The notes: generated by a model not told the origin, from the sequence alone. 64,000 bases of DNA from Bacteroidota bacterium (GCA_014190575.1 BJGQ01000013.1:1-64000), one strand, 5' to 3'. Shown: positions 1-64,000, numbered from the stretch's first letter. Program-made: numbers and translations.

Positions 1-141
1 AATATTTAATGATGAATGTCAGAACAACAGAAGATACCAATATTAATATTGGTAAATAATTTTAAAAAATTAGGATTAAAAAAAAAACTTTACTTCATTT
101 GTTTCCAATCAAAAAAAAATCTAACCAAAAAAAACTTTACC

Positions 142-618
142 ATGAAAATTAAAAGTTTAATTCTCGCAGGTGTTTTCGCACTCTCTTGCTTTAGTGTAAG
201 TGCAAATAATTCATCACTGTTCTCTTACGATAAGAATGCAGTTAATGAAAGTTTGAAAAATGTATCCGCTGTAGAAAAATATGTGAACCAAAATGAAGGT
301 GTTACACTTAACTCATTAAATTCTGATGGAAAGAAATTAGTAGATGATGCTAATTTATACACCCTTAAATCTCAGTTAGATGGCCCAGCAGGTGTTCCTT
401 CATTTTTATGGGGTTTTGCAGGTGGCTGTATTGGTGGTATTACATTATTTGGTGGTGTTATTTTAGGGTTATTAGGCGTATTAGCAGTTTATCTTGTTAC
501 TCAAGATGGTGACGAAACCAAGAAAGCCTTAATGGGTTGTATTGTTGGAAACCTTATTTGGGTTGTATTCTTTGCTATATGGTTTATATTTGGTAATAGT
601 TGGTTTTTATTCTACTAG
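142..618 (+). CDS. Small exported Gly-rich two-TM membrane protein, unknown function
   Basis: A 158-residue protein. An in-frame ATG lies further upstream at 16, but the ATG at 142 directly opens a typical signal peptide (about residues 1-21, ending SVSA), so I start there. A polar, Asn/Ser-rich stretch (22-85) is followed by two hydrophobic segments: a glycine-rich one (about 87-119, with repeated GG) and a second (about 130-153). A short charged loop (DGDETKK) separates them, and there is one Cys in each segment (96, 133). I do not recognise a family. It lies 3 bases upstream of the LolA-like gene and heads a run of five same-strand genes, so a role in the same envelope process is inferred from position only. 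No clear Shine-Dalgarno; an A-rich leader precedes the start. Confidence 0.75.
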   Translation: MKIKSLILAGVFALSCFSVSANNSSLFSYDKNAVNESLKNVSAVEKYVNQNEGVTLNSLNSDGKKLVDDANLYTLKSQLDGPAGVPSFLWGFAGGCIGGITLFGGVILGLLGVLAVYLVTQDGDETKKALMGCIVGNLIWVVFFAIWFIFGNSWFLFY

Positions 619-621
619 TTT

Positions 622-1308
622 TTGCGCATTTCATTTAGATTTTTATTTTTTTTTCTTCTGTTGTCCAAGCCAATGCTTGGACAACAGTTTTTTAGGGTAA
701 AGGCAGACTTCTCTATTAAAGAAACTTTATCAAATGGCCAAAGTAGTTTAGTTATGGGTTCAGTTTATTTTAATAAAACTAAGGGCCAAATAGTATTTAA
801 AATAAATTTTCCGGAAAATTTTATTTCAGTTATCACTGATAGTTTTGTTTATACTATAAAAGATAATAAGATAACAGACAAAACACCAGGAGGTGGGTTG
901 CTGCAATTTTCAATTTTCAATCTCACCTTAAGTAGTAAGTTAAATAATTATGGTTTAGAGCAGTCACAGGTTTTTAAACTAACCAATGTGGTGAAAGAAG
1001 ATAGTTTTATTATTTCAACATGGAGCCCTGCTGTTGAGAAATTAAAAGAAATAACCGGTGATGTTTTAATCTCTCAAAAGAAAAAGCAACTATTTGGTCT
1101 GGTGTTTTTTGATAAAGACGGAAAACTTTTATCAAAGCAATTTTTTGAAGAGTATAAAAATTTTAAGGGACTTGAATTTCCCGGAATTATAACTCAAATC
1201 AATTTTATTGACGGTAAAGAGTTTTATAAAATTACTACATTTAAGAATGTGGTTGTAAATGGCATGAATGAAAACACTATATATAATTATTCTATTCCTG
1301 TTCAGTAG
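622..1308 (+). CDS. LolA-like outer-membrane lipoprotein carrier fold protein (putative)
   Basis: A 228-residue exported protein with a TTG start three bases after the preceding stop codon. Residues 1-20 form a signal peptide ending at LGQ. The rest is strand-rich with alternating hydrophobic residues, and the segments MGSVYFNKTKGQIVFKINFP and FVYTIKDNKIT resemble the half-barrel strands of LolA/LolB-type proteins. In that family the pattern is an apolar half-barrel that binds lipid moieties and shuttles lipoproteins across the periplasm. The assignment rests on overall pattern, not on an invariant motif. It overlaps the following YidD gene by 41 bases in another frame, which suggests tight co-expression. 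Alternative: an unrelated periplasmic beta-rich protein. Confidence 0.6.
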   Translation: MRISFRFLFFFLLLSKPMLGQQFFRVKADFSIKETLSNGQSSLVMGSVYFNKTKGQIVFKINFPENFISVITDSFVYTIKDNKITDKTPGGGLLQFSIFNLTLSSKLNNYGLEQSQVFKLTNVVKEDSFIISTWSPAVEKLKEITGDVLISQKKKQLFGLVFFDKDGKLLSKQFFEEYKNFKGLEFPGIITQINFIDGKEFYKITTFKNVVVNGMNENTIYNYSIPVQ

Positions 1309-1663
1309 TTTTTTTGTTTCAGCGCAAGAAGCAGGTAACCATATTGATTTCGACCGTCTTGTAGCTGCTATGGATCCGGGCATACATCATCACAAGTATA
1401 ATTACAAAGGAGTTCATAGCGAGGTTGATTTTGTTTTTACCTCACTTTTTATTTTTTATAAAAGTTTTGTTTCATCGCAGGATGGCAACTCATGCACATT
1501 TACTCCTTCGTGTTCAGAATATATGATTCAGGCAATCAGAAAAAAAGGAATGATTATAGGCACAATGGCCGGCTTTGACCGGCTAACACGCTGCAATGGC
1601 TTAAGCCCTGAAAAGTATGGGTATGATCAGGATAAACATGTTTTTATAGATCCTGTCAATTAA
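1268..1663 (+). CDS. yidD: YidD-family membrane protein insertion efficiency factor with N-terminal signal peptide
   Basis: A 131-residue protein. The C-terminal half carries the YidD hallmark: CTFTPSCSEY (residues 76-85), then KKGMIIG, then a third Cys in RLTRCN (109). Family YidD proteins are short inner-membrane-associated proteins linked to YidC-dependent membrane protein insertion. Unusually, this one begins with a signal peptide (about residues 1-20, ending VSAQ) and a 40-residue spacer, so the YidD domain would be exported or membrane-tethered on the periplasmic side. It overlaps the upstream LolA-like gene by 41 bases, and its last base is the first base of the next gene. It is not in the usual rnpA-yidC neighbourhood. 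Family call is secure; cellular location and role are inferred. Confidence 0.85.
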   Translation: MKTLYIIILFLFSSFFVSAQEAGNHIDFDRLVAAMDPGIHHHKYNYKGVHSEVDFVFTSLFIFYKSFVSSQDGNSCTFTPSCSEYMIQAIRKKGMIIGTMAGFDRLTRCNGLSPEKYGYDQDKHVFIDPVN

Positions 1664-2487
1664 TGAAAAGATATTTGTTTTTTGCTTTCGTGTTGTTTTC
1701 AATAACTTGCAATGCGCAGAATTTATTTGACTTGCAGCATACTCAGTCATTTGCAAATTACTTATATGAGTCAGGTCAGTTTAAGTTAGCTGCCGAAGAG
1801 TATGAACGCTGGTTGTTTTTTCAGCCAGGTAATGACACCGCATCATTGCAATTGATGAAATCTTATAGAAAAGGTGGATTGTATTTAGAAGGAATTGCTA
1901 AAACAAAATTGCTTTTTTCAGGAAATGAAAAAATGAATGAGCCTCAATCAAAGGAGTATTCAATGCTTCTTTTGTTAAACAGAAATTTTACAGTAGTCGA
2001 TTCGTTTTTAAAAACAGAAACAAGTTTTTCATCTGTTGACAGAGATTATTTGCTGATGAATGAGAATTTGTTGCAGAAAAAATGGAAAGCCGCAGAGCAG
2101 ATATATTTAAATAATAGTAACTCAGATTTAAGAGCTTTTGCTCCTTATTCAATTGTATTTAAGAGTTATAAAGAACTGCCGCACAGGTATGCCGGACTTG
2201 CGATGACCATGTCAACAATTATTCCTGGAACAGGAAAAATTTATTCCGGAGATTGGAAAGACGCATTGTTTTCAATTTTATTAATTGGGGCATCAGGCTA
2301 TCAATCTTATCGAGGGTTCGAGTCAAAAGGGGTTAAGAGCGCTTATGGATGGATATTCGGCGGATTCAGTGCTGGTTTGTATTTTGGAAATATTTATGGT
2401 TCATATAAGTCGGCTAAAGATTTTAATCACAGACATGAAAATGAATTGCTTAAAAAAGCAACTGATTTATTCAGTATTAATCTTTAA
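1663..2487 (+). CDS. Exported TPR protein with C-terminal IPGxGxxYxGD membrane hairpin (DUF5683-like)
   Basis: A 274-residue protein whose ATG shares its first base with the yidD stop. A signal peptide (about 1-18, ending CNAQ) is followed by helical tetratricopeptide-like repeats (about 20-165; for example YLYESGQFKLAAEEYERWL). From about residue 183 there is a membrane segment block opening with STIIPGTGKIYSGD and continuing through two hydrophobic, glycine-rich stretches. The same arrangement recurs in the next gene, so the two are tandem paralogues. The IPG-G-Y-GD pattern resembles the short hairpin of Bacteroidota DUF5683/TM2-like proteins. A scaffold role in the envelope is inferred; no enzymatic motif is seen. 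The 3' end overlaps the next gene by about 53 bases. Confidence 0.7.
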   Translation: MKRYLFFAFVLFSITCNAQNLFDLQHTQSFANYLYESGQFKLAAEEYERWLFFQPGNDTASLQLMKSYRKGGLYLEGIAKTKLLFSGNEKMNEPQSKEYSMLLLLNRNFTVVDSFLKTETSFSSVDRDYLLMNENLLQKKWKAAEQIYLNNSNSDLRAFAPYSIVFKSYKELPHRYAGLAMTMSTIIPGTGKIYSGDWKDALFSILLIGASGYQSYRGFESKGVKSAYGWIFGGFSAGLYFGNIYGSYKSAKDFNHRHENELLKKATDLFSINL

Positions 2488-3289
2488 TTTATTTCTGGCT
2501 TTTTCAATACAGGCACAGGATATAGCCGGTGTTTTTGATTTAGCCAATAAAATGAAACTGGAAGGAAATTATGAAGCTTCTATAAAATTATATCAGCGTG
2601 TTAGCTTTTTTGGTGATGGATATAAAAATACTGAATGCCTGATTGGAACTGCAGATTCATATTTTAATTTGAAAGATTATAATAAGGCAGCTGAATTTTA
2701 TGAATTTGCTTATTTCAGTACAACAAATGACAGCTTGAAAAATCTGATTGCGTTAAGCAAATCCGCAATTTTCATTTACAATAAAAAATTTCTGGAAGCG
2801 CTGCAAGAATTGTTCAGCATCGAGGCCGAAGAAGGAAGTGTAGCAAAAGCTAAAAATATTTATCTGGCAACAGCATATTATGGATTGAATAGATTCAATG
2901 ATTGCAAAACTGTTTTGTTTGATTTGATAAGTGACACTGTTTCAAAAACGCAATTGGATAAATTAATTAAAAGAGCTGAACGGGCGCAACGAAAAAATCC
3001 TAAAACAGCAAAGATTCTATCTATGATTATTCCAGGAATGGGGCAATTTTATGCTGGTGATATAAAAAACGGAATTAACTCTTTATTAATTACAAGTGCA
3101 TTTATGTATTTGATGGTTAACACTTCGATTCAATATTCTGTTTTCGAAGCTACCTCCGTTCTTCCATGGTTTTCACGATACTATGTTGGCGGATTTAACA
3201 GAGCTCAAACAATAACCATTAACAGAGTTGAAGATCGACAGTATCAAATTTATTTACAGATTATGAAAATTGTTGAGCAAAAAAGCTGA
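2435..3289 (+). CDS. Exported TPR protein with IPGxGxxYxGD membrane segment, paralogue of upstream gene
   Basis: The open frame extends back to 2285, but an ATG at 2435 (or 2441) begins a good signal peptide ending IQAQ, so I use 2435; length is about 284 residues. TPR-like helices follow (for example MKLEGNYEASIKLYQRV and YNKAAEFYEFAYF). Near residues 196-225 comes SMIIPGMGQFYAGDIKNGIN with a hydrophobic segment, the same motif as in the preceding gene. A short Arg-rich tail with aromatic residues follows. It ends one base before the convergent PLP enzyme and closes the operon. Function unknown; the duplication and shared architecture suggest the two products act together or assemble as a heteromer. 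Confidence 0.7.
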   Translation: MKMNCLKKQLIYSVLIFNLFLAFSIQAQDIAGVFDLANKMKLEGNYEASIKLYQRVSFFGDGYKNTECLIGTADSYFNLKDYNKAAEFYEFAYFSTTNDSLKNLIALSKSAIFIYNKKFLEALQELFSIEAEEGSVAKAKNIYLATAYYGLNRFNDCKTVLFDLISDTVSKTQLDKLIKRAERAQRKNPKTAKILSMIIPGMGQFYAGDIKNGINSLLITSAFMYLMVNTSIQYSVFEATSVLPWFSRYYVGGFNRAQTITINRVEDRQYQIYLQIMKIVEQKS

Positions 3290-4534
3290 CTAGTTTTTTA
3301 CAGCATTCAGGGCATTACTAAGGTCATCAATAATATCTTCTACATTTTCAATACCTACCGACAGGCGAATTAAGCCATCAGTAATTCCATACTTTAATCG
3401 CTCCGCTTTTGGTACAGGTAAGTGACTCATGCTTGCAGGATGCTGAATAATAGTATCAGCTGTTCCTAACGAAACTGCCAATGTGCAGAAAGAAATATTA
3501 TTCATCATTTCTATTCCGGCTTTCAATCCTCCTTTCAATTCAAAGCTTAACATGCCTGTAAAATTTCGCATTTGTTTTTTTATAAGTTCATAATCGGGAT
3601 GCGTTTTTAATCCACAATAATTTACATGTGCAATTTTATTGTGGCCTTGTAAAAACTCTGCAACTTTCATGGCGTTACTGCAATGCCGTTCCATTCTTAA
3701 TTCCAAAGTCTTCATTCCCTGAATTAAAGTCCACGCGTCAAATGGATTTCCGTTTGCTCCAATGAGTTTTAAAACCGGAATTATTTTTTGATTGAAGAAC
3801 GAAAAGTCTTTTCCTAATAAAACTCCTCCGATTGCTGTACCGTGACCATTCAGGTATTTTGTAGTGGAGTGCAAAACAAAATCAACATTGTATTGAAAGG
3901 GTTGTTGCAAATATGGAGTTGCAAAAGTATTGTCGACCGCACAAAAACAATTGTATTTTTTAGCTAATGCACTTAAAGATTCAATATCATAACAATCCAT
4001 CGTTGGGTTTGAAGGTGTTTCGATATATATCATTTTTATTGAAGAATCTTTTTTAAGAATATTTTCAACCAACGAAAGGTCTTTCAATTCAACAATCACA
4101 GGAGCAATATTTAAAGGCTCTAAAATCTGATGGAGTAATGCATTGGTTCCTCCATACAAAGTTCCTTGTGTTAGTACTTTTTCTCCTGGTTTTAAGAAGC
4201 TGAAAAAAAGAGCAGAAATGGCTCCCATTCCACTGCTGAAAATTTTGGATGCCAATTCAAGTTGTTCGCCTTTTTCATTTTTCAGGTTCCAGGCTTCAAG
4301 CGCTGCAATTTTTTTCTCAGCCATTTCAACCGTTGGATTGTGCCAGCGACCATATATATATCCTTCACGCTCCCCTTTAAAAATCTGCATGAGTTCATTT
4401 GCATCGTCGTATGCAAAAGTTGAGGTTGGATAAATCGCTTCCGTATGTGTATTAACACTTTTGTGCAAATCAACCTGTGAATGAACGCAAATGCTGCTGA
4501 AACCTTTATAGATTCTTTTTGTTTTATCTTTCAT
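3290..4534 (-). CDS. PLP-dependent Cys/Met metabolism enzyme (cystathionine gamma-synthase / methionine gamma-lyase family)
   Basis: A 414-residue cytosolic enzyme of normal family length. Features seen: SSGMGAISALFFSFLKPGEK and the LYGGT phosphate-binding stretch, the cofactor aspartate region (CAVDNTFATPYLQQP), and the PLP-lysine motif HSTTKYLNGHG. The C-terminal SLGTADTIIQHPASMSH and LIRLSVGIENVEDI stretches are also typical. Family members do gamma-elimination or gamma-replacement on homoserine esters, cystathionine or methionine. Sequence inspection alone does not separate methionine gamma-lyase from O-acetyl/succinylhomoserine sulfhydrylase or cystathionine lyase/synthase. It is a single gene, divergent from the DinB gene across an 83-base promoter region. 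Confidence 0.85.
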   Translation of the reverse strand: MKDKTKRIYKGFSSICVHSQVDLHKSVNTHTEAIYPTSTFAYDDANELMQIFKGEREGYIYGRWHNPTVEMAEKKIAALEAWNLKNEKGEQLELASKIFSSGMGAISALFFSFLKPGEKVLTQGTLYGGTNALLHQILEPLNIAPVIVELKDLSLVENILKKDSSIKMIYIETPSNPTMDCYDIESLSALAKKYNCFCAVDNTFATPYLQQPFQYNVDFVLHSTTKYLNGHGTAIGGVLLGKDFSFFNQKIIPVLKLIGANGNPFDAWTLIQGMKTLELRMERHCSNAMKVAEFLQGHNKIAHVNYCGLKTHPDYELIKKQMRNFTGMLSFELKGGLKAGIEMMNNISFCTLAVSLGTADTIIQHPASMSHLPVPKAERLKYGITDGLIRLSVGIENVEDIIDDLSNALNAVKN

Positions 4535-4571
4535 GAACCGAAATGTTAATCTGTTGCAAATGTGCGGAATT

Positions 4572-4602
4572 TTTGTTGTCAGATACTTAAACCTTAGATT
4601 TA
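4572..4602 (+). promoter_or_regulatory. Bacteroidota-type promoter (TTTG-N19-TAGATTTA) for the DinB gene
   Basis: TTTG at 4572-4575 is separated by exactly 19 bases from TAGATTTA at 4595-4602. It closely matches the Bacteroidota housekeeping pattern TTTG-N19-TAnnTTTG, differing only in the last base. The predicted transcript starts a few bases before the ATG at 4618, giving a very short leader. Confidence 0.45.
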
Positions 4603-4617
4603 CTAAACTAAAATCAT

Positions 4618-5139
4618 ATGGCGTTAAATAAATACATCAGACTTTATACTTCCTACAATGTTTGGGCAAACAAACAAATGGGTGAAGTTGCCGGTTCTTT
4701 GGAGGATTTTGATTTTGACGCTGAAGTTAATAGCAGCTTTACTTCCATACGAAAAACTTTGCTTCACATTTGGGATGCAGAATATATTTGGTTGTCGAGA
4801 ATTCAGGAATTACAGCCTAAGAATATTCCGAGTAAATTTTTTACAGGAACTAAGGACGGGTTAATAAAACAATTGCTTGATACAAGTGCTGCATTTGATG
4901 AGATGGGGGCTTGTCAGGATATATTAAGTTTAGAACGGGTTGTTGAATTTAAATTGTTAAACGGTGATTCAAGCCGCAGTAAAATATATGAGGCAATTAT
5001 GCATTGTATGAATCACTCAACTTACCATAGAGGTCAATTAGTTACTTTATTCAGGCAAGCAGGAATAAAAACTATTCCTGCTACAGATTTAATTCAATAT
5101 ATCAGATTGCAGCAAAAGAGCAATCTGACCCATCATTAA
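4618..5139 (+). CDS. DinB/YfiT-family putative metal-dependent protein
   Basis: A 173-residue four-helix-bundle protein of the usual DinB superfamily length. The metal-binding histidine triad is visible: His50 in LLHIWDAEYIW, and His133 and His137 in HCMNHSTYHRGQL. Family members bind a divalent metal; some are thiol-dependent transferases, while many have no known substrate. The conserved tail LRQ-like stretch is present as FRQAGIKTIPATDLIQYIR. A good promoter lies immediately upstream. The following gene (5178) starts 38 bases downstream on the same strand and may be co-transcribed. Specific activity cannot be assigned. Confidence 0.85.
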   Translation: MALNKYIRLYTSYNVWANKQMGEVAGSLEDFDFDAEVNSSFTSIRKTLLHIWDAEYIWLSRIQELQPKNIPSKFFTGTKDGLIKQLLDTSAAFDEMGACQDILSLERVVEFKLLNGDSSRSKIYEAIMHCMNHSTYHRGQLVTLFRQAGIKTIPATDLIQYIRLQQKSNLTHH

Positions 5140-5177
5140 TTAAGTTTATTTTTTTAGCTAATAAATTCAAATTAACA

Positions 5178-5621
5178 ATGGCAGGCATTATTGATTCGGC
5201 TAAAGAGGCAATAGGGAAAATTGCCGAAGGTGTAACAGACTTTATTCAGATGGATAAGAATGAAGTGATTAAGGAGTTTAAAGATTCTACAAAGGAAAAG
5301 GCAAATGCCATGTTGGAAGAAATTACCAACCTTGGTGATCACATGAACAAAGCAGGGTTTGAATTGATTGAAATAAATACTTCACTTGGTTTGCCTCCGA
5401 CATTCAGTTTAACATATCATTTTCTGCACGATGTAACAGTGGAGGAACAAAAAAGTATTCTCGCAGAAAATAACGGCAAGAAAATCACCACCATTATTCT
5501 GAAAACTTTATTTAAGTCAACTGCTTATGCAAAGTCGCTTAAACTCGGAGCTTTTAAATTGAATGAAGTGAGTATTCAGTTGGGTTTATTGCCGGAGGTG
5601 GGAGTGAAGTTTAAGAAGTAG
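5178..5621 (+). CDS. Small cytosolic protein with a duplicated C-terminal strand motif, unknown function
   Basis: A 147-residue protein without signal peptide or membrane segment. Residues 1-55 are charged and helical (Lys/Glu-rich). Two similar segments then occur: GFELIEINTSLGLPPTFSL (about 60-78) and AFKLNEVSIQLGLLPEVGV (about 125-143). Both are built as polar strand, SLGLPP or QLGLLPE turn, strand. Between them lies a helical stretch rich in Lys and Ile. I do not recognise a family. It follows the DinB gene by 38 bases and ends 6 bases before the convergent GH2 gene. The start ATG at 5178 follows an A-rich leader. Confidence 0.7.
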   Translation: MAGIIDSAKEAIGKIAEGVTDFIQMDKNEVIKEFKDSTKEKANAMLEEITNLGDHMNKAGFELIEINTSLGLPPTFSLTYHFLHDVTVEEQKSILAENNGKKITTIILKTLFKSTAYAKSLKLGAFKLNEVSIQLGLLPEVGVKFKK

Positions 5622-5627
5622 TTTTAT

Positions 5628-8207
5628 TTATTTCACTTCATTCAAACACTTCATTAAAACTTTACAGTTCACAAAATCTTCAGCAATTCCGGAAGAGGTG
5701 TTCATGCTTTTCATTTTTATTTCTTTTTTCTCATCAGGGAAAAGACTGAAATAATTATCAGTTAAATCAAACCCTAAGTAGTTACCGTCTTTTCGTTGCG
5801 CATAAAATGAAACGCCAAAAGCAGGTTTGTTGCATGAAACAGAAATGGTTTGCGGCATTTTATATTTTTTATCGCTTGCCACTTTAAATTTTATTTCAGG
5901 ATTCTGAAGTTTGAGATTCTTTGGTGAAGCGAAAAAATAATCAGCATACGAAAGTTTTTTATCACCAATTATTAATTCGCCATGCAAAACAATTTCTGTT
6001 GAATCATATTTTTTCAGAATGGAATCAATGGTCAGATGGAAATATTGTTTGCTTGATTGAGCATCAATTGCACAATTCAAATTTCTCTGCCATAAAAGTT
6101 TTCCTGAAAAATTCCAGAGAGAAATTTGCAATTGAGCCGAAGTGTTTATTAATGAATCAGAGACAATCCAGCAATCAATTTTATTTTTATTTTTTACCAT
6201 GCTTACTAAATAAGTATTGTAAAGCCGGTTGAGTTGATATTGAAATACTTTTTTGTTTCCAGCATAATCGATGCTGCTCCACGATATAGCAGGCCAGCAA
6301 TCATTTAGTTGCCAGTACAAAGTTCCCATGCAGTAGGGCATTGCGCGACGATGCGCTTCAATGGCAGTACTCATTCCTTCTGTCTGTAACAGTTGTGAGA
6401 GATAAACATAGTTTTCAAAATTGGTTGAAGTGTCGTAATCGCGTTTAAGATAAGTTTGAATGGTTTCAAAACCAGTTGGATGTTTCTGATGAGTTTTTAA
6501 TGCAGGCGAATACAAGTACAACTCATTCGGTTTCAAATATTGCTGCAAACAATTCATGGAAGGAAATGATTGAAATCCATACTCATTTACAAATCTTCCG
6601 GTGTGATTGATGTATGAACTGAATGGTTCCATACCCCACCACACTCCCCAATAATGGACATCGCCTTGCTGCAAACTTTCCTTGTGTCCCCAACCTATGG
6701 AAGGAGAGGAGGGCCAGTAAGGAGTTTGCGGGTCAATGGATTTTAAGATGGAAGGAATTGTTTTCTCAAAAAGGTTTTGATAGTCGCTCCAGATTTTTAA
6801 AGAATCTGTTACACTGTAGTGAAATTGTTTTTGCCAATCCCAATTGAACCAACCTTCTTTTATTTCATTATTGCCGCACCACATTGCAAGCGATGGATGA
6901 TTTCTGATTCGTAATATGTTATCAGTCGCTTCATCTTTTATTTTACCAATGAAATCAGAATCGCCGGGATACATGGCGCAGGCAAAAGGAAAATCCTGCC
7001 AAACCATAATTCCATTCGCGTCGCAATCGTTATAAAATTTATCGGATGCATAAGTTCCACCACCCCAAACTCGAAGCATGTTCATGTGCGATTCGTTTGC
7101 TGCAAGAATTAAGTCATGATTTTTTTCATCAGAAATATTTTCACGCATCAGTGCATCTGATGGTACATAGTTCGCACCCTTTATAAATACCGGAACTCCA
7201 TTCAACTTAAAATAAAATGATGTTCCAATGCTGTCGGGTGTTTGAATCAACTCTATTGTGCGGGCACCATAATTTTTTACAACAGAAAATAATGTGTCGG
7301 CATTGTAATAGAGCAAATCAAATTTCAAATGAAACAAGTAAGGTTCGCCATAACCGTTACACCACCATCGTTTTGGATTTTTAATTTCAAAATGAAATGT
7401 GGTTTTCCCTGAATCATTCAGTTCTATAATTCGGGTGTAGAAAGTTTGGTGAATGAATGTATCAGTGATTCTCATTTCAACATTTCCATGCAGATTATTT
7501 TCATAAAATAGTTCAGCGTTTATTATAGCTAATGTATCAGTAAGTGATTGTTGATGTAACTGAATATCTTTAAAACGAAAATCATCCCAGTACATTAATT
7601 CAATAGGTTTCAATATTCCGCAACCTAAAAGTTTCGGCGCAAAGTCCCAACCAAATTGCATAGCAGGTTTGCGTGTGAAAACATATTCGCTTCCGGGTAA
7701 TTCGTGTGGTAGTAATTTCCGCAACGAGTCAGCGATTTCTTTAACCGGTTTGAAAACAATGAGCAATTCATTTTCATTTTGCTTCAAAATGTTTTTTACA
7801 TCCACTTCCCAATTTCGAAATGCATTATCTGCTTCCAGAATTTTAGTTCCATTGAGAAAAACAACAGCGTAAGTATCAAGTCCTTTAAATTGAAGTGAAC
7901 AGTTTTTTTTATTGACCACTGTTGAAGGAACAGTAAAATGACATCTGAATTTCCAAACCCGATGCTGCACCCAATCCAAAGAATCTGAATTGGAAGAATG
8001 GAATGGATCAGCTATAATTTTATTGAAAACCAAGCAGGAATAAATATTCAAATCATTGCTTGCCGGAAGCCAGGCAGAATCACCGTTTGAATTCAGATAT
8101 AAAAATTCCCAGTTGTGATTTGTGGTTAGAACAATGGATGAATCCTGCGCTCTTCCCTTCAACAGGCTCAGGGTGACAAAAAATAAAATCAAAAAATATT
8201 TTTTCAT
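5628..8207 (-). CDS. Secreted glycoside hydrolase family 2 enzyme, beta-mannosidase-like
   Basis: An 859-residue exported enzyme. N-terminal signal peptide (about 1-20, ending GRAQ), then the GH2 sugar-binding jelly-roll domain (LQFKGLDTYAVVFLNGTKI), an Ig-like domain, and the TIM-barrel. Catalytic landmarks: WCGNNEIKEG (the Asn-Glu pair with the acid/base Glu, near residue 440) and NEYGFQSFPS (nucleophile Glu region, near 540). The layout and the WGGGTYASDKFYNDCDANGI stretch are typical of beta-mannosidases, which release terminal beta-mannose from glycans in the periplasm or outside. Its ATG overlaps the CutC stop (ATGA), so the two are translationally coupled. The last part of the signal peptide is encoded by a dispersed repeat (8155-8178). 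Confidence 0.9.
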   Translation of the reverse strand: MKKYFLILFFVTLSLLKGRAQDSSIVLTTNHNWEFLYLNSNGDSAWLPASNDLNIYSCLVFNKIIADPFHSSNSDSLDWVQHRVWKFRCHFTVPSTVVNKKNCSLQFKGLDTYAVVFLNGTKILEADNAFRNWEVDVKNILKQNENELLIVFKPVKEIADSLRKLLPHELPGSEYVFTRKPAMQFGWDFAPKLLGCGILKPIELMYWDDFRFKDIQLHQQSLTDTLAIINAELFYENNLHGNVEMRITDTFIHQTFYTRIIELNDSGKTTFHFEIKNPKRWWCNGYGEPYLFHLKFDLLYYNADTLFSVVKNYGARTIELIQTPDSIGTSFYFKLNGVPVFIKGANYVPSDALMRENISDEKNHDLILAANESHMNMLRVWGGGTYASDKFYNDCDANGIMVWQDFPFACAMYPGDSDFIGKIKDEATDNILRIRNHPSLAMWCGNNEIKEGWFNWDWQKQFHYSVTDSLKIWSDYQNLFEKTIPSILKSIDPQTPYWPSSPSIGWGHKESLQQGDVHYWGVWWGMEPFSSYINHTGRFVNEYGFQSFPSMNCLQQYLKPNELYLYSPALKTHQKHPTGFETIQTYLKRDYDTSTNFENYVYLSQLLQTEGMSTAIEAHRRAMPYCMGTLYWQLNDCWPAISWSSIDYAGNKKVFQYQLNRLYNTYLVSMVKNKNKIDCWIVSDSLINTSAQLQISLWNFSGKLLWQRNLNCAIDAQSSKQYFHLTIDSILKKYDSTEIVLHGELIIGDKKLSYADYFFASPKNLKLQNPEIKFKVASDKKYKMPQTISVSCNKPAFGVSFYAQRKDGNYLGFDLTDNYFSLFPDEKKEIKMKSMNTSSGIAEDFVNCKVLMKCLNEVK
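8155..8178. repeat. Dispersed repeat (CTTCAACAGGCTCAGGGTGAC type) inside the GH2 signal peptide
   Basis: The plus-strand stretch at 8155-8178 reads as a close variant of the CCTTCGACAGGCTCAGGGTGA sequence that I recall as a common intergenic repeat in many bacterial genomes. Here it lies within the coding sequence of the GH2 gene and encodes VTLSLLKGR, the end of its signal peptide. Recognition is from memory and not from a search. Confidence 0.5.
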
Positions 8208-8926
8208 TGTACAAATGCTTCTCTTGCCAATTGAACTAAATGAGTTGCGCGTTCCAAATCGGTTTGCGAAGTTGTTTGTCTGAATTCCTTGTCGTTGTAT
8301 GATTTTATAAATGCGGTGGCAGAAAAATGCACTTCACGGATTCCGGTTTCGCGTATGAGTGGTTGAATGTTTTTTTCATCAACACCACCACCCGATAGTA
8401 TACTTATTTCAGATGCTGCAGCATTCACAAACTCTTTGATAAATCTTTTTCCATTGTAAGCGATTGCACTTCCGCCTGATGTTAAAATTCGTTTGCAACC
8501 AATTGCTTTCAATATCTGAATGGTCATCATCGGGTCGGTCACTACATCAAATGCCCGATGAAAAGTAAAATCCAATGGAGTGGAAGCATGCATCAGCAAT
8601 TGAGTTTTCTCTCGGTTAATTGAGGCATCATCATTCAATACTCCACTCACTATTCCTTTTACACCACTTTGTTTGCACCATTCAATATCGCGAAGCATCA
8701 CTTTAAATTCTGAATCGGTATAACAAAAATCTCCTCCACGCGGACGGATTAAAACATAAACGGGAATGCGCAATTGTTCCACCACTTCTTCAATCATTCC
8801 AATGGATGGAGTCATGCCGCCTTCCATTAATCCGGTGCACAGTTCAATTCTATCAGCTCCGGCAAGTTGTGCGTTCAAAGCAGATTGCAATGAGTTGCAA
8901 CAAATTTCTATTGTGCCTTTTATCAT
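8204..8926 (-). CDS. cutC: CutC family protein
   Basis: A 240-residue TIM-barrel protein. An open frame extends upstream to 8998, but family homology begins at IEICCNS, so the ATG at 8926 is the start. Conserved features: IEICCNSLQSALNAQLAGADRIELC split across the first strand and helix, LMEGGMTPS, VLIRPRGGDFCY, TFHRAFDV, and ILTSGGS. CutC was named for copper homeostasis, but its biochemical role remains unsettled. It overlaps the downstream GH2 start codon (TGA within ATGA), so it is the first gene of a two-gene operon. The functional link with a glycosidase is unclear. A copper P1B-ATPase lies about 13 kb away. Confidence 0.92.
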   Translation of the reverse strand: MIKGTIEICCNSLQSALNAQLAGADRIELCTGLMEGGMTPSIGMIEEVVEQLRIPVYVLIRPRGGDFCYTDSEFKVMLRDIEWCKQSGVKGIVSGVLNDDASINREKTQLLMHASTPLDFTFHRAFDVVTDPMMTIQILKAIGCKRILTSGGSAIAYNGKRFIKEFVNAAASEISILSGGGVDEKNIQPLIRETGIREVHFSATAFIKSYNDKEFRQTTSQTDLERATHLVQLAREAFVQ

Positions 8927-8998
8927 GAGTGAAATGTATAAATATTTATTATGAATTAATAAATCATAAATTGATAATGGATAATTGACAATTAGCAA

Positions 8999-9421
8999 TT
9001 ACTCTTTCACAAACTTCACTACCTCACCGGTTTTTGTGTTTCTGATTAAGAAAATGCCGGTGCTTGCTTCAGGCATGTTAATGTAGAAACCATTTGCTGA
9101 TTGATTGAATGTTGCACTTTGTTTTCTGCCAAGTATATCTGTAACAGTTAAATCATTTGCATTTGTTGCACCGGAAATTTCGCAGTAGGAGCAAGGGTTT
9201 GGTGTAACAGTCATGTTCCAATTCATAATTGATAAATCATTTATTCCGGTTATCACATTGTAGCAGGCGGTTGTATCAACACAATTTCCTTCTGTAATTA
9301 TTGCTGCATAGTTTCCTGTAACAGTTGGAACAAAAACAGTTTGTGTTGCTCCTTTAATTAATTGCTGAGTGTTGCAGTTGAACCATTGAATGGTTCCGGT
9401 CCAGTTGTGCTCGATTTGCAA
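8999..9421 (-). pseudogene. Truncated T9SS cargo gene: C-terminal sorting domain remnant
   Basis: The frame encodes about 140 residues with no signal peptide and no proper start; the only start is a TTG inside a hairpin at 9409-9427, and a stop lies 9 bases upstream of it. The translated part holds the end of a beta-sandwich domain (GNYAAIITEGNCVDTTACY) and a C-terminal type A T9SS sorting domain (VTPNPCSYCEISG ... LTVTDILGRK ... GIFLIRNTKTGEVVKFVKE). Such tails send large secreted proteins through the outer membrane. The upstream coding part has been replaced by REP-like hairpins, so I read it as a beheaded remnant. It ends 72 bases upstream of cutC, on the same strand. Confidence 0.7.
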
Positions 9422-9455
9422 TCGAGCTCAGCTAAGTGTTACGGTTTGCAACCGT
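9409..9455. repeat. Pair of REP-like hairpins sharing a TTTGCAA core
   Basis: Two palindromes lie 13 bases apart. At 9409-9427, GCTCGATT and AATCGAGC form an 8-bp stem around TGC. At 9441-9455, ACGGTT and AACCGT form a 6-bp stem around TGC. Both share the core TTTGCAA, so they look like two members of one extragenic palindrome family. They mark the exact 5' boundary of the truncated T9SS gene. Confidence 0.6.
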
Positions 9456-9817
9456 GTTGCCCGAAGTATAACATCTCCGCCTCAGTTCGAATCCTCACGA
9501 ACCGAAATATTTTTCGTAAGCAGCGGGGTTTGCCAATAGAAAACCAGTCACCGAACAGTCGAATGAAGTGGATTTTGCAATAGTCGTGAGAATTAAAAAT
9601 TTACTATTTTTGACTAAACATTAGTTCATTTAAAACAAAAAAAATGGGAGCATATTTCTATCAGTTGTGCTCCTTTATTTAAAAGATTTTTTTATTTCGT
9701 CAGAAAAATAATTAAGTTTAACATTAAAATAAAAATTATTTCCAAATTCCAAACAGAAATAAAAATTATCGAAATAAATCGTCTTTATTTATCGTTATAC
9801 TTTCAAATCAAACAACC
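9422..9817. other. Gene-free scar region with hairpins and direct repeat
   Basis: About 400 bases without a convincing gene. It contains the second TTTGCAA hairpin, a GC-richer stretch to about 9560, then AT-rich DNA. The 11-mer CAGTTGTGCTC occurs at 9402-9412 and again at 9662-9672. A short inverted repeat, GGAGCA (9647-9652) with TGCTCC (9668-9673), could form a terminator-like hairpin before a T-rich run. The rest up to the CAP gene is plain AT-rich leader. Confidence 0.5.
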
Positions 9818-10393
9818 ATGCTCGCCTTCATCAGCTTCTTCGCATCTTTTTTTAGTGTTGTTGAACCATCAACTTATTATCAGTTTGATTATAAAATTTT
9901 TTATCAACTCCAAGAAGTCAATCAGAATATTGATTGGACAAATACAAATGTTCAATTGTTAGAAGCAGCCATTTTTCAATGTACCAATGAACAGCGATTG
10001 AAGAATAGCAAATCCATTTTTAAATATGCCGAAGACCTGAACAAATCAGCAACTTACCATTCCAACTCAATGGTGAAATATACTTTTTTCAGTCATACCA
10101 ATGAATATGAAAAAAAAATGAAAGCATTTTATCAACGCATGAAATTTTTTGGGGCTAGTTTCAATGGCTGTGGCGAAAACATTGCCTATTCAGAATACGA
10201 TGATAGTTATACCTACCTCGAAGTTGCAAAAGATATTGTTGAACTCTGGATGAATTCAGAAGGACACCGTATGAATATTCTTAGTGCTGACTATAAAGAG
10301 TTGGGTTGCGGCATTGCAATTAAAAAAGTGAATAGTTTTTATCGTGTGTATGCAACGCAAGATTTCGGTGCGAAACGAAATATCATTCAATAA
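9818..10393 (+). CDS. CAP (SCP/PR-1-like) domain protein
   Basis: A 191-residue exported protein with a short hydrophobic N-terminus (about 1-16). The CAP domain spans roughly residues 45-188. Recognisable elements are NEQRLKNSKSIFKYAEDLNKSATYHS split across helix 1 and 2, FSHTNEYEK (His of the CAP cavity), GENIAYSE, VELWMNSEGHRMNILSADYK (the second cavity Glu/His with the HRxNIL signature), and YRVYATQDFG at the end. CAP proteins occur widely as secreted proteins that bind sterols or lipids or act on peptides; in bacteria the role is generally unknown. It stands alone, with a 121-base gap before the DUF2723 gene. Confidence 0.88.
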   Translation: MLAFISFFASFFSVVEPSTYYQFDYKIFYQLQEVNQNIDWTNTNVQLLEAAIFQCTNEQRLKNSKSIFKYAEDLNKSATYHSNSMVKYTFFSHTNEYEKKMKAFYQRMKFFGASFNGCGENIAYSEYDDSYTYLEVAKDIVELWMNSEGHRMNILSADYKELGCGIAIKKVNSFYRVYATQDFGAKRNIIQ

Positions 10394-10458
10394 AAAATTG
10401 ACTTAATTGATATTGATGTAAACTGAAAATAGTTATTTCATAACCCATCTCAATTCCA

Positions 10459-10491
10459 TTTGCACAATCACTCACTTTCTTTTTATGTTTG
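10459..10491 (+). promoter_or_regulatory. Bacteroidota-type promoter (TTTG-N21-TATGTTTG) for the DUF2723 gene
   Basis: TATGTTTG at 10484-10491 is a perfect TAnnTTTG -7 box. TTTG at 10459-10462 lies 21 bases upstream, slightly longer than the usual 19. The predicted start site lies about 15 bases before the ATG at 10515. Confidence 0.45.
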
Positions 10492-10514
10492 TTCGCTTTT
10501 TCAAATAAGCCTCT

Positions 10515-13500
10515 ATGACTTCATACAATAAGATTAACAACGCTGTCGGATGGATAGTGTTTCTTCTTTCAACTTTAGTTTACATTATGACCGCCGAGCC
10601 CACCGGAAGTTTCTGGGATTGCGGTGAATTTATTGGTTGCGCTTTAAAGTTACAGGTTGCGCACTCACCGGGTGCTCCTTTCTTTTTAATGCTTGGTCGT
10701 TTGTTCACCTTATTTGCAAGCGGACCTGATACAGTTGCAAGTTGGGTAAACTTAATGAGTAACATAATGGGTGGTCTTACCTCTCTGTTCTTATTCTGGA
10801 CCATTACTGCAATGGCAAGAAAAATGACAACTAAGAAGGAAACTGACATGAGCATGGATCAGATAATTGCAGTTATAGGTGCAGGGTTTGTTGGAGCAAT
10901 GGCCTGTACTTTCACTGATTCAAACTGGTTCTCTGCTGTAGAAGGTGAGGTTTATGCATCATCAGCATTCTTCACTTCGTTTGTTACATGGGCAATTTTT
11001 AAGTGGGATAATGTGGCCGACGAAAAATATGCCGACCGGTGGATTGTGTTTATTGGGTACATGATGGGGCTTTCAATAGGTATTCACTTACTTAATTTAT
11101 TAACCATTCCTGCATTGGTGTTTGTGGTGTATTTCCGTAAAGCAATTGTTGTTACTACCTGGGGAATTGTAAAAACATTTTTTATTGCTTGTGGAATTCT
11201 TGCATTCATACAGTTCGGAATTATTCCAAGCATACCAAACATTGGTGCCAGTTTCGATATTTTCTTTGTGAATTCATTGGGACTTCCATTCAATACCGGA
11301 ATCATTGTATGGTTTTTAATAATAGCGGCAATATTATTTTTTGCATACAGATATTCAGTCAGGAAAGCACTACCGTGGTTACATACATCAATCATGACAG
11401 TTATTGTAATCATCATCGGATACTCCTCTTATACTATGGTATTAATTCGTGCCAATGCGAATCCGACCATCAATATGAGTAACCCTTCAAATTTTGTGAA
11501 TTTGGTTTCTTATCTAAATCGTGAACAATATGGTGACCGACCACTTTTATATGGACAAAATTTTACCGCGCGACCAAATGATATTGATTGGGATAATGGT
11601 GAAATGAAATATTTCAAAGGAGAAAAAAAATATGAAGAATTAGGACGCAAGCCCATTGTGAAATATGCTGCTGAGGATAAAATGTTGTTTCCTAGGATTT
11701 TTGATAATGATGATCCGGGTCATGTGCGTTTTTATAGAGAGTGGTTAAATATGGGTAAAGATGATAAACCTACATTCGGACAGAACATTGGTTTCTTTTT
11801 ATCATACCAGGTTAATTATATGTATTGGAGGTATTTTCTTTGGAATTTTGCCGGACGACAAAATGATATTCAAGGATTAACAAATGATAAACAACATGGT
11901 AACTGGTTAACAGGAATAAATTTTATTGACAGTGCATTCTTAGGTACCCAAGAAAACCTTCCGGACTATTTAGCTAATAACAAGGCGAGAAATAAATTTT
12001 TTCTGATTCCGTTACTCATCGGATTAATCGGAATGATTTATCATTTCAAAAAAGATCAACACGATGCAGCAGTAGTAATGTTGTTATTCTTCTTCACTGG
12101 TTTAGCCATTGTATTGTATTTGAATCAAACACCTCTGCAACCTCGTGAGCGTGACTATGCTTATGCAGGTTCGTTTTATGCTTATTGTTTCTGGATTGGA
12201 ATAGGTGTGATGGCGGTGTATGATTGGTTGAAGAAAAAAATTAATCCACAAATGGCTGCACTTGGCGGAATAATAATTTGTGCCATTGCTCCTGCGTTAA
12301 TGGGTGCACAAGGTTGGGACGATCACAATAGAAGTCATCGTTACACCGCACGCGATTTTGGAATAAATTATTTAGAAAGTTGCCCTAAGAATGCAATATT
12401 GTTTACGCAAGGCGATAATGATACTTATCCGTTGTGGTATGCACAAGAAGTAGAAGGTTGCAGACCTGATGTTCGCATCATAAATCTCAGTTTATTGGGT
12501 GTTGACTGGTACATTGAAAACCTTCGACGCAAAATAAATGAAAGTGATGCTATTCCACTTTCAGTCCCTTCAGCTGCAGTTCGAGGTTCCAATCATGATA
12601 TCACAAGATTCAGTCAGAATCCAGCAATCAATCAAAACGAATATTTCAATGCAAAGGATGTAGTTCAGTTCATGGTTAGTACCGACCAGAAAAAGAAAGC
12701 CAAGATCTATAACGAATGGGACAATTACCTCCCAACTAAAAACTTATATGTTCCGGTTGATAAAAAATACATTCTGGAAAATGGAATTGTGGAAGCAAAA
12801 GATTCAGCACGCATACCTGAACGCCTTGAATGGAAAATGAATAAGTCTTCATTAATGAAACCTGATTTAATGGTGCTCGATATTATTGCATCAACAAACT
12901 GGACCAGGCCTGTATGCTTTGCCATTTCATCAAGCAGCGATAATTACCTCGGCCTTTCTGATTACATGCAGCAGTACGGTTTAATTTATCGTTTAACTCC
13001 TGTTAAAAAAACAGGTAGCGATGGATTGCCCGGAAGTGTCCGCACTGATTTTATGTATGACAATGTGATGCATAAATTCCAATGGGGCGGAGTTGAAAAG
13101 TACGATGTGTATCTCGACGAAAATATTTTAAGAATGGTAAGTAATCTCCGAAGCAATTTCGCTCGCTTATCTACATCTTTTATTGCGGAGGGTGATACCG
13201 CAAAGGCTATTGAAGTTTTAGATTATTGTCAGAAAGTTTTGCCTGAAAAAAATGTTCCATACTCATTACTCATGTTGCCGATTGCCCAAGCGTATTGCAA
13301 AGCAGGTGTTCCCGATAAAGGAAAGGTAATAGGAGTGAAGCTGTTTGAAATGTATTTTAAAAACCTCCAATATTTTAAATCTTGTGGAACTGATAACATG
13401 GCATTTTACCAGCGTGATATTAACGAGGCAGTTTATGTAATTGCTCAGTTGCAGCAAATGATGGCCGAGACTTTTAAAATGGATGATTTGAAAAAGCAAA

Positions 13501-13568
13501 TTGACCCGGTTTTTGAAGAGTATAAATATTATTACAAAAACGAACAGGATAACGGCGACGATAATTAA
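10515..13568 (+). CDS. DUF2723 polytopic membrane protein, putative protein O-mannosyltransferase-like glycosyltransferase
   Basis: A 1017-residue protein. The N-terminal 580 or so residues hold many membrane segments. The DUF2723 signature lies in the first periplasmic loop: AEPTGSFWDCGEFIGCALKLQ, with the acidic Asp/Glu pair typical of GT-C glycosyltransferases, followed by HSPGAPFFLMLGRLF. The second half is soluble: QGDNDTYPLWYAQEVEGCRPDVRI and INLSLLGVDWY are conserved in this family, and helical repeats occur near the C-terminus. By family, a lipid-linked sugar donor and extracytoplasmic protein or glycan acceptor are likely; the acceptor here is unknown. The gene has its own promoter and is followed by a repeat element and the GWxTD gene on the same strand. 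Confidence 0.88.
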   Translation: MTSYNKINNAVGWIVFLLSTLVYIMTAEPTGSFWDCGEFIGCALKLQVAHSPGAPFFLMLGRLFTLFASGPDTVASWVNLMSNIMGGLTSLFLFWTITAMARKMTTKKETDMSMDQIIAVIGAGFVGAMACTFTDSNWFSAVEGEVYASSAFFTSFVTWAIFKWDNVADEKYADRWIVFIGYMMGLSIGIHLLNLLTIPALVFVVYFRKAIVVTTWGIVKTFFIACGILAFIQFGIIPSIPNIGASFDIFFVNSLGLPFNTGIIVWFLIIAAILFFAYRYSVRKALPWLHTSIMTVIVIIIGYSSYTMVLIRANANPTINMSNPSNFVNLVSYLNREQYGDRPLLYGQNFTARPNDIDWDNGEMKYFKGEKKYEELGRKPIVKYAAEDKMLFPRIFDNDDPGHVRFYREWLNMGKDDKPTFGQNIGFFLSYQVNYMYWRYFLWNFAGRQNDIQGLTNDKQHGNWLTGINFIDSAFLGTQENLPDYLANNKARNKFFLIPLLIGLIGMIYHFKKDQHDAAVVMLLFFFTGLAIVLYLNQTPLQPRERDYAYAGSFYAYCFWIGIGVMAVYDWLKKKINPQMAALGGIIICAIAPALMGAQGWDDHNRSHRYTARDFGINYLESCPKNAILFTQGDNDTYPLWYAQEVEGCRPDVRIINLSLLGVDWYIENLRRKINESDAIPLSVPSAAVRGSNHDITRFSQNPAINQNEYFNAKDVVQFMVSTDQKKKAKIYNEWDNYLPTKNLYVPVDKKYILENGIVEAKDSARIPERLEWKMNKSSLMKPDLMVLDIIASTNWTRPVCFAISSSSDNYLGLSDYMQQYGLIYRLTPVKKTGSDGLPGSVRTDFMYDNVMHKFQWGGVEKYDVYLDENILRMVSNLRSNFARLSTSFIAEGDTAKAIEVLDYCQKVLPEKNVPYSLLMLPIAQAYCKAGVPDKGKVIGVKLFEMYFKNLQYFKSCGTDNMAFYQRDINEAVYVIAQLQQMMAETFKMDDLKKQIDPVFEEYKYYYKNEQDNGDDN

Positions 13569-13584
13569 TCACAAATAAATATTT

Positions 13585-13636
13585 CACCTCAATTCCCCTC
13601 TCCATGTAATCAAGGAGAGGGGCAAGGGGTGAGGTT
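13585..13636. repeat. Dispersed palindromic repeat (CCCCTCTCC...GGAGAGGGG type)
   Basis: CCCCTCTCC at 13595-13603 and GGAGAGGGG at 13614-13622 form a perfect 9-bp stem with a 10-base loop. Outer arms ACCTCA (13586-13591) and TGAGGT (13630-13635) extend it. A second member of the same family lies at 50771-50809. Here it fills most of the gap between the DUF2723 and GWxTD genes and could act as an mRNA-stabilising hairpin. Confidence 0.65.
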
Positions 13637-13642
13637 TTATCA

Positions 13643-14875
13643 ATGAGGGCGAAAGTTTTTTACGGCACAGCCATATTGTTTTTTCTTATTATAACTTCAG
13701 GTTTGTTTTCGTGCAAACCAATGAAGGATTTGGGTCATATGAATTATGCTGATGGTTACAAACCGATACAGTCATTTTTATATCTTCATTCAGCAATCAT
13801 TCATTCAAATAATGATTCTTCATTTCTTGTTTTAGAAATTCCAATAAAACAAAATGGATTTCTATATGACACTGTTCATTTTTCAATAAAGTTTCTGTTG
13901 TTCCAGAACATGAGCAGTCTTTCAGCATTCGATAGTTTAAAAACACAAATCAATTGTTCAACCCAAACAGGATATTTTCATTTAGAAATTCCGTTTCATT
14001 TAAAAATGAACTCCACTTCGTTTATGTATTTATATGTGAATGAAAATTCATCACTCAAACATTCAGAAACATTTTTTGAAGTAAATAAAAATCCAACTTC
14101 CCCTGGATTTATTTATCCTTTTCGAGCAAATACCACTGAGAAATATATTTTGCCCTTTGCTACGCAAAACCAGAATTTTCAAATTCACAATTCATTTGGT
14201 GCCGATACATTTCGGGTGTGGTACTACAATTATCAGTTTCAATTAGCCACTCCAACTTTTTTCAATCCTGTTCCGGTAAAATTTCCGGAGCGTGTTGATA
14301 CTGTTTTTGTTTTCACTTCAAATGAACTATTCCATTTACCAAAAACAGGATTATATGTTTTTCATTCCACCACACATGCCGATTTAAGTTTCTGTTTACT
14401 TTGTGTTGATGAATCATTCCCGTTCATTACTGCACCTCTGCAAATGGCAAAACCATTGCGTTACATTTCAAAGAATGAGGAGTATGAATATTTTTTAACT
14501 GAAAACAGTAAAGATCGAGTTGATTCATTCTGGATTAATAAAAGCGGAAGCACCGAACATGCAAAAGATATGATTCGCCGTTACTACAATCGCGTGCAAT
14601 TTGCCAATGAGTTTTTTACTACCTATCAGGAAGGATGGCAAACCGATAAAGGTTTAATTTATATCATCTTCGGTGCACCCGATGAAGTATATTTTGATGC
14701 TGATGCTGAGTGGTGGGGTTATCGTTCGCGAGGAAACCGCAATGCAGTTCGTTATAAATTCATTGAATCAGAAAATCCGTTTGGTGTAAAATCTTATACC
14801 TTACTTCGCAACTCCAATTATTTCGATAGTTGGAACCGGCAGGGTTTTGCCTGGCGGCATGGACTGGCTGATTGA
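13643..14875 (+). CDS. GWxTD domain-containing lipoprotein
   Basis: A 410-residue predicted lipoprotein: signal peptide followed by a lipobox (SGLFSCKP, Cys near residue 24). The C-terminal 120 residues carry the GWxTD signature: a helical stretch (RRYYNRVQFANEFFTTYQEG), GWQTDKGLIYIIFGAPDEV, and a Trp-rich finish (EWWGYR). The domain is typical of Bacteroidota and related phyla; its function is not established. The middle region is a strand-rich domain. It lies 22 bases upstream of rlmB on the same strand. The start ATG at 13643 follows the repeat element directly. Confidence 0.88.
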   Translation: MRAKVFYGTAILFFLIITSGLFSCKPMKDLGHMNYADGYKPIQSFLYLHSAIIHSNNDSSFLVLEIPIKQNGFLYDTVHFSIKFLLFQNMSSLSAFDSLKTQINCSTQTGYFHLEIPFHLKMNSTSFMYLYVNENSSLKHSETFFEVNKNPTSPGFIYPFRANTTEKYILPFATQNQNFQIHNSFGADTFRVWYYNYQFQLATPTFFNPVPVKFPERVDTVFVFTSNELFHLPKTGLYVFHSTTHADLSFCLLCVDESFPFITAPLQMAKPLRYISKNEEYEYFLTENSKDRVDSFWINKSGSTEHAKDMIRRYYNRVQFANEFFTTYQEGWQTDKGLIYIIFGAPDEVYFDADAEWWGYRSRGNRNAVRYKFIESENPFGVKSYTLLRNSNYFDSWNRQGFAWRHGLAD

Positions 14876-14897
14876 ACTGATTATTGAAAAAAAATAA

Positions 14898-15644
14898 ATG
14901 CAAAAACAACTCACACTCATATACGGAATTCATCCGGTGGAAGAAGCTATAAGTGCTAACCGAAGCATTGAAAAAATATTTATTCAAAAAGGTTTTAGGA
15001 ACGATTCGTTCAAAGAAATTTTAGCGACAGCAAAAACGCGTAACATACCGGTGGCAAGTGTGCCTTTGGAAATGTTAGATAGAATTACACACGGTGTTCA
15101 TCAAGGCATTGCAGCAAAAGTTTCCCCTATAGATTTTGTTGACTGGCGCGATATTGTTGCACACACATTTGAACAAGGCGAAACTCCATTGCTCATGGTA
15201 TGCGATAGCATTACTGATGTGCGCAATGTTGGCGCCATTGCACGAACAGCTTATGCAGTTGGAGTTCATGCATTAATAATTCCATCACAGGGGTTCGCAT
15301 CCTTTACAGCCGATGCAGTAAAAGCATCAGCAGGAGCCTTACAAAAAATTCATGTATCGCGCGAGAGTGATTTGGTAAAAGCGGTGAAAGAAATGATGGG
15401 TTATGGAATACAAACAATTGTTGCAGATGCAAGTGGTAAAGAATTTCCGTACGAGATTGACATGAAATTACCAACTGCCATTATTATGGGTTCGGAAGAT
15501 GAAGGTGCAGCAAAAAATATTTTGCGATTCTCCACACACATTGTAAAACTGCCAATGCCTGGTGCAATAGATAGTTACAATGTATCCGTTGCAGCAGGCA
15601 TGATGTTGTACGAAGCAATCCGGCAGCGAACAATTATTAAATAA
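14898..15644 (+). CDS. rlmB: 23S rRNA (guanosine-2'-O)-methyltransferase RlmB (TrmH/SpoU family)
   Basis: A 248-residue SPOUT methyltransferase of standard RlmB length. The N-terminal substrate-binding domain (IYGIHPVEEAIS ... HQGIAAKVSP) is followed by the knotted catalytic domain with motif 1 (DVRNVGAIARTAYAVG), motif 2 (IIMGSEDEGA) and motif 3 (PMPGAIDSYNVSVAAG). It methylates the ribose of G2251 (E. coli numbering) in the ribosomal P loop using S-adenosylmethionine. Motif 3 has SYNVS instead of the more usual SLNVS, a mild difference. RlmB follows the GWxTD gene closely and may share its transcript. Confidence 0.92.
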   Translation: MQKQLTLIYGIHPVEEAISANRSIEKIFIQKGFRNDSFKEILATAKTRNIPVASVPLEMLDRITHGVHQGIAAKVSPIDFVDWRDIVAHTFEQGETPLLMVCDSITDVRNVGAIARTAYAVGVHALIIPSQGFASFTADAVKASAGALQKIHVSRESDLVKAVKEMMGYGIQTIVADASGKEFPYEIDMKLPTAIIMGSEDEGAAKNILRFSTHIVKLPMPGAIDSYNVSVAAGMMLYEAIRQRTIIK

Positions 15645-15758
15645 ATTTTCTCCTTCATTAATCAAAAACCGTTTATCAGTATCAATATTCAATTTTTAAT
15701 AATTGAAACTTTCAACTATGGTGTAAAAACTTACATTTGATTTCTTAAAAAAAACCAG

Positions 15759-17666
15759 ATGCAAAAAATATTTTCCATTACACTTTTGTTTTTCATTGTT
15801 GCAATAAAAGTTTCTGCGCAGTTGCCGGTGGTAACTTTTACTCAATGGCCAAGTGTTACAGATACTTTCCGTTATCCTGTTCTTGTAACCAATTGTGGCG
15901 ATAGCCGCGAGTTTGTGGTTGAGCGAAACGGTCATATATACATTGTTGATTCACTCGGAAACAAACTTGCAACTCAATTTTTAAATATTCAGGCTTTAAC
16001 TGATTATGCAAGTTATAACGAAGAAGGATTACTCGGACTTGCATTTGATCCCGATTATAAAAACAACGGATATTTTTATGTGAACTACACTGGCTCTGAT
16101 GCAAGCCCTGGTCCCACACACATTGTGAGATACAGTGTAAGCTCAACAGACCCGAATGTTGCTGATCCTACAAGTGCTTATGAGTTGCTTACTTTTTCTC
16201 AACCCTTTCCGAATCACAACGGAGGCAATTTAATTTTTGGACCCGATGGATATTTATACGATGGGCAAGGTGATGGAGGCAGTGCAAATGATCCGGGTAA
16301 TCGCGCACAAAACAAAAAAACATTTTTAGGAAAAATTCTTCGCATCGATCCACATGCAGGTACTCCTTATGGTATTCCACCTTCAAATCCATTTGCAACA
16401 GATACTTCATACTATCCTGAAATATGGGATTTAGGAATGCGCAACCCTTGGCGATTTAACTTCGATCGCATTACCGGTGATTTATGGATAGCTGATGTTG
16501 GTCAATATACTTATGAAGAAATTGATTTTGAACCTGCAGGTTTTATAGGCGGAAACAATTATGGATGGCATTGCAGAGAAGGATTACACTCGTTCACAGC
16601 GGGCGCTGGTGATTGTAATGGAACTGTGGGACTTACTGATCCCATTTATGAATATTCTCACACAGGAGGTTATTGCTCAATCTCCGGCGGATATGTTTAT
16701 CGTGGTGCGCAGTTTCATGATTTATGGGGAAGATATTTATACACTGATTATTGTAAAGGAATTTTATGGTCGCTGTTGCCTGATGTTGGCGGCACCTGGA
16801 ACAACGATACACTCGGACAATTTCTTTCAAACACTTATAGCAGTTTTGGAGAAGATAATTCTGGTGAACTTTACATCTGTGCTCACAACTCCAACAAAGT
16901 ATTTAAAATCAGTTCGAATGATTGCAAGCCTGTTGCATACATAATAGAAAAGGATAGTTCAGGAATATGTGAAGGCTCTTCTCTTCACGCTCTTTTTGGA
17001 AGTGGTTTAACTTATCAATGGCAATCAAATGCAATTGATATTTCAGGTGCAACTTCATCTGAATATATGCCAATCAGTAATGGAGTTTACCGAATCATTG
17101 TAACAAAAGGTGCTTGCAGTGATACATCGGCAAATACTTTTATCACCATAAATCCTTTGCCAACTGTTTCATTTTCTATTGCCGGAAACGATTCTGTTTT
17201 TTGCAGTAATGGAGCTGCAGTAAGTTTAACGGGAGTGCCTTCAGGAGGAGTTTTCAGCGGTGCAGGCACAATCGGAAATACTTTCAGCCCGAACGGATTG
17301 AATGTTGGTAATGGTGTCATCACTTATTTATTCACCGATAACAACGGATGCAGCAATTCAGCGACCCATAATTATATCATTCAGGATTGTACTGGAATGG
17401 GAAACATCAATGCAATTTCTGATGTAACTGTTTTCCCAAATCCAAATAAGGGGGATTTCAGTTTCTCAATTCAATCAGTAAAATCACAGGAAGTAATTCT
17501 TCAGGTATTCAATGCTTTCGGTCAATTGCTGTTGCAAAAAACAATTGCAGTTAATCATGGAAAAACACTGGAGCAAATTCATTTGAATCCTGCATTGCCG
17601 GGAGTATATCGGTACACATTAAAAGGAAATGAAGTATTGCGTAATGGTAGTTTTGAAGTGCAGTAA
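15759..17666 (+). CDS. Secreted PQQ-dependent sugar dehydrogenase-like (GSDH) beta-propeller with T9SS type A tail
   Basis: A 635-residue exported protein. Signal peptide (about 1-20, ending VSAQ), then a six-bladed propeller of the glucose/sorbosone dehydrogenase family (about 25-385). Landmarks are GLLGLAFDPDYKNNGYFYVN, NHNGGNLIFGPDGYLYDG, GKILRIDPHAGTPYGIP, LGMRNPWRFNFD and IADVGQYTYEEIDF. Ig-like domains follow (about 390-540) and a type A T9SS sorting domain (VFPNPNKGDFSF to the end). Family enzymes oxidise sugars with PQQ; many homologues have no tested activity. It ends before a strong hairpin terminator at 17690. Confidence 0.9.
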   Translation: MQKIFSITLLFFIVAIKVSAQLPVVTFTQWPSVTDTFRYPVLVTNCGDSREFVVERNGHIYIVDSLGNKLATQFLNIQALTDYASYNEEGLLGLAFDPDYKNNGYFYVNYTGSDASPGPTHIVRYSVSSTDPNVADPTSAYELLTFSQPFPNHNGGNLIFGPDGYLYDGQGDGGSANDPGNRAQNKKTFLGKILRIDPHAGTPYGIPPSNPFATDTSYYPEIWDLGMRNPWRFNFDRITGDLWIADVGQYTYEEIDFEPAGFIGGNNYGWHCREGLHSFTAGAGDCNGTVGLTDPIYEYSHTGGYCSISGGYVYRGAQFHDLWGRYLYTDYCKGILWSLLPDVGGTWNNDTLGQFLSNTYSSFGEDNSGELYICAHNSNKVFKISSNDCKPVAYIIEKDSSGICEGSSLHALFGSGLTYQWQSNAIDISGATSSEYMPISNGVYRIIVTKGACSDTSANTFITINPLPTVSFSIAGNDSVFCSNGAAVSLTGVPSGGVFSGAGTIGNTFSPNGLNVGNGVITYLFTDNNGCSNSATHNYIIQDCTGMGNINAISDVTVFPNPNKGDFSFSIQSVKSQEVILQVFNAFGQLLLQKTIAVNHGKTLEQIHLNPALPGVYRYTLKGNEVLRNGSFEVQ

Positions 17667-17689
17667 AAAAATAAAATTAGTCAACTGAT

Positions 17690-17728
17690 AATTTGCCACA
17701 AAGGATTTTCTTTTGTGGCAAATTATTT
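17690..17728 (+). terminator. Hairpin terminator after the GSDH gene
   Basis: Perfect 13-bp inverted repeat: AATTTGCCACAAA at 17690-17702 and TTTGTGGCAAATT at 17712-17724, followed by ATTTT. The stem spans an upstream TTG (17713) of the next open frame, which argues for that gene starting at the GTG at 17746 instead. Confidence 0.7.
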
Positions 17729-17745
17729 TAAACCCATTTATCATC

Positions 17746-19347
17746 GTGAAGAAATCAGTTTACAGCTTGTTGTTTTTGATTTTTTGTGTTACAACAATTC
17801 AAACAAATGCGCAAACAAATTTTGTGGTGGAGGTTGATACATTTTCATTAACTGTTCCACCGGCCATTCACTCCGGCGCATTTTCCCAATGGAATGGTAA
17901 GTGGATTTTTATTGGCGGACGGAAAAACGGATTGCATGGTTTTTTACCACCCTTTGCTTTTCCAACTTCAGATGCAAATACTGATGTGTGGGTTGTGGAC
18001 CCAAACAACAATCAAACATGGACTTCTTCCATTGATTCACTTCCAATAAATTATGCTGAAGCATTAGAGTCAAGCAACATGGAATATTATCAGCAGGATT
18101 CAATGTTATACATTGTTGGTGGTTATGGATGGAAAAATTCTCTGAGTGATTTTCATACTTACAACACATTAACAGCAGTGAATATTCCATCTTTGATAAA
18201 TGCAGTGGTAAATAATTATTCCATTGTTCCTTTCTTCCGTCAGATAAGCGACAGCAGTTTACAAGTGTGTGGCGGTGATTTGGAAAAAATAGATTCAGTT
18301 TACTACTTAGTATTCGGTCATGATTTTGAAGGCACTTATAATGTGGCTGATACACTTGGTTTTTTTGTTCAACATTATACAAAGCAGATCAGGAAATTTC
18401 AGATACAAGACGATGGAGTGAATCTTTCCATTTATAATAAATCAGCAATTACTGATTCATCAAACTTCAGAAGAAGAGATTTGAATCTCGTTCCACAAAT
18501 TTTTCCCAATGGAGAATATGGAATCACTGCATTCACCGGAGTTTTTCAGCAGGGAATTAATTTACCTTACTTCAATACCATTGATATAAAAACTTCGGGA
18601 TACGCTATTGTACCAGCATTCAATCAAAACCTGAGTCAATATCACTGCGCAGTTATGCCGATGTACAATGCAACAGATAACAACATGTACTCTGTTTTTT
18701 TTGGTGGAATGAGTATGTATCGTTTAGATACAATAAACAATTCATTGGTAACTGATTCATTGGTTCCATTCACAAAAACAATAAGCATGGTTAAGCGTGA
18801 TGCAACCGGAACAATGACTGAATATAAATTACCTATTGAATGGCCAGCTTACCTTGGCACAAATGCCTATTTTATTCCTGATACTTCCATTGCCATGTAT
18901 GAGAATAAAATTATCAATCTCGATTCCATTCATCAAAAAACTTTTGTTGGATATATTACCGGTGGTATTGAAAGTCCGGACAGCAACATTGCTGCAGTTG
19001 CTTCAACATTGAGTTTCGCTTGCTCAAGACTTTATAAAGTTTATATCAAGTTGCCAAATGATGCTGTTAATTATATTAAAGCAACAGAGCCGGTGAGTTT
19101 GAACAGTTATCCAAATCCTTTCAAAGGGAAAATAAATTTTGAACTCACAGCAACTGAAAATATTTCCACAACTGTTTCTATTTTGGATGAAGATGGTTAT
19201 GAATTGGAAATTTTGTTAACTAAGAATCTTAATGCTGGAAGGTTTTCGTTTCAATGGAATGCAAAACATCTTCCTTCAGGAATTTATTATTGCCTTATAA
19301 AAACAAAAAACTATTCAAAAGTTTATAAATTGGTTTTGACTGATTGA
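17746..19347 (+). CDS. Secreted kelch-like beta-propeller protein with T9SS type A tail
   Basis: Start chosen at GTG 17746, which opens a signal peptide (KKSVYSLLFLIF, ending TNAQ); an upstream TTG lies within a terminator hairpin. The product is about 533 residues. Motifs such as WNGKWIFIGGRKNG, VWVVDPNNNQTW, MLYIVGGYGW and YSVFFGGMSMY recur at kelch-like spacing, indicating a beta-propeller. The last 85 residues are a type A sorting domain (LNSYPNPFKGKINFEL ... GIYYCLIKTKNYSKVYKLVL). No catalytic residues are evident. It is probably cell-surface or secreted. It lies 79 bases after the GSDH gene but behind its terminator, so it is likely transcribed separately. Confidence 0.75.
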   Translation: MKKSVYSLLFLIFCVTTIQTNAQTNFVVEVDTFSLTVPPAIHSGAFSQWNGKWIFIGGRKNGLHGFLPPFAFPTSDANTDVWVVDPNNNQTWTSSIDSLPINYAEALESSNMEYYQQDSMLYIVGGYGWKNSLSDFHTYNTLTAVNIPSLINAVVNNYSIVPFFRQISDSSLQVCGGDLEKIDSVYYLVFGHDFEGTYNVADTLGFFVQHYTKQIRKFQIQDDGVNLSIYNKSAITDSSNFRRRDLNLVPQIFPNGEYGITAFTGVFQQGINLPYFNTIDIKTSGYAIVPAFNQNLSQYHCAVMPMYNATDNNMYSVFFGGMSMYRLDTINNSLVTDSLVPFTKTISMVKRDATGTMTEYKLPIEWPAYLGTNAYFIPDTSIAMYENKIINLDSIHQKTFVGYITGGIESPDSNIAAVASTLSFACSRLYKVYIKLPNDAVNYIKATEPVSLNSYPNPFKGKINFELTATENISTTVSILDEDGYELEILLTKNLNAGRFSFQWNAKHLPSGIYYCLIKTKNYSKVYKLVLTD

Positions 19348-19373
19348 AAATTAATTTCAATTGAACCTGACTG

Positions 19374-20708
19374 TTAAATTGCTTTCTTCCATTTTCCGTA
19401 TTTCAGAAAAAGCAATCCCATAATGATGGCGCAAAGCCAGTATAAGATTTCGGCGCCCCAAATAACTTTTAAAGAACTCATGAAAACTTTGGCTGTAACA
19501 AAAGCATAGATGAGGTAAATAGAAATGGAAACCAGTTCCATCAACAATGCGAATCGCGATGAACCTGTACCGGTTACAGTTAAAATTACAATCAGCGCAA
19601 CAGAGAATAATAAGCTCGCTGCAACTATCACTGGAATTATTTCCATGCTGCTTTTAATTAGAATAATGTCATCAGTATAAATACTGATAATGGTTGCTGG
19701 AAAAATGAATAAGGCCAAACACATTACAAACGAAATAAGAAAATTTAGTCCTGTTATTTTTTTCAGGAGGTAAATCACTTGGTCTTCTTTTCCCTGACCA
19801 ATAATATTACTAGTCATGGCATTGGCTGTTGATGCAAACGCAAAAGTTGGTATAGCCCAAAAAATATAAAGGCTCTTTATAATATTGGAAACAGCAAGCG
19901 ATGCTTCGCCGCGATGTTCAATCAAAAGAAAGAAAATAAACCAGGTGAAAATGCTGATGACCTGCTGAAACACCAATGGCAATGATAGTGAAACCATATT
20001 GCCAAAGAGTTTTAAATCAGGCTTTAAAAACCGGAAGAGGTTATACTCCTTTGGCAGTTTTCGTTGATATAAAACAATGATATAAACCAACATTACAATT
20101 CCTTCGGAAATAGTTGAAGCCAAAGCCGCACCACCTATTCCCATTTTCGGAAAGCCGTGATGGCCAAAAATTAATAGGTAGGCGAGAATGATATTTGAAA
20201 CAGCAAGAACTACAGTTGAAAAATTGATGATGGAAGTTTTTCCGATTCCAATAAAAAATTGTTGAAGGCAGGAATTAAATAAACCAAAAAAAATTCCGAA
20301 CGCACGAAAAGTTAAAAAAGTAATTGTTGCATTTAATATTTCTTTTGATTGAATAAACTGGGCAAGAATAACCGGACTTAAAAAATATAAAAAAACGAAC
20401 TCGAGAACAGCAATAAAAATTAAAAGATAAAATTCATGATCGACAATATTACCAACTTCACTTTTTTTTCCTTCACCCATTCTGCGGCTGATAATAATTT
20501 GCATTCCATTATTGAAAGCATAGCCAACCATAAACATGACAAAATAAAAAATACCCGCCAACGCACCTGCCCCCAATTCAACTTGGCCAACTCTTCCAAG
20601 AAAACCGGTGTCAATCAAATTAATAATATTCTGTCCGAGCGATCCAAGCATAATCGGATAGGCGATGGTGATAATATTTTTATAAGATAAATAACTGTCC
20701 TTCATCAA
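19374..20708 (-). CDS. MATE family multidrug/Na+-coupled efflux transporter
   Basis: A 444-residue protein with about 12 membrane segments arranged as two homologous halves. Family traits: N-terminal AYPIMLGSLGQNIINLIDTG, MQIIISRRMGEG after TM2, and in the second half SLPLVFQQVISIFTWFIFF and ANAMTSNIIGQGK. MATE proteins export cationic drugs or metabolites using H+ or Na+. The gene is convergent with the kelch-like gene and lies downstream of tRNA-His, beyond its terminator. Substrate cannot be predicted. Confidence 0.92.
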   Translation of the reverse strand: MMKDSYLSYKNIITIAYPIMLGSLGQNIINLIDTGFLGRVGQVELGAGALAGIFYFVMFMVGYAFNNGMQIIISRRMGEGKKSEVGNIVDHEFYLLIFIAVLEFVFLYFLSPVILAQFIQSKEILNATITFLTFRAFGIFFGLFNSCLQQFFIGIGKTSIINFSTVVLAVSNIILAYLLIFGHHGFPKMGIGGAALASTISEGIVMLVYIIVLYQRKLPKEYNLFRFLKPDLKLFGNMVSLSLPLVFQQVISIFTWFIFFLLIEHRGEASLAVSNIIKSLYIFWAIPTFAFASTANAMTSNIIGQGKEDQVIYLLKKITGLNFLISFVMCLALFIFPATIISIYTDDIILIKSSMEIIPVIVAASLLFSVALIVILTVTGTGSSRFALLMELVSISIYLIYAFVTAKVFMSSLKVIWGAEILYWLCAIIMGLLFLKYGKWKKAI

Positions 20709-20756
20709 TTCAGAATTTCAAAAAAATTTAATAGCGGGATAGAAATTTCAAAATAA

Positions 20757-20796
20757 TAATAAAAAAAAGAAGGTTGCTCATTACTGAACAACCTTC
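20757..20796 (-). terminator. Rho-independent terminator of tRNA-His
   Basis: On the minus strand GAAGGTTG (20796-20789) pairs with CAACCTTC (20776-20769) around a 12-base loop and is followed by a run of eight T. It lies 5 bases after the tRNA 3' end. Confidence 0.85.
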
Positions 20797-20800
20797 GATG

Positions 20801-20874
20801 GGTGGTCGATGGGTTTTGAACCCACTGCCCTCAGATCCACAAACTGATGCTCTACCAATTGAGCTACGACCACC
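20801..20874 (-). tRNA. tRNA-His (anticodon GTG)
   Basis: Complete cloverleaf on the minus strand. The acceptor stem GTGGTCG/CGACCAC has the extra 5' G(-1) opposite C73, the identity element of tRNA-His. The D arm is GCTCAATTGGTAGAGC, the anticodon loop TTGTGGA gives anticodon GTG, and the T arm GTGGGTTCAAAACCCAT has one G-U pair. CCA is not encoded. The gene is solitary, with its own promoter (-7 box at 20887) and terminator. Confidence 0.95.
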
Positions 20875-20886
20875 ATTTTGAGTTCG

Positions 20887-20894
20887 CAAAAATA
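20887..20894 (-). promoter_or_regulatory. -7 box (TATTTTTG) of tRNA-His promoter
   Basis: On the minus strand TATTTTTG matches TAnnTTTG perfectly and ends 12 bases before the tRNA 5' end. The -33 region (CTTT, 19 bases upstream) is a weak match. The spacer is unusually GC-rich. Confidence 0.5.
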
Positions 20895-21019
20895 GAATTC
20901 GCGGCCGAATGAGAAAGTAAATAATAAAATCTTCTGAATTAATTTTCGTTTCGCCTGTGCAGTAATGATTTAGCAATAAAAATTAAGGAAGATAAAATCC
21001 AGTTCGCCGTCAATTGCTA

Positions 21020-21727
21020 CTAAAAATACAATTGAGAAGCATGCTTCCAGTTTATCACATTCCAGATTCCATCTAAGTAATCTGCTCTCTTATTTTGATA
21101 TTTTAAATAGTAGGCATGTTCCCAAACATCAATTCCTAAAATAGGAGCGCCTTTATCAGTTGCATCTCCCATTACCGGATTATTTTGATTTGATGTAGTA
21201 ACAATTTTTAACTCCTTCTGAGCATTTTCAATAAGCCAAACCCAACCAGAGCCAAAAACAGATAATCCAGCTTTTGTCATGGCGGCTTTTAATTTATCCA
21301 TGTCGCCAAACGCAGTGTTGATGGCGGTGGTTAAGCCTTCAGATGGCAAAGTTTTTTCAGGTGAAAGCATTTTCCAGAAAAAGTTATGATTCCAATAACC
21401 ACCACCTTGATTTCGAACAGCGGTTTGCAATTCAACTGGTAATTGAGTTATCTGAGCAAATAAATTCTGAATTCCTTTTGTTTGATAATCCGGAAATTTT
21501 TCTAAAGCAGCGTTGAATTTATCAGTATATGCTTTATGATGTTTGTCGTGATGAATTTCCATTGTCATTGCGTCAATATACGGTTCAAGGGCATTGAACG
21601 CATATGGTAAATCGGACAGCACATATGGGTACTCGCTTGGTACATTTGCATTTCCAGGTAGTCCAAATGTTAATGCGCCGGCGGCTAAAACAGAAGTTTT
21701 AATAAAATCTCGTCTTGTATTTTCCAT
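21020..21727 (-). CDS. sodA: Fe/Mn superoxide dismutase with Tat-type signal peptide (Mn-type residues)
   Basis: A 235-residue protein. The N-terminus has a twin-arginine motif (TRRDFIKTS, Arg5-Arg6), a hydrophobic segment (VLAAGALTFGL) and a cleavage region near residue 27, so it is probably exported folded with its metal. The mature part is a full SOD: MEIHHDKHHKAYTDKFN (first ligands), NHNFFWKML, GSGWVWL, and DVWEHAYYLKYQNKRADYL with the Asp and His ligands. GGGYWNH and NQNNPVMG are closer to Mn-type than Fe-type signatures, but cambialistic use is possible. It removes superoxide, here presumably in the periplasm. It is divergent from the copper ATPase gene (75 bases between starts). Confidence 0.92.
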   Translation of the reverse strand: MENTRRDFIKTSVLAAGALTFGLPGNANVPSEYPYVLSDLPYAFNALEPYIDAMTMEIHHDKHHKAYTDKFNAALEKFPDYQTKGIQNLFAQITQLPVELQTAVRNQGGGYWNHNFFWKMLSPEKTLPSEGLTTAINTAFGDMDKLKAAMTKAGLSVFGSGWVWLIENAQKELKIVTTSNQNNPVMGDATDKGAPILGIDVWEHAYYLKYQNKRADYLDGIWNVINWKHASQLYF

Positions 21728-21802
21728 GATTGAATTTTTTTAGTCCGATAAATGTATGACCTGTGAACGATATGAATAATTTATTAAATCTAATTTTGAT
21801 GA

Positions 21803-23920
21803 ATGGAAAGTGTTGATAGTACAGAATTGAAAGTGGAAGGAATGACTTGCGCTTCTTGCGCAAATACGATTACACGATTTTTACAGAAGAATGGTTTATC
21901 GGATGTGTTTGTTGATTTCACTTCTGGTGAAGTTCGTTTTAAAGGAGGAAATGAAAAAAATCTTCCATCGATAAAATCAGGAATTGATGAGTTGGGTTAT
22001 CATGTGATGGATGAAACTAAAATCGAAAGCAAGAAAAAATTTATAGAAACCATTGAGGCAAAATTTTATTTCAGTTTAATTTTAACTGTGCCGATCTGGT
22101 TACCGATGTTGTTTTCAGTTCCATTGCTTCACAATTTTTATTTTCAATTGGCATTTGCTACTCCTGTTTTTTTATTGGGGGCATGGTATTTTGGCAAGAG
22201 CGGAATTGCATCTTTAAAAATCGGCGCTCCCAATATGGATGTGTTGATTTTTATCGGCAGTTCATCAGCATTTTTTTATTCCATTGTTCAGGGATTGTTG
22301 CTGAATAATTTTCATAATCTTTTTTTCGAAACTTCTTCTTCCATTATCACATTGGTAATTCTCGGAAATTTAATTGAACAACGCGCGGTGCAACAAACAC
22401 GCACTGCTATTTCCGCATTAATTAAACTGCAACCATCATCAGCCAAACTCATTAGTTTTTTTGGCAATGAAAAGTTTGAAGTGATAACAGAAATTCCAAC
22501 ACATGAAATCAGAATGGGAAATTATTTATTGTTTAACACAGGTGATAAAATTGCCGCTGACGGAATGGTAGTTTGGGGAAGAGGTGAAACAGATGAGTCA
22601 ATGATTTCAGGGGAGAGTTTGCCTGTTATAAAATCAATAAACGAAAATGTGATTGGAGGAACAACTTTGATATCAGGTTCATTAAAAATGAAAGTGACTG
22701 CCACCGGAAAGCAAACAACACTCAGTCAGATTATTGAATTAGTGAAGAACGCGCAATCACGAAAACCGAAACTCCAGAAGTTAGCCGATAGAATTACAGG
22801 TTGGTTTGTTCCTGTGGTATTAGTTGCCGCAACTTTAACTTTTATGTTGAATTATTTTATTCTTCAGCATGGAACAACACAAAGTATAATGAACAGTGTT
22901 GCAGTATTAGTCATTGCTTGCCCGTGTGCAATGGGGTTAGCAACGCCGACAGCAGTAATGGTTGGGCTCGGAAGAAGTGCGCGCAAAGGAATTCTTATTA
23001 AAGGTTCGGATACTTTAGAAACACTTTCAACCATTAAACAAATTGTATTTGATAAAACCGGAACATTAACAACCGGAGATTTCAAAATCAAAGAATTGAA
23101 AATTATTGTAAGGGAAGAGGAAGAAATAAAATCAGTGATTGTTGGATTGGAAAAATTTTCGTCGCACCCGATTGCTAAATCATTATTGTTAGAATTAAAA
23201 GACATTTCAGGTAGAATATTCACAGATGTGAAGGAAGAAAAAGGTTTAGGAGTTTCAGGAAAAGACGGACAAGGAAATTTGTTTTCCATCGGTTCTTCAA
23301 TGATGAACAACACTTCGTCAAAAGAAAATCAACACAACATATATGTTTTTAAAAATGAAAAATTAATAGCGTGGATTGATTTGGAAGATGACATAAAAGA
23401 AGGCGCTGCTGAAGTGATTCAGTTTTTTAAATCGAAAGGAATAAAAACAATTATGCTCAGCGGCGATAAAGAGGAGAGATGTGCCTCAGTTGCAAAGGCA
23501 TTGAACATTGATGAATACAAAGCAGAACAAAAGCCCGAAGAAAAATTAGCATTCATTCGAAACTGTGTTTCGCAATTGCCTACCGCAATGGTTGGAGATG
23601 GAATAAATGATGCGCCTGCTTTAGCACAATCCAATCTTGGAATATCATTGAGCAATGCAACGCAGGTAGCCATTGATTCAGCACAAATTATTTTGTTGAA
23701 CGGAAATCTGAATAGTTTGATTGAAGCTTTTTCAATTGGAAGAATCACTTTGCAAACCATTAAACAAAATTTATTCTGGGCATTCTTTTACAATGTACTA
23801 GCAATACCTGTTGCCGCCATTGGATTATTAAGCCCAACTATTGCTGCTTTATCAATGGCTTTTTCAGATGTTATTGTTGTTGGAAATTCATTGCGGTTAA
23901 AAGGCAGAAAAATCTCATAA
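21803..23920 (+). CDS. copA: Heavy-metal P1B-type ATPase, Cu(+)-exporting type
   Basis: A 705-residue membrane pump with one N-terminal HMA domain (MTCASC, Cys16 and Cys19). Membrane segments follow, with the actuator loop containing SGESLP, then the transport-site CPC motif (Cys373-Pro-Cys375, in IACPCAMGLATP). The phosphorylation motif DKTGTLT begins at Asp417, SSHPIAKS is the HP motif of the nucleotide-binding domain, and GDGINDAPALAQ is near 598. CPC plus the HMA domain points to Cu(+)/Ag(+) export. Near the C-terminus, NVLAIPVAAIGLLSP and SMAFSDVIVVGNSLRL fit copper ATPases. It is divergent from the SOD gene, so shared regulation by metal or oxidative stress is possible but not shown. 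Confidence 0.95.
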   Translation: MESVDSTELKVEGMTCASCANTITRFLQKNGLSDVFVDFTSGEVRFKGGNEKNLPSIKSGIDELGYHVMDETKIESKKKFIETIEAKFYFSLILTVPIWLPMLFSVPLLHNFYFQLAFATPVFLLGAWYFGKSGIASLKIGAPNMDVLIFIGSSSAFFYSIVQGLLLNNFHNLFFETSSSIITLVILGNLIEQRAVQQTRTAISALIKLQPSSAKLISFFGNEKFEVITEIPTHEIRMGNYLLFNTGDKIAADGMVVWGRGETDESMISGESLPVIKSINENVIGGTTLISGSLKMKVTATGKQTTLSQIIELVKNAQSRKPKLQKLADRITGWFVPVVLVAATLTFMLNYFILQHGTTQSIMNSVAVLVIACPCAMGLATPTAVMVGLGRSARKGILIKGSDTLETLSTIKQIVFDKTGTLTTGDFKIKELKIIVREEEEIKSVIVGLEKFSSHPIAKSLLLELKDISGRIFTDVKEEKGLGVSGKDGQGNLFSIGSSMMNNTSSKENQHNIYVFKNEKLIAWIDLEDDIKEGAAEVIQFFKSKGIKTIMLSGDKEERCASVAKALNIDEYKAEQKPEEKLAFIRNCVSQLPTAMVGDGINDAPALAQSNLGISLSNATQVAIDSAQIILLNGNLNSLIEAFSIGRITLQTIKQNLFWAFFYNVLAIPVAAIGLLSPTIAALSMAFSDVIVVGNSLRLKGRKIS

Positions 23921-24052
23921 AAATATATTAGCACAAATTTTTATTAAAATACAGCGGAAATATTATTTTGAATATTTAAAGGCAAACTTGTTTTCTAAAA
24001 ATGTTAGTGTAATATTTATACCATTAACAAAAAAATTTAACCACAAACAAAA

Positions 24053-24262
24053 ATGAAAAAAGCTTTAACCCTTTTCGCTGGTGTTGCAGTTGTTGCAATG
24101 CTATTCTCTTCATGTAAGAAAGATTATACTTGTACTTGCACAAGTGCTGGTGTTTCTACCCCTGCTACTTTTGTAAAAGTTTCAAAGAAAGATGCAACTG
24201 ATGCATGTAATCAATTGAACACCACTTGGGCTTTGCTTGCTGGATCTTGCAAGCTTAACTAA
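24053..24262 (+). CDS. Tiny Cys-rich lipoprotein (69 aa), unknown function
   Basis: A 69-residue product with a standard lipoprotein signal peptide and lipobox (FSSC, Cys about 21). The mature part is about 49 residues with four further Cys (DYTCTCTS, DACNQ, GSCKLN), enough for two disulfides. A Lys-rich KKD follows the lipid Cys. It has its own Rho-independent terminator. I recall similar very small lipoproteins starting CKKDYTCTC in related Bacteroidota, but their role is unknown. Leader DNA is A-rich, and no adjacent gene is close enough to form a clear operon. Confidence 0.75.
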   Translation: MKKALTLFAGVAVVAMLFSSCKKDYTCTCTSAGVSTPATFVKVSKKDATDACNQLNTTWALLAGSCKLN

Positions 24263-24283
24263 TCTTTCATAAAAAGATTTGAT

Positions 24284-24318
24284 AAGGCTGTCCTTTATTT
24301 GGGCAGCCTTTTCTTTTT
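24284..24318 (+). terminator. Rho-independent terminator after the Cys-rich lipoprotein
   Basis: AAGGCTGTCC (24284-24293) pairs with GGGCAGCCTT (24301-24310) with one G-U pair and is followed by TTCTTTTTT. It ends 4 bases before the next ATG, so the next gene must be transcribed by read-through or from a promoter within or before the terminator. Confidence 0.8.
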
Positions 24319-24321
24319 TAT

Positions 24322-25317
24322 ATGCACCTTCTTAAAGAATTTTTCGCTCATTCCATACGCATTTTACTAGGATTGATTTTTATTGCTTCGGGCTTACTGA
24401 AGTTGATTCCCATTGAACCATTTGAACTTAATTTTATTGATGTTGGAGTTGCCAATTGGCTCACTGCACCAATCATTGCCAGAGGCTTAATCGGGTTTGA
24501 ATTATTGCTTGGTGTGTTTTTAATTTTTAATCTGGCAATGAATAAGTTCACTATTAAAGCCACTTATTCCATTCTTATATTTTTTACTTTTTATCTTATT
24601 TATCAAATATTAACAATTGGGAATAATGGAAACTGCGGATGCTTCGGAACTTATTTACAAATGACTCCGCTTGAATCAATTTTCAAAAACATTGCAATGC
24701 TTTCGGTGTTAGTAGTTGTGCAGTTTATTCCTGCAAAGTGGAGTTTGCCATTGCCAAAAATTTTTATTCCGATTTTTATTTTAACAGCATTTGTAAGCCC
24801 GTATATTTTAAATCCGCCTGAATCATTAATCAAGGGTCACAGGGCCGGAGCAGTAAATTATTCGCTTGGATTAAAAAGAATTTATAGTGATACTTCAATA
24901 ATTAAACCTGTAATTGATTTGACATCAGGGAAACACATTGTCGCATTCATGTCGCTGAGTTGCGGACATTGCAGAATGAATGCATTAAAGATGCATGTGC
25001 TTCAACAGCGGAATCCAGACTTTCCGTTTTATATTTTGTTGAATGGAGATACTGCGATGTTCGAAAAAAGTTTTTTTGATTTTTCAAAAGCAGACAACAT
25101 CCCATATTCCTATTTCAATAACGATGATTTTTTCTCGTTTGTTGATGGAAGTTTGCCGGCAATTTTCTGGTTGCAGAATGATACGGTGAAATTCAGAAGT
25201 CTTTATACTGATTTGAATGAAGATGATATCAGAAACTGGTTGAATACCGGAGCGGTTCCTTCAACAAACGATACAATCAGAAAAACACCTTCAGTTCAAA
25301 CTGATACTTTGAAGTAA
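24322..25317 (+). CDS. DoxX/MauE-like membrane protein fused to a thioredoxin-like domain
   Basis: A 331-residue protein. The N-terminal half has four or more membrane helices of the DoxX/MauE type (IRILLGLIFIASGLLKLIPI) with the conserved NGNCGCFGTY loop Cys pair. After about residue 170 there is a soluble domain with MSLSCGHCRMNALKMH, a thioredoxin-like CxxC (Cys-Gly-His-Cys) active site. By family, such proteins pass electrons across the membrane or maintain disulfides in the envelope; this is inferred. It converges with GH20 with a 7-base gap. The Cys-rich lipoprotein just upstream could be a client, which is only a positional guess. Confidence 0.85.
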   Translation: MHLLKEFFAHSIRILLGLIFIASGLLKLIPIEPFELNFIDVGVANWLTAPIIARGLIGFELLLGVFLIFNLAMNKFTIKATYSILIFFTFYLIYQILTIGNNGNCGCFGTYLQMTPLESIFKNIAMLSVLVVVQFIPAKWSLPLPKIFIPIFILTAFVSPYILNPPESLIKGHRAGAVNYSLGLKRIYSDTSIIKPVIDLTSGKHIVAFMSLSCGHCRMNALKMHVLQQRNPDFPFYILLNGDTAMFEKSFFDFSKADNIPYSYFNNDDFFSFVDGSLPAIFWLQNDTVKFRSLYTDLNEDDIRNWLNTGAVPSTNDTIRKTPSVQTDTLK

Positions 25318-25324
25318 GTTGAAT

Positions 25325-27121
25325 TTATTTACTTCTTTCAATCACAATACTTTTCTTTCCAGATTTTGTAATAGCAATTGCTTTTACTTTTTGTAATGGT
25401 GTTAAAGTAATTTCAATTGCTTCGGAATATTTCAAGGATGATGAAGTTGGATTTGTTCCGTCGGTTGTATAATAGAAATCAGAATTTTGTTTTAATGAAG
25501 TGATGCCAAGTGTGAATTTATTTTCAGCAAGCGGTCGCAATTGAATTTCCGGCTCAGGTACACGATAATTTATTCCTCTGAATTCAAGCAATGTAAAATG
25601 ATATTGCAATCGGCCAACAAAATCCCACCAGTCTTTTTTTGTTTTTGCTGACCACACTACTTCTGATAAAGCAATCATGCGCGGAAAAATCATGTATTCA
25701 ATTTGTTCGGGTGTTGAAAGGTATTCAGTCCACACATTTGCCTGCGCGCCTAAAATATATTTTGATTGTTCAGGTGTTAATTCAGATGAAACAGGTTCGT
25801 AACTATATACTTTTTCCAATGGAAGAAATCCTCCGATGCACAATGGTTCCATTGAATTTTTTGATTGGCAATGATCGAAATAACAATAATCACCTGGAGT
25901 CATCACCGCGTAGTTGCCGTGCTTGGCTGCTGCAATTCCACCTTCGGTTCCGCGCCAGCTCATAATGCTTGCATTTGCTGAAACTCCTCCATCAAGTATT
26001 TCATCCCATCCAATCATTTTTCTTCCTTTTGAATTAATATATTTCTCAATGGTGTTTATGAAGTATGCTTCAACACCCGGATAAGTTTTAATATTTTCTT
26101 TCAGCATTAACTCTGTCACCTGCTTACTTTGTTTCCAATGAGCATCGGGCACTTCATCACCACCCACATGAATGTATTCGCCGGGAAACAATGCCATCAC
26201 TTCATCTAAAATATTTTCATAAAACTGAATCACTTCAGGAATGGGACACAGCACCACATCACTTCCGCCCCACTTGGTGAGCACATCGTAACTCATGCCG
26301 AAACAAGCTAACTCAGGATAAGCGGCAATGGCAGCTTGCGAGTGACCGGGCATTTCAATTTCAGGAACAATGGTTACATGCCGTTGCGCTGCATACTTCA
26401 CAATTTCTTTTATCTGCTCCTGAGTATAAAACCCATCGTACGGAGTTTTGTCGCCGATGTAGGGTGTAAAATTTTTCTCGACCATGGTTTCTTTCCGGTA
26501 ACTTCCAATTGAAGTAAGTTTCGGATATTGTTTTATTTCTATCCGCCATCCCTGATCATCAGTGAGGTGCCAGTGAAAAGTATTCATCTTGTAGTAAGCC
26601 ATCATGTCAATGTATTTTTTCACAAACTCCACTGAGAAAAAATGACGCGAACAATCGAGATGCATTCCTCTCCAACTGAATCGCGGGTAATCATGAATGG
26701 CGACGCACGGAATATCAAATTGCATTTTCATTTCGGCCGGCATCAGTTGCAACAATGTTTGTATGCCATAAAAAATTCCGGCATCAGTTCCGGTTATAAC
26801 AATGCTGTCGGTGGTGACCATTAAAGTATATTCATCCAAAGAATAACTTTTTTGTTTTGAATTGAGTAACCGGAGTGCAATGTATTTTTTGATATTGGAT
26901 TGCATGAGCGGGCGCACCTGATAATATTTTGCAAGATAGGTGTTTAGGTAATTTGCATTTTCAAATTCATCTTTATCAGAAACAATTTTCACCTGTGGCG
27001 AAAAAGTAAAAGCTCTCTCTTGTTGTTCAATGCTTAACGGTTGTGGAATGATAGAAAGGGTTTGCGCTTTGCATTCAAATGAAAAAAGAAAAATGAAAAT
27101 TGAAAAAATTATGCTTCTCAT
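25325..27121 (-). CDS. Secreted beta-N-acetylhexosaminidase (GH20)
   Basis: A 598-residue exported enzyme. Signal peptide (about 1-19, ending CKAQ), GH20b-type N-terminal domain, then the TIM barrel with RGMHLDCSRHFF, FHWHLTDDQGWRIEIKQYP and the catalytic HVGGDEVPDAHW (Asp-Glu pair near residue 318). SWRGTEGGIAAAKHG, AQANVWTEYLSTPEQIEYM and WSAKTKKDWWDF complete the active-site rim. It removes terminal GlcNAc or GalNAc from chitooligosaccharides, peptidoglycan fragments or host glycans. A short Ig-like C-terminal domain (FYYTTDGTNPTS) resembles the chitobiase C-terminal type. Together with the GH2 enzyme it suggests glycan scavenging. Confidence 0.93.
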   Translation of the reverse strand: MRSIIFSIFIFLFSFECKAQTLSIIPQPLSIEQQERAFTFSPQVKIVSDKDEFENANYLNTYLAKYYQVRPLMQSNIKKYIALRLLNSKQKSYSLDEYTLMVTTDSIVITGTDAGIFYGIQTLLQLMPAEMKMQFDIPCVAIHDYPRFSWRGMHLDCSRHFFSVEFVKKYIDMMAYYKMNTFHWHLTDDQGWRIEIKQYPKLTSIGSYRKETMVEKNFTPYIGDKTPYDGFYTQEQIKEIVKYAAQRHVTIVPEIEMPGHSQAAIAAYPELACFGMSYDVLTKWGGSDVVLCPIPEVIQFYENILDEVMALFPGEYIHVGGDEVPDAHWKQSKQVTELMLKENIKTYPGVEAYFINTIEKYINSKGRKMIGWDEILDGGVSANASIMSWRGTEGGIAAAKHGNYAVMTPGDYCYFDHCQSKNSMEPLCIGGFLPLEKVYSYEPVSSELTPEQSKYILGAQANVWTEYLSTPEQIEYMIFPRMIALSEVVWSAKTKKDWWDFVGRLQYHFTLLEFRGINYRVPEPEIQLRPLAENKFTLGITSLKQNSDFYYTTDGTNPTSSSLKYSEAIEITLTPLQKVKAIAITKSGKKSIVIERSK

Positions 27122-27170
27122 AAAAAATTTTTTTAGTACAAATAAAGCGAGAAAGATTTCGACTGTTCAA

Positions 27171-27860
27171 TTACACAATAAAAAATTCTTCCAGCTCCGA
27201 TTTTAATAAATCAGCATTCAGTTTCTCCAACGGATGTTGTGTGTTGTGTAATACTTTGAATTGCGCATTTGAAATATATGATGCAAAATTCTCGGTTTCA
27301 GATTGGCTCACCATTTTATCTGCATCGCCAACTGCAATCATGCAAGCAGCTTCAATATTTTTTAAAATAGTTTTATCTAAAGCAGGATTGTTTCCTAAAT
27401 GAATCATTAGCTCTGTAGTGTGTTTCAGGTTTTGTTCCCAGCCGTGCAGGTGTCGTTGTTGCAATGCGTGAGCAAATTGCGGAACTTTTTCTTTCAGTTT
27501 TTCAGCATTCAACTGCGCACTTTCTTTCAGGGCAGTTTCAATGTTCCAGTCAAACTTTGTGGCAAGAGTGTAAATGCGATGAATGTATTCAGGTCGCGTG
27601 GCAGCTAGGTACAGCGCAACATATCCGCCCATGCTGTAACCGAAAATATCGGCGGGTTGCAAATGATATTCTTCAATAAACTCAGAAAGATTTTCAGCAA
27701 AATGCTGAATGCGAAATGGACGGTTGTTAAATGCTCGCTGACCATGCCCATCAAAATCGAAAGTATAAATGATAAATGATTGGCTTAATAAATCAGCGAA
27801 AGAATTAAACTGTGATGCAGCACCAATGGCACCGTGCAATAAAATTAAAGGAGGTTTCAA
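27171..27860 (-). CDS. Alpha/beta hydrolase fold protein
   Basis: A 229-residue cytosolic hydrolase. Features: oxyanion region LILLHGAIGAASQF, FDFDGHGQR, nucleophile elbow FGYSMGGYVAL (Ser near residue 97), and a late Asp (VGDADKMV) and His (NTQHPLEKL) for the triad. Substrate unknown; related proteins include esterases, MenH-like and RsbQ-like hydrolases. It lies 50 bases upstream of GH20 on the same strand and so could be co-transcribed with it. Confidence 0.87.
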   Translation of the reverse strand: MKPPLILLHGAIGAASQFNSFADLLSQSFIIYTFDFDGHGQRAFNNRPFRIQHFAENLSEFIEEYHLQPADIFGYSMGGYVALYLAATRPEYIHRIYTLATKFDWNIETALKESAQLNAEKLKEKVPQFAHALQQRHLHGWEQNLKHTTELMIHLGNNPALDKTILKNIEAACMIAVGDADKMVSQSETENFASYISNAQFKVLHNTQHPLEKLNADLLKSELEEFFIV

Positions 27861-27912
27861 AACAGTGAATAGTTAATAACGAAGAGTGAAGAATGGTTTG
27901 CTGTTCATTAAA

Positions 27913-27962
27913 ATAAAAAAGTGAAAAGCGAAATACATCATTGCTGCATTTCACTCTTCACT
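27913..27962 (-). terminator. Long imperfect hairpin terminator after the coiled-coil gene
   Basis: AGTGAAAAGCGAAAT (27920-27934) and ATTTCACTCTTCACT (27948-27962) form a 15-bp stem with two G-U type mismatches. On the minus strand the stem is followed by a short T run, consistent with termination of the coiled-coil gene that ends at 27975. Confidence 0.6.
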
Positions 27963-27974
27963 CTTTACTTTTAA

Positions 27975-29132
27975 TTATTCGCTATCGGCAGCAGGTTGTT
28001 CTTCAACACTTATTTGTTCGGGTGCTTTTTCTTTTTTAACAACAGCAGGAGCATCATCTTTTTCAATCATCTTCGCTTTTGCCAGCTCCTTTTTCATGTT
28101 GTCAATTTTCGCCTGCAATTCGTCGTTGGTTTTTTTGATGTCGTTGATTTTAGTTTCCTTCTCATCAATCCAAACCTGAATTCTGTTTTTATATGCATCG
28201 CTTCTTGCAGTGTCTCTTTCGTCAATGAGTTGCGATACCTGCTCAGCGGCTTTTTCAATCACCTCTTTATTTTTTGCGACAAGACTGGAGAAGCGCTCGT
28301 AAGCTGATTTGGTTTTATTTAACCACTCTTGTTTTTTCTGTTGAAACTCGTCGCGCTTGCGCTTGTTCTCTTCTTTAAAATGATCTTTCTTTTCTTTAAT
28401 ACGAAGATTTGCTTGTTCCCATAAATCGTTCAGCGTCTTTTTTATTTCTTCGCTTTGCTCATTGCTCATTTTAAAATCGCGTAGGCGGCGCTGCATTTCC
28501 ATTATTGCTTTAGTAGCGTCATACGGGTCACCATTTTTTGCGTGATCTTCGATGGTCATTAACTCTGACTTACATAGATTGTAATTTACATCCCAGATAT
28601 TTTTTTTGCCCACATCAGATTTTTCACGAACCTGTTTCCATAAAGTCCAGAGTTCATCTAAATCATTCAAACCAAGTTTTACTGATAACACAATATCATT
28701 CATTTCAGGATAAATTGTTTGCGCATATTTCAAATCAACCTTTCCTTCTTTTAACCAGTCAGATACTTGTTTTAAAATGCTGATGCATTCACTGTAATGT
28801 TCTTCAATTTTATTTTCTGCATCGGTTATCCGTGCTTTAACAACTGCTTTTTTCGAATCGATGAATTGTTGTTTTTGTTTATTCAACTCTTCACGAAACT
28901 GAAGAACTCTGGCACTTGCACTGTTAAATCGTGTTAGCAATTCACCTGAGTCTTCTTTTTTCAGCAGTGGATTTAATCCCCTGAAAAGATTGTTAACGGT
29001 TTTAACTTTCTCGTGAAAGTTACGGATGTCTTCTTCTTTGTGAAGAGGATAATTTTCTAATATGGCAATTTCGTTACGAAGCGCATCTACATTTTTTTGC
29101 AGCATTTCCATTGATTCTTGTACAGTGTCCAT
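27975..29132 (-). CDS. Long coiled-coil cytosolic protein, unknown function
   Basis: A 385-residue protein without signal peptide or membrane segment, almost entirely helical and Lys/Glu-rich. Heptad-like patterning is strong near residues 1-35 (VQESMEMLQKNVDALRNEI), 220-350 and in the ELQAKIDNMKKELAKAKM stretch. The centre has Trp-containing helices (LNDLWEQANLRIKEK, KQEWLNKTKSAYER). An acidic low-complexity tail (APEQISVEEQPAADSE) ends it. The pattern loosely recalls DUF349-type repeats but I cannot assign the family. It may be a scaffold or stress-related coiled coil. It is single, with a terminator behind it and a GNAT gene upstream on the same strand. Confidence 0.7.
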   Translation of the reverse strand: MDTVQESMEMLQKNVDALRNEIAILENYPLHKEEDIRNFHEKVKTVNNLFRGLNPLLKKEDSGELLTRFNSASARVLQFREELNKQKQQFIDSKKAVVKARITDAENKIEEHYSECISILKQVSDWLKEGKVDLKYAQTIYPEMNDIVLSVKLGLNDLDELWTLWKQVREKSDVGKKNIWDVNYNLCKSELMTIEDHAKNGDPYDATKAIMEMQRRLRDFKMSNEQSEEIKKTLNDLWEQANLRIKEKKDHFKEENKRKRDEFQQKKQEWLNKTKSAYERFSSLVAKNKEVIEKAAEQVSQLIDERDTARSDAYKNRIQVWIDEKETKINDIKKTNDELQAKIDNMKKELAKAKMIEKDDAPAVVKKEKAPEQISVEEQPAADSE

Positions 29133-29217
29133 GATTGTTACAATAGTTTAGTTTAAATTAATTGTGGTAAATGTATTTTATTGAAAGCAGAGATAAAATT
29201 TCTTTTCGACGAAAATT

Positions 29218-29730
29218 TTATAATAATTTTTTCATTAAAAGGTCAGTCGTAATATCTTCTCCCAAAACAAATTCATGCGAACCATAAAACTTAAACCCGA
29301 ATCTTTTATAAAATTTTATTGCCTCTGTATTTTGCTCCCATACTCCTAACCACATTACTTCAAACTTTTCGGTAATAGCTAAATCAATTGCCATATTCAT
29401 CAACTGTTTTCCAATTCCATGGCCAGTGAATTCTTCTTTCACATACATCCTTTGCAATTCAATCGGTGTTAAATCTCCTAGGTCTCCTTCTGATAAATTT
29501 CTGTTCAGTTTGGTATATCCGATTAATTGTTTGTCATTTTGAGCAAGTAAGTATATTATTCTGTTATCAATTAACTCTTCTGCCAATTTTTTAATGGAAA
29601 AGAATTCGTTCATGTAAGTTTGCAAATCTGCTTCAGTGTTAGTTGATTTCCATTTCTTATAAAAAGTTTCGCAACATAAATTTCGCAATGAATCTGCATC
29701 AGAGTAAGTACCTTTTTTTATGATCGTCAT
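29218..29730 (-). CDS. GNAT family N-acetyltransferase
   Basis: The open frame reaches 29751, but the ATG at 29730 starts directly before the first conserved strand (TIIKKGTYSDADSL), giving about 170 residues. Acetyl-CoA binding motif A is present: QRMYVKEEFTGHGIGKQLMNMA (Q/RxxGxG/A as GHGIGK). Motif B is FEVMWLGVWEQNTEAIKFYKRFGFKFYG. The substrate is not predictable; small amines and protein N-termini are typical. It lies about 85 bases upstream of the coiled-coil gene on the same strand. Confidence 0.9.
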   Translation of the reverse strand: MTIIKKGTYSDADSLRNLCCETFYKKWKSTNTEADLQTYMNEFFSIKKLAEELIDNRIIYLLAQNDKQLIGYTKLNRNLSEGDLGDLTPIELQRMYVKEEFTGHGIGKQLMNMAIDLAITEKFEVMWLGVWEQNTEAIKFYKRFGFKFYGSHEFVLGEDITTDLLMKKLL

Positions 29731-29986
29731 TTTTCTTTCATGAGACGACAAAAGTATTTTTAGGCCTTAGATATTCTAATTTCTTAAGTTAGAAATTTTA
29801 AAAATATTGAAGTAGTAAGAATATTAAGTATTAACAATTGACACACCCTTTTTTGATATTAAATTAGTGGCGTGAATTGGAGGTCGTTATTGCAGAAAAT
29901 GAAAATAACCACAGCCGGTTTGTTAGAAAAAATTTGATTTAGTAAATTAAAAATTAGTAGTTTTAACCAATCAATAAATTTTGAAA

Positions 29987-32158
29987 ATGAAAAACAAATT
30001 TTCAGTCCTGTTAATTGCTTCAATTATTTCGATTCTTGTTTGTGAAAATGCAAACGCTCAATATTTAAGTATTGGAAACGATACTACAATGTGTCAATTG
30101 GGAGCTTTTAACTTAACAGCTGTAGTTGATACGGCTGGAGTTCCTTGCGATCCATCTTTATCCGTTGACCTTCAAATCGACGATAATTGGTATGGATATC
30201 CAATTGATATCGGATTTCCTTTTACTTTTTACGGAAACACATATAATCAATGTGTAGTTGGTTCAAATGGTGACATTAGTTTTAATTTAGCCTTAGCAAC
30301 AACACCTAATTATACCTATAATACTTGGCCCATAAATGCGGCCTTTCCTTCTGCAACACCCGCTGATTTATTGAATTCTATTTCCTGTCCGTGGGAAGAC
30401 TTATATCCTTATGCCGGCGGAACATTATCATATACTTACAAAGGACTTGCACCTAATCGGAGATTTATTGTGAGTTGGGATAATGTAGCTATGTTTTCTT
30501 GTACAACTACACTATTTACTGGTCAAATTGTTTTGCATGAAACATCTAATTTAATTGACATAATTATTACTCAAAAAAATGCGTGCGGGTGGAATGGTGG
30601 TGCTGCAATTGAAGGCACTCAAAATAGTACTGCTTCAATTGCTGATGTTGTGCCCGGGAGAAATTATCCAACAAATTGGACTGCCGCTAATGATGAGTAT
30701 AGGTATACACCAAATGGCACAGGTCCATATCAAGTTGCTTCAATTCCTTATAATCCAAATCCGGTTTATCCTATGATAATAACATGGTTTGAAAACGGAT
30801 CGCAAATTCAATTGGGTGGAATGAGTTGTCCGGTTAACCCTTCTACTACCACCACTTATTCGGCAATTTTAGATTGGTGTGTTGATGATACAGCTACTAT
30901 GACTGTAAATTTTGATCCAATGACTTTAAATATTAGCGGATCAACAAATCCTTCTTGTGCGAATGCGATGGATGGCTCAATTACGGCCGCTGCAGCTGGG
31001 ACAGCACCTTACAATTATGTTTGGACCGATCCAAACGGAAATGTTGTTCAATCTGATCTTGGAGTTAGTGGTACCAGCGCATTGTTAAATGCAGGAGTTG
31101 GAACTTATACCGTAAATGCAACAGGAGCCCTTGGATGCCAATTACAACAAACACAAACTTTAACTGCTGCTCCATTTGCTGCTGAATTTACTTGGACACC
31201 AACAGGATATTGTCAAAATAAAATGGTTCAATTTCAAGATCAATCTACTGGTGTTATACCGATTGCATGGAATTGGGATTTTGGAGATGGTTCTCCAATT
31301 TCAATGGATCAAAACCCTTCTCATATTTATATTGATTCAGGTATGTTTACTGTAAAATTTATAAATGCTGTTGTAGGAGGTTGTACCGATACAGTTACTC
31401 ATATTGTTCAAGTTTGGCCAGCACCAATCGCTTCGTTTACATCAGCCCCAGCGTCTGTTTGTGTTGGACAAGGTTTAACTTTAATTGATAAAAGTAGTTA
31501 CTATCCGGTTCAATGGGATTGGAGTTTTGGAGATACTTCGGCTAATGGTTCTGGTAGTGTAACACATCATGCTTATGCAATGCCTGGCACTTATTCAATT
31601 TCGCTAATTGTTACAGATAGTTTATGTGGTAATGATACGATTGGTGGCTTTATAGATGTGCTTTCTTATCCAATTGCCAATATTGGAAACGATACTTCAG
31701 TTTGCAAAGGGTCGGTTGTGAAGTTAGATGCAGGTGTTTCTGGAGTTGACTATGTTTGGTCAACCGGTGCTACAACTCAATCAATAACAGTTTCTCCGAA
31801 TAAGCCTAGTGAATACAATGTGACCTTGAATAATCATGGTTGTACTTTTAATGATGCAATAGAAATTGGAATATTATGCGAGATGTATATACCGAATGCT
31901 TTTTCTCCAAACAGAGATGGTACGAATGATATTTTCATACCTTTCGGAAGTGAAGTAACACATGTTTATATGCGTGTTTATAACCGATGGGGGCAAATGG
32001 TTTATGCAGGTTCAAGCAGCGATAAATCATATAAAGGATGGAATGGGTATATTGGATCTGATGAAGCGGCTGTTGGTGTATATTCTTATGTAATAAGTGC
32101 TACATTTATTAACAATGAAACAAAAGAATATACAGGTAATGTGACTTTACTTCGATAG
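29987..32158 (+). CDS. Large secreted PKD-domain protein with gliding-motility-type C-terminal (CHU_C, T9SS type B) domain
   Basis: Start taken at ATG 29987 (a TTG two codons upstream is less likely), giving 723 residues. Signal peptide (ending ANAQ), an N-terminal domain with FPFTFYGNTYNQCVVGSNGDI split across two strands (nidogen-like look), a SprB-type repeat (GSTNPSCANAMDGSITAAA), then two PKD domains (about 398-478, NWDFGDGSPISMDQNPSHIY; and 478-558, WDWSFGDTSANG). The end is the gliding-motility-associated domain MYIPNAFSPNRDGTNDIF ... VYNRWGQMVYAG ... YSYVISATF, used for T9SS type B export. Likely a surface adhesin or attached to motility; no enzymatic domain. A strong terminator follows at 32179. 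Confidence 0.93.
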   Translation: MKNKFSVLLIASIISILVCENANAQYLSIGNDTTMCQLGAFNLTAVVDTAGVPCDPSLSVDLQIDDNWYGYPIDIGFPFTFYGNTYNQCVVGSNGDISFNLALATTPNYTYNTWPINAAFPSATPADLLNSISCPWEDLYPYAGGTLSYTYKGLAPNRRFIVSWDNVAMFSCTTTLFTGQIVLHETSNLIDIIITQKNACGWNGGAAIEGTQNSTASIADVVPGRNYPTNWTAANDEYRYTPNGTGPYQVASIPYNPNPVYPMIITWFENGSQIQLGGMSCPVNPSTTTTYSAILDWCVDDTATMTVNFDPMTLNISGSTNPSCANAMDGSITAAAAGTAPYNYVWTDPNGNVVQSDLGVSGTSALLNAGVGTYTVNATGALGCQLQQTQTLTAAPFAAEFTWTPTGYCQNKMVQFQDQSTGVIPIAWNWDFGDGSPISMDQNPSHIYIDSGMFTVKFINAVVGGCTDTVTHIVQVWPAPIASFTSAPASVCVGQGLTLIDKSSYYPVQWDWSFGDTSANGSGSVTHHAYAMPGTYSISLIVTDSLCGNDTIGGFIDVLSYPIANIGNDTSVCKGSVVKLDAGVSGVDYVWSTGATTQSITVSPNKPSEYNVTLNNHGCTFNDAIEIGILCEMYIPNAFSPNRDGTNDIFIPFGSEVTHVYMRVYNRWGQMVYAGSSSDKSYKGWNGYIGSDEAAVGVYSYVISATFINNETKEYTGNVTLLR

Positions 32159-32178
32159 TATTTAATGATTTTTTTAAG

Positions 32179-32214
32179 CCGTCTTGGATTTTGATTCCAA
32201 GACGGTTTTTTTTT
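32179..32214 (+). terminator. Rho-independent terminator after the CHU_C protein gene
   Basis: Perfect 10-bp stem: CCGTCTTGGA (32179-32188) and TCCAAGACGG (32196-32205), loop TTTTGAT, then nine T. Confidence 0.95.
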
Positions 32215-32406
32215 GAAAATATTAAGAGCAATTTATTAAAGGAAATTCGGTCGATTTTTCTTTAGAATGCTAAATATTATTAGTAGGTATAAAATTAACT
32301 ATTTGCAAATATGATGATCAATGATTTTGCTCATAAAATATTTTATAAATAAAATTGAATTTTGTGAAAAGAAGTTTTAACTTTCACTAACCAAAATTTA
32401 CAAACC

Positions 32407-32787
32407 ATGATAACTTTAGATTCAATTCACACTCACCATGAATACAAAACCTGGTTGAACACATTAGAGTTTTTTAAAGATGAGTTAAAAATTTTTAAAA
32501 ACAGATTGTCAGAAGTTGCTACAAAAAATTCAAATCATGATGTATTGGCAATGGTTGAGCATTTTCAGAATCAGATACTGATTCAACATAATGAAATGGA
32601 TACTCTTCGCCATAACATTAAACAGTACGAAAATAAATTAGAATCAAGTATGAAAGAAAATATTGTAGCAGCTGATCATAATCCAGATCCCGAATTTGGC
32701 GAACACAAAGCAAGCATTGATCGTTTTGAATATTTGTTTAATGAACTTCGAGACGACTGTTTAAAATTTTTCTCAAAAGTTATGTGA
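32407..32787 (+). CDS. Small helical cytosolic protein, unknown function
   Basis: A 126-residue protein rich in His, Asn, Lys and Glu, with long amphipathic helices and no membrane segment. The segments YKTWLNTLEFFKDELKIFKNRL, MVEHFQNQILIQHNEMDTLRHNI and FEYLFNELRDDCLKFFSKV suggest a helical bundle. I do not recognise a family; the pattern recalls small stress-related or hemerythrin-like helical proteins, but no metal-binding motif is clear. It stands alone between two terminators, so it is probably an independent transcription unit. Confidence 0.7.
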   Translation: MITLDSIHTHHEYKTWLNTLEFFKDELKIFKNRLSEVATKNSNHDVLAMVEHFQNQILIQHNEMDTLRHNIKQYENKLESSMKENIVAADHNPDPEFGEHKASIDRFEYLFNELRDDCLKFFSKVM

Positions 32788-32811
32788 GAGAAAAATTAAA
32801 AGCAGAAATTG

Positions 32812-32846
32812 AAAATGCCCTTCCAATTTTGGAGGGCATTTTTTTT
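32812..32846. terminator. Bidirectional hairpin terminator between convergent genes
   Basis: AAATGCCC and GGGCATTT flank a short inner TCC/GGA stem and are followed by a T run of eight on the plus strand. Runs of A upstream allow use in the opposite direction for the minus-strand gene ending at 32850. Confidence 0.8.
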
Positions 32847-32849
32847 AAA

Positions 32850-33116
32850 TTAATCTTTCCAGTACCACCAATCTAATTTTTTCTTTTCGTGTTTTATTGT
32901 TGAAGCAAAATATACTGCACAACGAAATACATATAATAAGCATCGGTCGTGTTGAACTCCAGTTAGGTGAGTCATTTTATCGTAAAGCAATTGCGGATTT
33001 TTATTTTTCAAATCACTCACGCTTCTGATTCCTAGAAAATACAAATCACCTGCAATTGATTTTCCAATCCCGGGAATTACTTGAAGTGATTTTAAAATTT
33101 CTTTTTCTGAATTCAT
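32850..33116 (-). CDS. Helix-hairpin-helix protein of the Cdd1 (pathogenicity-locus) type
   Basis: An 88-residue protein. Residues 7-36 show a helix-hairpin-helix: LQVIPGIGKSIAGDLYFLGI with the PGIGKSIA hairpin. The end (YDKMTHLTGVQHDRCLLYVFRCAVYFAS ... LDWWYWKD) matches the small Cdd1-type family. HhH motifs usually bind DNA without sequence preference; the family function is unknown. It follows the PafA-like gene (15 bases after its stop on the minus strand), so it may share that transcript. Confidence 0.87.
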   Translation of the reverse strand: MNSEKEILKSLQVIPGIGKSIAGDLYFLGIRSVSDLKNKNPQLLYDKMTHLTGVQHDRCLLYVFRCAVYFASTIKHEKKKLDWWYWKD

Positions 33117-33131
33117 TTCAAAAAAGATAAA

Positions 33132-34757
33132 TCACTTATTAAAATTTATAACTGTTCCGATATTTCCATTTGGTTCCTGAATGTTCAGCAGATAAGAAAG
33201 GGTAGGAGCTATGTCAGAAATATGATTGAGAGTACCTGATTCTCCCGTTTTTATTTTCCAGCCATACCAAAGTAACGGCACATGCGTGTCATAGGAAAAA
33301 ATTGCACCGTGCGTGGTTCCCTTTGTTCTCCCACCAAACCAATATGGATCAAGCAGAATCATAATGTCGCCACTGCGTTTTGGATGGAAACTGTTATTCA
33401 TCATTGATTTTAATTCGTCAGGCATTGTGGCTTGATTTAATTCTGAAATCACAAACGAATTGTAAAACCCTTTTTGCCTTAACAACATTGGTTGAATCAT
33501 TTTTAAAACATCGTCATCCGTTTTGTTTTTCTTTTCAAGCATTGAATGATTCAAATACAGTTGTTGATTTTCATAAGCGAGAATAATTCCTGTATCGCCA
33601 AAAGATTTATTCAGAATGTTTTTCATCGAATCGAGTAGTGAAAGTTCATTCATTACTCCTGCAGGAATGTGATAGTCATTTGCTAAACCTGCAATTGGCG
33701 CCACACCATGATCTGCAGTTAAAAAAATCAGGTAATTATTTTTTCCAACCCATGAATCTAAAAATGAAAAGAACTCTGCAAGATCTTTATCCAATCTTAA
33801 ATATGTATCTTCTGATTCAATTGAGTTTGGACCGAAAGTATGACCAACATAATCAGTTGCAGAAAAGCTGACTGTTAAAAAATCTGTAACAGTTCCCTTA
33901 CCTAAGTTTTCATTTTTAATTGCATCAATCCCAAAATCTTTTAATAAAGTATTTCCGAATGGTGTGTACTTAACCAAATCATATTTCACCCAAGTGGAAT
34001 CAGAAAGATGATGTGGAAATATTGGTTTTGTATCGGAGGGTAATAAAGATTCATATTGAATGCTGTCAATCGTGCTTTCAGAATATTGTTCAATTGGCAA
34101 CAGTGTATTCCAGTTTTGTGATAAATATTTTTTTGGTTGTTGTTCAGCATTTATATCACTCACCCACTTTGGCAATGTGCTCATGTAAAACGAACTGGTA
34201 ATCCAATTTCCTGTTAATCCATCTAACCAATAAGCTGCATTGCCGGTGTGACCTGCGGGTAGAATTGCTCCTCTGTCTTTTAATGAAACACCAATCACTT
34301 TCGATTGAAAATTATCTGACATCCGAAGTTGGTCTGTTATAGTTGTTGTGTTCAATCGTTGTGGTGACATGTTTCCATTTACATTATCAGCACCAACAGT
34401 TTTATAATTATTGTCACTCGTTACATAAACTGTTGAATTGGTTTCTCTATCATACCAATCATTCGAAACTATTCCATTAATGGCAGGAACACTTCCGGTA
34501 TAAATTGAAGCATGACCCGGACCAGTGTAAGTGGGAATATAATTGTATTGAACATTTTTACAATTGAAACCCTGAATCATTAACCGTTTAAATCCACCAT
34601 CACTGTATTTTGAATAGAAGCGATATAAAAAATCGTAACGCATTTGATCAATAACAATTCCAACAATCAGCTTTGGCTTATCCGGAACAGTAGTTTGTTG
34701 TGCTTGCAGATTTAATGAAAGAAGAAGTATTGAAAAGAATGAAAATGTTTTTATCAC
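33132..34757 (-). CDS. Secreted alkaline phosphatase, PafA-like
   Basis: Start chosen at GTG 34757, which opens the signal peptide IKTFSFFSILLLSLNLQAQ; the open frame reaches further to a TTG at 34811 that would put 18 polar residues in front. Length is about 541 residues. Alkaline phosphatase superfamily landmarks: IVGIVIDQMRYDFLYRF (first metal Asp), PTYTGPGHASIYTGS (nucleophile Thr and metal contacts, about residues 75-90), FLTADHGVAPI and the late TTHGAIFSYDTHVPLLWYG histidine. PafA-type enzymes release phosphate from diverse monoesters in the periplasm. It is upstream of the Cdd1-like gene on the same strand. Confidence 0.9.
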   Translation of the reverse strand: MIKTFSFFSILLLSLNLQAQQTTVPDKPKLIVGIVIDQMRYDFLYRFYSKYSDGGFKRLMIQGFNCKNVQYNYIPTYTGPGHASIYTGSVPAINGIVSNDWYDRETNSTVYVTSDNNYKTVGADNVNGNMSPQRLNTTTITDQLRMSDNFQSKVIGVSLKDRGAILPAGHTGNAAYWLDGLTGNWITSSFYMSTLPKWVSDINAEQQPKKYLSQNWNTLLPIEQYSESTIDSIQYESLLPSDTKPIFPHHLSDSTWVKYDLVKYTPFGNTLLKDFGIDAIKNENLGKGTVTDFLTVSFSATDYVGHTFGPNSIESEDTYLRLDKDLAEFFSFLDSWVGKNNYLIFLTADHGVAPIAGLANDYHIPAGVMNELSLLDSMKNILNKSFGDTGIILAYENQQLYLNHSMLEKKNKTDDDVLKMIQPMLLRQKGFYNSFVISELNQATMPDELKSMMNNSFHPKRSGDIMILLDPYWFGGRTKGTTHGAIFSYDTHVPLLWYGWKIKTGESGTLNHISDIAPTLSYLLNIQEPNGNIGTVINFNK

Positions 34758-35040
34758 AATTATAATTTTGGTGCAAGTTAAAGTAGGATGACTGAAATTT
34801 TCTGAAGGCAATCATGAATATTCATTCAAAAGATTTCAGGAATGATTTTTATTGTTTTGTGGAAAATACTAAATAAAAATAACCTTGTTTTGTCAATGAC
34901 AATATTGACCTATCCTGAGTTTATCGGGAAGAACTGAATATCCACAACTGAAAGTGACAATCGATGAAATCAATTTTTTTAGAAACAAATTACATTGCAA
35001 CATTACCCTTTTTCACAATGGGTACATTGAATAATAAATA

Positions 35041-36915
35041 ATGGCTGAGAAAATTTTTAAGTACGACGAAAGCAGTATCAAGTCGCTGGATTGGAAGGAG
35101 CACATCCGGCTTCGCCCAGGAATGTACATTGGTAAACTGGGAGATGGCAGCGCAATGGATGATGGCATTTATGTTTTGCTGAAAGAAACCATTGACAACT
35201 GCATTGATGAATATACAATGGGGTATGGAAAAAATATTGATATCGAATTAACCGACCACTCCGCTAAAGTCCGTGATTACGGGAGAGGAATTCCATTGGG
35301 GAAATTGGTGGAGTGTGTAAGTAAAATAAATACCGGAGGTAAGTATGATTCCAATGCGTTTCAAAAAAGTGTTGGACTGAATGGTGTTGGAACGAAAGCA
35401 GTGAATGCTCTCTCGACAAATTTTAAAGTGCAGGCATGGCGCGATGGAAAAACAAAAGTTGCAGAATTCCTCAATGGAAATCTGACGAAGCAAACGAAGG
35501 AAGAAAAATCATCGGAGCCAAACGGAACTTATGTGGAGTTTATTCCGGATGAAAAAATTTTCCGCAACTACCGTTATATTCCCGAGTTCGCCGAGAATCA
35601 GGTTTGGAATTATTGTTTTCTGAATGCGGGTTTGAATATCAATTTCAACGGAAAGAAATATTTATCGAAGGATGGATTGCTCGATTTACTTCGGAGGAAA
35701 TCAAATGCAGAGGATATTAAGTATCCGATTATTCATTTGAAAGGTGAAGACATTGAAGTTGCTTTCACGCACGACAATCAGTATGGCGAAGAATATTATT
35801 CGTTTGTAAATGGACAACACACCACGCAAGGCGGAACTCACTTGCAGGCATTCAAGGAAGGAATGGTGAAAACACTTCGCGATTTTTACAAGAAGGATTT
35901 CGACATCAATGATATTCGTCAATCCATTATTGCGGCAGTGAGTGTTCGTGTGCAGGAACCTGTTTTCGAATCGCAGACAAAAACAAAACTCGGTTCGCAG
36001 TTCGTGAGCGAAGGTGGTGCTTCCATGCGCAGCTTCGTGGTTGATTTTCTCACCAAGGAATTAGATAATTTCTTACATAAAAATTCTGCCACTGCCGATG
36101 CACTGTTACAGCGCATCATGCAAAGCGAACGCGAGCGCAAAGAACTTTCAGGCATTCGCAAACTCGCTAATGAGCGCGCCAAGAAGGCAAACCTGCACAA
36201 TAAAAAATTGCGCGATTGTCGCTTGCATCTCAACGAAGACCAGAAAAAAGAAAATGTATTGAACACCACGCTCTTTATTACCGAAGGAGATTCTGCCAGT
36301 GGTTCCATCACCAAATCGCGCGATGTCGAAACGCAAGCCGTGTTCAGTTTGCGTGGTAAGCCGCTCAACTGTTACGGTTTAACCAAGAAGATTGTGTATG
36401 AAAACGAAGAGTTCAATTTATTGCAACACGCACTCAACATTGAAGAAGGTTTGGAAAATCTTCGTTACAACAGGGTAGTGGTTGCCACCGATGCCGATGT
36501 CGATGGCATGCATATTCGTTTGTTGCTGCTCACTTTCTTCCTGCAGTTTTTTCCCGACCTGGTCAAGAATGGTCATGTGTATATTCTCGACACACCGCTT
36601 TTCCGGGTGCGCGATAAAAAGGAAACCATTTACTGTTACAGCGAAACCGAAAAACAAAACGCAATAAAAAAACTAACCGGCAAACCCGAAATCACCCGCT
36701 TCAAAGGACTCGGCGAAATTTCGCCCGAAGAGTTTGCCAATTTTATTGGCGACGAAATACGGTTAAACCCCATTATTCTGAAACCCGAAATGACCATTCA
36801 GAGTTTGCTCGAATACTACATGGGGAAAAATACGCCCGCCCGCCAGGATTTTATTATCAGCAATCTGAAGTTTGAAAAAGATTTAGTGGAAGAAGAAGCG
36901 GAAGTTGCGATTTGA
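35041..36915 (+). CDS. parE: DNA topoisomerase IV subunit B (ParE)
   Basis: A 624-residue ATPase subunit, the usual ParE length. GHKL ATPase motifs: [15 protein letters not shown] (Asn box), [11 protein letters not shown] (G1), [15 protein letters not shown] (G2). TOPRIM domain with EGDSASGS (near 415) and [10 protein letters not shown] (near 483). Ends with the ParC-binding QLxF-like [18 protein letters not shown] and [15 protein letters not shown]. With ParC it decatenates daughter chromosomes; in this phylum gyrase is separate. Codon choice is more GC-rich than the neighbours, especially from 35900 to 36900. An 8-bp tandem repeat begins in its last codons. Confidence 0.95.
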
Positions 36916-36940
36916 TGATTTGTTGATTTGATAATTTGAA
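36909..36940. repeat. Octamer tandem repeat across the parE stop codon
   Basis: Four 8-bp units in a row: GATTTGAT, GATTTGTT, GATTTGAT, AATTTGAA. The first unit encodes the final Ile and stop codon of parE, and the array fills the front of the 45-base gap before parC. Confidence 0.65.
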
Positions 36941-36960
36941 AATGAAATACAGTTTAGAGA

Positions 36961-39759
36961 ATGAGTGAAGAAGAAAAAATAAAATCTGAATCGTTGCACG
37001 AGAGCAAGCATGTCGAGAGCATGTATAAAGATTGGTTTCTCGATTATGCATCGTATGTGATATTGGAAAGAGCTGTGCCCGCCATTGAAGATGGATTCAA
37101 ACCGGTGCAGCGCCGCATTGTTCATGCAATGAAAGAAATGGACGATGGTCGCTTCAACAAAGCAGCGAACATCATCGGGCAAACAATGCAGTATCATCCG
37201 CATGGCGATGCAAGTATCGGTGATGCCATGGTGAACATCGGTCAGAAAGATTTGCTGATTGAAACACAGGGAAACTGGGGCGATGTGCGTACAGGTGATT
37301 CTGCTGCTGCACCTCGTTACATTGAAGCGCGCCTTTCGAAATTTGCGCTGGAGGTTGTGTTCAATACTCAAACTACAAGATGGCAACTGAGTTACGACGG
37401 ACGGAAAAAAGAACCGCTCACACTTCCTGTAAAATTTCCGTTGCTGTTGGCGCAGGGTGTGGAAGGCATTGCAGTCGGTCTTTCCACCAAAGTGTTGCCG
37501 CATAATTTCTGCGAGTTGCTGAAAGGTTCCATTGATGTTGTCCGCAATAAAAAAGTTTCGCTCTATCCTGATTTTCTCACCGGTGGATTAATTGATGTAA
37601 GCAATTACAACGATGGTGCGCGTGGCGGCAAGGTGCGTGTGCGTGCACGCATTGAAGAGCGCGATAAAAAAACTTTGATTATAAAAGATGTTCCGTTCAG
37701 TGTAACAACCACGCAACTGATTGAGAGCATTGTTAAAGCAAACGACAACGGAAAAATTAAAATCAAGAAAGTAGTTGACAACACTGCTGCTGATGTGGAA
37801 GTGGAAATTCAACTTGCTCCCGGAATTTCTCCTGACATTACGATTGATGCGTTGTATGCATTTACTGATTGTGAAATTTCTATTTCGCCAAGCGCGTGTG
37901 TGATTATTAATGACAAGCCACACTTTGTTTCTGCTACTGAGTTGTTGAAAGTTTCTACTGACAACACCATGGAATTGCTAAAACGCGAATTGGAAATCAA
38001 GTTGGGTGAACTGGATGAAGACTGGCATTTCTCGTCACTTGAAAAAATATTTATTGAAAAAAGAATCTATCGCGATATTGAAGAATGTGAAACATGGGAA
38101 GCAGTTATAATAGCGATTGACAAAGGACTTTCCAAATACAAGAAATTATTCAAGCGGGAAATTACAGAAGAAGACATTGTTCGCCTTACTGAAATCCGCA
38201 TCAAGCGCATTTCGAAATTTGATTCGTTCAAAGCGGACGAACACATCAAGGGAGTGGAAGAGCAGATGAAGCAGGTGAAGTACAATCTCGAACATCTGAA
38301 AGAATACACCATTGAATATTTTGAAAACCTGCTTAAGAAATTCGGTAAGGGAAGAGAGCGCAAAACAGAAGTAAAAGTTTTCGATACCATTCAGGCGAAG
38401 AGTGTGGCGATTGCCAATCAAAAATTATATGTGAATCGCACGGAAGGTTTCATCGGTCATGGTTTGAAGAAGGATGAATTTGTGCTCGACTGTTCCGACC
38501 TCGACGATATTATTGTTTTCCGCAAGGATGGAAAAATGGTAGTGACACGAGTGGCTGAAAAAACTTTTGTCGGGAAGGATATTCTCTACCTCAGTATTTT
38601 TAATAAGAACGATGAGCGCATTGTTTACCACATGATTTATCAGGATGGAAAAACCGGTCCTGCAATGGTGAAACGATTTAATGTAACCGGAATTACAAGA
38701 GACAAAGAATATGATTTAACAAAAGAAAATGAAGGAAGCAAAGTGTTGTATTTCTCCGTGAATCCCAATGGCGAAAATGAAATTGTGACTGTTACTTTAA
38801 ATCCATCATCAAGTGCACGGATAAAAATATTTGAATACGATTTTAGAGAAATAGGAGTGAAAGGGCGCGGTTCAATCGGAAATATTATTACTAAGTATCC
38901 TGTGCGCAGTGTGAAATTGAAATCGAAAGGAGCACCGATGGTTACCGGAAAACGATTGTGGTTTGATGAGCAATTCGGAAAACTGAATACTGAAGAGAAA
39001 GGAAAATACCTCGGAAATTTTGAAGCCGGCGAAACAATACTTTCCATTTTTAAAGATGGAAATTATGAAATCACAAATACTGAATTGACAAATAAGTTTG
39101 ATGCATCGCAATTATTAGTGATGGAAAAATTCAACCCTGCTGAAATTATTTCAGCACTTTATTATCATGGAGGAAATAAAGCCTGCTACCTCAAGCGGTT
39201 CAGTATTGAAACACAAACACTCGATAAGAAATTTTCTTTCATGCCGGAAGAAGAAGGCTGCAATGCTTTGCTTGCAACCACTTCAGAAGATCCAAAATTG
39301 TTATTGAAAACAGGAAAGAAAAAATCTCCGAAGGAAGAAAAAATAAATGTTGCAAAAACCATTGAAGTAAAAACATGGAAAGCGGTTGGAAATAAAGTTT
39401 GCGAAAATGATTTGGTGGATGCGGAATGGATAGGAGAGAAGAGTGAAAAAAAAGTTGAATCCAATAATCCGGAACCTAAGAAAGAGATTGTAAAAAAAAT
39501 TTCTTCAATCAATAAACCTGAAATCAAAAGTGTAACTGTAAAACCTTCATCTCATAAGCCCGAAAATAAGAATGAGAAACCGCAAGTTCGAAACTCAAAA
39601 TTCCCCAACACATTAAAGCAGTCCATTTCTAAAATGAAGGATGTGGCTGATGTTGATTTGTTTAATTCGAAAACTGATATGGAATGGGAAATAAAATCTG
39701 ATACAAAAAAGGACGATAACAAATCAGGTAAAAAGAGTAATCAGGCGAGTTTGTTTTAA
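36961..39759 (+). CDS. parC: DNA topoisomerase IV subunit A (ParC)
   Basis: A 932-residue protein. Breakage-reunion domain with YHPHGDASIGDAMV (quinolone-resistance region), RTGDSAAAPRYIEARLSKF (catalytic Tyr120) and DGRKKEPLTLPVKFPLLLAQG. Coiled-coil tower near 400-450, then the beta-pinwheel C-terminal domain (from about 480). The last 130 residues are a Lys/Glu/Asn-rich low-complexity tail (SSHKPENKNEKPQ). It passes one duplex through another to decatenate chromosomes, with ParE just upstream (45 bases). The first half uses GC-richer codons; from about 38600 the gene becomes AT-richer. The position equivalent to the E. coli ParC quinolone serine is Ala84. Confidence 0.95.
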   Translation: MSEEEKIKSESLHESKHVESMYKDWFLDYASYVILERAVPAIEDGFKPVQRRIVHAMKEMDDGRFNKAANIIGQTMQYHPHGDASIGDAMVNIGQKDLLIETQGNWGDVRTGDSAAAPRYIEARLSKFALEVVFNTQTTRWQLSYDGRKKEPLTLPVKFPLLLAQGVEGIAVGLSTKVLPHNFCELLKGSIDVVRNKKVSLYPDFLTGGLIDVSNYNDGARGGKVRVRARIEERDKKTLIIKDVPFSVTTTQLIESIVKANDNGKIKIKKVVDNTAADVEVEIQLAPGISPDITIDALYAFTDCEISISPSACVIINDKPHFVSATELLKVSTDNTMELLKRELEIKLGELDEDWHFSSLEKIFIEKRIYRDIEECETWEAVIIAIDKGLSKYKKLFKREITEEDIVRLTEIRIKRISKFDSFKADEHIKGVEEQMKQVKYNLEHLKEYTIEYFENLLKKFGKGRERKTEVKVFDTIQAKSVAIANQKLYVNRTEGFIGHGLKKDEFVLDCSDLDDIIVFRKDGKMVVTRVAEKTFVGKDILYLSIFNKNDERIVYHMIYQDGKTGPAMVKRFNVTGITRDKEYDLTKENEGSKVLYFSVNPNGENEIVTVTLNPSSSARIKIFEYDFREIGVKGRGSIGNIITKYPVRSVKLKSKGAPMVTGKRLWFDEQFGKLNTEEKGKYLGNFEAGETILSIFKDGNYEITNTELTNKFDASQLLVMEKFNPAEIISALYYHGGNKACYLKRFSIETQTLDKKFSFMPEEEGCNALLATTSEDPKLLLKTGKKKSPKEEKINVAKTIEVKTWKAVGNKVCENDLVDAEWIGEKSEKKVESNNPEPKKEIVKKISSINKPEIKSVTVKPSSHKPENKNEKPQVRNSKFPNTLKQSISKMKDVADVDLFNSKTDMEWEIKSDTKKDDNKSGKKSNQASLF

Positions 39760-39872
39760 AACAAGTTAAATTAAAAAAATTGCCTAATCGTGTGTAACTT
39801 TTAATCAAGTTTATCATTCTTTAATTACAAATTCCATTTAATCCAAACAATTTTTATCAAATAATAATTTCC

Positions 39873-41453
39873 ATGAAAAAAAAATTAATCCTTTTCACAT
39901 TGATTTTAGCAGTAACTCAGTTAGTAAAAGCACAGGCACCAAACTGGTCAGATAATGTTGCCTCCATAATTTATTCTCATTGCTCCAATTGTCATCGTGC
40001 TGGAGGGCTAGCGCCTTTTCCATTGATGAGTTTTAATGATGTGGATTCAAACTCAGTTTCTATTTATGATGCAGTACTAAATAAAGTAATGCCACCCTGG
40101 AAAGCCGATCCTAACTATGTTCATTTCAAAGGTGAATTCAATCTTACGCAACAAGAAATAACTGACATCACAAGCTGGATTAATAATGGAAAGCCAACCG
40201 GAAATCTTGCAAATGCACCGGCACCTCCTGTATTTCAAGTCGGGTCACAATTACCTGCTGTTGACATGACATTGAACCTTCCTGTTTTTGTGGTGGATTC
40301 GGTAGCTGATCAATACAGAACTTTTGTAGTGCATTCAAATTTTACCAGTGATACTTACATTAATGCAGTTGAATATGTTCCGGGCAACAATGCAATTGTT
40401 CATCACATTGTAATTTATAACGATCCAACTTCTGCTTCATGGAATTTTGATCAGGCAGATCCTGCTCCCGGTTATGCAAGCAATGGAACAATGGCTGCGA
40501 GCACCGATGCGCAGTTCATGGGTGCTTGGGCGCCGGGCGCTGGTATTTTTTCCTTTCCCAATAATTTCGGAATTAAAGTACCGGCCGGTGCTGATTTTTT
40601 AGTGGAGGTTCATTACGCGCCGGGAAGTCAGGGAGAAACGGATAGCACAAAAGTTAATTTCAAATTCATTACTGCGAATGCATCAACACGCGAAGTTTAT
40701 TTCAATGCCTTGTTAGAATATTTTACAGGAATGACCGACGGACCTTTATATGTCCCTGCAAATACTGTTCATACTTTTCATGAAGCACAACCTATCGTTC
40801 AAATTGGAGCACCGATTTCTCTAATTTCATTTTGGCCTCACATGCATCGTGTTGGAACATCTTTTAAAGCTTGGGCACAAAACCTTGCAGGTGATACTGT
40901 ACGGTTAGGGTATGTGCCTGCATGGGATTTTCACTGGCAACTTATTTACAACTACAAAAAATTAATTCCGCTTTTTACCGATCAGGTAATTATTGGTGAA
41001 GCAGTTTATGATAATACCACTGCGAATACTGATAACCCATTCAGTCCGCCACATGATATTTATTCGGGTGAACATACCACCGATGAAATGATGTTGGGAT
41101 TTTTTGCCTTCACCATTTATCAGTCCGGCGATGAAAATTTTATAATTGACAGTTCGGTTGCAACTGGAAATAATACGATTGCTAACGAACCTCTTTCGGT
41201 TATTTCAGTTTATCCAAACCCGGCAAGCAATCAGTTGAATGTTAATTTGCTTTTGAAAAATGAATCGCAACAAACTTCAATAAAAGTTTTAAATGAAACC
41301 GGTGTACTTGTTTATGACAATAATTTGGGAAGAGTTCCTACTGGTTTGAGGTCACATCGAATTGATATTGACTCATGGTCATCCGGAACTTATTTTATCA
41401 AGGTTAAAACTTCAGATGGAGAAATAATGACTAAAGAATTTGTGAGGCAATAA
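39873..41453 (+). CDS. Secreted cytochrome c / copper type II monooxygenase-like protein with T9SS type A tail
   Basis: A 526-residue exported protein. Signal peptide (ending VKAQ), then an N-terminal c-type heme site CSNCHRAGG (Cys37, Cys40, His41) in a short cytochrome-like domain. From about 130 to 410 there is a domain resembling the copper type II ascorbate-dependent monooxygenase (PHM/DBH) fold: HHIVIYND near 175, VEVHYAPGSQGETD, and WPHMHRVGTSF near 320 (His-x-His and nearby Met candidates for copper). The end is a type A T9SS sorting domain (VYPNPASNQLNV ... GTYFIKVKTSDGEIMTKEF). It may couple electron transfer to oxidation at the cell surface; substrate unknown. Confidence 0.87.
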   Translation: MKKKLILFTLILAVTQLVKAQAPNWSDNVASIIYSHCSNCHRAGGLAPFPLMSFNDVDSNSVSIYDAVLNKVMPPWKADPNYVHFKGEFNLTQQEITDITSWINNGKPTGNLANAPAPPVFQVGSQLPAVDMTLNLPVFVVDSVADQYRTFVVHSNFTSDTYINAVEYVPGNNAIVHHIVIYNDPTSASWNFDQADPAPGYASNGTMAASTDAQFMGAWAPGAGIFSFPNNFGIKVPAGADFLVEVHYAPGSQGETDSTKVNFKFITANASTREVYFNALLEYFTGMTDGPLYVPANTVHTFHEAQPIVQIGAPISLISFWPHMHRVGTSFKAWAQNLAGDTVRLGYVPAWDFHWQLIYNYKKLIPLFTDQVIIGEAVYDNTTANTDNPFSPPHDIYSGEHTTDEMMLGFFAFTIYQSGDENFIIDSSVATGNNTIANEPLSVISVYPNPASNQLNVNLLLKNESQQTSIKVLNETGVLVYDNNLGRVPTGLRSHRIDIDSWSSGTYFIKVKTSDGEIMTKEFVRQ

Positions 41454-41478
41454 AATTCCAATATTTTTAAATCGTCGG

Positions 41479-41511
41479 AGCCGTTGCAAATAGTTGTAAC
41501 GGCTTTTTTTT
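41479..41511 (+). terminator. Rho-independent terminator after the PHM-like gene
   Basis: AGCCGTTGCAA (41479-41489) pairs with TTGTAACGGCT (41494-41504) with one G-U pair, followed by T7-8. The T run overlaps the end of the convergent HU/SPOR gene. Confidence 0.9.
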
Positions 41512-42646
41512 ATCTTTTCATTACCCAAACATCAGCAATGCCTTGACCACGATAAGTACGCATGCTGTCAACGGCTTCTTGTGATGAATTGAATCCGCCC
41601 TTGCCAACTCTGAAATAAGAGTCCTGCATTAATACTGTTACATCTATTCCTTTTTCCTTCATCTGCTGAATAAATAAATCAGTTCTGCTTTGTGATTTTA
41701 AACAAGCGAACACCACAAAATATTTTGTTTCATCTTTTTGAATGATTGATAACGCATAAGAAATTGCTGATGCAACAGATGCATTCATTGCCGGATTTTT
41801 TTCAGAAGAATAAACGGTATCAGTTTTTATTGAACCGGAATCTTTAGCAATGGAAACTGATGAAGCTAAAACAGGATTTACTTCAGTAGTAGTTGAAGAT
41901 GGATTTGCCGGTGGTTGCTGGTAAACAATTATCTGCACTAAAGTATCTTTCCGATGCGAAGGAGTTTCAGCGGAAACTTTTGGAGTTGATACAGTTTCTT
42001 CTCTTGAAGTATTGGAAGAATCAGTTGATTTGAAAATGGAAGAAATGGAATTCCAGAAATTTGTTTTGTCAATGTGAAATGGTTTAAAATCATTGCTCAC
42101 ATTTATTATTTGCAAACCAATAACTATCAGAGCAAGCACAACACCAAACCCAGCCCAGCTAAAACGCGAACGCGATTTCTTTTTCGCAGGCTCATTGGCT
42201 AGTTGGTGAATAACTTCTTCGCGGCGCATAACAGGTTTCGCTACAAAACGGTCGAACCCGAAAGCATTAGTCAGGTAATTATTTTCTTCAGATGATTCGA
42301 ATAAAAGATTGTGTTCAATATCATAATAGAATTTTCCAACTCCGGTTATTACTGCTTGGCCTTTTCCTGATAAATCATTTTCTAATTTCCGTACAAACTG
42401 ATGAATGGCAATGGTTGCCGCCTCATAAGAAACATTGGTGTAGCGGACAATTTCACTCCCCAACAAACCATCGTTATGAATCAGACTTTTATTAAACGCA
42501 AGTGTCTTATGCGGGGGAGTAAAAATATTTTGAATGGGATGAACCTGTGCTGATGCATACTGAGCCATTATTCCACCAAATGCTGGTAGTATGACGCAGT
42601 TGTTGCGGTAAAGCAATTGTTTGATATATGGCGAGAGGTCTGTCAT
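41510..42646 (-). CDS. HU-CCDC81-like and SPOR domain membrane protein
   Basis: A 378-residue single-pass protein. Residues 1-140 carry two HU-like modules of the prokaryotic CCDC81 type (ISPYIKQLLYRNNCVILPAFGGIM and VITGVGKFYYDIEHNLLFE features). A membrane segment follows (about 163-183, SWAGFGVVLALIVIGLQII), then a Ser/Thr-rich linker and a C-terminal SPOR domain (about 300-378, YFVVFACLKSQSRTDLFIQQM ... YFRVGKGGFNSSQEAVDSM). SPOR domains bind denuded glycan strands of septal peptidoglycan. The protein would join a cytosolic HU-type domain to the cell wall, a layout typical of Bacteroidota. It is a single gene. Confidence 0.87.
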   Translation of the reverse strand: MTDLSPYIKQLLYRNNCVILPAFGGIMAQYASAQVHPIQNIFTPPHKTLAFNKSLIHNDGLLGSEIVRYTNVSYEAATIAIHQFVRKLENDLSGKGQAVITGVGKFYYDIEHNLLFESSEENNYLTNAFGFDRFVAKPVMRREEVIHQLANEPAKKKSRSRFSWAGFGVVLALIVIGLQIINVSNDFKPFHIDKTNFWNSISSIFKSTDSSNTSREETVSTPKVSAETPSHRKDTLVQIIVYQQPPANPSSTTTEVNPVLASSVSIAKDSGSIKTDTVYSSEKNPAMNASVASAISYALSIIQKDETKYFVVFACLKSQSRTDLFIQQMKEKGIDVTVLMQDSYFRVGKGGFNSSQEAVDSMRTYRGQGIADVWVMKR

Positions 42647-42800
42647 TTTTAATAGAAGTCAAACTTAATTGAAATATTGCCCAATGATATTTTTTAAAGT
42701 AATTTATTTTTCACATTTAATAAACATTGCATTAGTTCAAAACGAATTTCTTTTTTGAAAAGAATATTCCAGGCCATTTACCACCCCTAATTAAAATAAA

Positions 42801-43430
42801 TCAGAATCCGTAATAGTGCATCCCGATTTCGTGCTTAGCAGTAATCCATTCTTTAATTTTATTGTAATGGGTTTCGTCTTTTACAAAGTCTGCTTTCGTC
42901 ACATTAATAATTAATATAGGGAACGAACTCACAGTTTTAAAATAATCGAAGTAGGTGTTTTGTATGCTTGTTAAATATTCTGATGAAATATTTTGCTCGT
43001 AATCTCTGCCACGCTTACTAATGTTTTTCAATAGTCGCTCCACATCACAATGCAAGTAAACTAATACATCCGGTTCGGGTAATGTTGAATGGATTATCTG
43101 AAACAGTCGTTGATACAATTTGAATTCATCTTCAGTCAGGTTTACACGCGCAAATAACAAACTCTTAATAAAAATATAATCGGCTACGGTTGTAGTTTGA
43201 AATAAATCCTGCTTGCTTAAAGTATCTTTCAATTGTTGAAACCGCTCGGCCACAAAAAATAATTCCAGCGGAAAAGCATATCGGTCTCTGTCGGTATAAA
43301 ACTGCGGTAGAAAAGGGTTATCGGCAAATTGCTCGAGCACTATGCGTGCATTTATTTCGGCTGCATATTTTTCGGCAAGCGAGGTTTTGCCGGCACCAAT
43401 GTTTCCTTCTATGGCAATGTAATCATGCAT
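42801..43430 (-). CDS. Deoxynucleoside kinase
   Basis: A 209-residue nucleotide-salvage kinase. P-loop GNIGAGKTS (residues 9-17), the substrate-binding EQFADNPFLPQFY (Glu-x-x-x-x-x-Pro-F type), RDRYAFPLELFF (Arg/substrate contacts), and the lid SKRGRDYEQNI with DVLVYLHCDVERLLKNI in front. Family members phosphorylate deoxyadenosine, deoxyguanosine or related nucleosides with ATP. It overlaps the 3' end of folK by 8 bases, so the two genes are co-translated; folK comes first. Confidence 0.93.
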   Translation of the reverse strand: MHDYIAIEGNIGAGKTSLAEKYAAEINARIVLEQFADNPFLPQFYTDRDRYAFPLELFFVAERFQQLKDTLSKQDLFQTTTVADYIFIKSLLFARVNLTEDEFKLYQRLFQIIHSTLPEPDVLVYLHCDVERLLKNISKRGRDYEQNISSEYLTSIQNTYFDYFKTVSSFPILIINVTKADFVKDETHYNKIKEWITAKHEIGMHYYGF

Positions 43431-43908
43431 GCTGTAATTTTTTAACCTGCAATTGGTCTGTACAATTATGCAGCAATTGTACTGAATTCATTTTCAAAAT
43501 CGGATGCAACAACTCCGGTGCAATTTCCGCCAACGGTTCCAGCACAAATTTGCGTTCATGCAGGTGCGGGTGTGGAATTATTAGATTTTCTTCGGTAATA
43601 ATTTCATTGTTAAAATACAATATATCAATATCAATAATCCGCGCTTCCCATTTTTTGTGTCTAACTCTTCCCATTTTTTCTTCTAACAATAAAAGGTTAT
43701 TCATAAAATTTCCGGCAGCATCATTCGTCAGCACCAGCAATACTAAATTTAAAAACGATGGTTGATTGGTGTTTCCCCATGCAGCTGTTTCATAAACCGA
43801 CGAAATGATTATAACCTCCACTGTTTCTTTTAAGAATTCAATGGCGTTATTCAGTTGCGCCAATCGATCTCCTGCATTACTTCCCAACGAAAGATAAATC
43901 TGATTCAT
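43423..43908 (-). CDS. folK: 2-amino-4-hydroxy-6-hydroxymethyldihydropteridine diphosphokinase (HPPK)
   Basis: Start taken at ATG 43908 (MNQIYLSLGSNAGDR); a second ATG lies 6 bases upstream, and the longer frame to 43938 adds a non-homologous stretch. The 161-residue product has the family pattern: LSLGSNAGDRLAQL, SSVYETAAWGNTNQPSFLNLV (Trp and Asn substrate contacts), EEKMGRVRHKKWEARIIDIDIL (the catalytic RxxDxDIL) and IIPHPHLHERKFVLEPLAEI. It pyrophosphorylates 6-hydroxymethyl-dihydropterin in folate synthesis. The gene is upstream of and overlapping the deoxynucleoside kinase gene. Confidence 0.95.
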   Translation of the reverse strand: MNQIYLSLGSNAGDRLAQLNNAIEFLKETVEVIIISSVYETAAWGNTNQPSFLNLVLLVLTNDAAGNFMNNLLLLEEKMGRVRHKKWEARIIDIDILYFNNEIITEENLIIPHPHLHERKFVLEPLAEIAPELLHPILKMNSVQLLHNCTDQLQVKKLQHA

Positions 43909-44088
43909 TTTCATAAATAGGGCAGCGAATGTAAACACAATTCAATTTTTTCACTCAGACATTCCTTTGGAACAGTTACTTTTGGCGACCTCAGAAAAAA
44001 ATGAGTAGAATAGAATGAAAAGTGTAGCGCTAATCTAAAATCTGAACCATAAATCTAAACTCATACATCATAAATCTTAAATCATAAA

Positions 44089-45858
44089 ATGAAACAGTTT
44101 TTTAAATTTTTCTTTGCTTCGATGCTCGGCTTTATTGTCGGGTCTATTGTTCTTACTTTTTTAATGATTGGAATTTTGGCTGCCATTGTTTCGTCCTTAT
44201 CTGAACCGGAAAAAAAGGACGCAACAAGTAACAGCGTGCTTGAGCTTTCTTTGAATTATGCAGTGCCTGAACAAACCAATTTTAATCCGCTTGCCAATTT
44301 AAGTTTTGGTGGAATGGATATGAAAGAAGCCGTTGGCTTAAATGACATTTTGCGCCTGATAAAAAAAGCAAAAACTGATAACCATATCAAAGGCATTTAT
44401 ATTAATGTCGGAACTTTCGGCAGCGGAATATCAACCGCCAAGCAAGTGCGCGATGCGCTGATAGATTTTAAAGAATCGAAAAAATTTATTGTAGCCTTTG
44501 CCGATGCTTATTCACAGAAAGGATACTATGTAGCTAGTGTTGCAGATAAAATTGTTTTGAATCCTGCGGGTATTGTTGAGTGGAGAGGACTCAATGCTCA
44601 GATAATGTTCTTTAAAGGAATGCTCGAAAAAATTGGAGTAGATGTGCAGGTGTTTTATGATGGTCGGTTTAAAACTGCAACTGAACCTTTCCGTTACGAT
44701 AAGATGAGTGAGTCGAATAAAATAATGACGCTCGCTTTGTTAAAAGATATTGAGAGCAATTATGTAAATGCTGTAAGTACATCGCGCAACATTGATACTT
44801 CAATTGTGAATAGAGTTGCTGATAGTATGTTAATTCGAACTGCTTACCAGGCGCTCAGTTATCATTTTATTGATGAAGTTGGTTATAGCGATGCTGCAAA
44901 AAAATTCATTAACGAAAAATTAAAACAAGACGATAAGAAGAAAATAAATTTCATTTCACTATCAAAATATTCTCATACTCCGGATGTTGAAAAGAAAAGT
45001 ATAGATCAGGATAAAATAGCGGTGGTGTATGCTCAAGGTGATATTGTGGACGGGCAAGGTGATAAAGACAATATTGGCGGCGACAAATTCGCTGCACTGT
45101 TTGAAAAACTTCGTCGAGATGATAAAATAAAAGCAATTGTATTTCGCGTGAATTCTCCAGGAGGAAGCGCAGTTGCATCTGATGTAATATGGAGAGAAGT
45201 AAGCTTAACAAAAGCTGTGAAACCTGTTGTGGTTTCAATGGGAGATTATGCTGCATCAGGTGGATATTTTATTTCGTGCTGTGCCAGTAAAATTGTAGCG
45301 CAGCCAACTACGCTAACTGGTAGTATAGGTGTTTTCGCAATTATTCCATGTGCACAAAAATTATTAAATGATAAACTGGGAATTACTTTCGATCATGTTG
45401 GCACAGGAAAATTTTCAGACTTCGGTGATTTGACACGCCCTTTTAATAATGGTGAGAAAGTGATTATTCAAAATGAAGTAGACAGTATTTATGCGCAGTT
45501 TAAAAACCGTGTTTATACAGGTAGAAATCTCGACCCTGTTTTGGTTGATTCCATTGCACAAGGAAGAGTATGGACCGGCACACAAGGTTTAGCCTGGGGA
45601 TTGGTTGATACCCTTGGTGGAATTCAAGATGCAATTAACATCGCAGCTAAAATGATTAAGAGTAAAAATTATCGTTTGGTCGAATATCCTACGGTTGATA
45701 ATAAATGGTCAGAAATTTTTAGCGCCTTGCAAGATGCAAAGGATGATGAAGTGAAAATGCAACTCGGAGATTTCTATAGCATGTTCCAGCAAATAAAATC
45801 AGTGAGTGAATTAAAAGGAATGCAAATGCGGATTCCATATTCATTGGAGATAAATTAA
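44089..45858 (+). CDS. sppA: Signal peptide peptidase SppA, 67-kDa type
   Basis: A 589-residue membrane-anchored serine protease of the long, tandem-domain SppA form. N-terminal membrane segment (about 9-36). The Ser-Lys dyad is visible: Lys195 in GRFKTATEPFRYDKM, and Ser390 in GDYAASGGYFIS. FRVNSPGGSAVASDVIWRE precedes it, and TGSIGVFAIIP follows. It degrades cleaved signal peptides in the membrane. Upstream of the start there is a gene-free stretch with short A/T repeats (44049-44083). A terminator follows. Confidence 0.95.
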   Translation: MKQFFKFFFASMLGFIVGSIVLTFLMIGILAAIVSSLSEPEKKDATSNSVLELSLNYAVPEQTNFNPLANLSFGGMDMKEAVGLNDILRLIKKAKTDNHIKGIYINVGTFGSGISTAKQVRDALIDFKESKKFIVAFADAYSQKGYYVASVADKIVLNPAGIVEWRGLNAQIMFFKGMLEKIGVDVQVFYDGRFKTATEPFRYDKMSESNKIMTLALLKDIESNYVNAVSTSRNIDTSIVNRVADSMLIRTAYQALSYHFIDEVGYSDAAKKFINEKLKQDDKKKINFISLSKYSHTPDVEKKSIDQDKIAVVYAQGDIVDGQGDKDNIGGDKFAALFEKLRRDDKIKAIVFRVNSPGGSAVASDVIWREVSLTKAVKPVVVSMGDYAASGGYFISCCASKIVAQPTTLTGSIGVFAIIPCAQKLLNDKLGITFDHVGTGKFSDFGDLTRPFNNGEKVIIQNEVDSIYAQFKNRVYTGRNLDPVLVDSIAQGRVWTGTQGLAWGLVDTLGGIQDAINIAAKMIKSKNYRLVEYPTVDNKWSEIFSALQDAKDDEVKMQLGDFYSMFQQIKSVSELKGMQMRIPYSLEIN

Positions 45859-45882
45859 TAAGATTGAATTTTGAAGAAAATC

Positions 45883-45916
45883 AATCGCCTCGAATTAATC
45901 GGGGCGATTTTTTTTT
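45883..45916 (+). terminator. Rho-independent terminator of sppA
   Basis: AATCGCCTCG (45883-45892) pairs with CGGGGCGATT (45900-45909) with one G-U pair, followed by T8. It sits between the convergent sppA and the orphan secreted gene. Confidence 0.9.
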
Positions 45917-45918
45917 CT

Positions 45919-46797
45919 TTATTCACCACAATCACATTCACCATAATACAAACAAGGTTCGCGCGATTCTGTCTTCCAAATTCCTTTATGCTCGTGTAAC
46001 ACAAAACCCGGATTGAACAGAATGTAAAAATCATTTTCTGCTCTATACCATCCTGCCGGAAATTTTAATTGATAAAAAAAAGGCCCATAACCATCACTTG
46101 CAGTCAATGAAAAATCTCTTCTTGCATCCAGCAATTTTCCATTCATGTAAATCAATGTCCATCGGGGTTCATAATGAAAATTCTCATTGAGAGAATCAGC
46201 AATACAGTAAAGAATTTCAATGGAATCGATTTTTGAATAGCTACAGTTTTTTAAATCAACGGGATAAATAATATTATCAGGAGGTGTACCGAAATAGTTT
46301 GCATCATCTTTCACTTCGAGATAATATTTTCCGGTTGGTTGCAAAGTCCATCGGTAAGAATATTCCGGGTCATCATTTAAGTCCAGAATTGTATTTTGAA
46401 AATCGGAAGTCAGATAATTATTTACATCCGGAACGGTATCAAGTTTTGAATCGAATAATTTTCCTTCTTTAATCACACCACCTAAAATGTAATAAGCTGA
46501 ATCAGGTTTGAAATTCAGTTTCAAGGTTCCCATCAGGAAAAAAGGATCAGGATGCGTGCAGCATTCTTTTTCGGTTGTAAAATGAAAGTTTATGAATTTT
46601 CCGCTTCCAACTATTCCATGTTTCGAAATAATACTTACTTGATTGAACTGTTTCAAATCAGGAATGGAATCGCTGCGCAGAAGATAATATTCTCCGTTAG
46701 AATTTTGTTCGTAGAATGGTAAATGATTTTGGGCTGAACAATCAACAATAAAAAAGTAAGGAGTGACAAATAAAAAAATCAGGCAAAAATTTTTCAT
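45919..46797 (-). CDS. Exported protein of unknown function (292 aa), possible carbohydrate/adhesin-type beta protein
   Basis: A 292-residue protein with signal peptide (about 1-23, ending CSAQ). It is strand-rich, with many aromatic residues and paired Cys (KECCTHPDP at about 78-86, and the C-terminal PCLYYGECDCGE). Segments such as FKPDSAYYILGGVIKEGKLF and YRWTLQPTGKYYLEVKDD suggest a repeated beta-sandwich. No lipobox or T9SS tail is seen. I do not recognise a family. It lies downstream of the RND pump gene on the same strand (32-base gap), but a functional link is not shown. Confidence 0.65.
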   Translation of the reverse strand: MKNFCLIFLFVTPYFFIVDCSAQNHLPFYEQNSNGEYYLLRSDSIPDLKQFNQVSIISKHGIVGSGKFINFHFTTEKECCTHPDPFFLMGTLKLNFKPDSAYYILGGVIKEGKLFDSKLDTVPDVNNYLTSDFQNTILDLNDDPEYSYRWTLQPTGKYYLEVKDDANYFGTPPDNIIYPVDLKNCSYSKIDSIEILYCIADSLNENFHYEPRWTLIYMNGKLLDARRDFSLTASDGYGPFFYQLKFPAGWYRAENDFYILFNPGFVLHEHKGIWKTESREPCLYYGECDCGE

Positions 46798-46829
46798 CGT
46801 TCTTAGAATTTAATGAAATCAAAAAAATT

Positions 46830-49800
46830 TTATCGACACTTCGCCCATTTAATAATGGATGGATATACGATGAGCAACAACGGAAGCGCAGAAAGAAATC
46901 CTCCAATCACAGCAATGGCTAATGGTTGATGCAGTTGTGCTCCCGTTCCGATTCCGAGTGCAATGGGCATGAGTGCGATGATGGCTCCGAGTGCAGTCAT
47001 CAGTTTCGGACGAAGACGAGTGCTGATGGAATAAATAATTGCTTCATCAGAATTTTGTCCGCTCTTCATGGCTTCCCGGTATTGCAAAAAAGTGAAGATG
47101 GCGTTTTCGCCAATGATGCCCACGATCATAATGATGCCGGTGTAGCTTCCAACATTCAGTGGTGTGTTGGTGAAAAATAATGCAACATAACTTCCGGCAA
47201 TTCCTAAAACAGAAATTAAAAGTATGATGCAAGCGATTTTAAAATCGCGAAACAAAAACAACATCACGCCAAACACGAGCAGGCAAGCAGTAAAAAGAAT
47301 GAGTAACAATTCATCAAACGATTTTTGCTGATCGGCATATGCACCACCAAATTCAATGTGATATCCTGTGGGCATTGCAATGGTGGCGACAGATTTTTTT
47401 ACATCGTTCATCACACTTCCTAAATCGCGGCTCTCTAATCGCGCGGTTACCACTCCTATGTTTTGCAGGTTCTCCCGTTCTATTTCAGCAGAACCGCTGT
47501 CAATTTTTATATCAACTAAATTTTTTATGGGTTGCAATTTTCCATTGGGCAAAAACAAATTCAGATTACTCAAGTGATCAACAGAATTTTTTCCGAACGA
47601 GGCATTCACCATCCGCACATTAGTGAGTTGGTCATTCTCAAAAATATTTCCAACCACAGTTCCCTCGATCGAATGTTGAATTTGTGATTGCAGATTCGAA
47701 GGAGTAATTCCGAATTGCGCCAAATGTGCTTCGTGCGGATGAACTGTAACAGATGGACCGGCAATTACAATTCCATCAAACACATCGGCAGTGCCATCTA
47801 CCTTCTCTACCTTCTCAGCAATTTGTCGAGAGAGATTTTGCAAAACAGTTCTATCGCTTCCGAAAATTTTTACTTCAACCGGTTGCACACTCGCCATTAA
47901 ATCGCCAAGCATGTCGCCAATCACTTGTCCGAAATCAACGCGCAGTGCAGGTTGTGTTGCTTCACTTTGTGCGCGTATGTCTTCAATCACTTCTTCGGTA
48001 GTACGCGTTCTGTTTTTCTTCAGCTGAATTAAATAATCTCCGGTGTTTGGTTCGGTGATGAAGAACCCCATTTGTGTTCCGGTGCGGCGCGAGTAAGTTT
48101 CTACTTCCGGAATTTTCACAATCAGTTTTTCAACTTCGCGCAACATGTGGTCGGTTTCTTCCAATGATGTTCCGGGTGGAGATGAGTAATCCATCACAAT
48201 ACTTCCTTCATCCATCTCAGGTAAAAATCCGGTTTCCAGATTCGGTAATATGAGCACAATGCTTCCTGCAAAAACTAAAATGATAATTAAACTCAGATAA
48301 GGTTTTGTAATAAAAAAATTAATCCATGGCCGCTGCTTTACCGAAGTTTCTTCTTCCACTTTTTTTCTGCGCGAATCACTCGAGAGAAATAAATAAATCA
48401 CAGGCAACAATAACCAGGTGACGAAGAACGAACACACGAGTGTAATAATCATGGTGTTCGTCATCACTTTAAAGTAAGCGCCAGCCACTCCGCTCATTAA
48501 TAAGAACGGAATAAAAATCACAATGGTGCTGAGCGATGAACCCACCATTGCAGGAAATAAATAGTTCAATGCCTTGGTTACAATGACAGAATATTTTTCG
48601 TCCGGATGTTCTTCCTTCGTTCGGTGAATTTGTTCCACCACTACAATTGCATCATCTATTATTAATCCGATTGCCGCAGCCATTGCGCCGAGAGTCATGA
48701 TGTTGAAAGTTTGTCCGAGTGCGAACAAAACAATAACAGTTAAACAAAGCGTGAGCGGAATGCCAATGAGAATGGTGGTGCTTGCTTTGAATGACCGCAG
48801 AAATAAAATGGCAACAACAATGGCGAGCAACAAACCGATGAGTAAACTATCACTTACACTTTTTATTGAGTCATTCACAAAATCAGATTGCTCGTAGTAT
48901 GGTTTGATGATTACATTTTTCGGGAGCGATTTTTTCAACTCTTCCACTTTTGCATTCATGTCATTCGAGAGTGCAATCAGATTTACATTTGGCTGCTTCA
49001 CTACCGCAAGCAGAATGGCTTCCTTTCCATTTGCATTAATCTTCACATATTCTTTTGCTTCACTCACCTCCACTTCAGCAATATCACTGAGCCGCACAAT
49101 TCTTTTTCCATCGTTGCTCACTACTAAATTTTCCAGCTCACTTTTATTTCGTAGTTGCGCATCTGTAACACTCAGGTACATTCTGCGGTAATCGTTCAGA
49201 TAACCATTGCTGCTGATAAATCCAGTGGCACTGATGGCACTGCTCACTGCATCTGGAGTAATTCCGAGTGAGCTCATTTTTTCCGGCTTCAACTTCAGTT
49301 GATATTCTTTTTGCTTGCCGCCAATCACTCGCACTTCACTCACACCATCCACTTGCGAGAGAAAAGGTTTGATGTTGTATATCGCCAGCATTTTTAAATC
49401 AACAGCCGATAGCGAATTACTTTCCAATGTGTATCCAATCACAGGGAGAATACTCGGATTCATTTTCTCCACCGTAATCTGCACATCAGCAGGAAGCAGA
49501 TTTTTTATCTCCACAATTTTCGATTCAATCTGCTGCTTGCTGTTGTCAATGTCAACGATCCAGTCCATGAATGCCGATAATTCACAACTGCCGCGGCTCG
49601 TAGTGCTTCGCAATAATTTCAATGATGGAATTTGCTTCACAGCTTGTTCAATGGGTCGTGTAACACTCACCATCATTTTGTCAACCGGCATTTGACCGGC
49701 ATCGCAAATGATTTTAATTTTTGGAAAAGTGATTTCAGGAAATAGTGACGATTGCATTTTGCTGTAAGCAAATGCACCTGCAAGCAACACGATGCAAATA

Positions 49801-49841
49801 ATTACTGAGAGCGGACTTTTATAAGTTTGAAAAAATCGCAT
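46830..49841 (-). CDS. RND efflux pump inner-membrane subunit (HAE1/AcrB-like)
   Basis: A 1003-residue RND transporter of usual length. N-terminal TM1 (SPLSVIICIVLLAGAFAYSK), porter loops, and the TM4 proton-relay segment GLIIDDAIVVVEQIHRT (two Asp, near residue 394). FLPEMDEGSIVMDYSSPPGTS opens the second half. The final helices include FGVMLFLFRDF and TALGAIIALMPIALGIGTGAQ. It pumps substrates from periplasm or membrane through the TolC channel. Specificity cannot be read from the sequence; no obvious metal-type Met relay of CusA is present, so drug or lipid export is as likely as metal export. It starts 2 bases after the adaptor stop. Confidence 0.93.
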   Translation of the reverse strand: MRFFQTYKSPLSVIICIVLLAGAFAYSKMQSSLFPEITFPKIKIICDAGQMPVDKMMVSVTRPIEQAVKQIPSLKLLRSTTSRGSCELSAFMDWIVDIDNSKQQIESKIVEIKNLLPADVQITVEKMNPSILPVIGYTLESNSLSAVDLKMLAIYNIKPFLSQVDGVSEVRVIGGKQKEYQLKLKPEKMSSLGITPDAVSSAISATGFISSNGYLNDYRRMYLSVTDAQLRNKSELENLVVSNDGKRIVRLSDIAEVEVSEAKEYVKINANGKEAILLAVVKQPNVNLIALSNDMNAKVEELKKSLPKNVIIKPYYEQSDFVNDSIKSVSDSLLIGLLLAIVVAILFLRSFKASTTILIGIPLTLCLTVIVLFALGQTFNIMTLGAMAAAIGLIIDDAIVVVEQIHRTKEEHPDEKYSVIVTKALNYLFPAMVGSSLSTIVIFIPFLLMSGVAGAYFKVMTNTMIITLVCSFFVTWLLLPVIYLFLSSDSRRKKVEEETSVKQRPWINFFITKPYLSLIIILVFAGSIVLILPNLETGFLPEMDEGSIVMDYSSPPGTSLEETDHMLREVEKLIVKIPEVETYSRRTGTQMGFFITEPNTGDYLIQLKKNRTRTTEEVIEDIRAQSEATQPALRVDFGQVIGDMLGDLMASVQPVEVKIFGSDRTVLQNLSRQIAEKVEKVDGTADVFDGIVIAGPSVTVHPHEAHLAQFGITPSNLQSQIQHSIEGTVVGNIFENDQLTNVRMVNASFGKNSVDHLSNLNLFLPNGKLQPIKNLVDIKIDSGSAEIERENLQNIGVVTARLESRDLGSVMNDVKKSVATIAMPTGYHIEFGGAYADQQKSFDELLLILFTACLLVFGVMLFLFRDFKIACIILLISVLGIAGSYVALFFTNTPLNVGSYTGIIMIVGIIGENAIFTFLQYREAMKSGQNSDEAIIYSISTRLRPKLMTALGAIIALMPIALGIGTGAQLHQPLAIAVIGGFLSALPLLLIVYPSIIKWAKCR

Positions 49842-49843
49842 CG

Positions 49844-50842
49844 CTATTTTTCGTTTTCAATATGAACCGAAGCTGTATCGGGCAATCCATAATTTCCGGT
49901 GAGCAGAAATTTATCATCAGCAGAAAATGTTGGCGAAATAATTTCAATGGCATCAGATGATTCAATTCCTTTTATAACTGAAATTTTTATAGCTGTAGAA
50001 TCATTCAGCAATTTTATCACCCAGAATTCATTTTGTGTTTCGCTTGCAAGTACAGCTTCTCTCGGAAGTATAACCGCATTTTGTTTTTCTGTTTTCACTA
50101 ACAAAACTTTTGCAATCAGGTTTTCCGGAATCATTTCATCCGACTGCACTCTCAGTAAAATATTTTGTGTTTGGGTTGTTGCATCAACAGTCGGCATTGA
50201 TTTATCAATGATGGCATTTAAAATATTTCCATCCGGTAAATGCAATTGAACAGTTGAATTATTTTTCAGTAATGAAATTTGTTCGTAAGGAATTTTGAGC
50301 ACGAATGCGAAACTTGAAGCATCATTTATAATTGAAATCTGTTCACCCTCCTGCACAAAATCACCATTCGCATAATTCAATTCACTGATGTAACCACTCG
50401 TTGGCGATTTCACTTCAGTGATTCCTTTGAAGTGAAATGACGAATCAATTTTATTAATCACATTGCCAAGACTGGTTGCTTCCTTAGATTTTATGGTGAA
50501 AAGAATTTGTCCCTTGCTTACAAATTCGCCTGGCTTGGTTTTTAAATCGTTTATGTATCCCGAAGAATTTGACTTCACCAAAGTCTTTTGCAAAAAAGAA
50601 GAAGTAGCGCTCAACTCAATTGTTTCACTTAGCGCTCCTGAAGAAATTTTTGTAACCGTAACAGGAGTTGCTTCTTTTATTTCTACAGAGTCGATAGTTG
50701 TTGAATTGCCGCACGAAAAAATAAATACGGAGAGAAAAAAAAGAATCAGGTTATTTGAAATTATAGTTCTCACTCCTGCCTCTCTCCGAAGGAGAGGGGT
50801 TTTGAGGCGATAAAAATTTATTCGAAAAGATTTTTTGTTCAT
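49844..50842 (-). CDS. RND efflux periplasmic adaptor lipoprotein (MFP)
   Basis: A 332-residue protein starting 3 bases after the tolC-like stop. The membrane-anchoring signal is a lipobox (FIFSCGNS, Cys near residue 43). Adaptor landmarks: VKSNSSGYINDLKTKPGEFVSKGQILFTI split over the lipoyl half-motif, VKSPTSGYISELNYANGDFVQEGEQI (second half), and a beta-barrel with AVILPREAVL. It bridges the RND pump and the TolC-like channel. Residues 13-25 (LKTPLLRREAGVR) are encoded by a dispersed palindrome (50771-50809), so the leader is unusually long and basic. A start downstream of the repeat is possible. Confidence 0.9.
   Translation of the reverse strand: MNKKSFRINFYRLKTPLLRREAGVRTIISNNLILFFLSVFIFSCGNSTTIDSVEIKEATPVTVTKISSGALSETIELSATSSFLQKTLVKSNSSGYINDLKTKPGEFVSKGQILFTIKSKEATSLGNVINKIDSSFHFKGITEVKSPTSGYISELNYANGDFVQEGEQISIINDASSFAFVLKIPYEQISLLKNNSTVQLHLPDGNILNAIIDKSMPTVDATTQTQNILLRVQSDEMIPENLIAKVLLVKTEKQNAVILPREAVLASETQNEFWVIKLLNDSTAIKISVIKGIESSDAIEIISPTFSADDKFLLTGNYGLPDTASVHIENEK
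50771..50809. repeat. Dispersed palindromic repeat inside the adaptor leader peptide
   Basis: CCTCTCTCC (50779-50787) and GGAGAGGGG (50791-50799) form a 9-bp stem with one G-U, loop GAA. It shares CTCTCC/GGAGAGGGG with the repeat at 13585-13636. On the minus strand it is read in frame as LKTPLLRREAGVR. Confidence 0.65.
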
Positions 50843-50845
50843 GTG

Positions 50846-52099
50846 TTATTGAATGAAGAAGTTATACTGATTTATCAACTGCAATTTATCGGCACGGAGT
50901 TGCGACACAGTTGACTGAGCCGAAATAAAATTATAAACGGCAAGCAGGTAATCGGCTATGCGCAAATCACCGGTCAAGAGCAATTGTTCGTTGGCTTGCA
51001 TTAAAGTTTTTGTAAGCTCCAATTGTGCCTGTGAATCGTTCAATAATTTTTCGGTTGCAGCAATTTGATTTTTCAATTGCGCCTTGCGGATATTGTATTG
51101 AGCTACGAAGTAGTTTCTGTAATTCTGATTTGAGTTTTGTTCCAACGAAAATTTTTGTTGCTGCAAATTCCGTAGCCTGCCATCATAAATAGGAACAGAA
51201 AAATTCAATCCCACACTAGCGCCAAAATTTTTCTCGGGATGAACGGCGAGTGATGAATTGTAACCGGCATCGCCCAACAAACTCAATTTCGGTTTGTAGT
51301 TGAACTGAATTTTCTGCAATGAATTTTCAATTCGTAAACTATCATAAATAAATTTTTGAAACGAAATGGATTGGGTGACGGAATAATTTTCTGACAATGA
51401 AATTTCAGGCAATGGCAAATTCAGATAAGTGGTATCGGAAATTCCACACAGATAATTCAAAGTATAAAAATCAGTTTTCGTTTGCAATAGTTGCTGTGCA
51501 TAATTCAGTTTTTGCTGATTGTAATTTACCAGAAAACTCAGGTAATCAGTTTGCGCATACACAGCAGATTGCGTGAGTTGCTTCAGAATGGTTTCTTCTT
51601 TTTCGAGCAACGCAATTAATTCCTCTGCATTTTTCAATGCGAGTTGTTCGCCATAAACTGTAATGTATTGTTGCGAAACCGATTGTTTTAAATCGCGCTG
51701 GGTCAGTTTTAAATTGTTTGAAAGAATTTCTTTTTGAATGTTGAGCGCTCCGAATTGATTGCTCAGATTTCTTTTTCCGTTGAAAGAATATTTTATACCA
51801 AGGAGTGCATTCACATTTGCTCCGTTTGTAACGGCATCGTCGTAACCATAACCATTTACAACAGGGGCATACATATCGTTGCTCACAAAACCAATTTGCG
51901 GTTTCAATCCGGCACGCACGAGCAGGCTATCGAGTGCAAGTGATTGCAGATGATTTTGATTGTCGGCAAAAACAGGACTGAATTTTATGGCTGATTGAAT
52001 GTAATCGCCCAATTTTTTTTGTTGAGAAAACACAAAAGAATTGGAACAGAACATTAGCGCGAAAAGAAAAATCAGTTTTGATTTTTTTCTTTTCATCAT
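50846..52099 (-). CDS. TolC-family outer-membrane efflux channel
   Basis: A 417-residue exported protein. Signal peptide (about 1-25, ending VFSQ). Long alpha-helical hairpins of the OEP family: YIQSAIKFSPVFADNQNHLQSL and FAALNIQKEILSNNLKLTQRDL-like heptads, and the second repeat QLELTKTLMQANEQLLLTGDLRIADYLLAVYNFISAQ. FSVPIYDGRLRNLQQQKFSLEQN is the family box GVP-like stretch. It forms the trimeric outer-membrane channel of the pump encoded by the next two genes. It is first in the tolC-MFP-RND operon. Confidence 0.92.
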   Translation of the reverse strand: MMKRKKSKLIFLFALMFCSNSFVFSQQKKLGDYIQSAIKFSPVFADNQNHLQSLALDSLLVRAGLKPQIGFVSNDMYAPVVNGYGYDDAVTNGANVNALLGIKYSFNGKRNLSNQFGALNIQKEILSNNLKLTQRDLKQSVSQQYITVYGEQLALKNAEELIALLEKEETILKQLTQSAVYAQTDYLSFLVNYNQQKLNYAQQLLQTKTDFYTLNYLCGISDTTYLNLPLPEISLSENYSVTQSISFQKFIYDSLRIENSLQKIQFNYKPKLSLLGDAGYNSSLAVHPEKNFGASVGLNFSVPIYDGRLRNLQQQKFSLEQNSNQNYRNYFVAQYNIRKAQLKNQIAATEKLLNDSQAQLELTKTLMQANEQLLLTGDLRIADYLLAVYNFISAQSTVSQLRADKLQLINQYNFFIQ

Positions 52100-52135
52100 A
52101 AGAATTGAAAAAAGTTTTTCATAAAAGATTAAATG

Positions 52136-52176
52136 TAAAAAGAAGTTCTCCCCGCATGCGAAGAGAACTTCTTTGA
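52136..52176 (-). terminator. Hairpin terminator between the PepSY-like gene and the efflux operon
   Basis: AGAAGTTCTC (52141-52150) and GAGAACTTCT (52163-52172) form a 10-bp stem extended by A/T pairs, with T5 at the 3' side on the minus strand. It separates the PepSY-like gene from the tolC-like gene. Confidence 0.75.
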
Positions 52177-52185
52177 AATGAACAA

Positions 52186-52605
52186 TTAATCGTCTTCTGA
52201 CTTCTTAATAAATTTTCCATCGGCATCAAAGATGTAATCAGCACCTTTGATTTCGATTTCATAATTCACTAAACCGCCGGGCATTTCGAGTTTTGCAGTT
52301 TCTTTTATTTCTGCTCCCGGTAAATTTTTGGTGATGTAGTCTCCAATGGCAACTGGCAATGCCTTTGGTGTAACACCACTCTCGGTTACCACCCAGCTAC
52401 CATCATCTTTAAAATTTGCTGATAGGATTTTACCGTCCACTTTAAAGTCAGCTTCGTACTCGGTTTTATTTTCCATTCCCCACTTTACATTAGTGGCTGT
52501 TGGAAATTTTTCGTTGAAAGTTTTAAGAACAGCGGCATTCGGAGTTGTTCCGGCAAATGCAGCAATGCCAAGCAGCATGAAGCTGATTAAAATTTTGAGT
52601 TTCAT
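52186..52605 (-). CDS. PepSY-like exported small protein
   Basis: The open frame reaches 52707, but the ATG at 52605 starts a signal peptide (MKLKILISFMLLGIAAFA), giving about 139 residues. Two copies of a PepSY-like strand-helix unit follow: AVLKTFNEKFPTATNVKWGME ... YEADFKVDGKILSANFKDDG, and PVAIGDYITKNLPGAEIKETAKL ... YEIEIKGADYIFDADGKFIKK. Family members are small periplasmic proteins in Bacteroidota with unknown or inhibitor-like roles. It lies directly upstream of the efflux operon, with a terminator in between. Confidence 0.85.
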   Translation of the reverse strand: MKLKILISFMLLGIAAFAGTTPNAAVLKTFNEKFPTATNVKWGMENKTEYEADFKVDGKILSANFKDDGSWVVTESGVTPKALPVAIGDYITKNLPGAEIKETAKLEMPGGLVNYEIEIKGADYIFDADGKFIKKSEDD

Positions 52606-52676
52606 TTTATTGATTTTAAAAGTTTGAAAAAATAAATGTGCAACTGAAATCAGTTGCCGTCGAAAATAAAAAGCAA

Positions 52677-53069
52677 TTACAAACTTGGCGGATGAAATAT
52701 TCCGCATGAAAATTCTTCAGCAATAAATTCATTCAGAAAATTCTGACCAGTTTCAATTGCGAAAACTGAAATAAAATTTCCGCAAATTCCTGAAACGAAA
52801 TTGAAAACAGATTGATGTTGCTGATTTTGAAAAGGAGTTGTTGAATGTGGTTTTTCATGATCGCCGTTTTCGTGCTGATCAAATGAACCATCAATTCCCA
52901 TCAGGTGATCGAAAACAAAATCAACCAGATTCATATCAGCATCTTCCACTGCTTTACAGTGCTGATACATTTTTGGTAATTGAGGTAACACTGAAAAATC
53001 TCCCTGCGGAAGTATTAAACTTCCCATTAAAAAATAAGAGAGGATTGATATGGATAAAATTGTTTTCAC
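52677..53069 (-). CDS. Small exported His/Asp-rich protein, possible metal-binding, unknown family
   Basis: A 130-residue protein with a hydrophobic N-terminus (ILSISILSYFLMGSLI) and a short acidic, His-rich middle (DQHENGDHEKPHSTTPFQNQQHQ, split here as two stretches 20 or fewer apart). The second half is hydrophobic with two Cys (GICGNF, FSCGIF). I recall small His-rich exported proteins of this general type located beside heavy-metal RND operons in Bacteroidota, but I cannot name the family. It lies 72 bases upstream of the PepSY-like gene and 37 bases after the barrel-like gene, all on the minus strand. Confidence 0.6.
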   Translation of the reverse strand: MKTILSISILSYFLMGSLILPQGDFSVLPQLPKMYQHCKAVEDADMNLVDFVFDHLMGIDGSFDQHENGDHEKPHSTTPFQNQQHQSVFNFVSGICGNFISVFAIETGQNFLNEFIAEEFSCGIFHPPSL

Positions 53070-53105
53070 AGTTTATGCTTCAGCAAACTTAGTTTAATCA
53101 AATCA

Positions 53106-53708
53106 CTACCTGAAATAAAATCCCATTCCCACACTGAGTGTATTGAAATTGTATTTCTCCATTCCTTTAGCTGGAAATGGAAGTATGTGATAATTGGCAA
53201 ACAGATTAAATCGCTTGTGCTTCAATAACATTTCTGCTGCTGATGTAAAATTGAAACCCAATTGATTCGTTTTTTTAGAAATGAATTCATCATTAATCAT
53301 ATTGTAACCGAATCCTGTTCCGGCAGTCCATCGAAAAGATTTTACTGCATTATTAGTAAGAACGAAAAAAACATTCATGTTGATTCGGATATTATTTAAT
53401 GAAGTATTTGATGTGTCAACCTGATTTGCCTGATGATAAAAACCTTCTACTTCCAAAAATGCAGGACTGTCTTTATCATCATCTTCCACGCGAACACCGC
53501 CACCAACAAAGTATTCAGGTCGTGCGCCAAAGGGTACCCGAGTAGTTGCATCTGTATAGCTTGCAAATCCATGCTTCACAAAAAAAGTAAACGGACGATC
53601 CGGTTCTCCGTTGGGCAACAGATGCTTTGGCTTCGTTGGTGTTTGCGCAAAAAGTAATTGAACACTCAGCAAAAAAACAATCGGGAGAATGACAAGAATG
53701 TTTTTCAT
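53106..53708 (-). CDS. Exported outer-membrane beta-barrel-like protein, unknown function
   Basis: Start at ATG 53708, which opens a signal peptide (MKNILVILPIVFLLSVQLLFAQ-like, about 1-22); an upstream start at 53744 adds 12 polar residues. The product is about 200 residues with alternating hydrophobic strands and aromatic ends (FTFFVKHGFASY, EYFVGGGVRV, FRWTAGTGFGYNM, FNTLSVGMGFYFR). The C-terminal FYFR is typical of a final barrel strand. It is probably a small outer-membrane protein (OmpA-barrel or similar). First gene of the minus-strand cluster that includes the His-rich and PepSY-like proteins. Confidence 0.7.
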   Translation of the reverse strand: MKNILVILPIVFLLSVQLLFAQTPTKPKHLLPNGEPDRPFTFFVKHGFASYTDATTRVPFGARPEYFVGGGVRVEDDDKDSPAFLEVEGFYHQANQVDTSNTSLNNIRINMNVFFVLTNNAVKSFRWTAGTGFGYNMINDEFISKKTNQLGFNFTSAAEMLLKHKRFNLFANYHILPFPAKGMEKYNFNTLSVGMGFYFR

Positions 53709-54063
53709 TGATTCGTTTCGACTTAAAAATTTTAGCGAGTGCAAGATGAACTTCCTTTATTGAAAAGAAAAATCTTAATCAGCATATTCAGTTTTTTTAA
53801 AATACTGTTTTATTTCTGGATGTAATTATTTTCATTTCATGCAGTTATCAGATTTACTATCCGCAACAACTGACTGTTTTTTATTTTGAATTTACCCATC
53901 AAATAGAATTAATCATCTGACGATTTATGAAAATTGCGAGTTCGAAATTGGGTGCATCACACTGATTTACTAATCGTTATTTTCTGAAATGCAGTATGTA
54001 AAATAGCTCCGCCATTTTTCCGTTGACAAAAACATTGGATGGAATAAGAGTATTAAACCATGT
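53709..54063. other. Gene-free intergenic stretch
   Basis: About 355 AT-rich bases between two minus-strand genes. I see no convincing open frame, hairpin terminator or RNA gene. It probably holds the promoter of the 53708 gene and the end of the 54064 transcript. Confidence 0.5.
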
Positions 54064-54642
54064 TTACTGTGTATGTGTTTCTGAAGATTTATTTTCAATT
54101 CGACCTTCAATAATAAAATCATCGCTGCCAAACCATCGTGATTCTTCGTGGTTGGTAATGCTGTAATATTTTAATGGAGAATAAATTAAACTCTCGCTGA
54201 GGTTCGAAATAAAATTTTTAGAAAACAATTCTGCTTTTATCAGCTCAATATTTTTATTCGAATCAAATTGAATTTCAAGAACGCGTGTTTTTAAGTCTTC
54301 ATCTTTTGCCACATAACGAATAATAGTTGTCTGCGAACTGTCAGTTGAATTAACAACAGTATCAACAATGTATTTTTCATTAAAAGAATTGTTATGAATG
54401 TCGGCAGAAAAAAAACTGTCGAACTCTCTTTTCCAATCAATATTTATAAAGCGGTTTTCTTCGCGTTCGCCATTCACACTCGCCGATTTTAAAACCGAAG
54501 CGTGACTTGCATGTAATTTTTCAATATCGTTATTCATAAATGTGCTGAGGTCAAAATAAGAATTTTGAATTGCAGCTTTTTTTTTATCAGAACACGAATT
54601 GAAAAAAGTAATAATCAATAAAGCACTCAGTAGTTTTTTCAT
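54064..54642 (-). CDS. Small lipoprotein, unknown function
   Basis: A 192-residue lipoprotein: signal peptide and lipobox (FFNSC, Cys near 17). The mature part is polar, with helices (LSTFMNNDIEKLHASHASVL) followed by a strand-rich domain (IIRYVAKDEDLKTRVLEIQF; YYSITNHEESRWFGSDDFII). I do not recognise a family. Its ATG overlaps the gpmI stop (ATGA), so the two are translationally coupled; gpmI comes first. Why a glycolysis gene would be coupled to a lipoprotein is unclear; it may be simple operon packing. Confidence 0.7.
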   Translation of the reverse strand: MKKLLSALLIITFFNSCSDKKKAAIQNSYFDLSTFMNNDIEKLHASHASVLKSASVNGEREENRFINIDWKREFDSFFSADIHNNSFNEKYIVDTVVNSTDSSQTTIIRYVAKDEDLKTRVLEIQFDSNKNIELIKAELFSKNFISNLSESLIYSPLKYYSITNHEESRWFGSDDFIIEGRIENKSSETHTQ

Positions 54643-56162
54643 TGGGTAATTAATATTTCACCGTTCATTTCTTTTGGTTGTGCAAGTCCCATTACTTTTA
54701 AAATAGTAGGAGCGAGGTCCGAAAGTTTTCCGGGCTTTAATGTTGGTTTATAATTTCTGTCAATGAGAAAAAACGGAACCGGATTTTTTGTGTGGGCAGT
54801 ATTCGGTGTTCCATCTTCGTTAATCATGTAATCAGCATTGCCGTGATCGGAAGTGAGAAAAATGGTGTAATCATTATCCAAAGCAGTTTCAACTATTTCA
54901 CTCACACATTGGTCAACTGTTTCAACCGCTTTCATCACAGCAGTAAAAACTCCGGTGTGCCCAACCATATCTGAATTGGCAAAATTTAAACAGATAAAAT
55001 CAGCGCTCTTGTTTTTCAACTCAATTAAAATTGCATCTCTCACTTCAAAGGCACTCATCTCGGGTTGCAAATTATAAGTAGCAACTTTTGGCGATGGAAT
55101 CATAATTCTCTTCTCACCTTCAAATGGTTTTTCTCTTCCACCCGAAAAAAAGAAAGTGACATGCGGATATTTTTCTGTTTCTGAAATTCGTATTTGTTTC
55201 AAACCATTGTCTGCAATCACTTCACCCAAGGTCATGTTCATGTCTTCATTCGTAAAAATGTTGTGTACATTTTTAAATGAATGGTCGTAAATGGTCATGG
55301 TGGTGTAATGCAATTTCAACGGCTTCATTTCCTGTTCTGGAAATTCTTGTTGTGTCAAGGCCCTTGTTATTTCTCTGCAACGATCTGTTCTGAAATTGAA
55401 ACAGATTACTGCATCATTTTCTTTTATAGTAGCGAGCGGTTTTCCATTTTCATCAACACGGATAATTGGTTTTATAAATTCATCAGTCACTCCTTTGTGA
55501 TACGATTCAGTTATTGATTTTAAAATATTTTTAGTTGGTTCTCCTTTTCCATTCACCAATAAATCATAAGCCAGTTTCACACGCTCCCAACGGTTGTCTC
55601 TGTCCATTGAATAATATCTCCCAATCAACGATGCAATAGTCCCTGTTGATTTTGATAAATAATTTTGTAATTCTTTAACAAAACCAAAACCACTTTTCGG
55701 GTCAGTATCTCGTCCATCAGTAAACACATGAACTAAAATATTTTTCACTCCATTCTTATTTGCAATATCAATCAATGCTTTTAAATGTTCAATGGAAGAA
55801 TGCACGCCACCATTCGAAACCAATCCCATCAAGTGCAGATTGCATTCGTTTGATTTTACATAATTTAAAGTGCTGAGCAATTCCGAATTTGCATCCAACG
55901 ACTTTTCGCGAATGGATTTGTTGATTCGAACCAGTTCCTGATAAACCACTCGTCCTGCTCCAATATTTAAATGACCGACTTCTGAATTTCCCATTTGACC
56001 TTCAGGTAAACCAACAGCTTCACCATGAGTGGTTAGTGTGGTATTTGAAAAACGCGAGAATAAACTTTTTACATAAGGGGCTTTCGAATTCTGTATGGCA
56101 TCTGCTTCAGGAATATGACCAATTCCCCAACCATCCATTATTATCAGTATTACTTTTTTCAT
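54639..56162 (-). CDS. gpmI: 2,3-bisphosphoglycerate-independent phosphoglycerate mutase
   Basis: The open frame extends to 56333, but homology begins at MKKVILIIMDGWGIG, so the ATG at 56162 is the start; length is about 507 residues. Two-metal (Mn) catalytic domain: DGWGIG (Asp10), nucleophile Ser60 in GQMGNSEVGHLNIGAGR, and FLTSDHGNADYM with NTAHTKNPVPFFLI (late metal ligands). The phosphotransferase domain (about 75-310) has VHVFTDGRDTDPKS and GRYYSMDRDNRWER. It interconverts 2- and 3-phosphoglycerate in glycolysis. It overlaps the downstream lipoprotein gene by ATGA. Confidence 0.95.
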   Translation of the reverse strand: MKKVILIIMDGWGIGHIPEADAIQNSKAPYVKSLFSRFSNTTLTTHGEAVGLPEGQMGNSEVGHLNIGAGRVVYQELVRINKSIREKSLDANSELLSTLNYVKSNECNLHLMGLVSNGGVHSSIEHLKALIDIANKNGVKNILVHVFTDGRDTDPKSGFGFVKELQNYLSKSTGTIASLIGRYYSMDRDNRWERVKLAYDLLVNGKGEPTKNILKSITESYHKGVTDEFIKPIIRVDENGKPLATIKENDAVICFNFRTDRCREITRALTQQEFPEQEMKPLKLHYTTMTIYDHSFKNVHNIFTNEDMNMTLGEVIADNGLKQIRISETEKYPHVTFFFSGGREKPFEGEKRIMIPSPKVATYNLQPEMSAFEVRDAILIELKNKSADFICLNFANSDMVGHTGVFTAVMKAVETVDQCVSEIVETALDNDYTIFLTSDHGNADYMINEDGTPNTAHTKNPVPFFLIDRNYKPTLKPGKLSDLAPTILKVMGLAQPKEMNGEILITQ

Positions 56163-56333
56163 TGCGGTTGCAAAACTATGCTGAAATTTCAAAGCTGAAT
56201 ACTGGTGTTGGAAAGAAGATTGAAAATCAGTTACTGAATTTATCAATTGCAACTTATTTTTGAAGCATTGAATAGTTGGCAAAGAATTTGGCTTTAAGGA
56301 TTCCGGAAAATCAAAAACGCTCTCTCCAAACAA

Positions 56334-56729
56334 ATGAAAAAAATAATCTCAATCGCATTTACTCTTACAATTTTGGTGTCGGCATCAAAGTTGGTTAGTT
56401 CAGCAGATGTGTTGGATACAATAGCTTCCGCCATCAGAAGCGGAAATGCTGAAACCATTTCGCAATATTTTGATGCAAGCGTGGATGTAACTATCCTCGA
56501 TAAAGAATCTGTTTACAGTAAGGCGCAGGCGCAAATGGTGGTTCGTGATTTCTTGATGAAGTATCCTGTAAGTTCTTTCAATTTAATTCATCGCGGAACT
56601 TCTCCCGAAGGTTCTCAATATGGAATCGGAACCATGACCAGCACTGGTGGTTCGTTCAGGGTATATTTTTTAGTTCGTAATAAAACCGGAGTGAGTCTGA
56701 TTAAAGAACTCCGTTTCGAAAAACAATAG
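56334..56729 (+). CDS. DUF4783 exported protein
   Basis: A 131-residue protein with a signal peptide (about 1-23). The body matches the small alpha+beta (NTF2/SnoaL-like) DUF4783 family: LDTIASAIRSGNAETISQYFD, VDVTILDKESVYSKAQAQMV, VVRDFLMKYPVSSFNLIHRG, and a strand-rich end with YFLVRNKTGVSLIKELRFEK. Its function is unknown; the conserved position immediately before nadC is, as I recall, frequent in Bacteroidota. It ends at the base before the nadC GTG start, so the two are probably co-translated. Confidence 0.88.
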   Translation: MKKIISIAFTLTILVSASKLVSSADVLDTIASAIRSGNAETISQYFDASVDVTILDKESVYSKAQAQMVVRDFLMKYPVSSFNLIHRGTSPEGSQYGIGTMTSTGGSFRVYFLVRNKTGVSLIKELRFEKQ

Positions 56730-57566
56730 GTGGACTGGAAGGAATTTATCACCGCCGCTTTTGAGGAAGATATTCGCGAAGGCGACCACACTTCTCTTTC
56801 AACAATTCCCGAAGGACAAAATGGAAAAGCAATTCTGTGGGCGAAAGCTGACGGAATTGTTGCAGGTGTTGAATTAGCACAAATGATTTTCTGGTATTAT
56901 GATTCTGCACTTGATGTAAAAGTTTTCATCAATGATGGTGCTGCAATAAAATCAGGAGATAAAATTTTAGAAGTGAGCGGTTCAGAAAGAAATATTCTTT
57001 CCTGCGAGCGGTTGGTGTTGAATTGCATGCAGCGCATGAGTGGCATTGCCACACTCACTAAAAAATATGTAGATGCAGTTGCAGGAACCAGCGCAAAAAT
57101 TTTAGATACTCGGAAAACAACACCGCTTTTTCGTGCAGCAGAAAAATGGGCGGTGAAAATTGGTGGCGGCGAAAATCATCGCTTCGGTTTGTATGATATG
57201 ATTTTGATAAAAGACAATCATGTTGATTATGCCGGAGGAATTAAACCGGCGATTGAAAAAGCAAATTTTTATTTGAAAGAAAATAATTTACAGATTCCGA
57301 TTGAAATAGAAACCAGAAATCTTGATGAAGTGAAACAGGTTTTAGCAACCGGAAATGTGAATCGCGTTATGCTCGACAATTTCACACCCGAATTAATTCG
57401 TGAAGCATTGAATCTGATTGACAAGAAAATTGAAACAGAAGTTTCCGGTGGAATTACTTTGGAAACCATTCGAGCTTATGCCGAAACCGGAGTTGATTTT
57501 ATTTCTGTTGGTGCGCTCACGCACAGTTACACCAGTTTGGATTTGAGTTTGAAAGCGGTGAAGTAA
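56730..57566 (+). CDS. nadC: Nicotinate-nucleotide diphosphorylase (quinolinate phosphoribosyltransferase)
   Basis: A 278-residue enzyme with a GTG start directly after the preceding stop. Conserved features: FEEDIREGDHTSLSTIP (N-terminal), SCERLVLNCMQRMSGIAT, DTRKTTPLFRAAEKWAV (Arg/Lys substrate contacts), GGGENHRFGLYDMILIKDNHV, IEIETRNLDEV, VMLDNF and SGGITLETIRAYAETGVDFISVG. It converts quinolinate and PRPP to nicotinate mononucleotide in de novo NAD synthesis. A 49-base gap separates it from the LtaS-like gene. Confidence 0.96.
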   Translation: MDWKEFITAAFEEDIREGDHTSLSTIPEGQNGKAILWAKADGIVAGVELAQMIFWYYDSALDVKVFINDGAAIKSGDKILEVSGSERNILSCERLVLNCMQRMSGIATLTKKYVDAVAGTSAKILDTRKTTPLFRAAEKWAVKIGGGENHRFGLYDMILIKDNHVDYAGGIKPAIEKANFYLKENNLQIPIEIETRNLDEVKQVLATGNVNRVMLDNFTPELIREALNLIDKKIETEVSGGITLETIRAYAETGVDFISVGALTHSYTSLDLSLKAVK

Positions 57567-57615
57567 ATTCACGCTGCAATTTTTAACCATTATTTTTCCC
57601 TTTTCAAAACTGTAA

Positions 57616-59526
57616 GTGCTCAACGAAATTCAACATATTATTATTCTGCTGAAGCGACTCGCTATTTTGTTGTTGCTGTTTTCGATATGCCGAGTGCTGT
57701 TTTATTTTTTCAATGCAGATTTGTTTCCACCCATTTCATTTTCCGAAGGATGCTGGATTTTTGTTTATGGAATCCGGTATGATGTTTCTGCGATTGTAGT
57801 GCTGAACAGTTTGTTCATTGTGTTACACCTGTTGCCGAATAAATACTGGGAAACAAAATTTTATCAAACCATTCTGAAAATTCTTTTCTACTCAATAAAT
57901 ATTGTAGCACTGATTTTCGAAGCATCTGATTTTGCGTACTTCAAATATTCATTCAAGCGAATCACCAGCGACATTGTATTCATGGAACACGATGCACCAA
58001 CACTGATGCCCGCCTTCATCCGCGATTTCTGGTACTTGTTGTTAATGATTGCTGCGATGTTTTTGTTTGCCGAATTTCTGTATAGTAAGACATTCAGATG
58101 GAGGGATTTTAATTTAAATTTCAAATCATTCAGTAAAGCAAAACTGATTTCAACTTTAATGGTTGTTTCATTTTTATTTATTGCAGCACGAGGAAATATT
58201 TCAAAACAATCTTTAACTCCGAACAGCGGTGACTCACATTTTCCAGTTTCGCTGAATGCGCTGGCGCAGAATACTTCTTTCACTTTGTTGTATTCGTTAG
58301 AGCATAAAAAACTGGATGAGAAAAAATACCTGACAGATGAAAAAGCGAAACAGTATTGCAATATCATTCAATCATTCAATGGAAAACCGGCGAGTATTTA
58401 TAATCCGGAAAAGAAAAAACTGAATGTGGTTGTAATTATTCTCGAAAGTTTTTCGCGAGAGTACAGTGGATTCTTAAATGGCAATGAGGGATACATGCCG
58501 TTTCTCGATTCTCTTATGCAGCAAGGAATGGTATTCACAAATGGATGGGCGAATGGAAAAAAATCCATTGAAGGAATTCCGGCAGTGCTTTCTTCTGTTC
58601 CCGGTTTGGTGAATGTGCCGTTATTAAATTATGGAAGCTATCCTGATTTGAAAATAAACAGTATCGCAACTTATCTGAAAGAGATGAATTACAGCACCGC
58701 ATTTTTTCATGGCGGTTCTGATGGCACAATGAATTTCGACCGTTACACTTTGAATTCCGGCTTCGATAAATATTTCGGTAAGAATGAATATTCGAACCAA
58801 GCAGATGACGATAAAGTGTGGGGAATTTTTGACGAACCGTTTTTTCAATACTTCAGCTGTAAGTTGAGTGAAATGCAGCAACCATTTCTAGGAGCAATCT
58901 TCTCGTTGACTTCGCATCATCCATTCACGATTCCCGAAAAGTATCATGGAAAATTCAGACAGGGAAAGGAACAAATTGAAGAGGTGATTCAATACACTGA
59001 TTTGTCGTTGCGCGAATTTTTCAAAACAGCATCGCAACAATTGTGGTACAACAACACGCTATTTATAATTGCTGCTGACCACACCGGGCCAACATCGGAT
59101 GAATTTTATAAAACACGGGTGGGCATGTATCGCATTCCGATATTTTTATTCCAGCCCGGAAATAATTTACTGAAAGGAAGAAATGATGAAGTGGTTCAGC
59201 AAACTGATATTCTACCAACTGTTTTGAATTATATTGGATACGATAAAACATTTGTTTCCTTCGGTCACGATGTATTTTCAAATGAAAAAGAAAGATTAAC
59301 AGTTAATTCGCTTGGAAATATATTTCAGATAATGAATGACCGTTATAGTTTGTTGTACGATGGAGAAGAGCCCGTTGAACTCTACGATTATATTCGTGAC
59401 CCTTTGCTGAAAAATAATTTAGTAAACGAACAAAAACAGATTACTGAAAAACTAACCACACAAATCGAAGCATACATTCAGGTATTTAATTCCAATATTA
59501 TTCACAACACTTTATCGCAACGATGA
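57616..59526 (+). CDS. LTA synthase-like membrane sulfatase-fold enzyme (phosphoglycerol/phosphoethanolamine transferase type)
   Basis: A 636-residue protein with a GTG start. Five membrane segments (about residues 8-210; for example LAILLLLFSICRVLFYFF) precede an extracytoplasmic sulfatase-fold domain (from about 265): VVVIILESFSREY (metal Glu), GMVFTNGWANGKKSIEGIPA (Ser in KKS at the nucleophile position, Thr in LtaS), FHGGSDGTMNFD, and IIAADHTGPTSDEFY (late metal Asp-His). LtaS enzymes move glycerol-phosphate from phosphatidylglycerol and release diacylglycerol. This diderm should not make LTA, so the acceptor is likely an outer-envelope glycan or lipid. Stop overlaps the next start (ATGA). 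Confidence 0.9.
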   Translation: MLNEIQHIIILLKRLAILLLLFSICRVLFYFFNADLFPPISFSEGCWIFVYGIRYDVSAIVVLNSLFIVLHLLPNKYWETKFYQTILKILFYSINIVALIFEASDFAYFKYSFKRITSDIVFMEHDAPTLMPAFIRDFWYLLLMIAAMFLFAEFLYSKTFRWRDFNLNFKSFSKAKLISTLMVVSFLFIAARGNISKQSLTPNSGDSHFPVSLNALAQNTSFTLLYSLEHKKLDEKKYLTDEKAKQYCNIIQSFNGKPASIYNPEKKKLNVVVIILESFSREYSGFLNGNEGYMPFLDSLMQQGMVFTNGWANGKKSIEGIPAVLSSVPGLVNVPLLNYGSYPDLKINSIATYLKEMNYSTAFFHGGSDGTMNFDRYTLNSGFDKYFGKNEYSNQADDDKVWGIFDEPFFQYFSCKLSEMQQPFLGAIFSLTSHHPFTIPEKYHGKFRQGKEQIEEVIQYTDLSLREFFKTASQQLWYNNTLFIIAADHTGPTSDEFYKTRVGMYRIPIFLFQPGNNLLKGRNDEVVQQTDILPTVLNYIGYDKTFVSFGHDVFSNEKERLTVNSLGNIFQIMNDRYSLLYDGEEPVELYDYIRDPLLKNNLVNEQKQITEKLTTQIEAYIQVFNSNIIHNTLSQR

Positions 59527-60401
59527 AAAAATATTCGTTCATCATCAATCCGATTTCGGGAGTGAGCCGTAAGAAAAATATTCCTGCACTCATTGATTCG
59601 TTGTTTAAAAATGCTGAAGTGAAATATAAAATTCTGCTGACTGAAAGAGCTGGACATGCAATTGAGTTGGCGAGAAGCGAAGCAGAAAAAAATACGGATG
59701 TAGTAGTTGCAGTTGGCGGCGATGGAACATTAAATGAAATTGCACGTGGCTTAGGAGGAACAAAAACCGCACTCGGAATTATTCCACTTGGTTCAGGAAA
59801 TGGTTTAGCGCGACACTTAAAAATATCATTGAACCCAACAAAAGCTTTGCAACAATTGCTGAATGGAAAAACAATCAGCATGGATGCAGGTTTGTTGAAC
59901 GAGCATTTATTTCTCAGCAATGCCGGAGTTGGTTTTACAGGGGAAGTGATTCATTCATTTCATGGAAACAGGATGCGTGGGTTTTATGCTTATGCCTGGT
60001 ATGTGTTTCGTGATTTTCTACGACACAAACCCGAAGTTATGCAAATTGAATCAGAAGGAAAAATGATGAATGGAAAATTTGCTTTCGTCAATGTGTTTAA
60101 TGCATCTCAGTTTGGTTACAATGTAACACTCACTCCTGAAGCAAGTGTGCAGGATGGTTTTTTGGAATCACTTTGTCTTCCCTATAAAAATCGTTTTCAA
60201 TTCGGAACTGCATTGGCACTTACAGCACTTTCAAGTGGAAGAATGAGCCGAAGTTTTTTTCAGAACATAAAATCAACAGAAACAACAGTTCACTTCAACG
60301 GAAAATTACTCGCGCATATTGATGGAGACCCAATATCCATTGATAGCAAAGCGCATTTCAAAATTCTTTCAGGGTATTTGAATGTTGTTGTACCTGAATA
60401 A
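59523..60401 (+). CDS. Diacylglycerol kinase family lipid kinase (DgkB/YegS-like)
   Basis: A 292-residue soluble kinase. Conserved motifs: SFIINPISG (first strand and turn), VVAVGGDGTLNEIARGL (residues 61-77, the catalytic GGDGT), LGIIPLGSGNGLARHL, and a C-terminal beta-sandwich (FNASQFGYNVTLTPEASVQDGFLE; HIDGDPI). Family enzymes phosphorylate diacylglycerol or related lipids with ATP. The ATG overlaps the stop of the LtaS-like gene, so the two products are made together. Given that LtaS-type reactions release diacylglycerol, a recycling role is the natural inference. Confidence 0.93.
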   Translation: MKKYSFIINPISGVSRKKNIPALIDSLFKNAEVKYKILLTERAGHAIELARSEAEKNTDVVVAVGGDGTLNEIARGLGGTKTALGIIPLGSGNGLARHLKISLNPTKALQQLLNGKTISMDAGLLNEHLFLSNAGVGFTGEVIHSFHGNRMRGFYAYAWYVFRDFLRHKPEVMQIESEGKMMNGKFAFVNVFNASQFGYNVTLTPEASVQDGFLESLCLPYKNRFQFGTALALTALSSGRMSRSFFQNIKSTETTVHFNGKLLAHIDGDPISIDSKAHFKILSGYLNVVVPE

Positions 60402-60449
60402 TATTTGCAGTTCAACTATTTTTACTTTTTCATTTTTAATTGACTGAAC

Positions 60450-60779
60450 ATGTCAAAAAATAAGAACCGCACTGGAGTTGTTTACTCAACTGATTCCAAT
60501 TTTAATTATCAGGAAAATAACAGCCCCGCACAACAAACCTTCCCGCCGAAAATGCAGAAACTGTTCGTGAAAATTGATTCGAAAATGCGGGCGGGAAAAA
60601 CTGTTACACTCATTGAGGGCTTTATTGGCAGTGAAGATGCACTCGAAGCATTATGTAAATTGCTGAAAACAAAAGTCGGAACCGGCGGTTCAGCCAAGGA
60701 AGGACAAATCATCATTCAGGGAAATCAAAAGGACAGAGTGCTGAATATTCTTAAAGCAGAAGGATACAATGTGAAATAA
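60450..60779 (+). CDS. yciH: SUI1/YciH-family translation factor
   Basis: A 109-residue protein. An Asn/Gln-rich N-terminus (about 1-35) precedes the eIF1/SUI1 domain: FVKIDSKMRAGKTVTLIEGF, ALEALCKLLKTKVGTGGSAK, EGQIIIQGNQKDRVLNILKAEGY. In eukaryotes and archaea the fold monitors start codons; bacterial YciH has been linked to initiation fidelity and stress repression of translation. The conserved GTGGS loop is intact. It lies 48 bases after the DAG kinase gene on the same strand. Confidence 0.93.
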   Translation: MSKNKNRTGVVYSTDSNFNYQENNSPAQQTFPPKMQKLFVKIDSKMRAGKTVTLIEGFIGSEDALEALCKLLKTKVGTGGSAKEGQIIIQGNQKDRVLNILKAEGYNVK

Positions 60780-60906
60780 CCTCTGCGTCTTCTCGACTCT
60801 GTGGTAAATCTTCCATAAAACTTCTCCACATTTTCCATTTTATAACCAACATCTTATTGAGTTACTCGTGCACTAACTTTATTATTGCCAAACAGACCAT
60901 TTTATA

Positions 60907-63900
60907 ATGCCCGAATATTCCCACCTACACAATCATACTCAGTATTCTTTGCTCGATGGAGCATCGAATATTGATAAGATGATGACCAAAGCAATTGCTG
61001 ATAACCAAAAGGCGGTTGCCATTACAGACCATGGAAACATGTTTGGTGTATTTCAGTTTGTAAGCACGGCGCACAAAAAAGGAATCATCCCAATTGTTGG
61101 TTGCGAATTTTATTTATGTGATAATCATTTTGATAAAACCGATTCAACCCGATACCATCAATTGTTGTTGGCGAAAGATGAAGTAGGTTATAAAAATTTA
61201 ATGAAACTGAGTTCGCTTGGTTTCATGGAAGGATTTTATTTCAAACCAAGGATTGATAAAGCAGTTTTGTTGCAACACAAGGATGGATTAATTGCAAGCA
61301 CTTGTTGTTTAGCAGGAATTGTTCCTCGTACCATTTTAAGAAAAGGTGAAACTGAAGCTGAAAAAGAATTCCGTTGGTGGGTCGATAATTTTGGTGACGA
61401 TTACTACATCGAATTACAGCGGCATGGGATTGAAGACCAAGATAAAGTGAATGAAGTATTAGTGCGTTGGGCAAAAAAATACAATGTAAAAATGATTGCC
61501 ACTAATGACACGCACTATGTCGAAGATTCGGATTCGGAAGCACAGGATATTTTGTTGTGCATTCAAACTGGAAAAGATTACAACGACCCGAATCGTATGC
61601 GTTTTCAGGGGCACGAATTTTATTTTAAAACACAAAATGAAATGAATGAGTTGTTTGCCGATTTGCCAATAGCGCTCGACAACACACTCGAAGTAGTTTC
61701 TAAAATCACCAACTTAAAATTAGAGCGCGATATATTATTACCTGCTTACACAGTTCCCGAAAAATTTCCTGACCAGCAATCGTATCTGGAACACTTAACT
61801 TTTGAAGGAGCAAAAAAAAGATATGGCGAAGTAAATGAAGAAGTTCGTTCGCGATTAGAATATGAATTGAAGGTGATTCAGAACATGAAATTCGCCGGAT
61901 ACTTTTTAATCGTACAGGATTTTATAACTGCTGCAAAAGATTTAGGTGTGGCTGTTGGCCCCGGTCGCGGTTCGGCTGCGGGCTCCGCGGTTGCTTACTG
62001 CATTGGCATCACAAACATTGACCCTATTAAATATCGATTGCTGTTCGAGCGGTTCCTGAATCCGGAGCGTGTGAGCATGCCCGATATGGATATTGATTTT
62101 GATGACAATGGACGGCAACGAGTGATTGATTATGTAGTACAGAAATATGGTCGCAATCAGGTTGCACAGATTATCACCTTCGGAACCATGGCTCCGAAGA
62201 TGGCAGTGAAAGATGTATCGCGTGCATTGGGTGTTCCGTTGATTGAAGCGAATGCAATTGCGAAACTTATTCCTGAAAATCCGGGAATGACTTTCGCCCG
62301 TGCGTATGAAATGAATAAAGATTTAGTGTTGATGAAAGAAAAAGCATCGCCACTTATTTTAAAAACATTGCGTGTTGCTGAAACATTAGAAGGATGTTCG
62401 CGCCACACAGGAGTTCATGCAGCAGGAATAATTATAGCGCCAAGTGACATTCGCGAATACATTCCGGTTTCGAAGAACAAAGATTCTGATTTGTTTGTGA
62501 CTCAATATTCCGGAAAATACATTGAGAGTGCCGGCATGTTGAAAATGGATTTTCTTGGGTTGAAAACACTTTCTATTCTGAAAGATGCCATTCGTTTCAT
62601 CAAACAAAATCATGGAGTTGAAATTGATTTAGATAAAATTCCGCTTGATGATTCAAAAACTTTAGAACTTTTTCAGCGTGGAGAAATGACCGGCGTGTTT
62701 CAGTTTGAGAGCAAGGGCATGCGCGAATATTTAAAGTTGCTGAAACCAACAAACATTGAAGACCTGATTGCGATGAATGCTTTGTATCGCCCGGGCCCAA
62801 TGGGAAACATACCGGAATACATTGCTCGCAAGCATGGTCGCAGTCTGGTTGTATATCCGCATGCCATGATAAAAGAAATTCTGGAACCAACATTTGGTAT
62901 CATGGTTTACCAGGAACAAATTATGCAAGTGGCGCAAAAGATGGCGAACTATACATTGGGTTCTGCCGACTTGTTGCGAAAAGCAATGGGAAAAAAGAAT
63001 GCAGCAGAAATGCAGAAGCATCGGGCAATTTTCAGTGAAGGCGCAATGAAAAATGGAACTACTGAACAAGAGGCGAGTGATATTTATGACACTATGGAAA
63101 AATTTGCAGAGTATGGTTTCAACCGGTCTCACTCGGTGGCTTATGCAGTTATCGCTTTTCAGACTTCATACTTGAAAGCTCATTACCCTGCTGAGTTTAT
63201 GGCGAGCGCGCTCACACACAACATGACAAGTGTGGAAGAGATGCAGAAATTTTTAAGTGATTGTAAACGGCTTGGAATAAAAACACTCGGCCCGGATATT
63301 AATGAGAGCGAAGAAGTTTTTTCTGTAAAGAGTGGTGCAATTCGATTTGCATTAACTGCAGTTAAAGGTGTAGGTGAAGCTGCAGTAAATTCATTAATGG
63401 AAGAGCGAAATACAAACGGACCATTCAAAGGAATTTTTGATTTAGCAAAAAGGATAGGAGGGAAGGGCGTAAATAAAAAATTATTGGAAGCATTAATTTA
63501 TGCTGGCGGTTTCGATTGTTTTACCAATGTTCATCGTGCGCAATATTTCGCTACTTTTACCGGAGAAAAAGTAAACATGATTGAAAAGGCATTCAAGTAT
63601 GCAAGTGGAAATACCAATGGAAAAAAAACAACAGGTTCATCATTATTTGGTGATGTAGTTCATGATGCTCCAAAAGAACCTGAGTTTCCGCAAGTGGAAC
63701 ATTTGAATCAGTTTGAAAAATTGCACAAGGAAAAAGAAGTGACCGGTATATTTTTAAGTGGTCATCCGCTGGAAGATTATATGCGTGAAGTAGAAAAATT
63801 CAGAACCTGCCCCATCAATCAAATTGATAATTTCCGAAATCAGGATGTTGCACTCATTGGATTAATTACTGAAGTGAATCATCGTACTGCGCAAAACGGA

Positions 63901-64000
63901 AATCCTTTCGGTTCTTTTAAGTTGGAAGATTTTGAAAGTGAAATGACCGTTACTGTATTTGGGAAAACTTACATTGAAACCAATAAGTATTTTCAGCATC
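60907..64000 (+). CDS. dnaE: DNA polymerase III alpha subunit (DnaE), 3' end outside window
   Basis: Starts at ATG 60907 (PEYSHLHNHTQYSLLDGA) and stays open to the end of the window, about 1031 residues. The N-terminal PHP domain has HLHNH and VAITDHGNMFG intact. The palm has PGRGSAAGSAVAYC and the catalytic acidic cluster SMPDMDIDFDD (Asp near 393 and 395). Fingers and tandem HhH follow: NRSHSVAYAVIAFQTSYLKAHYP, ALTAVKGVGEAAVNS. An OB-fold is beginning at the end (IGLITEVNHRTAQNGNPFG). It is the replicative polymerase catalytic subunit. No second PHP or exonuclease insertion is seen, so it is DnaE, not PolC. Confidence 0.96.
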   Translation, partial: MPEYSHLHNHTQYSLLDGASNIDKMMTKAIADNQKAVAITDHGNMFGVFQFVSTAHKKGIIPIVGCEFYLCDNHFDKTDSTRYHQLLLAKDEVGYKNLMKLSSLGFMEGFYFKPRIDKAVLLQHKDGLIASTCCLAGIVPRTILRKGETEAEKEFRWWVDNFGDDYYIELQRHGIEDQDKVNEVLVRWAKKYNVKMIATNDTHYVEDSDSEAQDILLCIQTGKDYNDPNRMRFQGHEFYFKTQNEMNELFADLPIALDNTLEVVSKITNLKLERDILLPAYTVPEKFPDQQSYLEHLTFEGAKKRYGEVNEEVRSRLEYELKVIQNMKFAGYFLIVQDFITAAKDLGVAVGPGRGSAAGSAVAYCIGITNIDPIKYRLLFERFLNPERVSMPDMDIDFDDNGRQRVIDYVVQKYGRNQVAQIITFGTMAPKMAVKDVSRALGVPLIEANAIAKLIPENPGMTFARAYEMNKDLVLMKEKASPLILKTLRVAETLEGCSRHTGVHAAGIIIAPSDIREYIPVSKNKDSDLFVTQYSGKYIESAGMLKMDFLGLKTLSILKDAIRFIKQNHGVEIDLDKIPLDDSKTLELFQRGEMTGVFQFESKGMREYLKLLKPTNIEDLIAMNALYRPGPMGNIPEYIARKHGRSLVVYPHAMIKEILEPTFGIMVYQEQIMQVAQKMANYTLGSADLLRKAMGKKNAAEMQKHRAIFSEGAMKNGTTEQEASDIYDTMEKFAEYGFNRSHSVAYAVIAFQTSYLKAHYPAEFMASALTHNMTSVEEMQKFLSDCKRLGIKTLGPDINESEEVFSVKSGAIRFALTAVKGVGEAAVNSLMEERNTNGPFKGIFDLAKRIGGKGVNKKLLEALIYAGGFDCFTNVHRAQYFATFTGEKVNMIEKAFKYASGNTNGKKTTGSSLFGDVVHDAPKEPEFPQVEHLNQFEKLHKEKEVTGIFLSGHPLEDYMREVEKFRTCPINQIDNFRNQDVALIGLITEVNHRTAQNGNPFGSFKLEDFESEMTVTVFGKTYIETNKYFQH

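Follow-up and report, generated by a model that had tools for sequence, protein, structure and literature searches.

YidD is found in most bacteria and its role is poorly understood. In E. coli, the protein carries no signal peptide and resides on the cytosolic side of the inner membrane. Proteins with a LolA fold provide shelter for acyl chains or hydrophobic segments, and TPR domains bind protein partners. In those passages of PMC8082313 and PMC10502375 that cite Yu et al. (2011), YidD is described as an insertion efficiency factor linked to YidC/SecYEG. Furthermore, P. gingivalis LolA3 and F. johnsoniae LolA2 represent existing specialised lipoprotein/lipid side branches (PMC13103446, PMC11885536), and Bacteroidota dedicate LolA/LolB paralogues to special loci, e.g., for flexirubin synthesis (PMC11885536). 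YidD or TPR partners are mentioned in neither of these two papers on LolA paralogues (PMC13103446, PMC11885536).

The window analyzed here, a stretch of 64,000 nucleotides from a Bacteroidota bacterium (GCA_014190575.1 BJGQ01000013.1:1-64000; G000:C13), opens at a contig end. Its positions 142-3289 are filled by five genes on the + strand, termed g1 to g5, and a gene on the opposite strand abuts g5 at 3290. The features of this block are as follows:

142..618, + strand: g1, 158 aa; small hairpin protein predicted to be secreted; signal peptide, SLFSYDK..V motif and two hydrophobic helices (residues 100-116 and 134-150)
658..693, + strand: intrinsic terminator, 13-bp perfect stem followed by a T run; 3' of g1, within the signal-peptide codons of g2
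622..1308, + strand: g2, 228 aa, TTG start; LolA/LolB fold, no lipobox; predicted to be carrier-like and periplasmic
1268..1663, + strand: g3, 131 aa; signal peptide followed by a YidD domain (1436-1618)
1663..2487, + strand: g4, 274 aa; signal peptide, TPR region and C-terminal TM2-like membrane hairpin (about 2200-2412)
2441..3289, + strand: g5, 282 aa, start at 2435 also possible; signal peptide, TPR region and TM2/DUF5683-like hairpin; paralogue of g4

All five same-strand ORFs of the original prediction were recovered on the + strand at their predicted place. The 41-base overlap between g2 and g3 and the single base common to g3 and g4 proved exact, and g1 and g2 are separated by 3 bases; the accompanying statement that overlaps or gaps amount to 0-3 bases fails for g4/g5, where the overlap comprises 47-53 bases. 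Signal peptides, which had been claimed for all products, are represented by signal-peptide-like N-termini on five of five proteins and also on most of their relatives (g1 30/31, g2 54/63, g3 73/79, g4 74/79, g5 74/77). The assigned protein families held for the most part. Membership of g3 in the YidD family is certain (PF01809 with 67.7-68.8 bits vs. a cut-off of 27; NCBIfam TIGR00278 with 60.5 vs. 40), and the predicted LolA-like nature of g2 agrees with its modeled fold. The TPR assignment is reflected by matches of the g4 profile (A7) to consensus TPR chains in the PDB, and the supposed duplication of the TPR genes by the full-length alignment of g4 and g5 (hhalign 99.6%, E 4e-24).

For g2, an AlphaFold2 model computed from an alignment of 59 sequences reached a pLDDT of 94.7 and is predicted to adopt the fold of the LolA/LolB superfamily, i.e., an eleven-strand incomplete barrel closed by helices. 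The model matched LolA, LolA3, LolB and DUF1329 structures in the PDB (E down to 2.6e-10), with VIA Z scores of 15.5 to P. gingivalis LolA3 (9tp6) and 14.6 to LolB (9tpm). PF17131 (LolA_like) was matched by 28 of 59 relatives. g2 contains no Cys and lacks the lipobox expected of a LolB, and a lipobox-like stretch occurs in only 1 of 63 relatives. An orthologous relationship to P. gingivalis LolA3 was rejected since, despite the similar fold, identity is 8% and the A5 profile misses 9tp6. The same genome encodes a canonical LolA (G000:C21) and a canonical YidD (G000:C30) elsewhere, in line with the earlier suggestion that the module differs from classical systems; these copies rule out g2 as part of a classical Lol locus or as a LolA replacement, and g3 as a replacement of canonical YidD.

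Export predicted for g3 extends to most of its relatives, as listed above. Its structural model was of moderate confidence (pLDDT 78.5) and yielded no structural match in the PDB, where no solved structure for any YidD relative was found. Among 72 relatives of g4, several showed a TPR match and seven a TM2 match, and the invariant motif PG.G..Y ... Y.GN..G was observed. Pfam hits of g5 comprise TPR_2 (3.6e-5, below the cut-off on its own) and, weakly, DUF5683. The C-terminal half of g4 (1663-2484) additionally showed a weak NCBIfam match to the Leptospira LIC11435 family, which hints at spirochaete relatives.

Relatives of the locus were gathered with g3 as sole seed, by means of protein searches in 61 related genomes followed by an alignment-based scan of named genomes, and this seeding brought in relatives with differing flanking genes. 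Among the 74 named loci found by g3 alone, g3, g4 and g5 follow each other in this order on one strand in 71, and g2 lies upstream of g3 in 57. The named carriers include Chitinophagales, Marivirga, Runella, Marinilabilia, Anaerophaga, Prolixibacteraceae, Cryomorphaceae, Melioribacter, Ignavibacteria, Kapabacteria and a Geobacter MAG. Moreover, nearly all of 148 Bacteroidota genomes of at least 90% completeness encode a single YidD, and 20 encode two; strong g4/g5 matches were obtained in exactly these 20 genomes, which represent six families, with 13 of 20 from one family, so that they are phylogenetically clustered and not independent. Two extra g4 matches (G124, G153) are weak and partial and concern the TPR part of long proteins. 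The association of the genes is far beyond chance, and the module is co-inherited in Bacteroidota and in some distant phyla. The genes are kept together outside the source genome, across Bacteroidota and beyond, so that the refutation named with the original prediction, a lack of joint conservation in other Bacteroidota, did not materialise. No mention of the module was encountered in publications that treat YidD together with TPR, TM2 or operons of Bacteroidetes. A defence system was discarded as an explanation, with no PADLOC match.

Overlaps are kept across loci for g4/g5 (73/76), g2/g3 (52/62) and g3/g4 (56/78), the first of them nearly always in one relative frame; the conserved g4/g5 and g2/g3 overlaps suggest translational coupling. 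In the Geobacter relatives, the module occurs in a two-gene YidD-TPR form only, and in genome G193 one 400-aa protein (L135:4099-5301) combines signal peptide, YidD, TPR and hairpin. Because of these pairs and this fusion, the core can be reduced to YidD plus a TPR-hairpin protein, the TPR gene having presumably been duplicated in the Bacteroidota form of the module. A gene for a PEGA-type lipoprotein precedes the fusion gene of L135, and the same arrangement is present before the core in L136. In modules devoid of g2, a barrel-like secreted protein of 240 aa was seen to be encoded before g3 (L124:4106-4825, L080:5257-5997, L095:5157-5873, L115, L116 and further loci).

Outside the block, the most common neighbors are small secreted proteins of one TM2 family, found in 19 of 60 lineages and ending mostly in DNPKFFMW. 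The profile of g1 matched this family (95.7%, E 9e-9). Since matches to the TM2 family in the 148 genomes were mostly generic TM2 domains and thus uninformative, the search was shifted to 18 genomes with known members of the family, where all full-length copies lie at the module. Similarly, the 19 genomes searched for the g1 family (A9) all encode it next to the module, and a single clear full-length-like copy lies at another place (G253:C96). Across 84 loci, g2 and a small hairpin protein co-occur in 45, a hairpin protein without g2 in none, g2 alone in 13 (several of which are cut by contig ends) and neither in 26, the linkage of 45 to 0 being significant at the lineage level (p 4e-8). At three of the 13 loci with g2 alone (L076, L078, L079), the gene immediately preceding g2 codes for a small secreted hairpin protein of yet another, third type. 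The module consists of the g3-g4-g5 core and a linked add-on pair, namely g2 with a small hairpin protein of the g1 or TM2 family.

In a tree of g3+g4+g5, g1-type and tm2-type modules occupy separate parts connected by a single change. Both types are present in L061, L071, L072 and L114, and every copy there groups with its own type. Therefore, hairpin protein and module stayed together. In these four loci and in L100, modules of the two types adjoin each other, arranged convergently or in tandem, and each has its own hairpin protein. At L094:1758-9000, a single module is surrounded by genes for five small TM2-family proteins whose C-terminal Trp is invariant.

The terminator following g1, whose stem doubles as coding sequence for the g2 signal peptide, has counterparts elsewhere: terminator-like structures were detected at the g1-g2 junction in 12 of 24 g1-type loci vs. 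3 of 204 other block junctions (0/58, 1/74 and 2/72), and in several of the 12 loci their sequences are unrelated. Judging from the sequence, g1 would be made in excess and g2-g5 by read-through. The predicted five-gene module accordingly stands as a set of genes conserved together and falls as one even unit, since the 13-bp terminator splits g1 from g2-g5; 'one five-gene unit' is better read as '1 + 4'.

The reading tentatively preferred, with somewhat less than even confidence, is that the locus encodes an undescribed periplasm-facing YidD complex, probably assembling or inserting hydrophobic small hairpin proteins at the outer side of the inner membrane. In this model, g3, a member of the YidD family, would cross the inner membrane and be held at its periplasmic face by g4 and g5, each putatively anchored by its C-terminal hairpin. 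g1, proposed to be a client or a dedicated subunit, would be exported by Sec, and its hydrophobic hairpin may be shielded by g2. The g3-g4-g5 complex would then take over g1 and aid its insertion or assembly into the membrane from the outer side, a possible parallel to ordinary YidD, which presumably assists YidC and SecYEG on the inner side. We infer the physical complex, this direction of transfer, the insertion activity and the expression levels involved. In other lineages, a TM2-family protein would take the place of g1, and we speculate that the TPRs read the conserved C-terminal tail of the hairpin proteins. The model draws on the conserved g3-g4-g5 order, the identical sets of 20 genomes, the kept overlaps, the YidD-TPR pairs and fusion, the link of g2 with hairpin proteins and the agreement between module clades and hairpin types. 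The terminator behind g1, as expected for an abundantly made product, also counts in its favor. Against it weigh the moderate YidD model with no structural match, the poorly understood role of YidD, the clustered genome sampling and the option that g1 is a structural subunit instead of a client. Moreover, the core stands without g2 and these hairpin proteins at 26 of 84 loci, so handling them cannot be its only task. A more specific version, i.e., an insertion or assembly machine on the periplasmic side in which secreted YidD and its hairpin-anchored TPR partners take small exported hairpin proteins from a LolA-fold chaperone and place them in the membrane from outside, with each module clade serving its own client family, is considered rather doubtful.

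The main rival to the insertion model is a role in sorting lipoproteins or lipids. According to this explanation, possible though on balance improbable, g2 carries lipoproteins or free lipids through the periplasm within a side branch for which g3-g4-g5 form the loading dock at the inner membrane, in place of or beside LolCDE, with g1 as membrane subunit of the dock. The best matches of g2 to LolA, LolA3 and LolB, the occurrence of PF17131 in its family, the missing lipobox, the precedent of dedicated LolA/LolB paralogues in Bacteroidota such as that for flexirubin (PMC11885536) and a lipoprotein gene adjoining the core in L135, L136 and the Geobacter relatives all agree with such a role. However, the block contains neither LolCDE-like genes nor a lipoprotein LolB, canonical LolA is encoded elsewhere, the core does without g2 at 26/84 loci, and the tightly linked partner of g2 is a small hairpin protein and not a lipoprotein; lipoprotein sorting by the module, one of the roles suggested originally, is accordingly no more than putative.

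It is unlikely that the proteins form a stable membrane structure, e.g., a channel, stress sensor or scaffold, with YidD as a structural component, g1 as the most abundant part and no insertion activity. Such a structure would account for the TM2-like or related hairpins of g1, g4 and g5 and for the unequal product amounts implied by the terminator, and the stress sensors RseB/MucB are also LolA-fold matches of g2 (Z 8.6-9.8). The neighbor survey, on the other hand, revealed no sigma/anti-sigma or kinase gene recurring widely beside the module, and the conserved YidD residues Y64, S69, C76, C82, S83, R105 and C109 are retained. Least probable is a general periplasm-side factor whose clients vary by lineage (small hairpin proteins, outer-membrane barrels, PEGA lipoproteins) and which needs g2 for some of them only: it would explain a small barrel-like gene of outer-membrane type directly before g3 in one clade without g2 (5 loci), barrel-like genes in the module neighborhood of nine lineages and the PEGA-type lipoproteins before the core in L135 and L136, but the barrel assignment is a sequence reading with no Pfam match, and neighbors of one clade may be hitch-hikers.

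If the periplasm-facing insertion or assembly complex exists as proposed, the cargo of LolA-fold carriers is not limited to lipoproteins, and an envelope module unmentioned in the literature examined would be common to Bacteroidota and several further phyla. Moreover, an exported YidD branch, tied in an operon to its partners and a likely client, would offer a clean setting in which to test what this protein family does.

Compared to known systems, g2 resembles the LolA/LolB/LolA3 carriers (PF03548, PF17131; 9tp6, 9tpm) in fold, size and signal peptide, whereas its identity to them amounts to 8-12%, neither PF03548 nor PF17131 is matched by g2 itself, a lipobox is missing and no LolCDE is encoded nearby. 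TM2 proteins (PF05154) share their domain with 25 of 26 members of the neighbor family and with some g4 relatives; g1 is related by profile but itself lies below detection by the PF05154 model. The neighbor family differs in its signal peptide and in a W that is invariant and located at the C-terminus or close to it (mostly as FFMW), a combination not seen over full length in generic TM2 proteins of module-less genomes. With DUF5683 (PF18935), the hairpin of g5 shares the PG.GQ.Y.G start, but the match covers only the first 25 of 151 positions and is below the cut-off.

Another known relative is YidD (PF01809/TIGR00278), whose domain g3 contains above the cut-off, and whose residues Y64, S69, C76, C82, S83, G94, G98, R105 and C109 are common to the g3 family and canonical members. 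In a tree built from a short alignment, 87 module YidDs group as a single clade, separate from 17 canonical sequences (support 0.83). At L136:3374-3745, a module YidD has lost the third conserved Cys and kept the Asp-Arg pair. Unlike canonical YidD, g3 bears a signal peptide and is encoded beside g2 and g4 instead of rnpA/yidC. The invariant S-P, C-R and H-P-W-G-G.G.D-P-V-P tail of canonical YidD is lost in module YidDs, C-R-x-x-P-T-C-S and C-H-P-W-G-G-x-G-x-D-P-V-P being replaced by C-x-F-x-P-S-C-S and D-R-L-x-R-C-N. Furthermore, module YidDs gain an invariant Asp at position 104, before the conserved Arg; as the search pattern for scanned loci held DR and thereby biased this count, it was taken only from nine sequences selected without the pattern, all of which carry D104.
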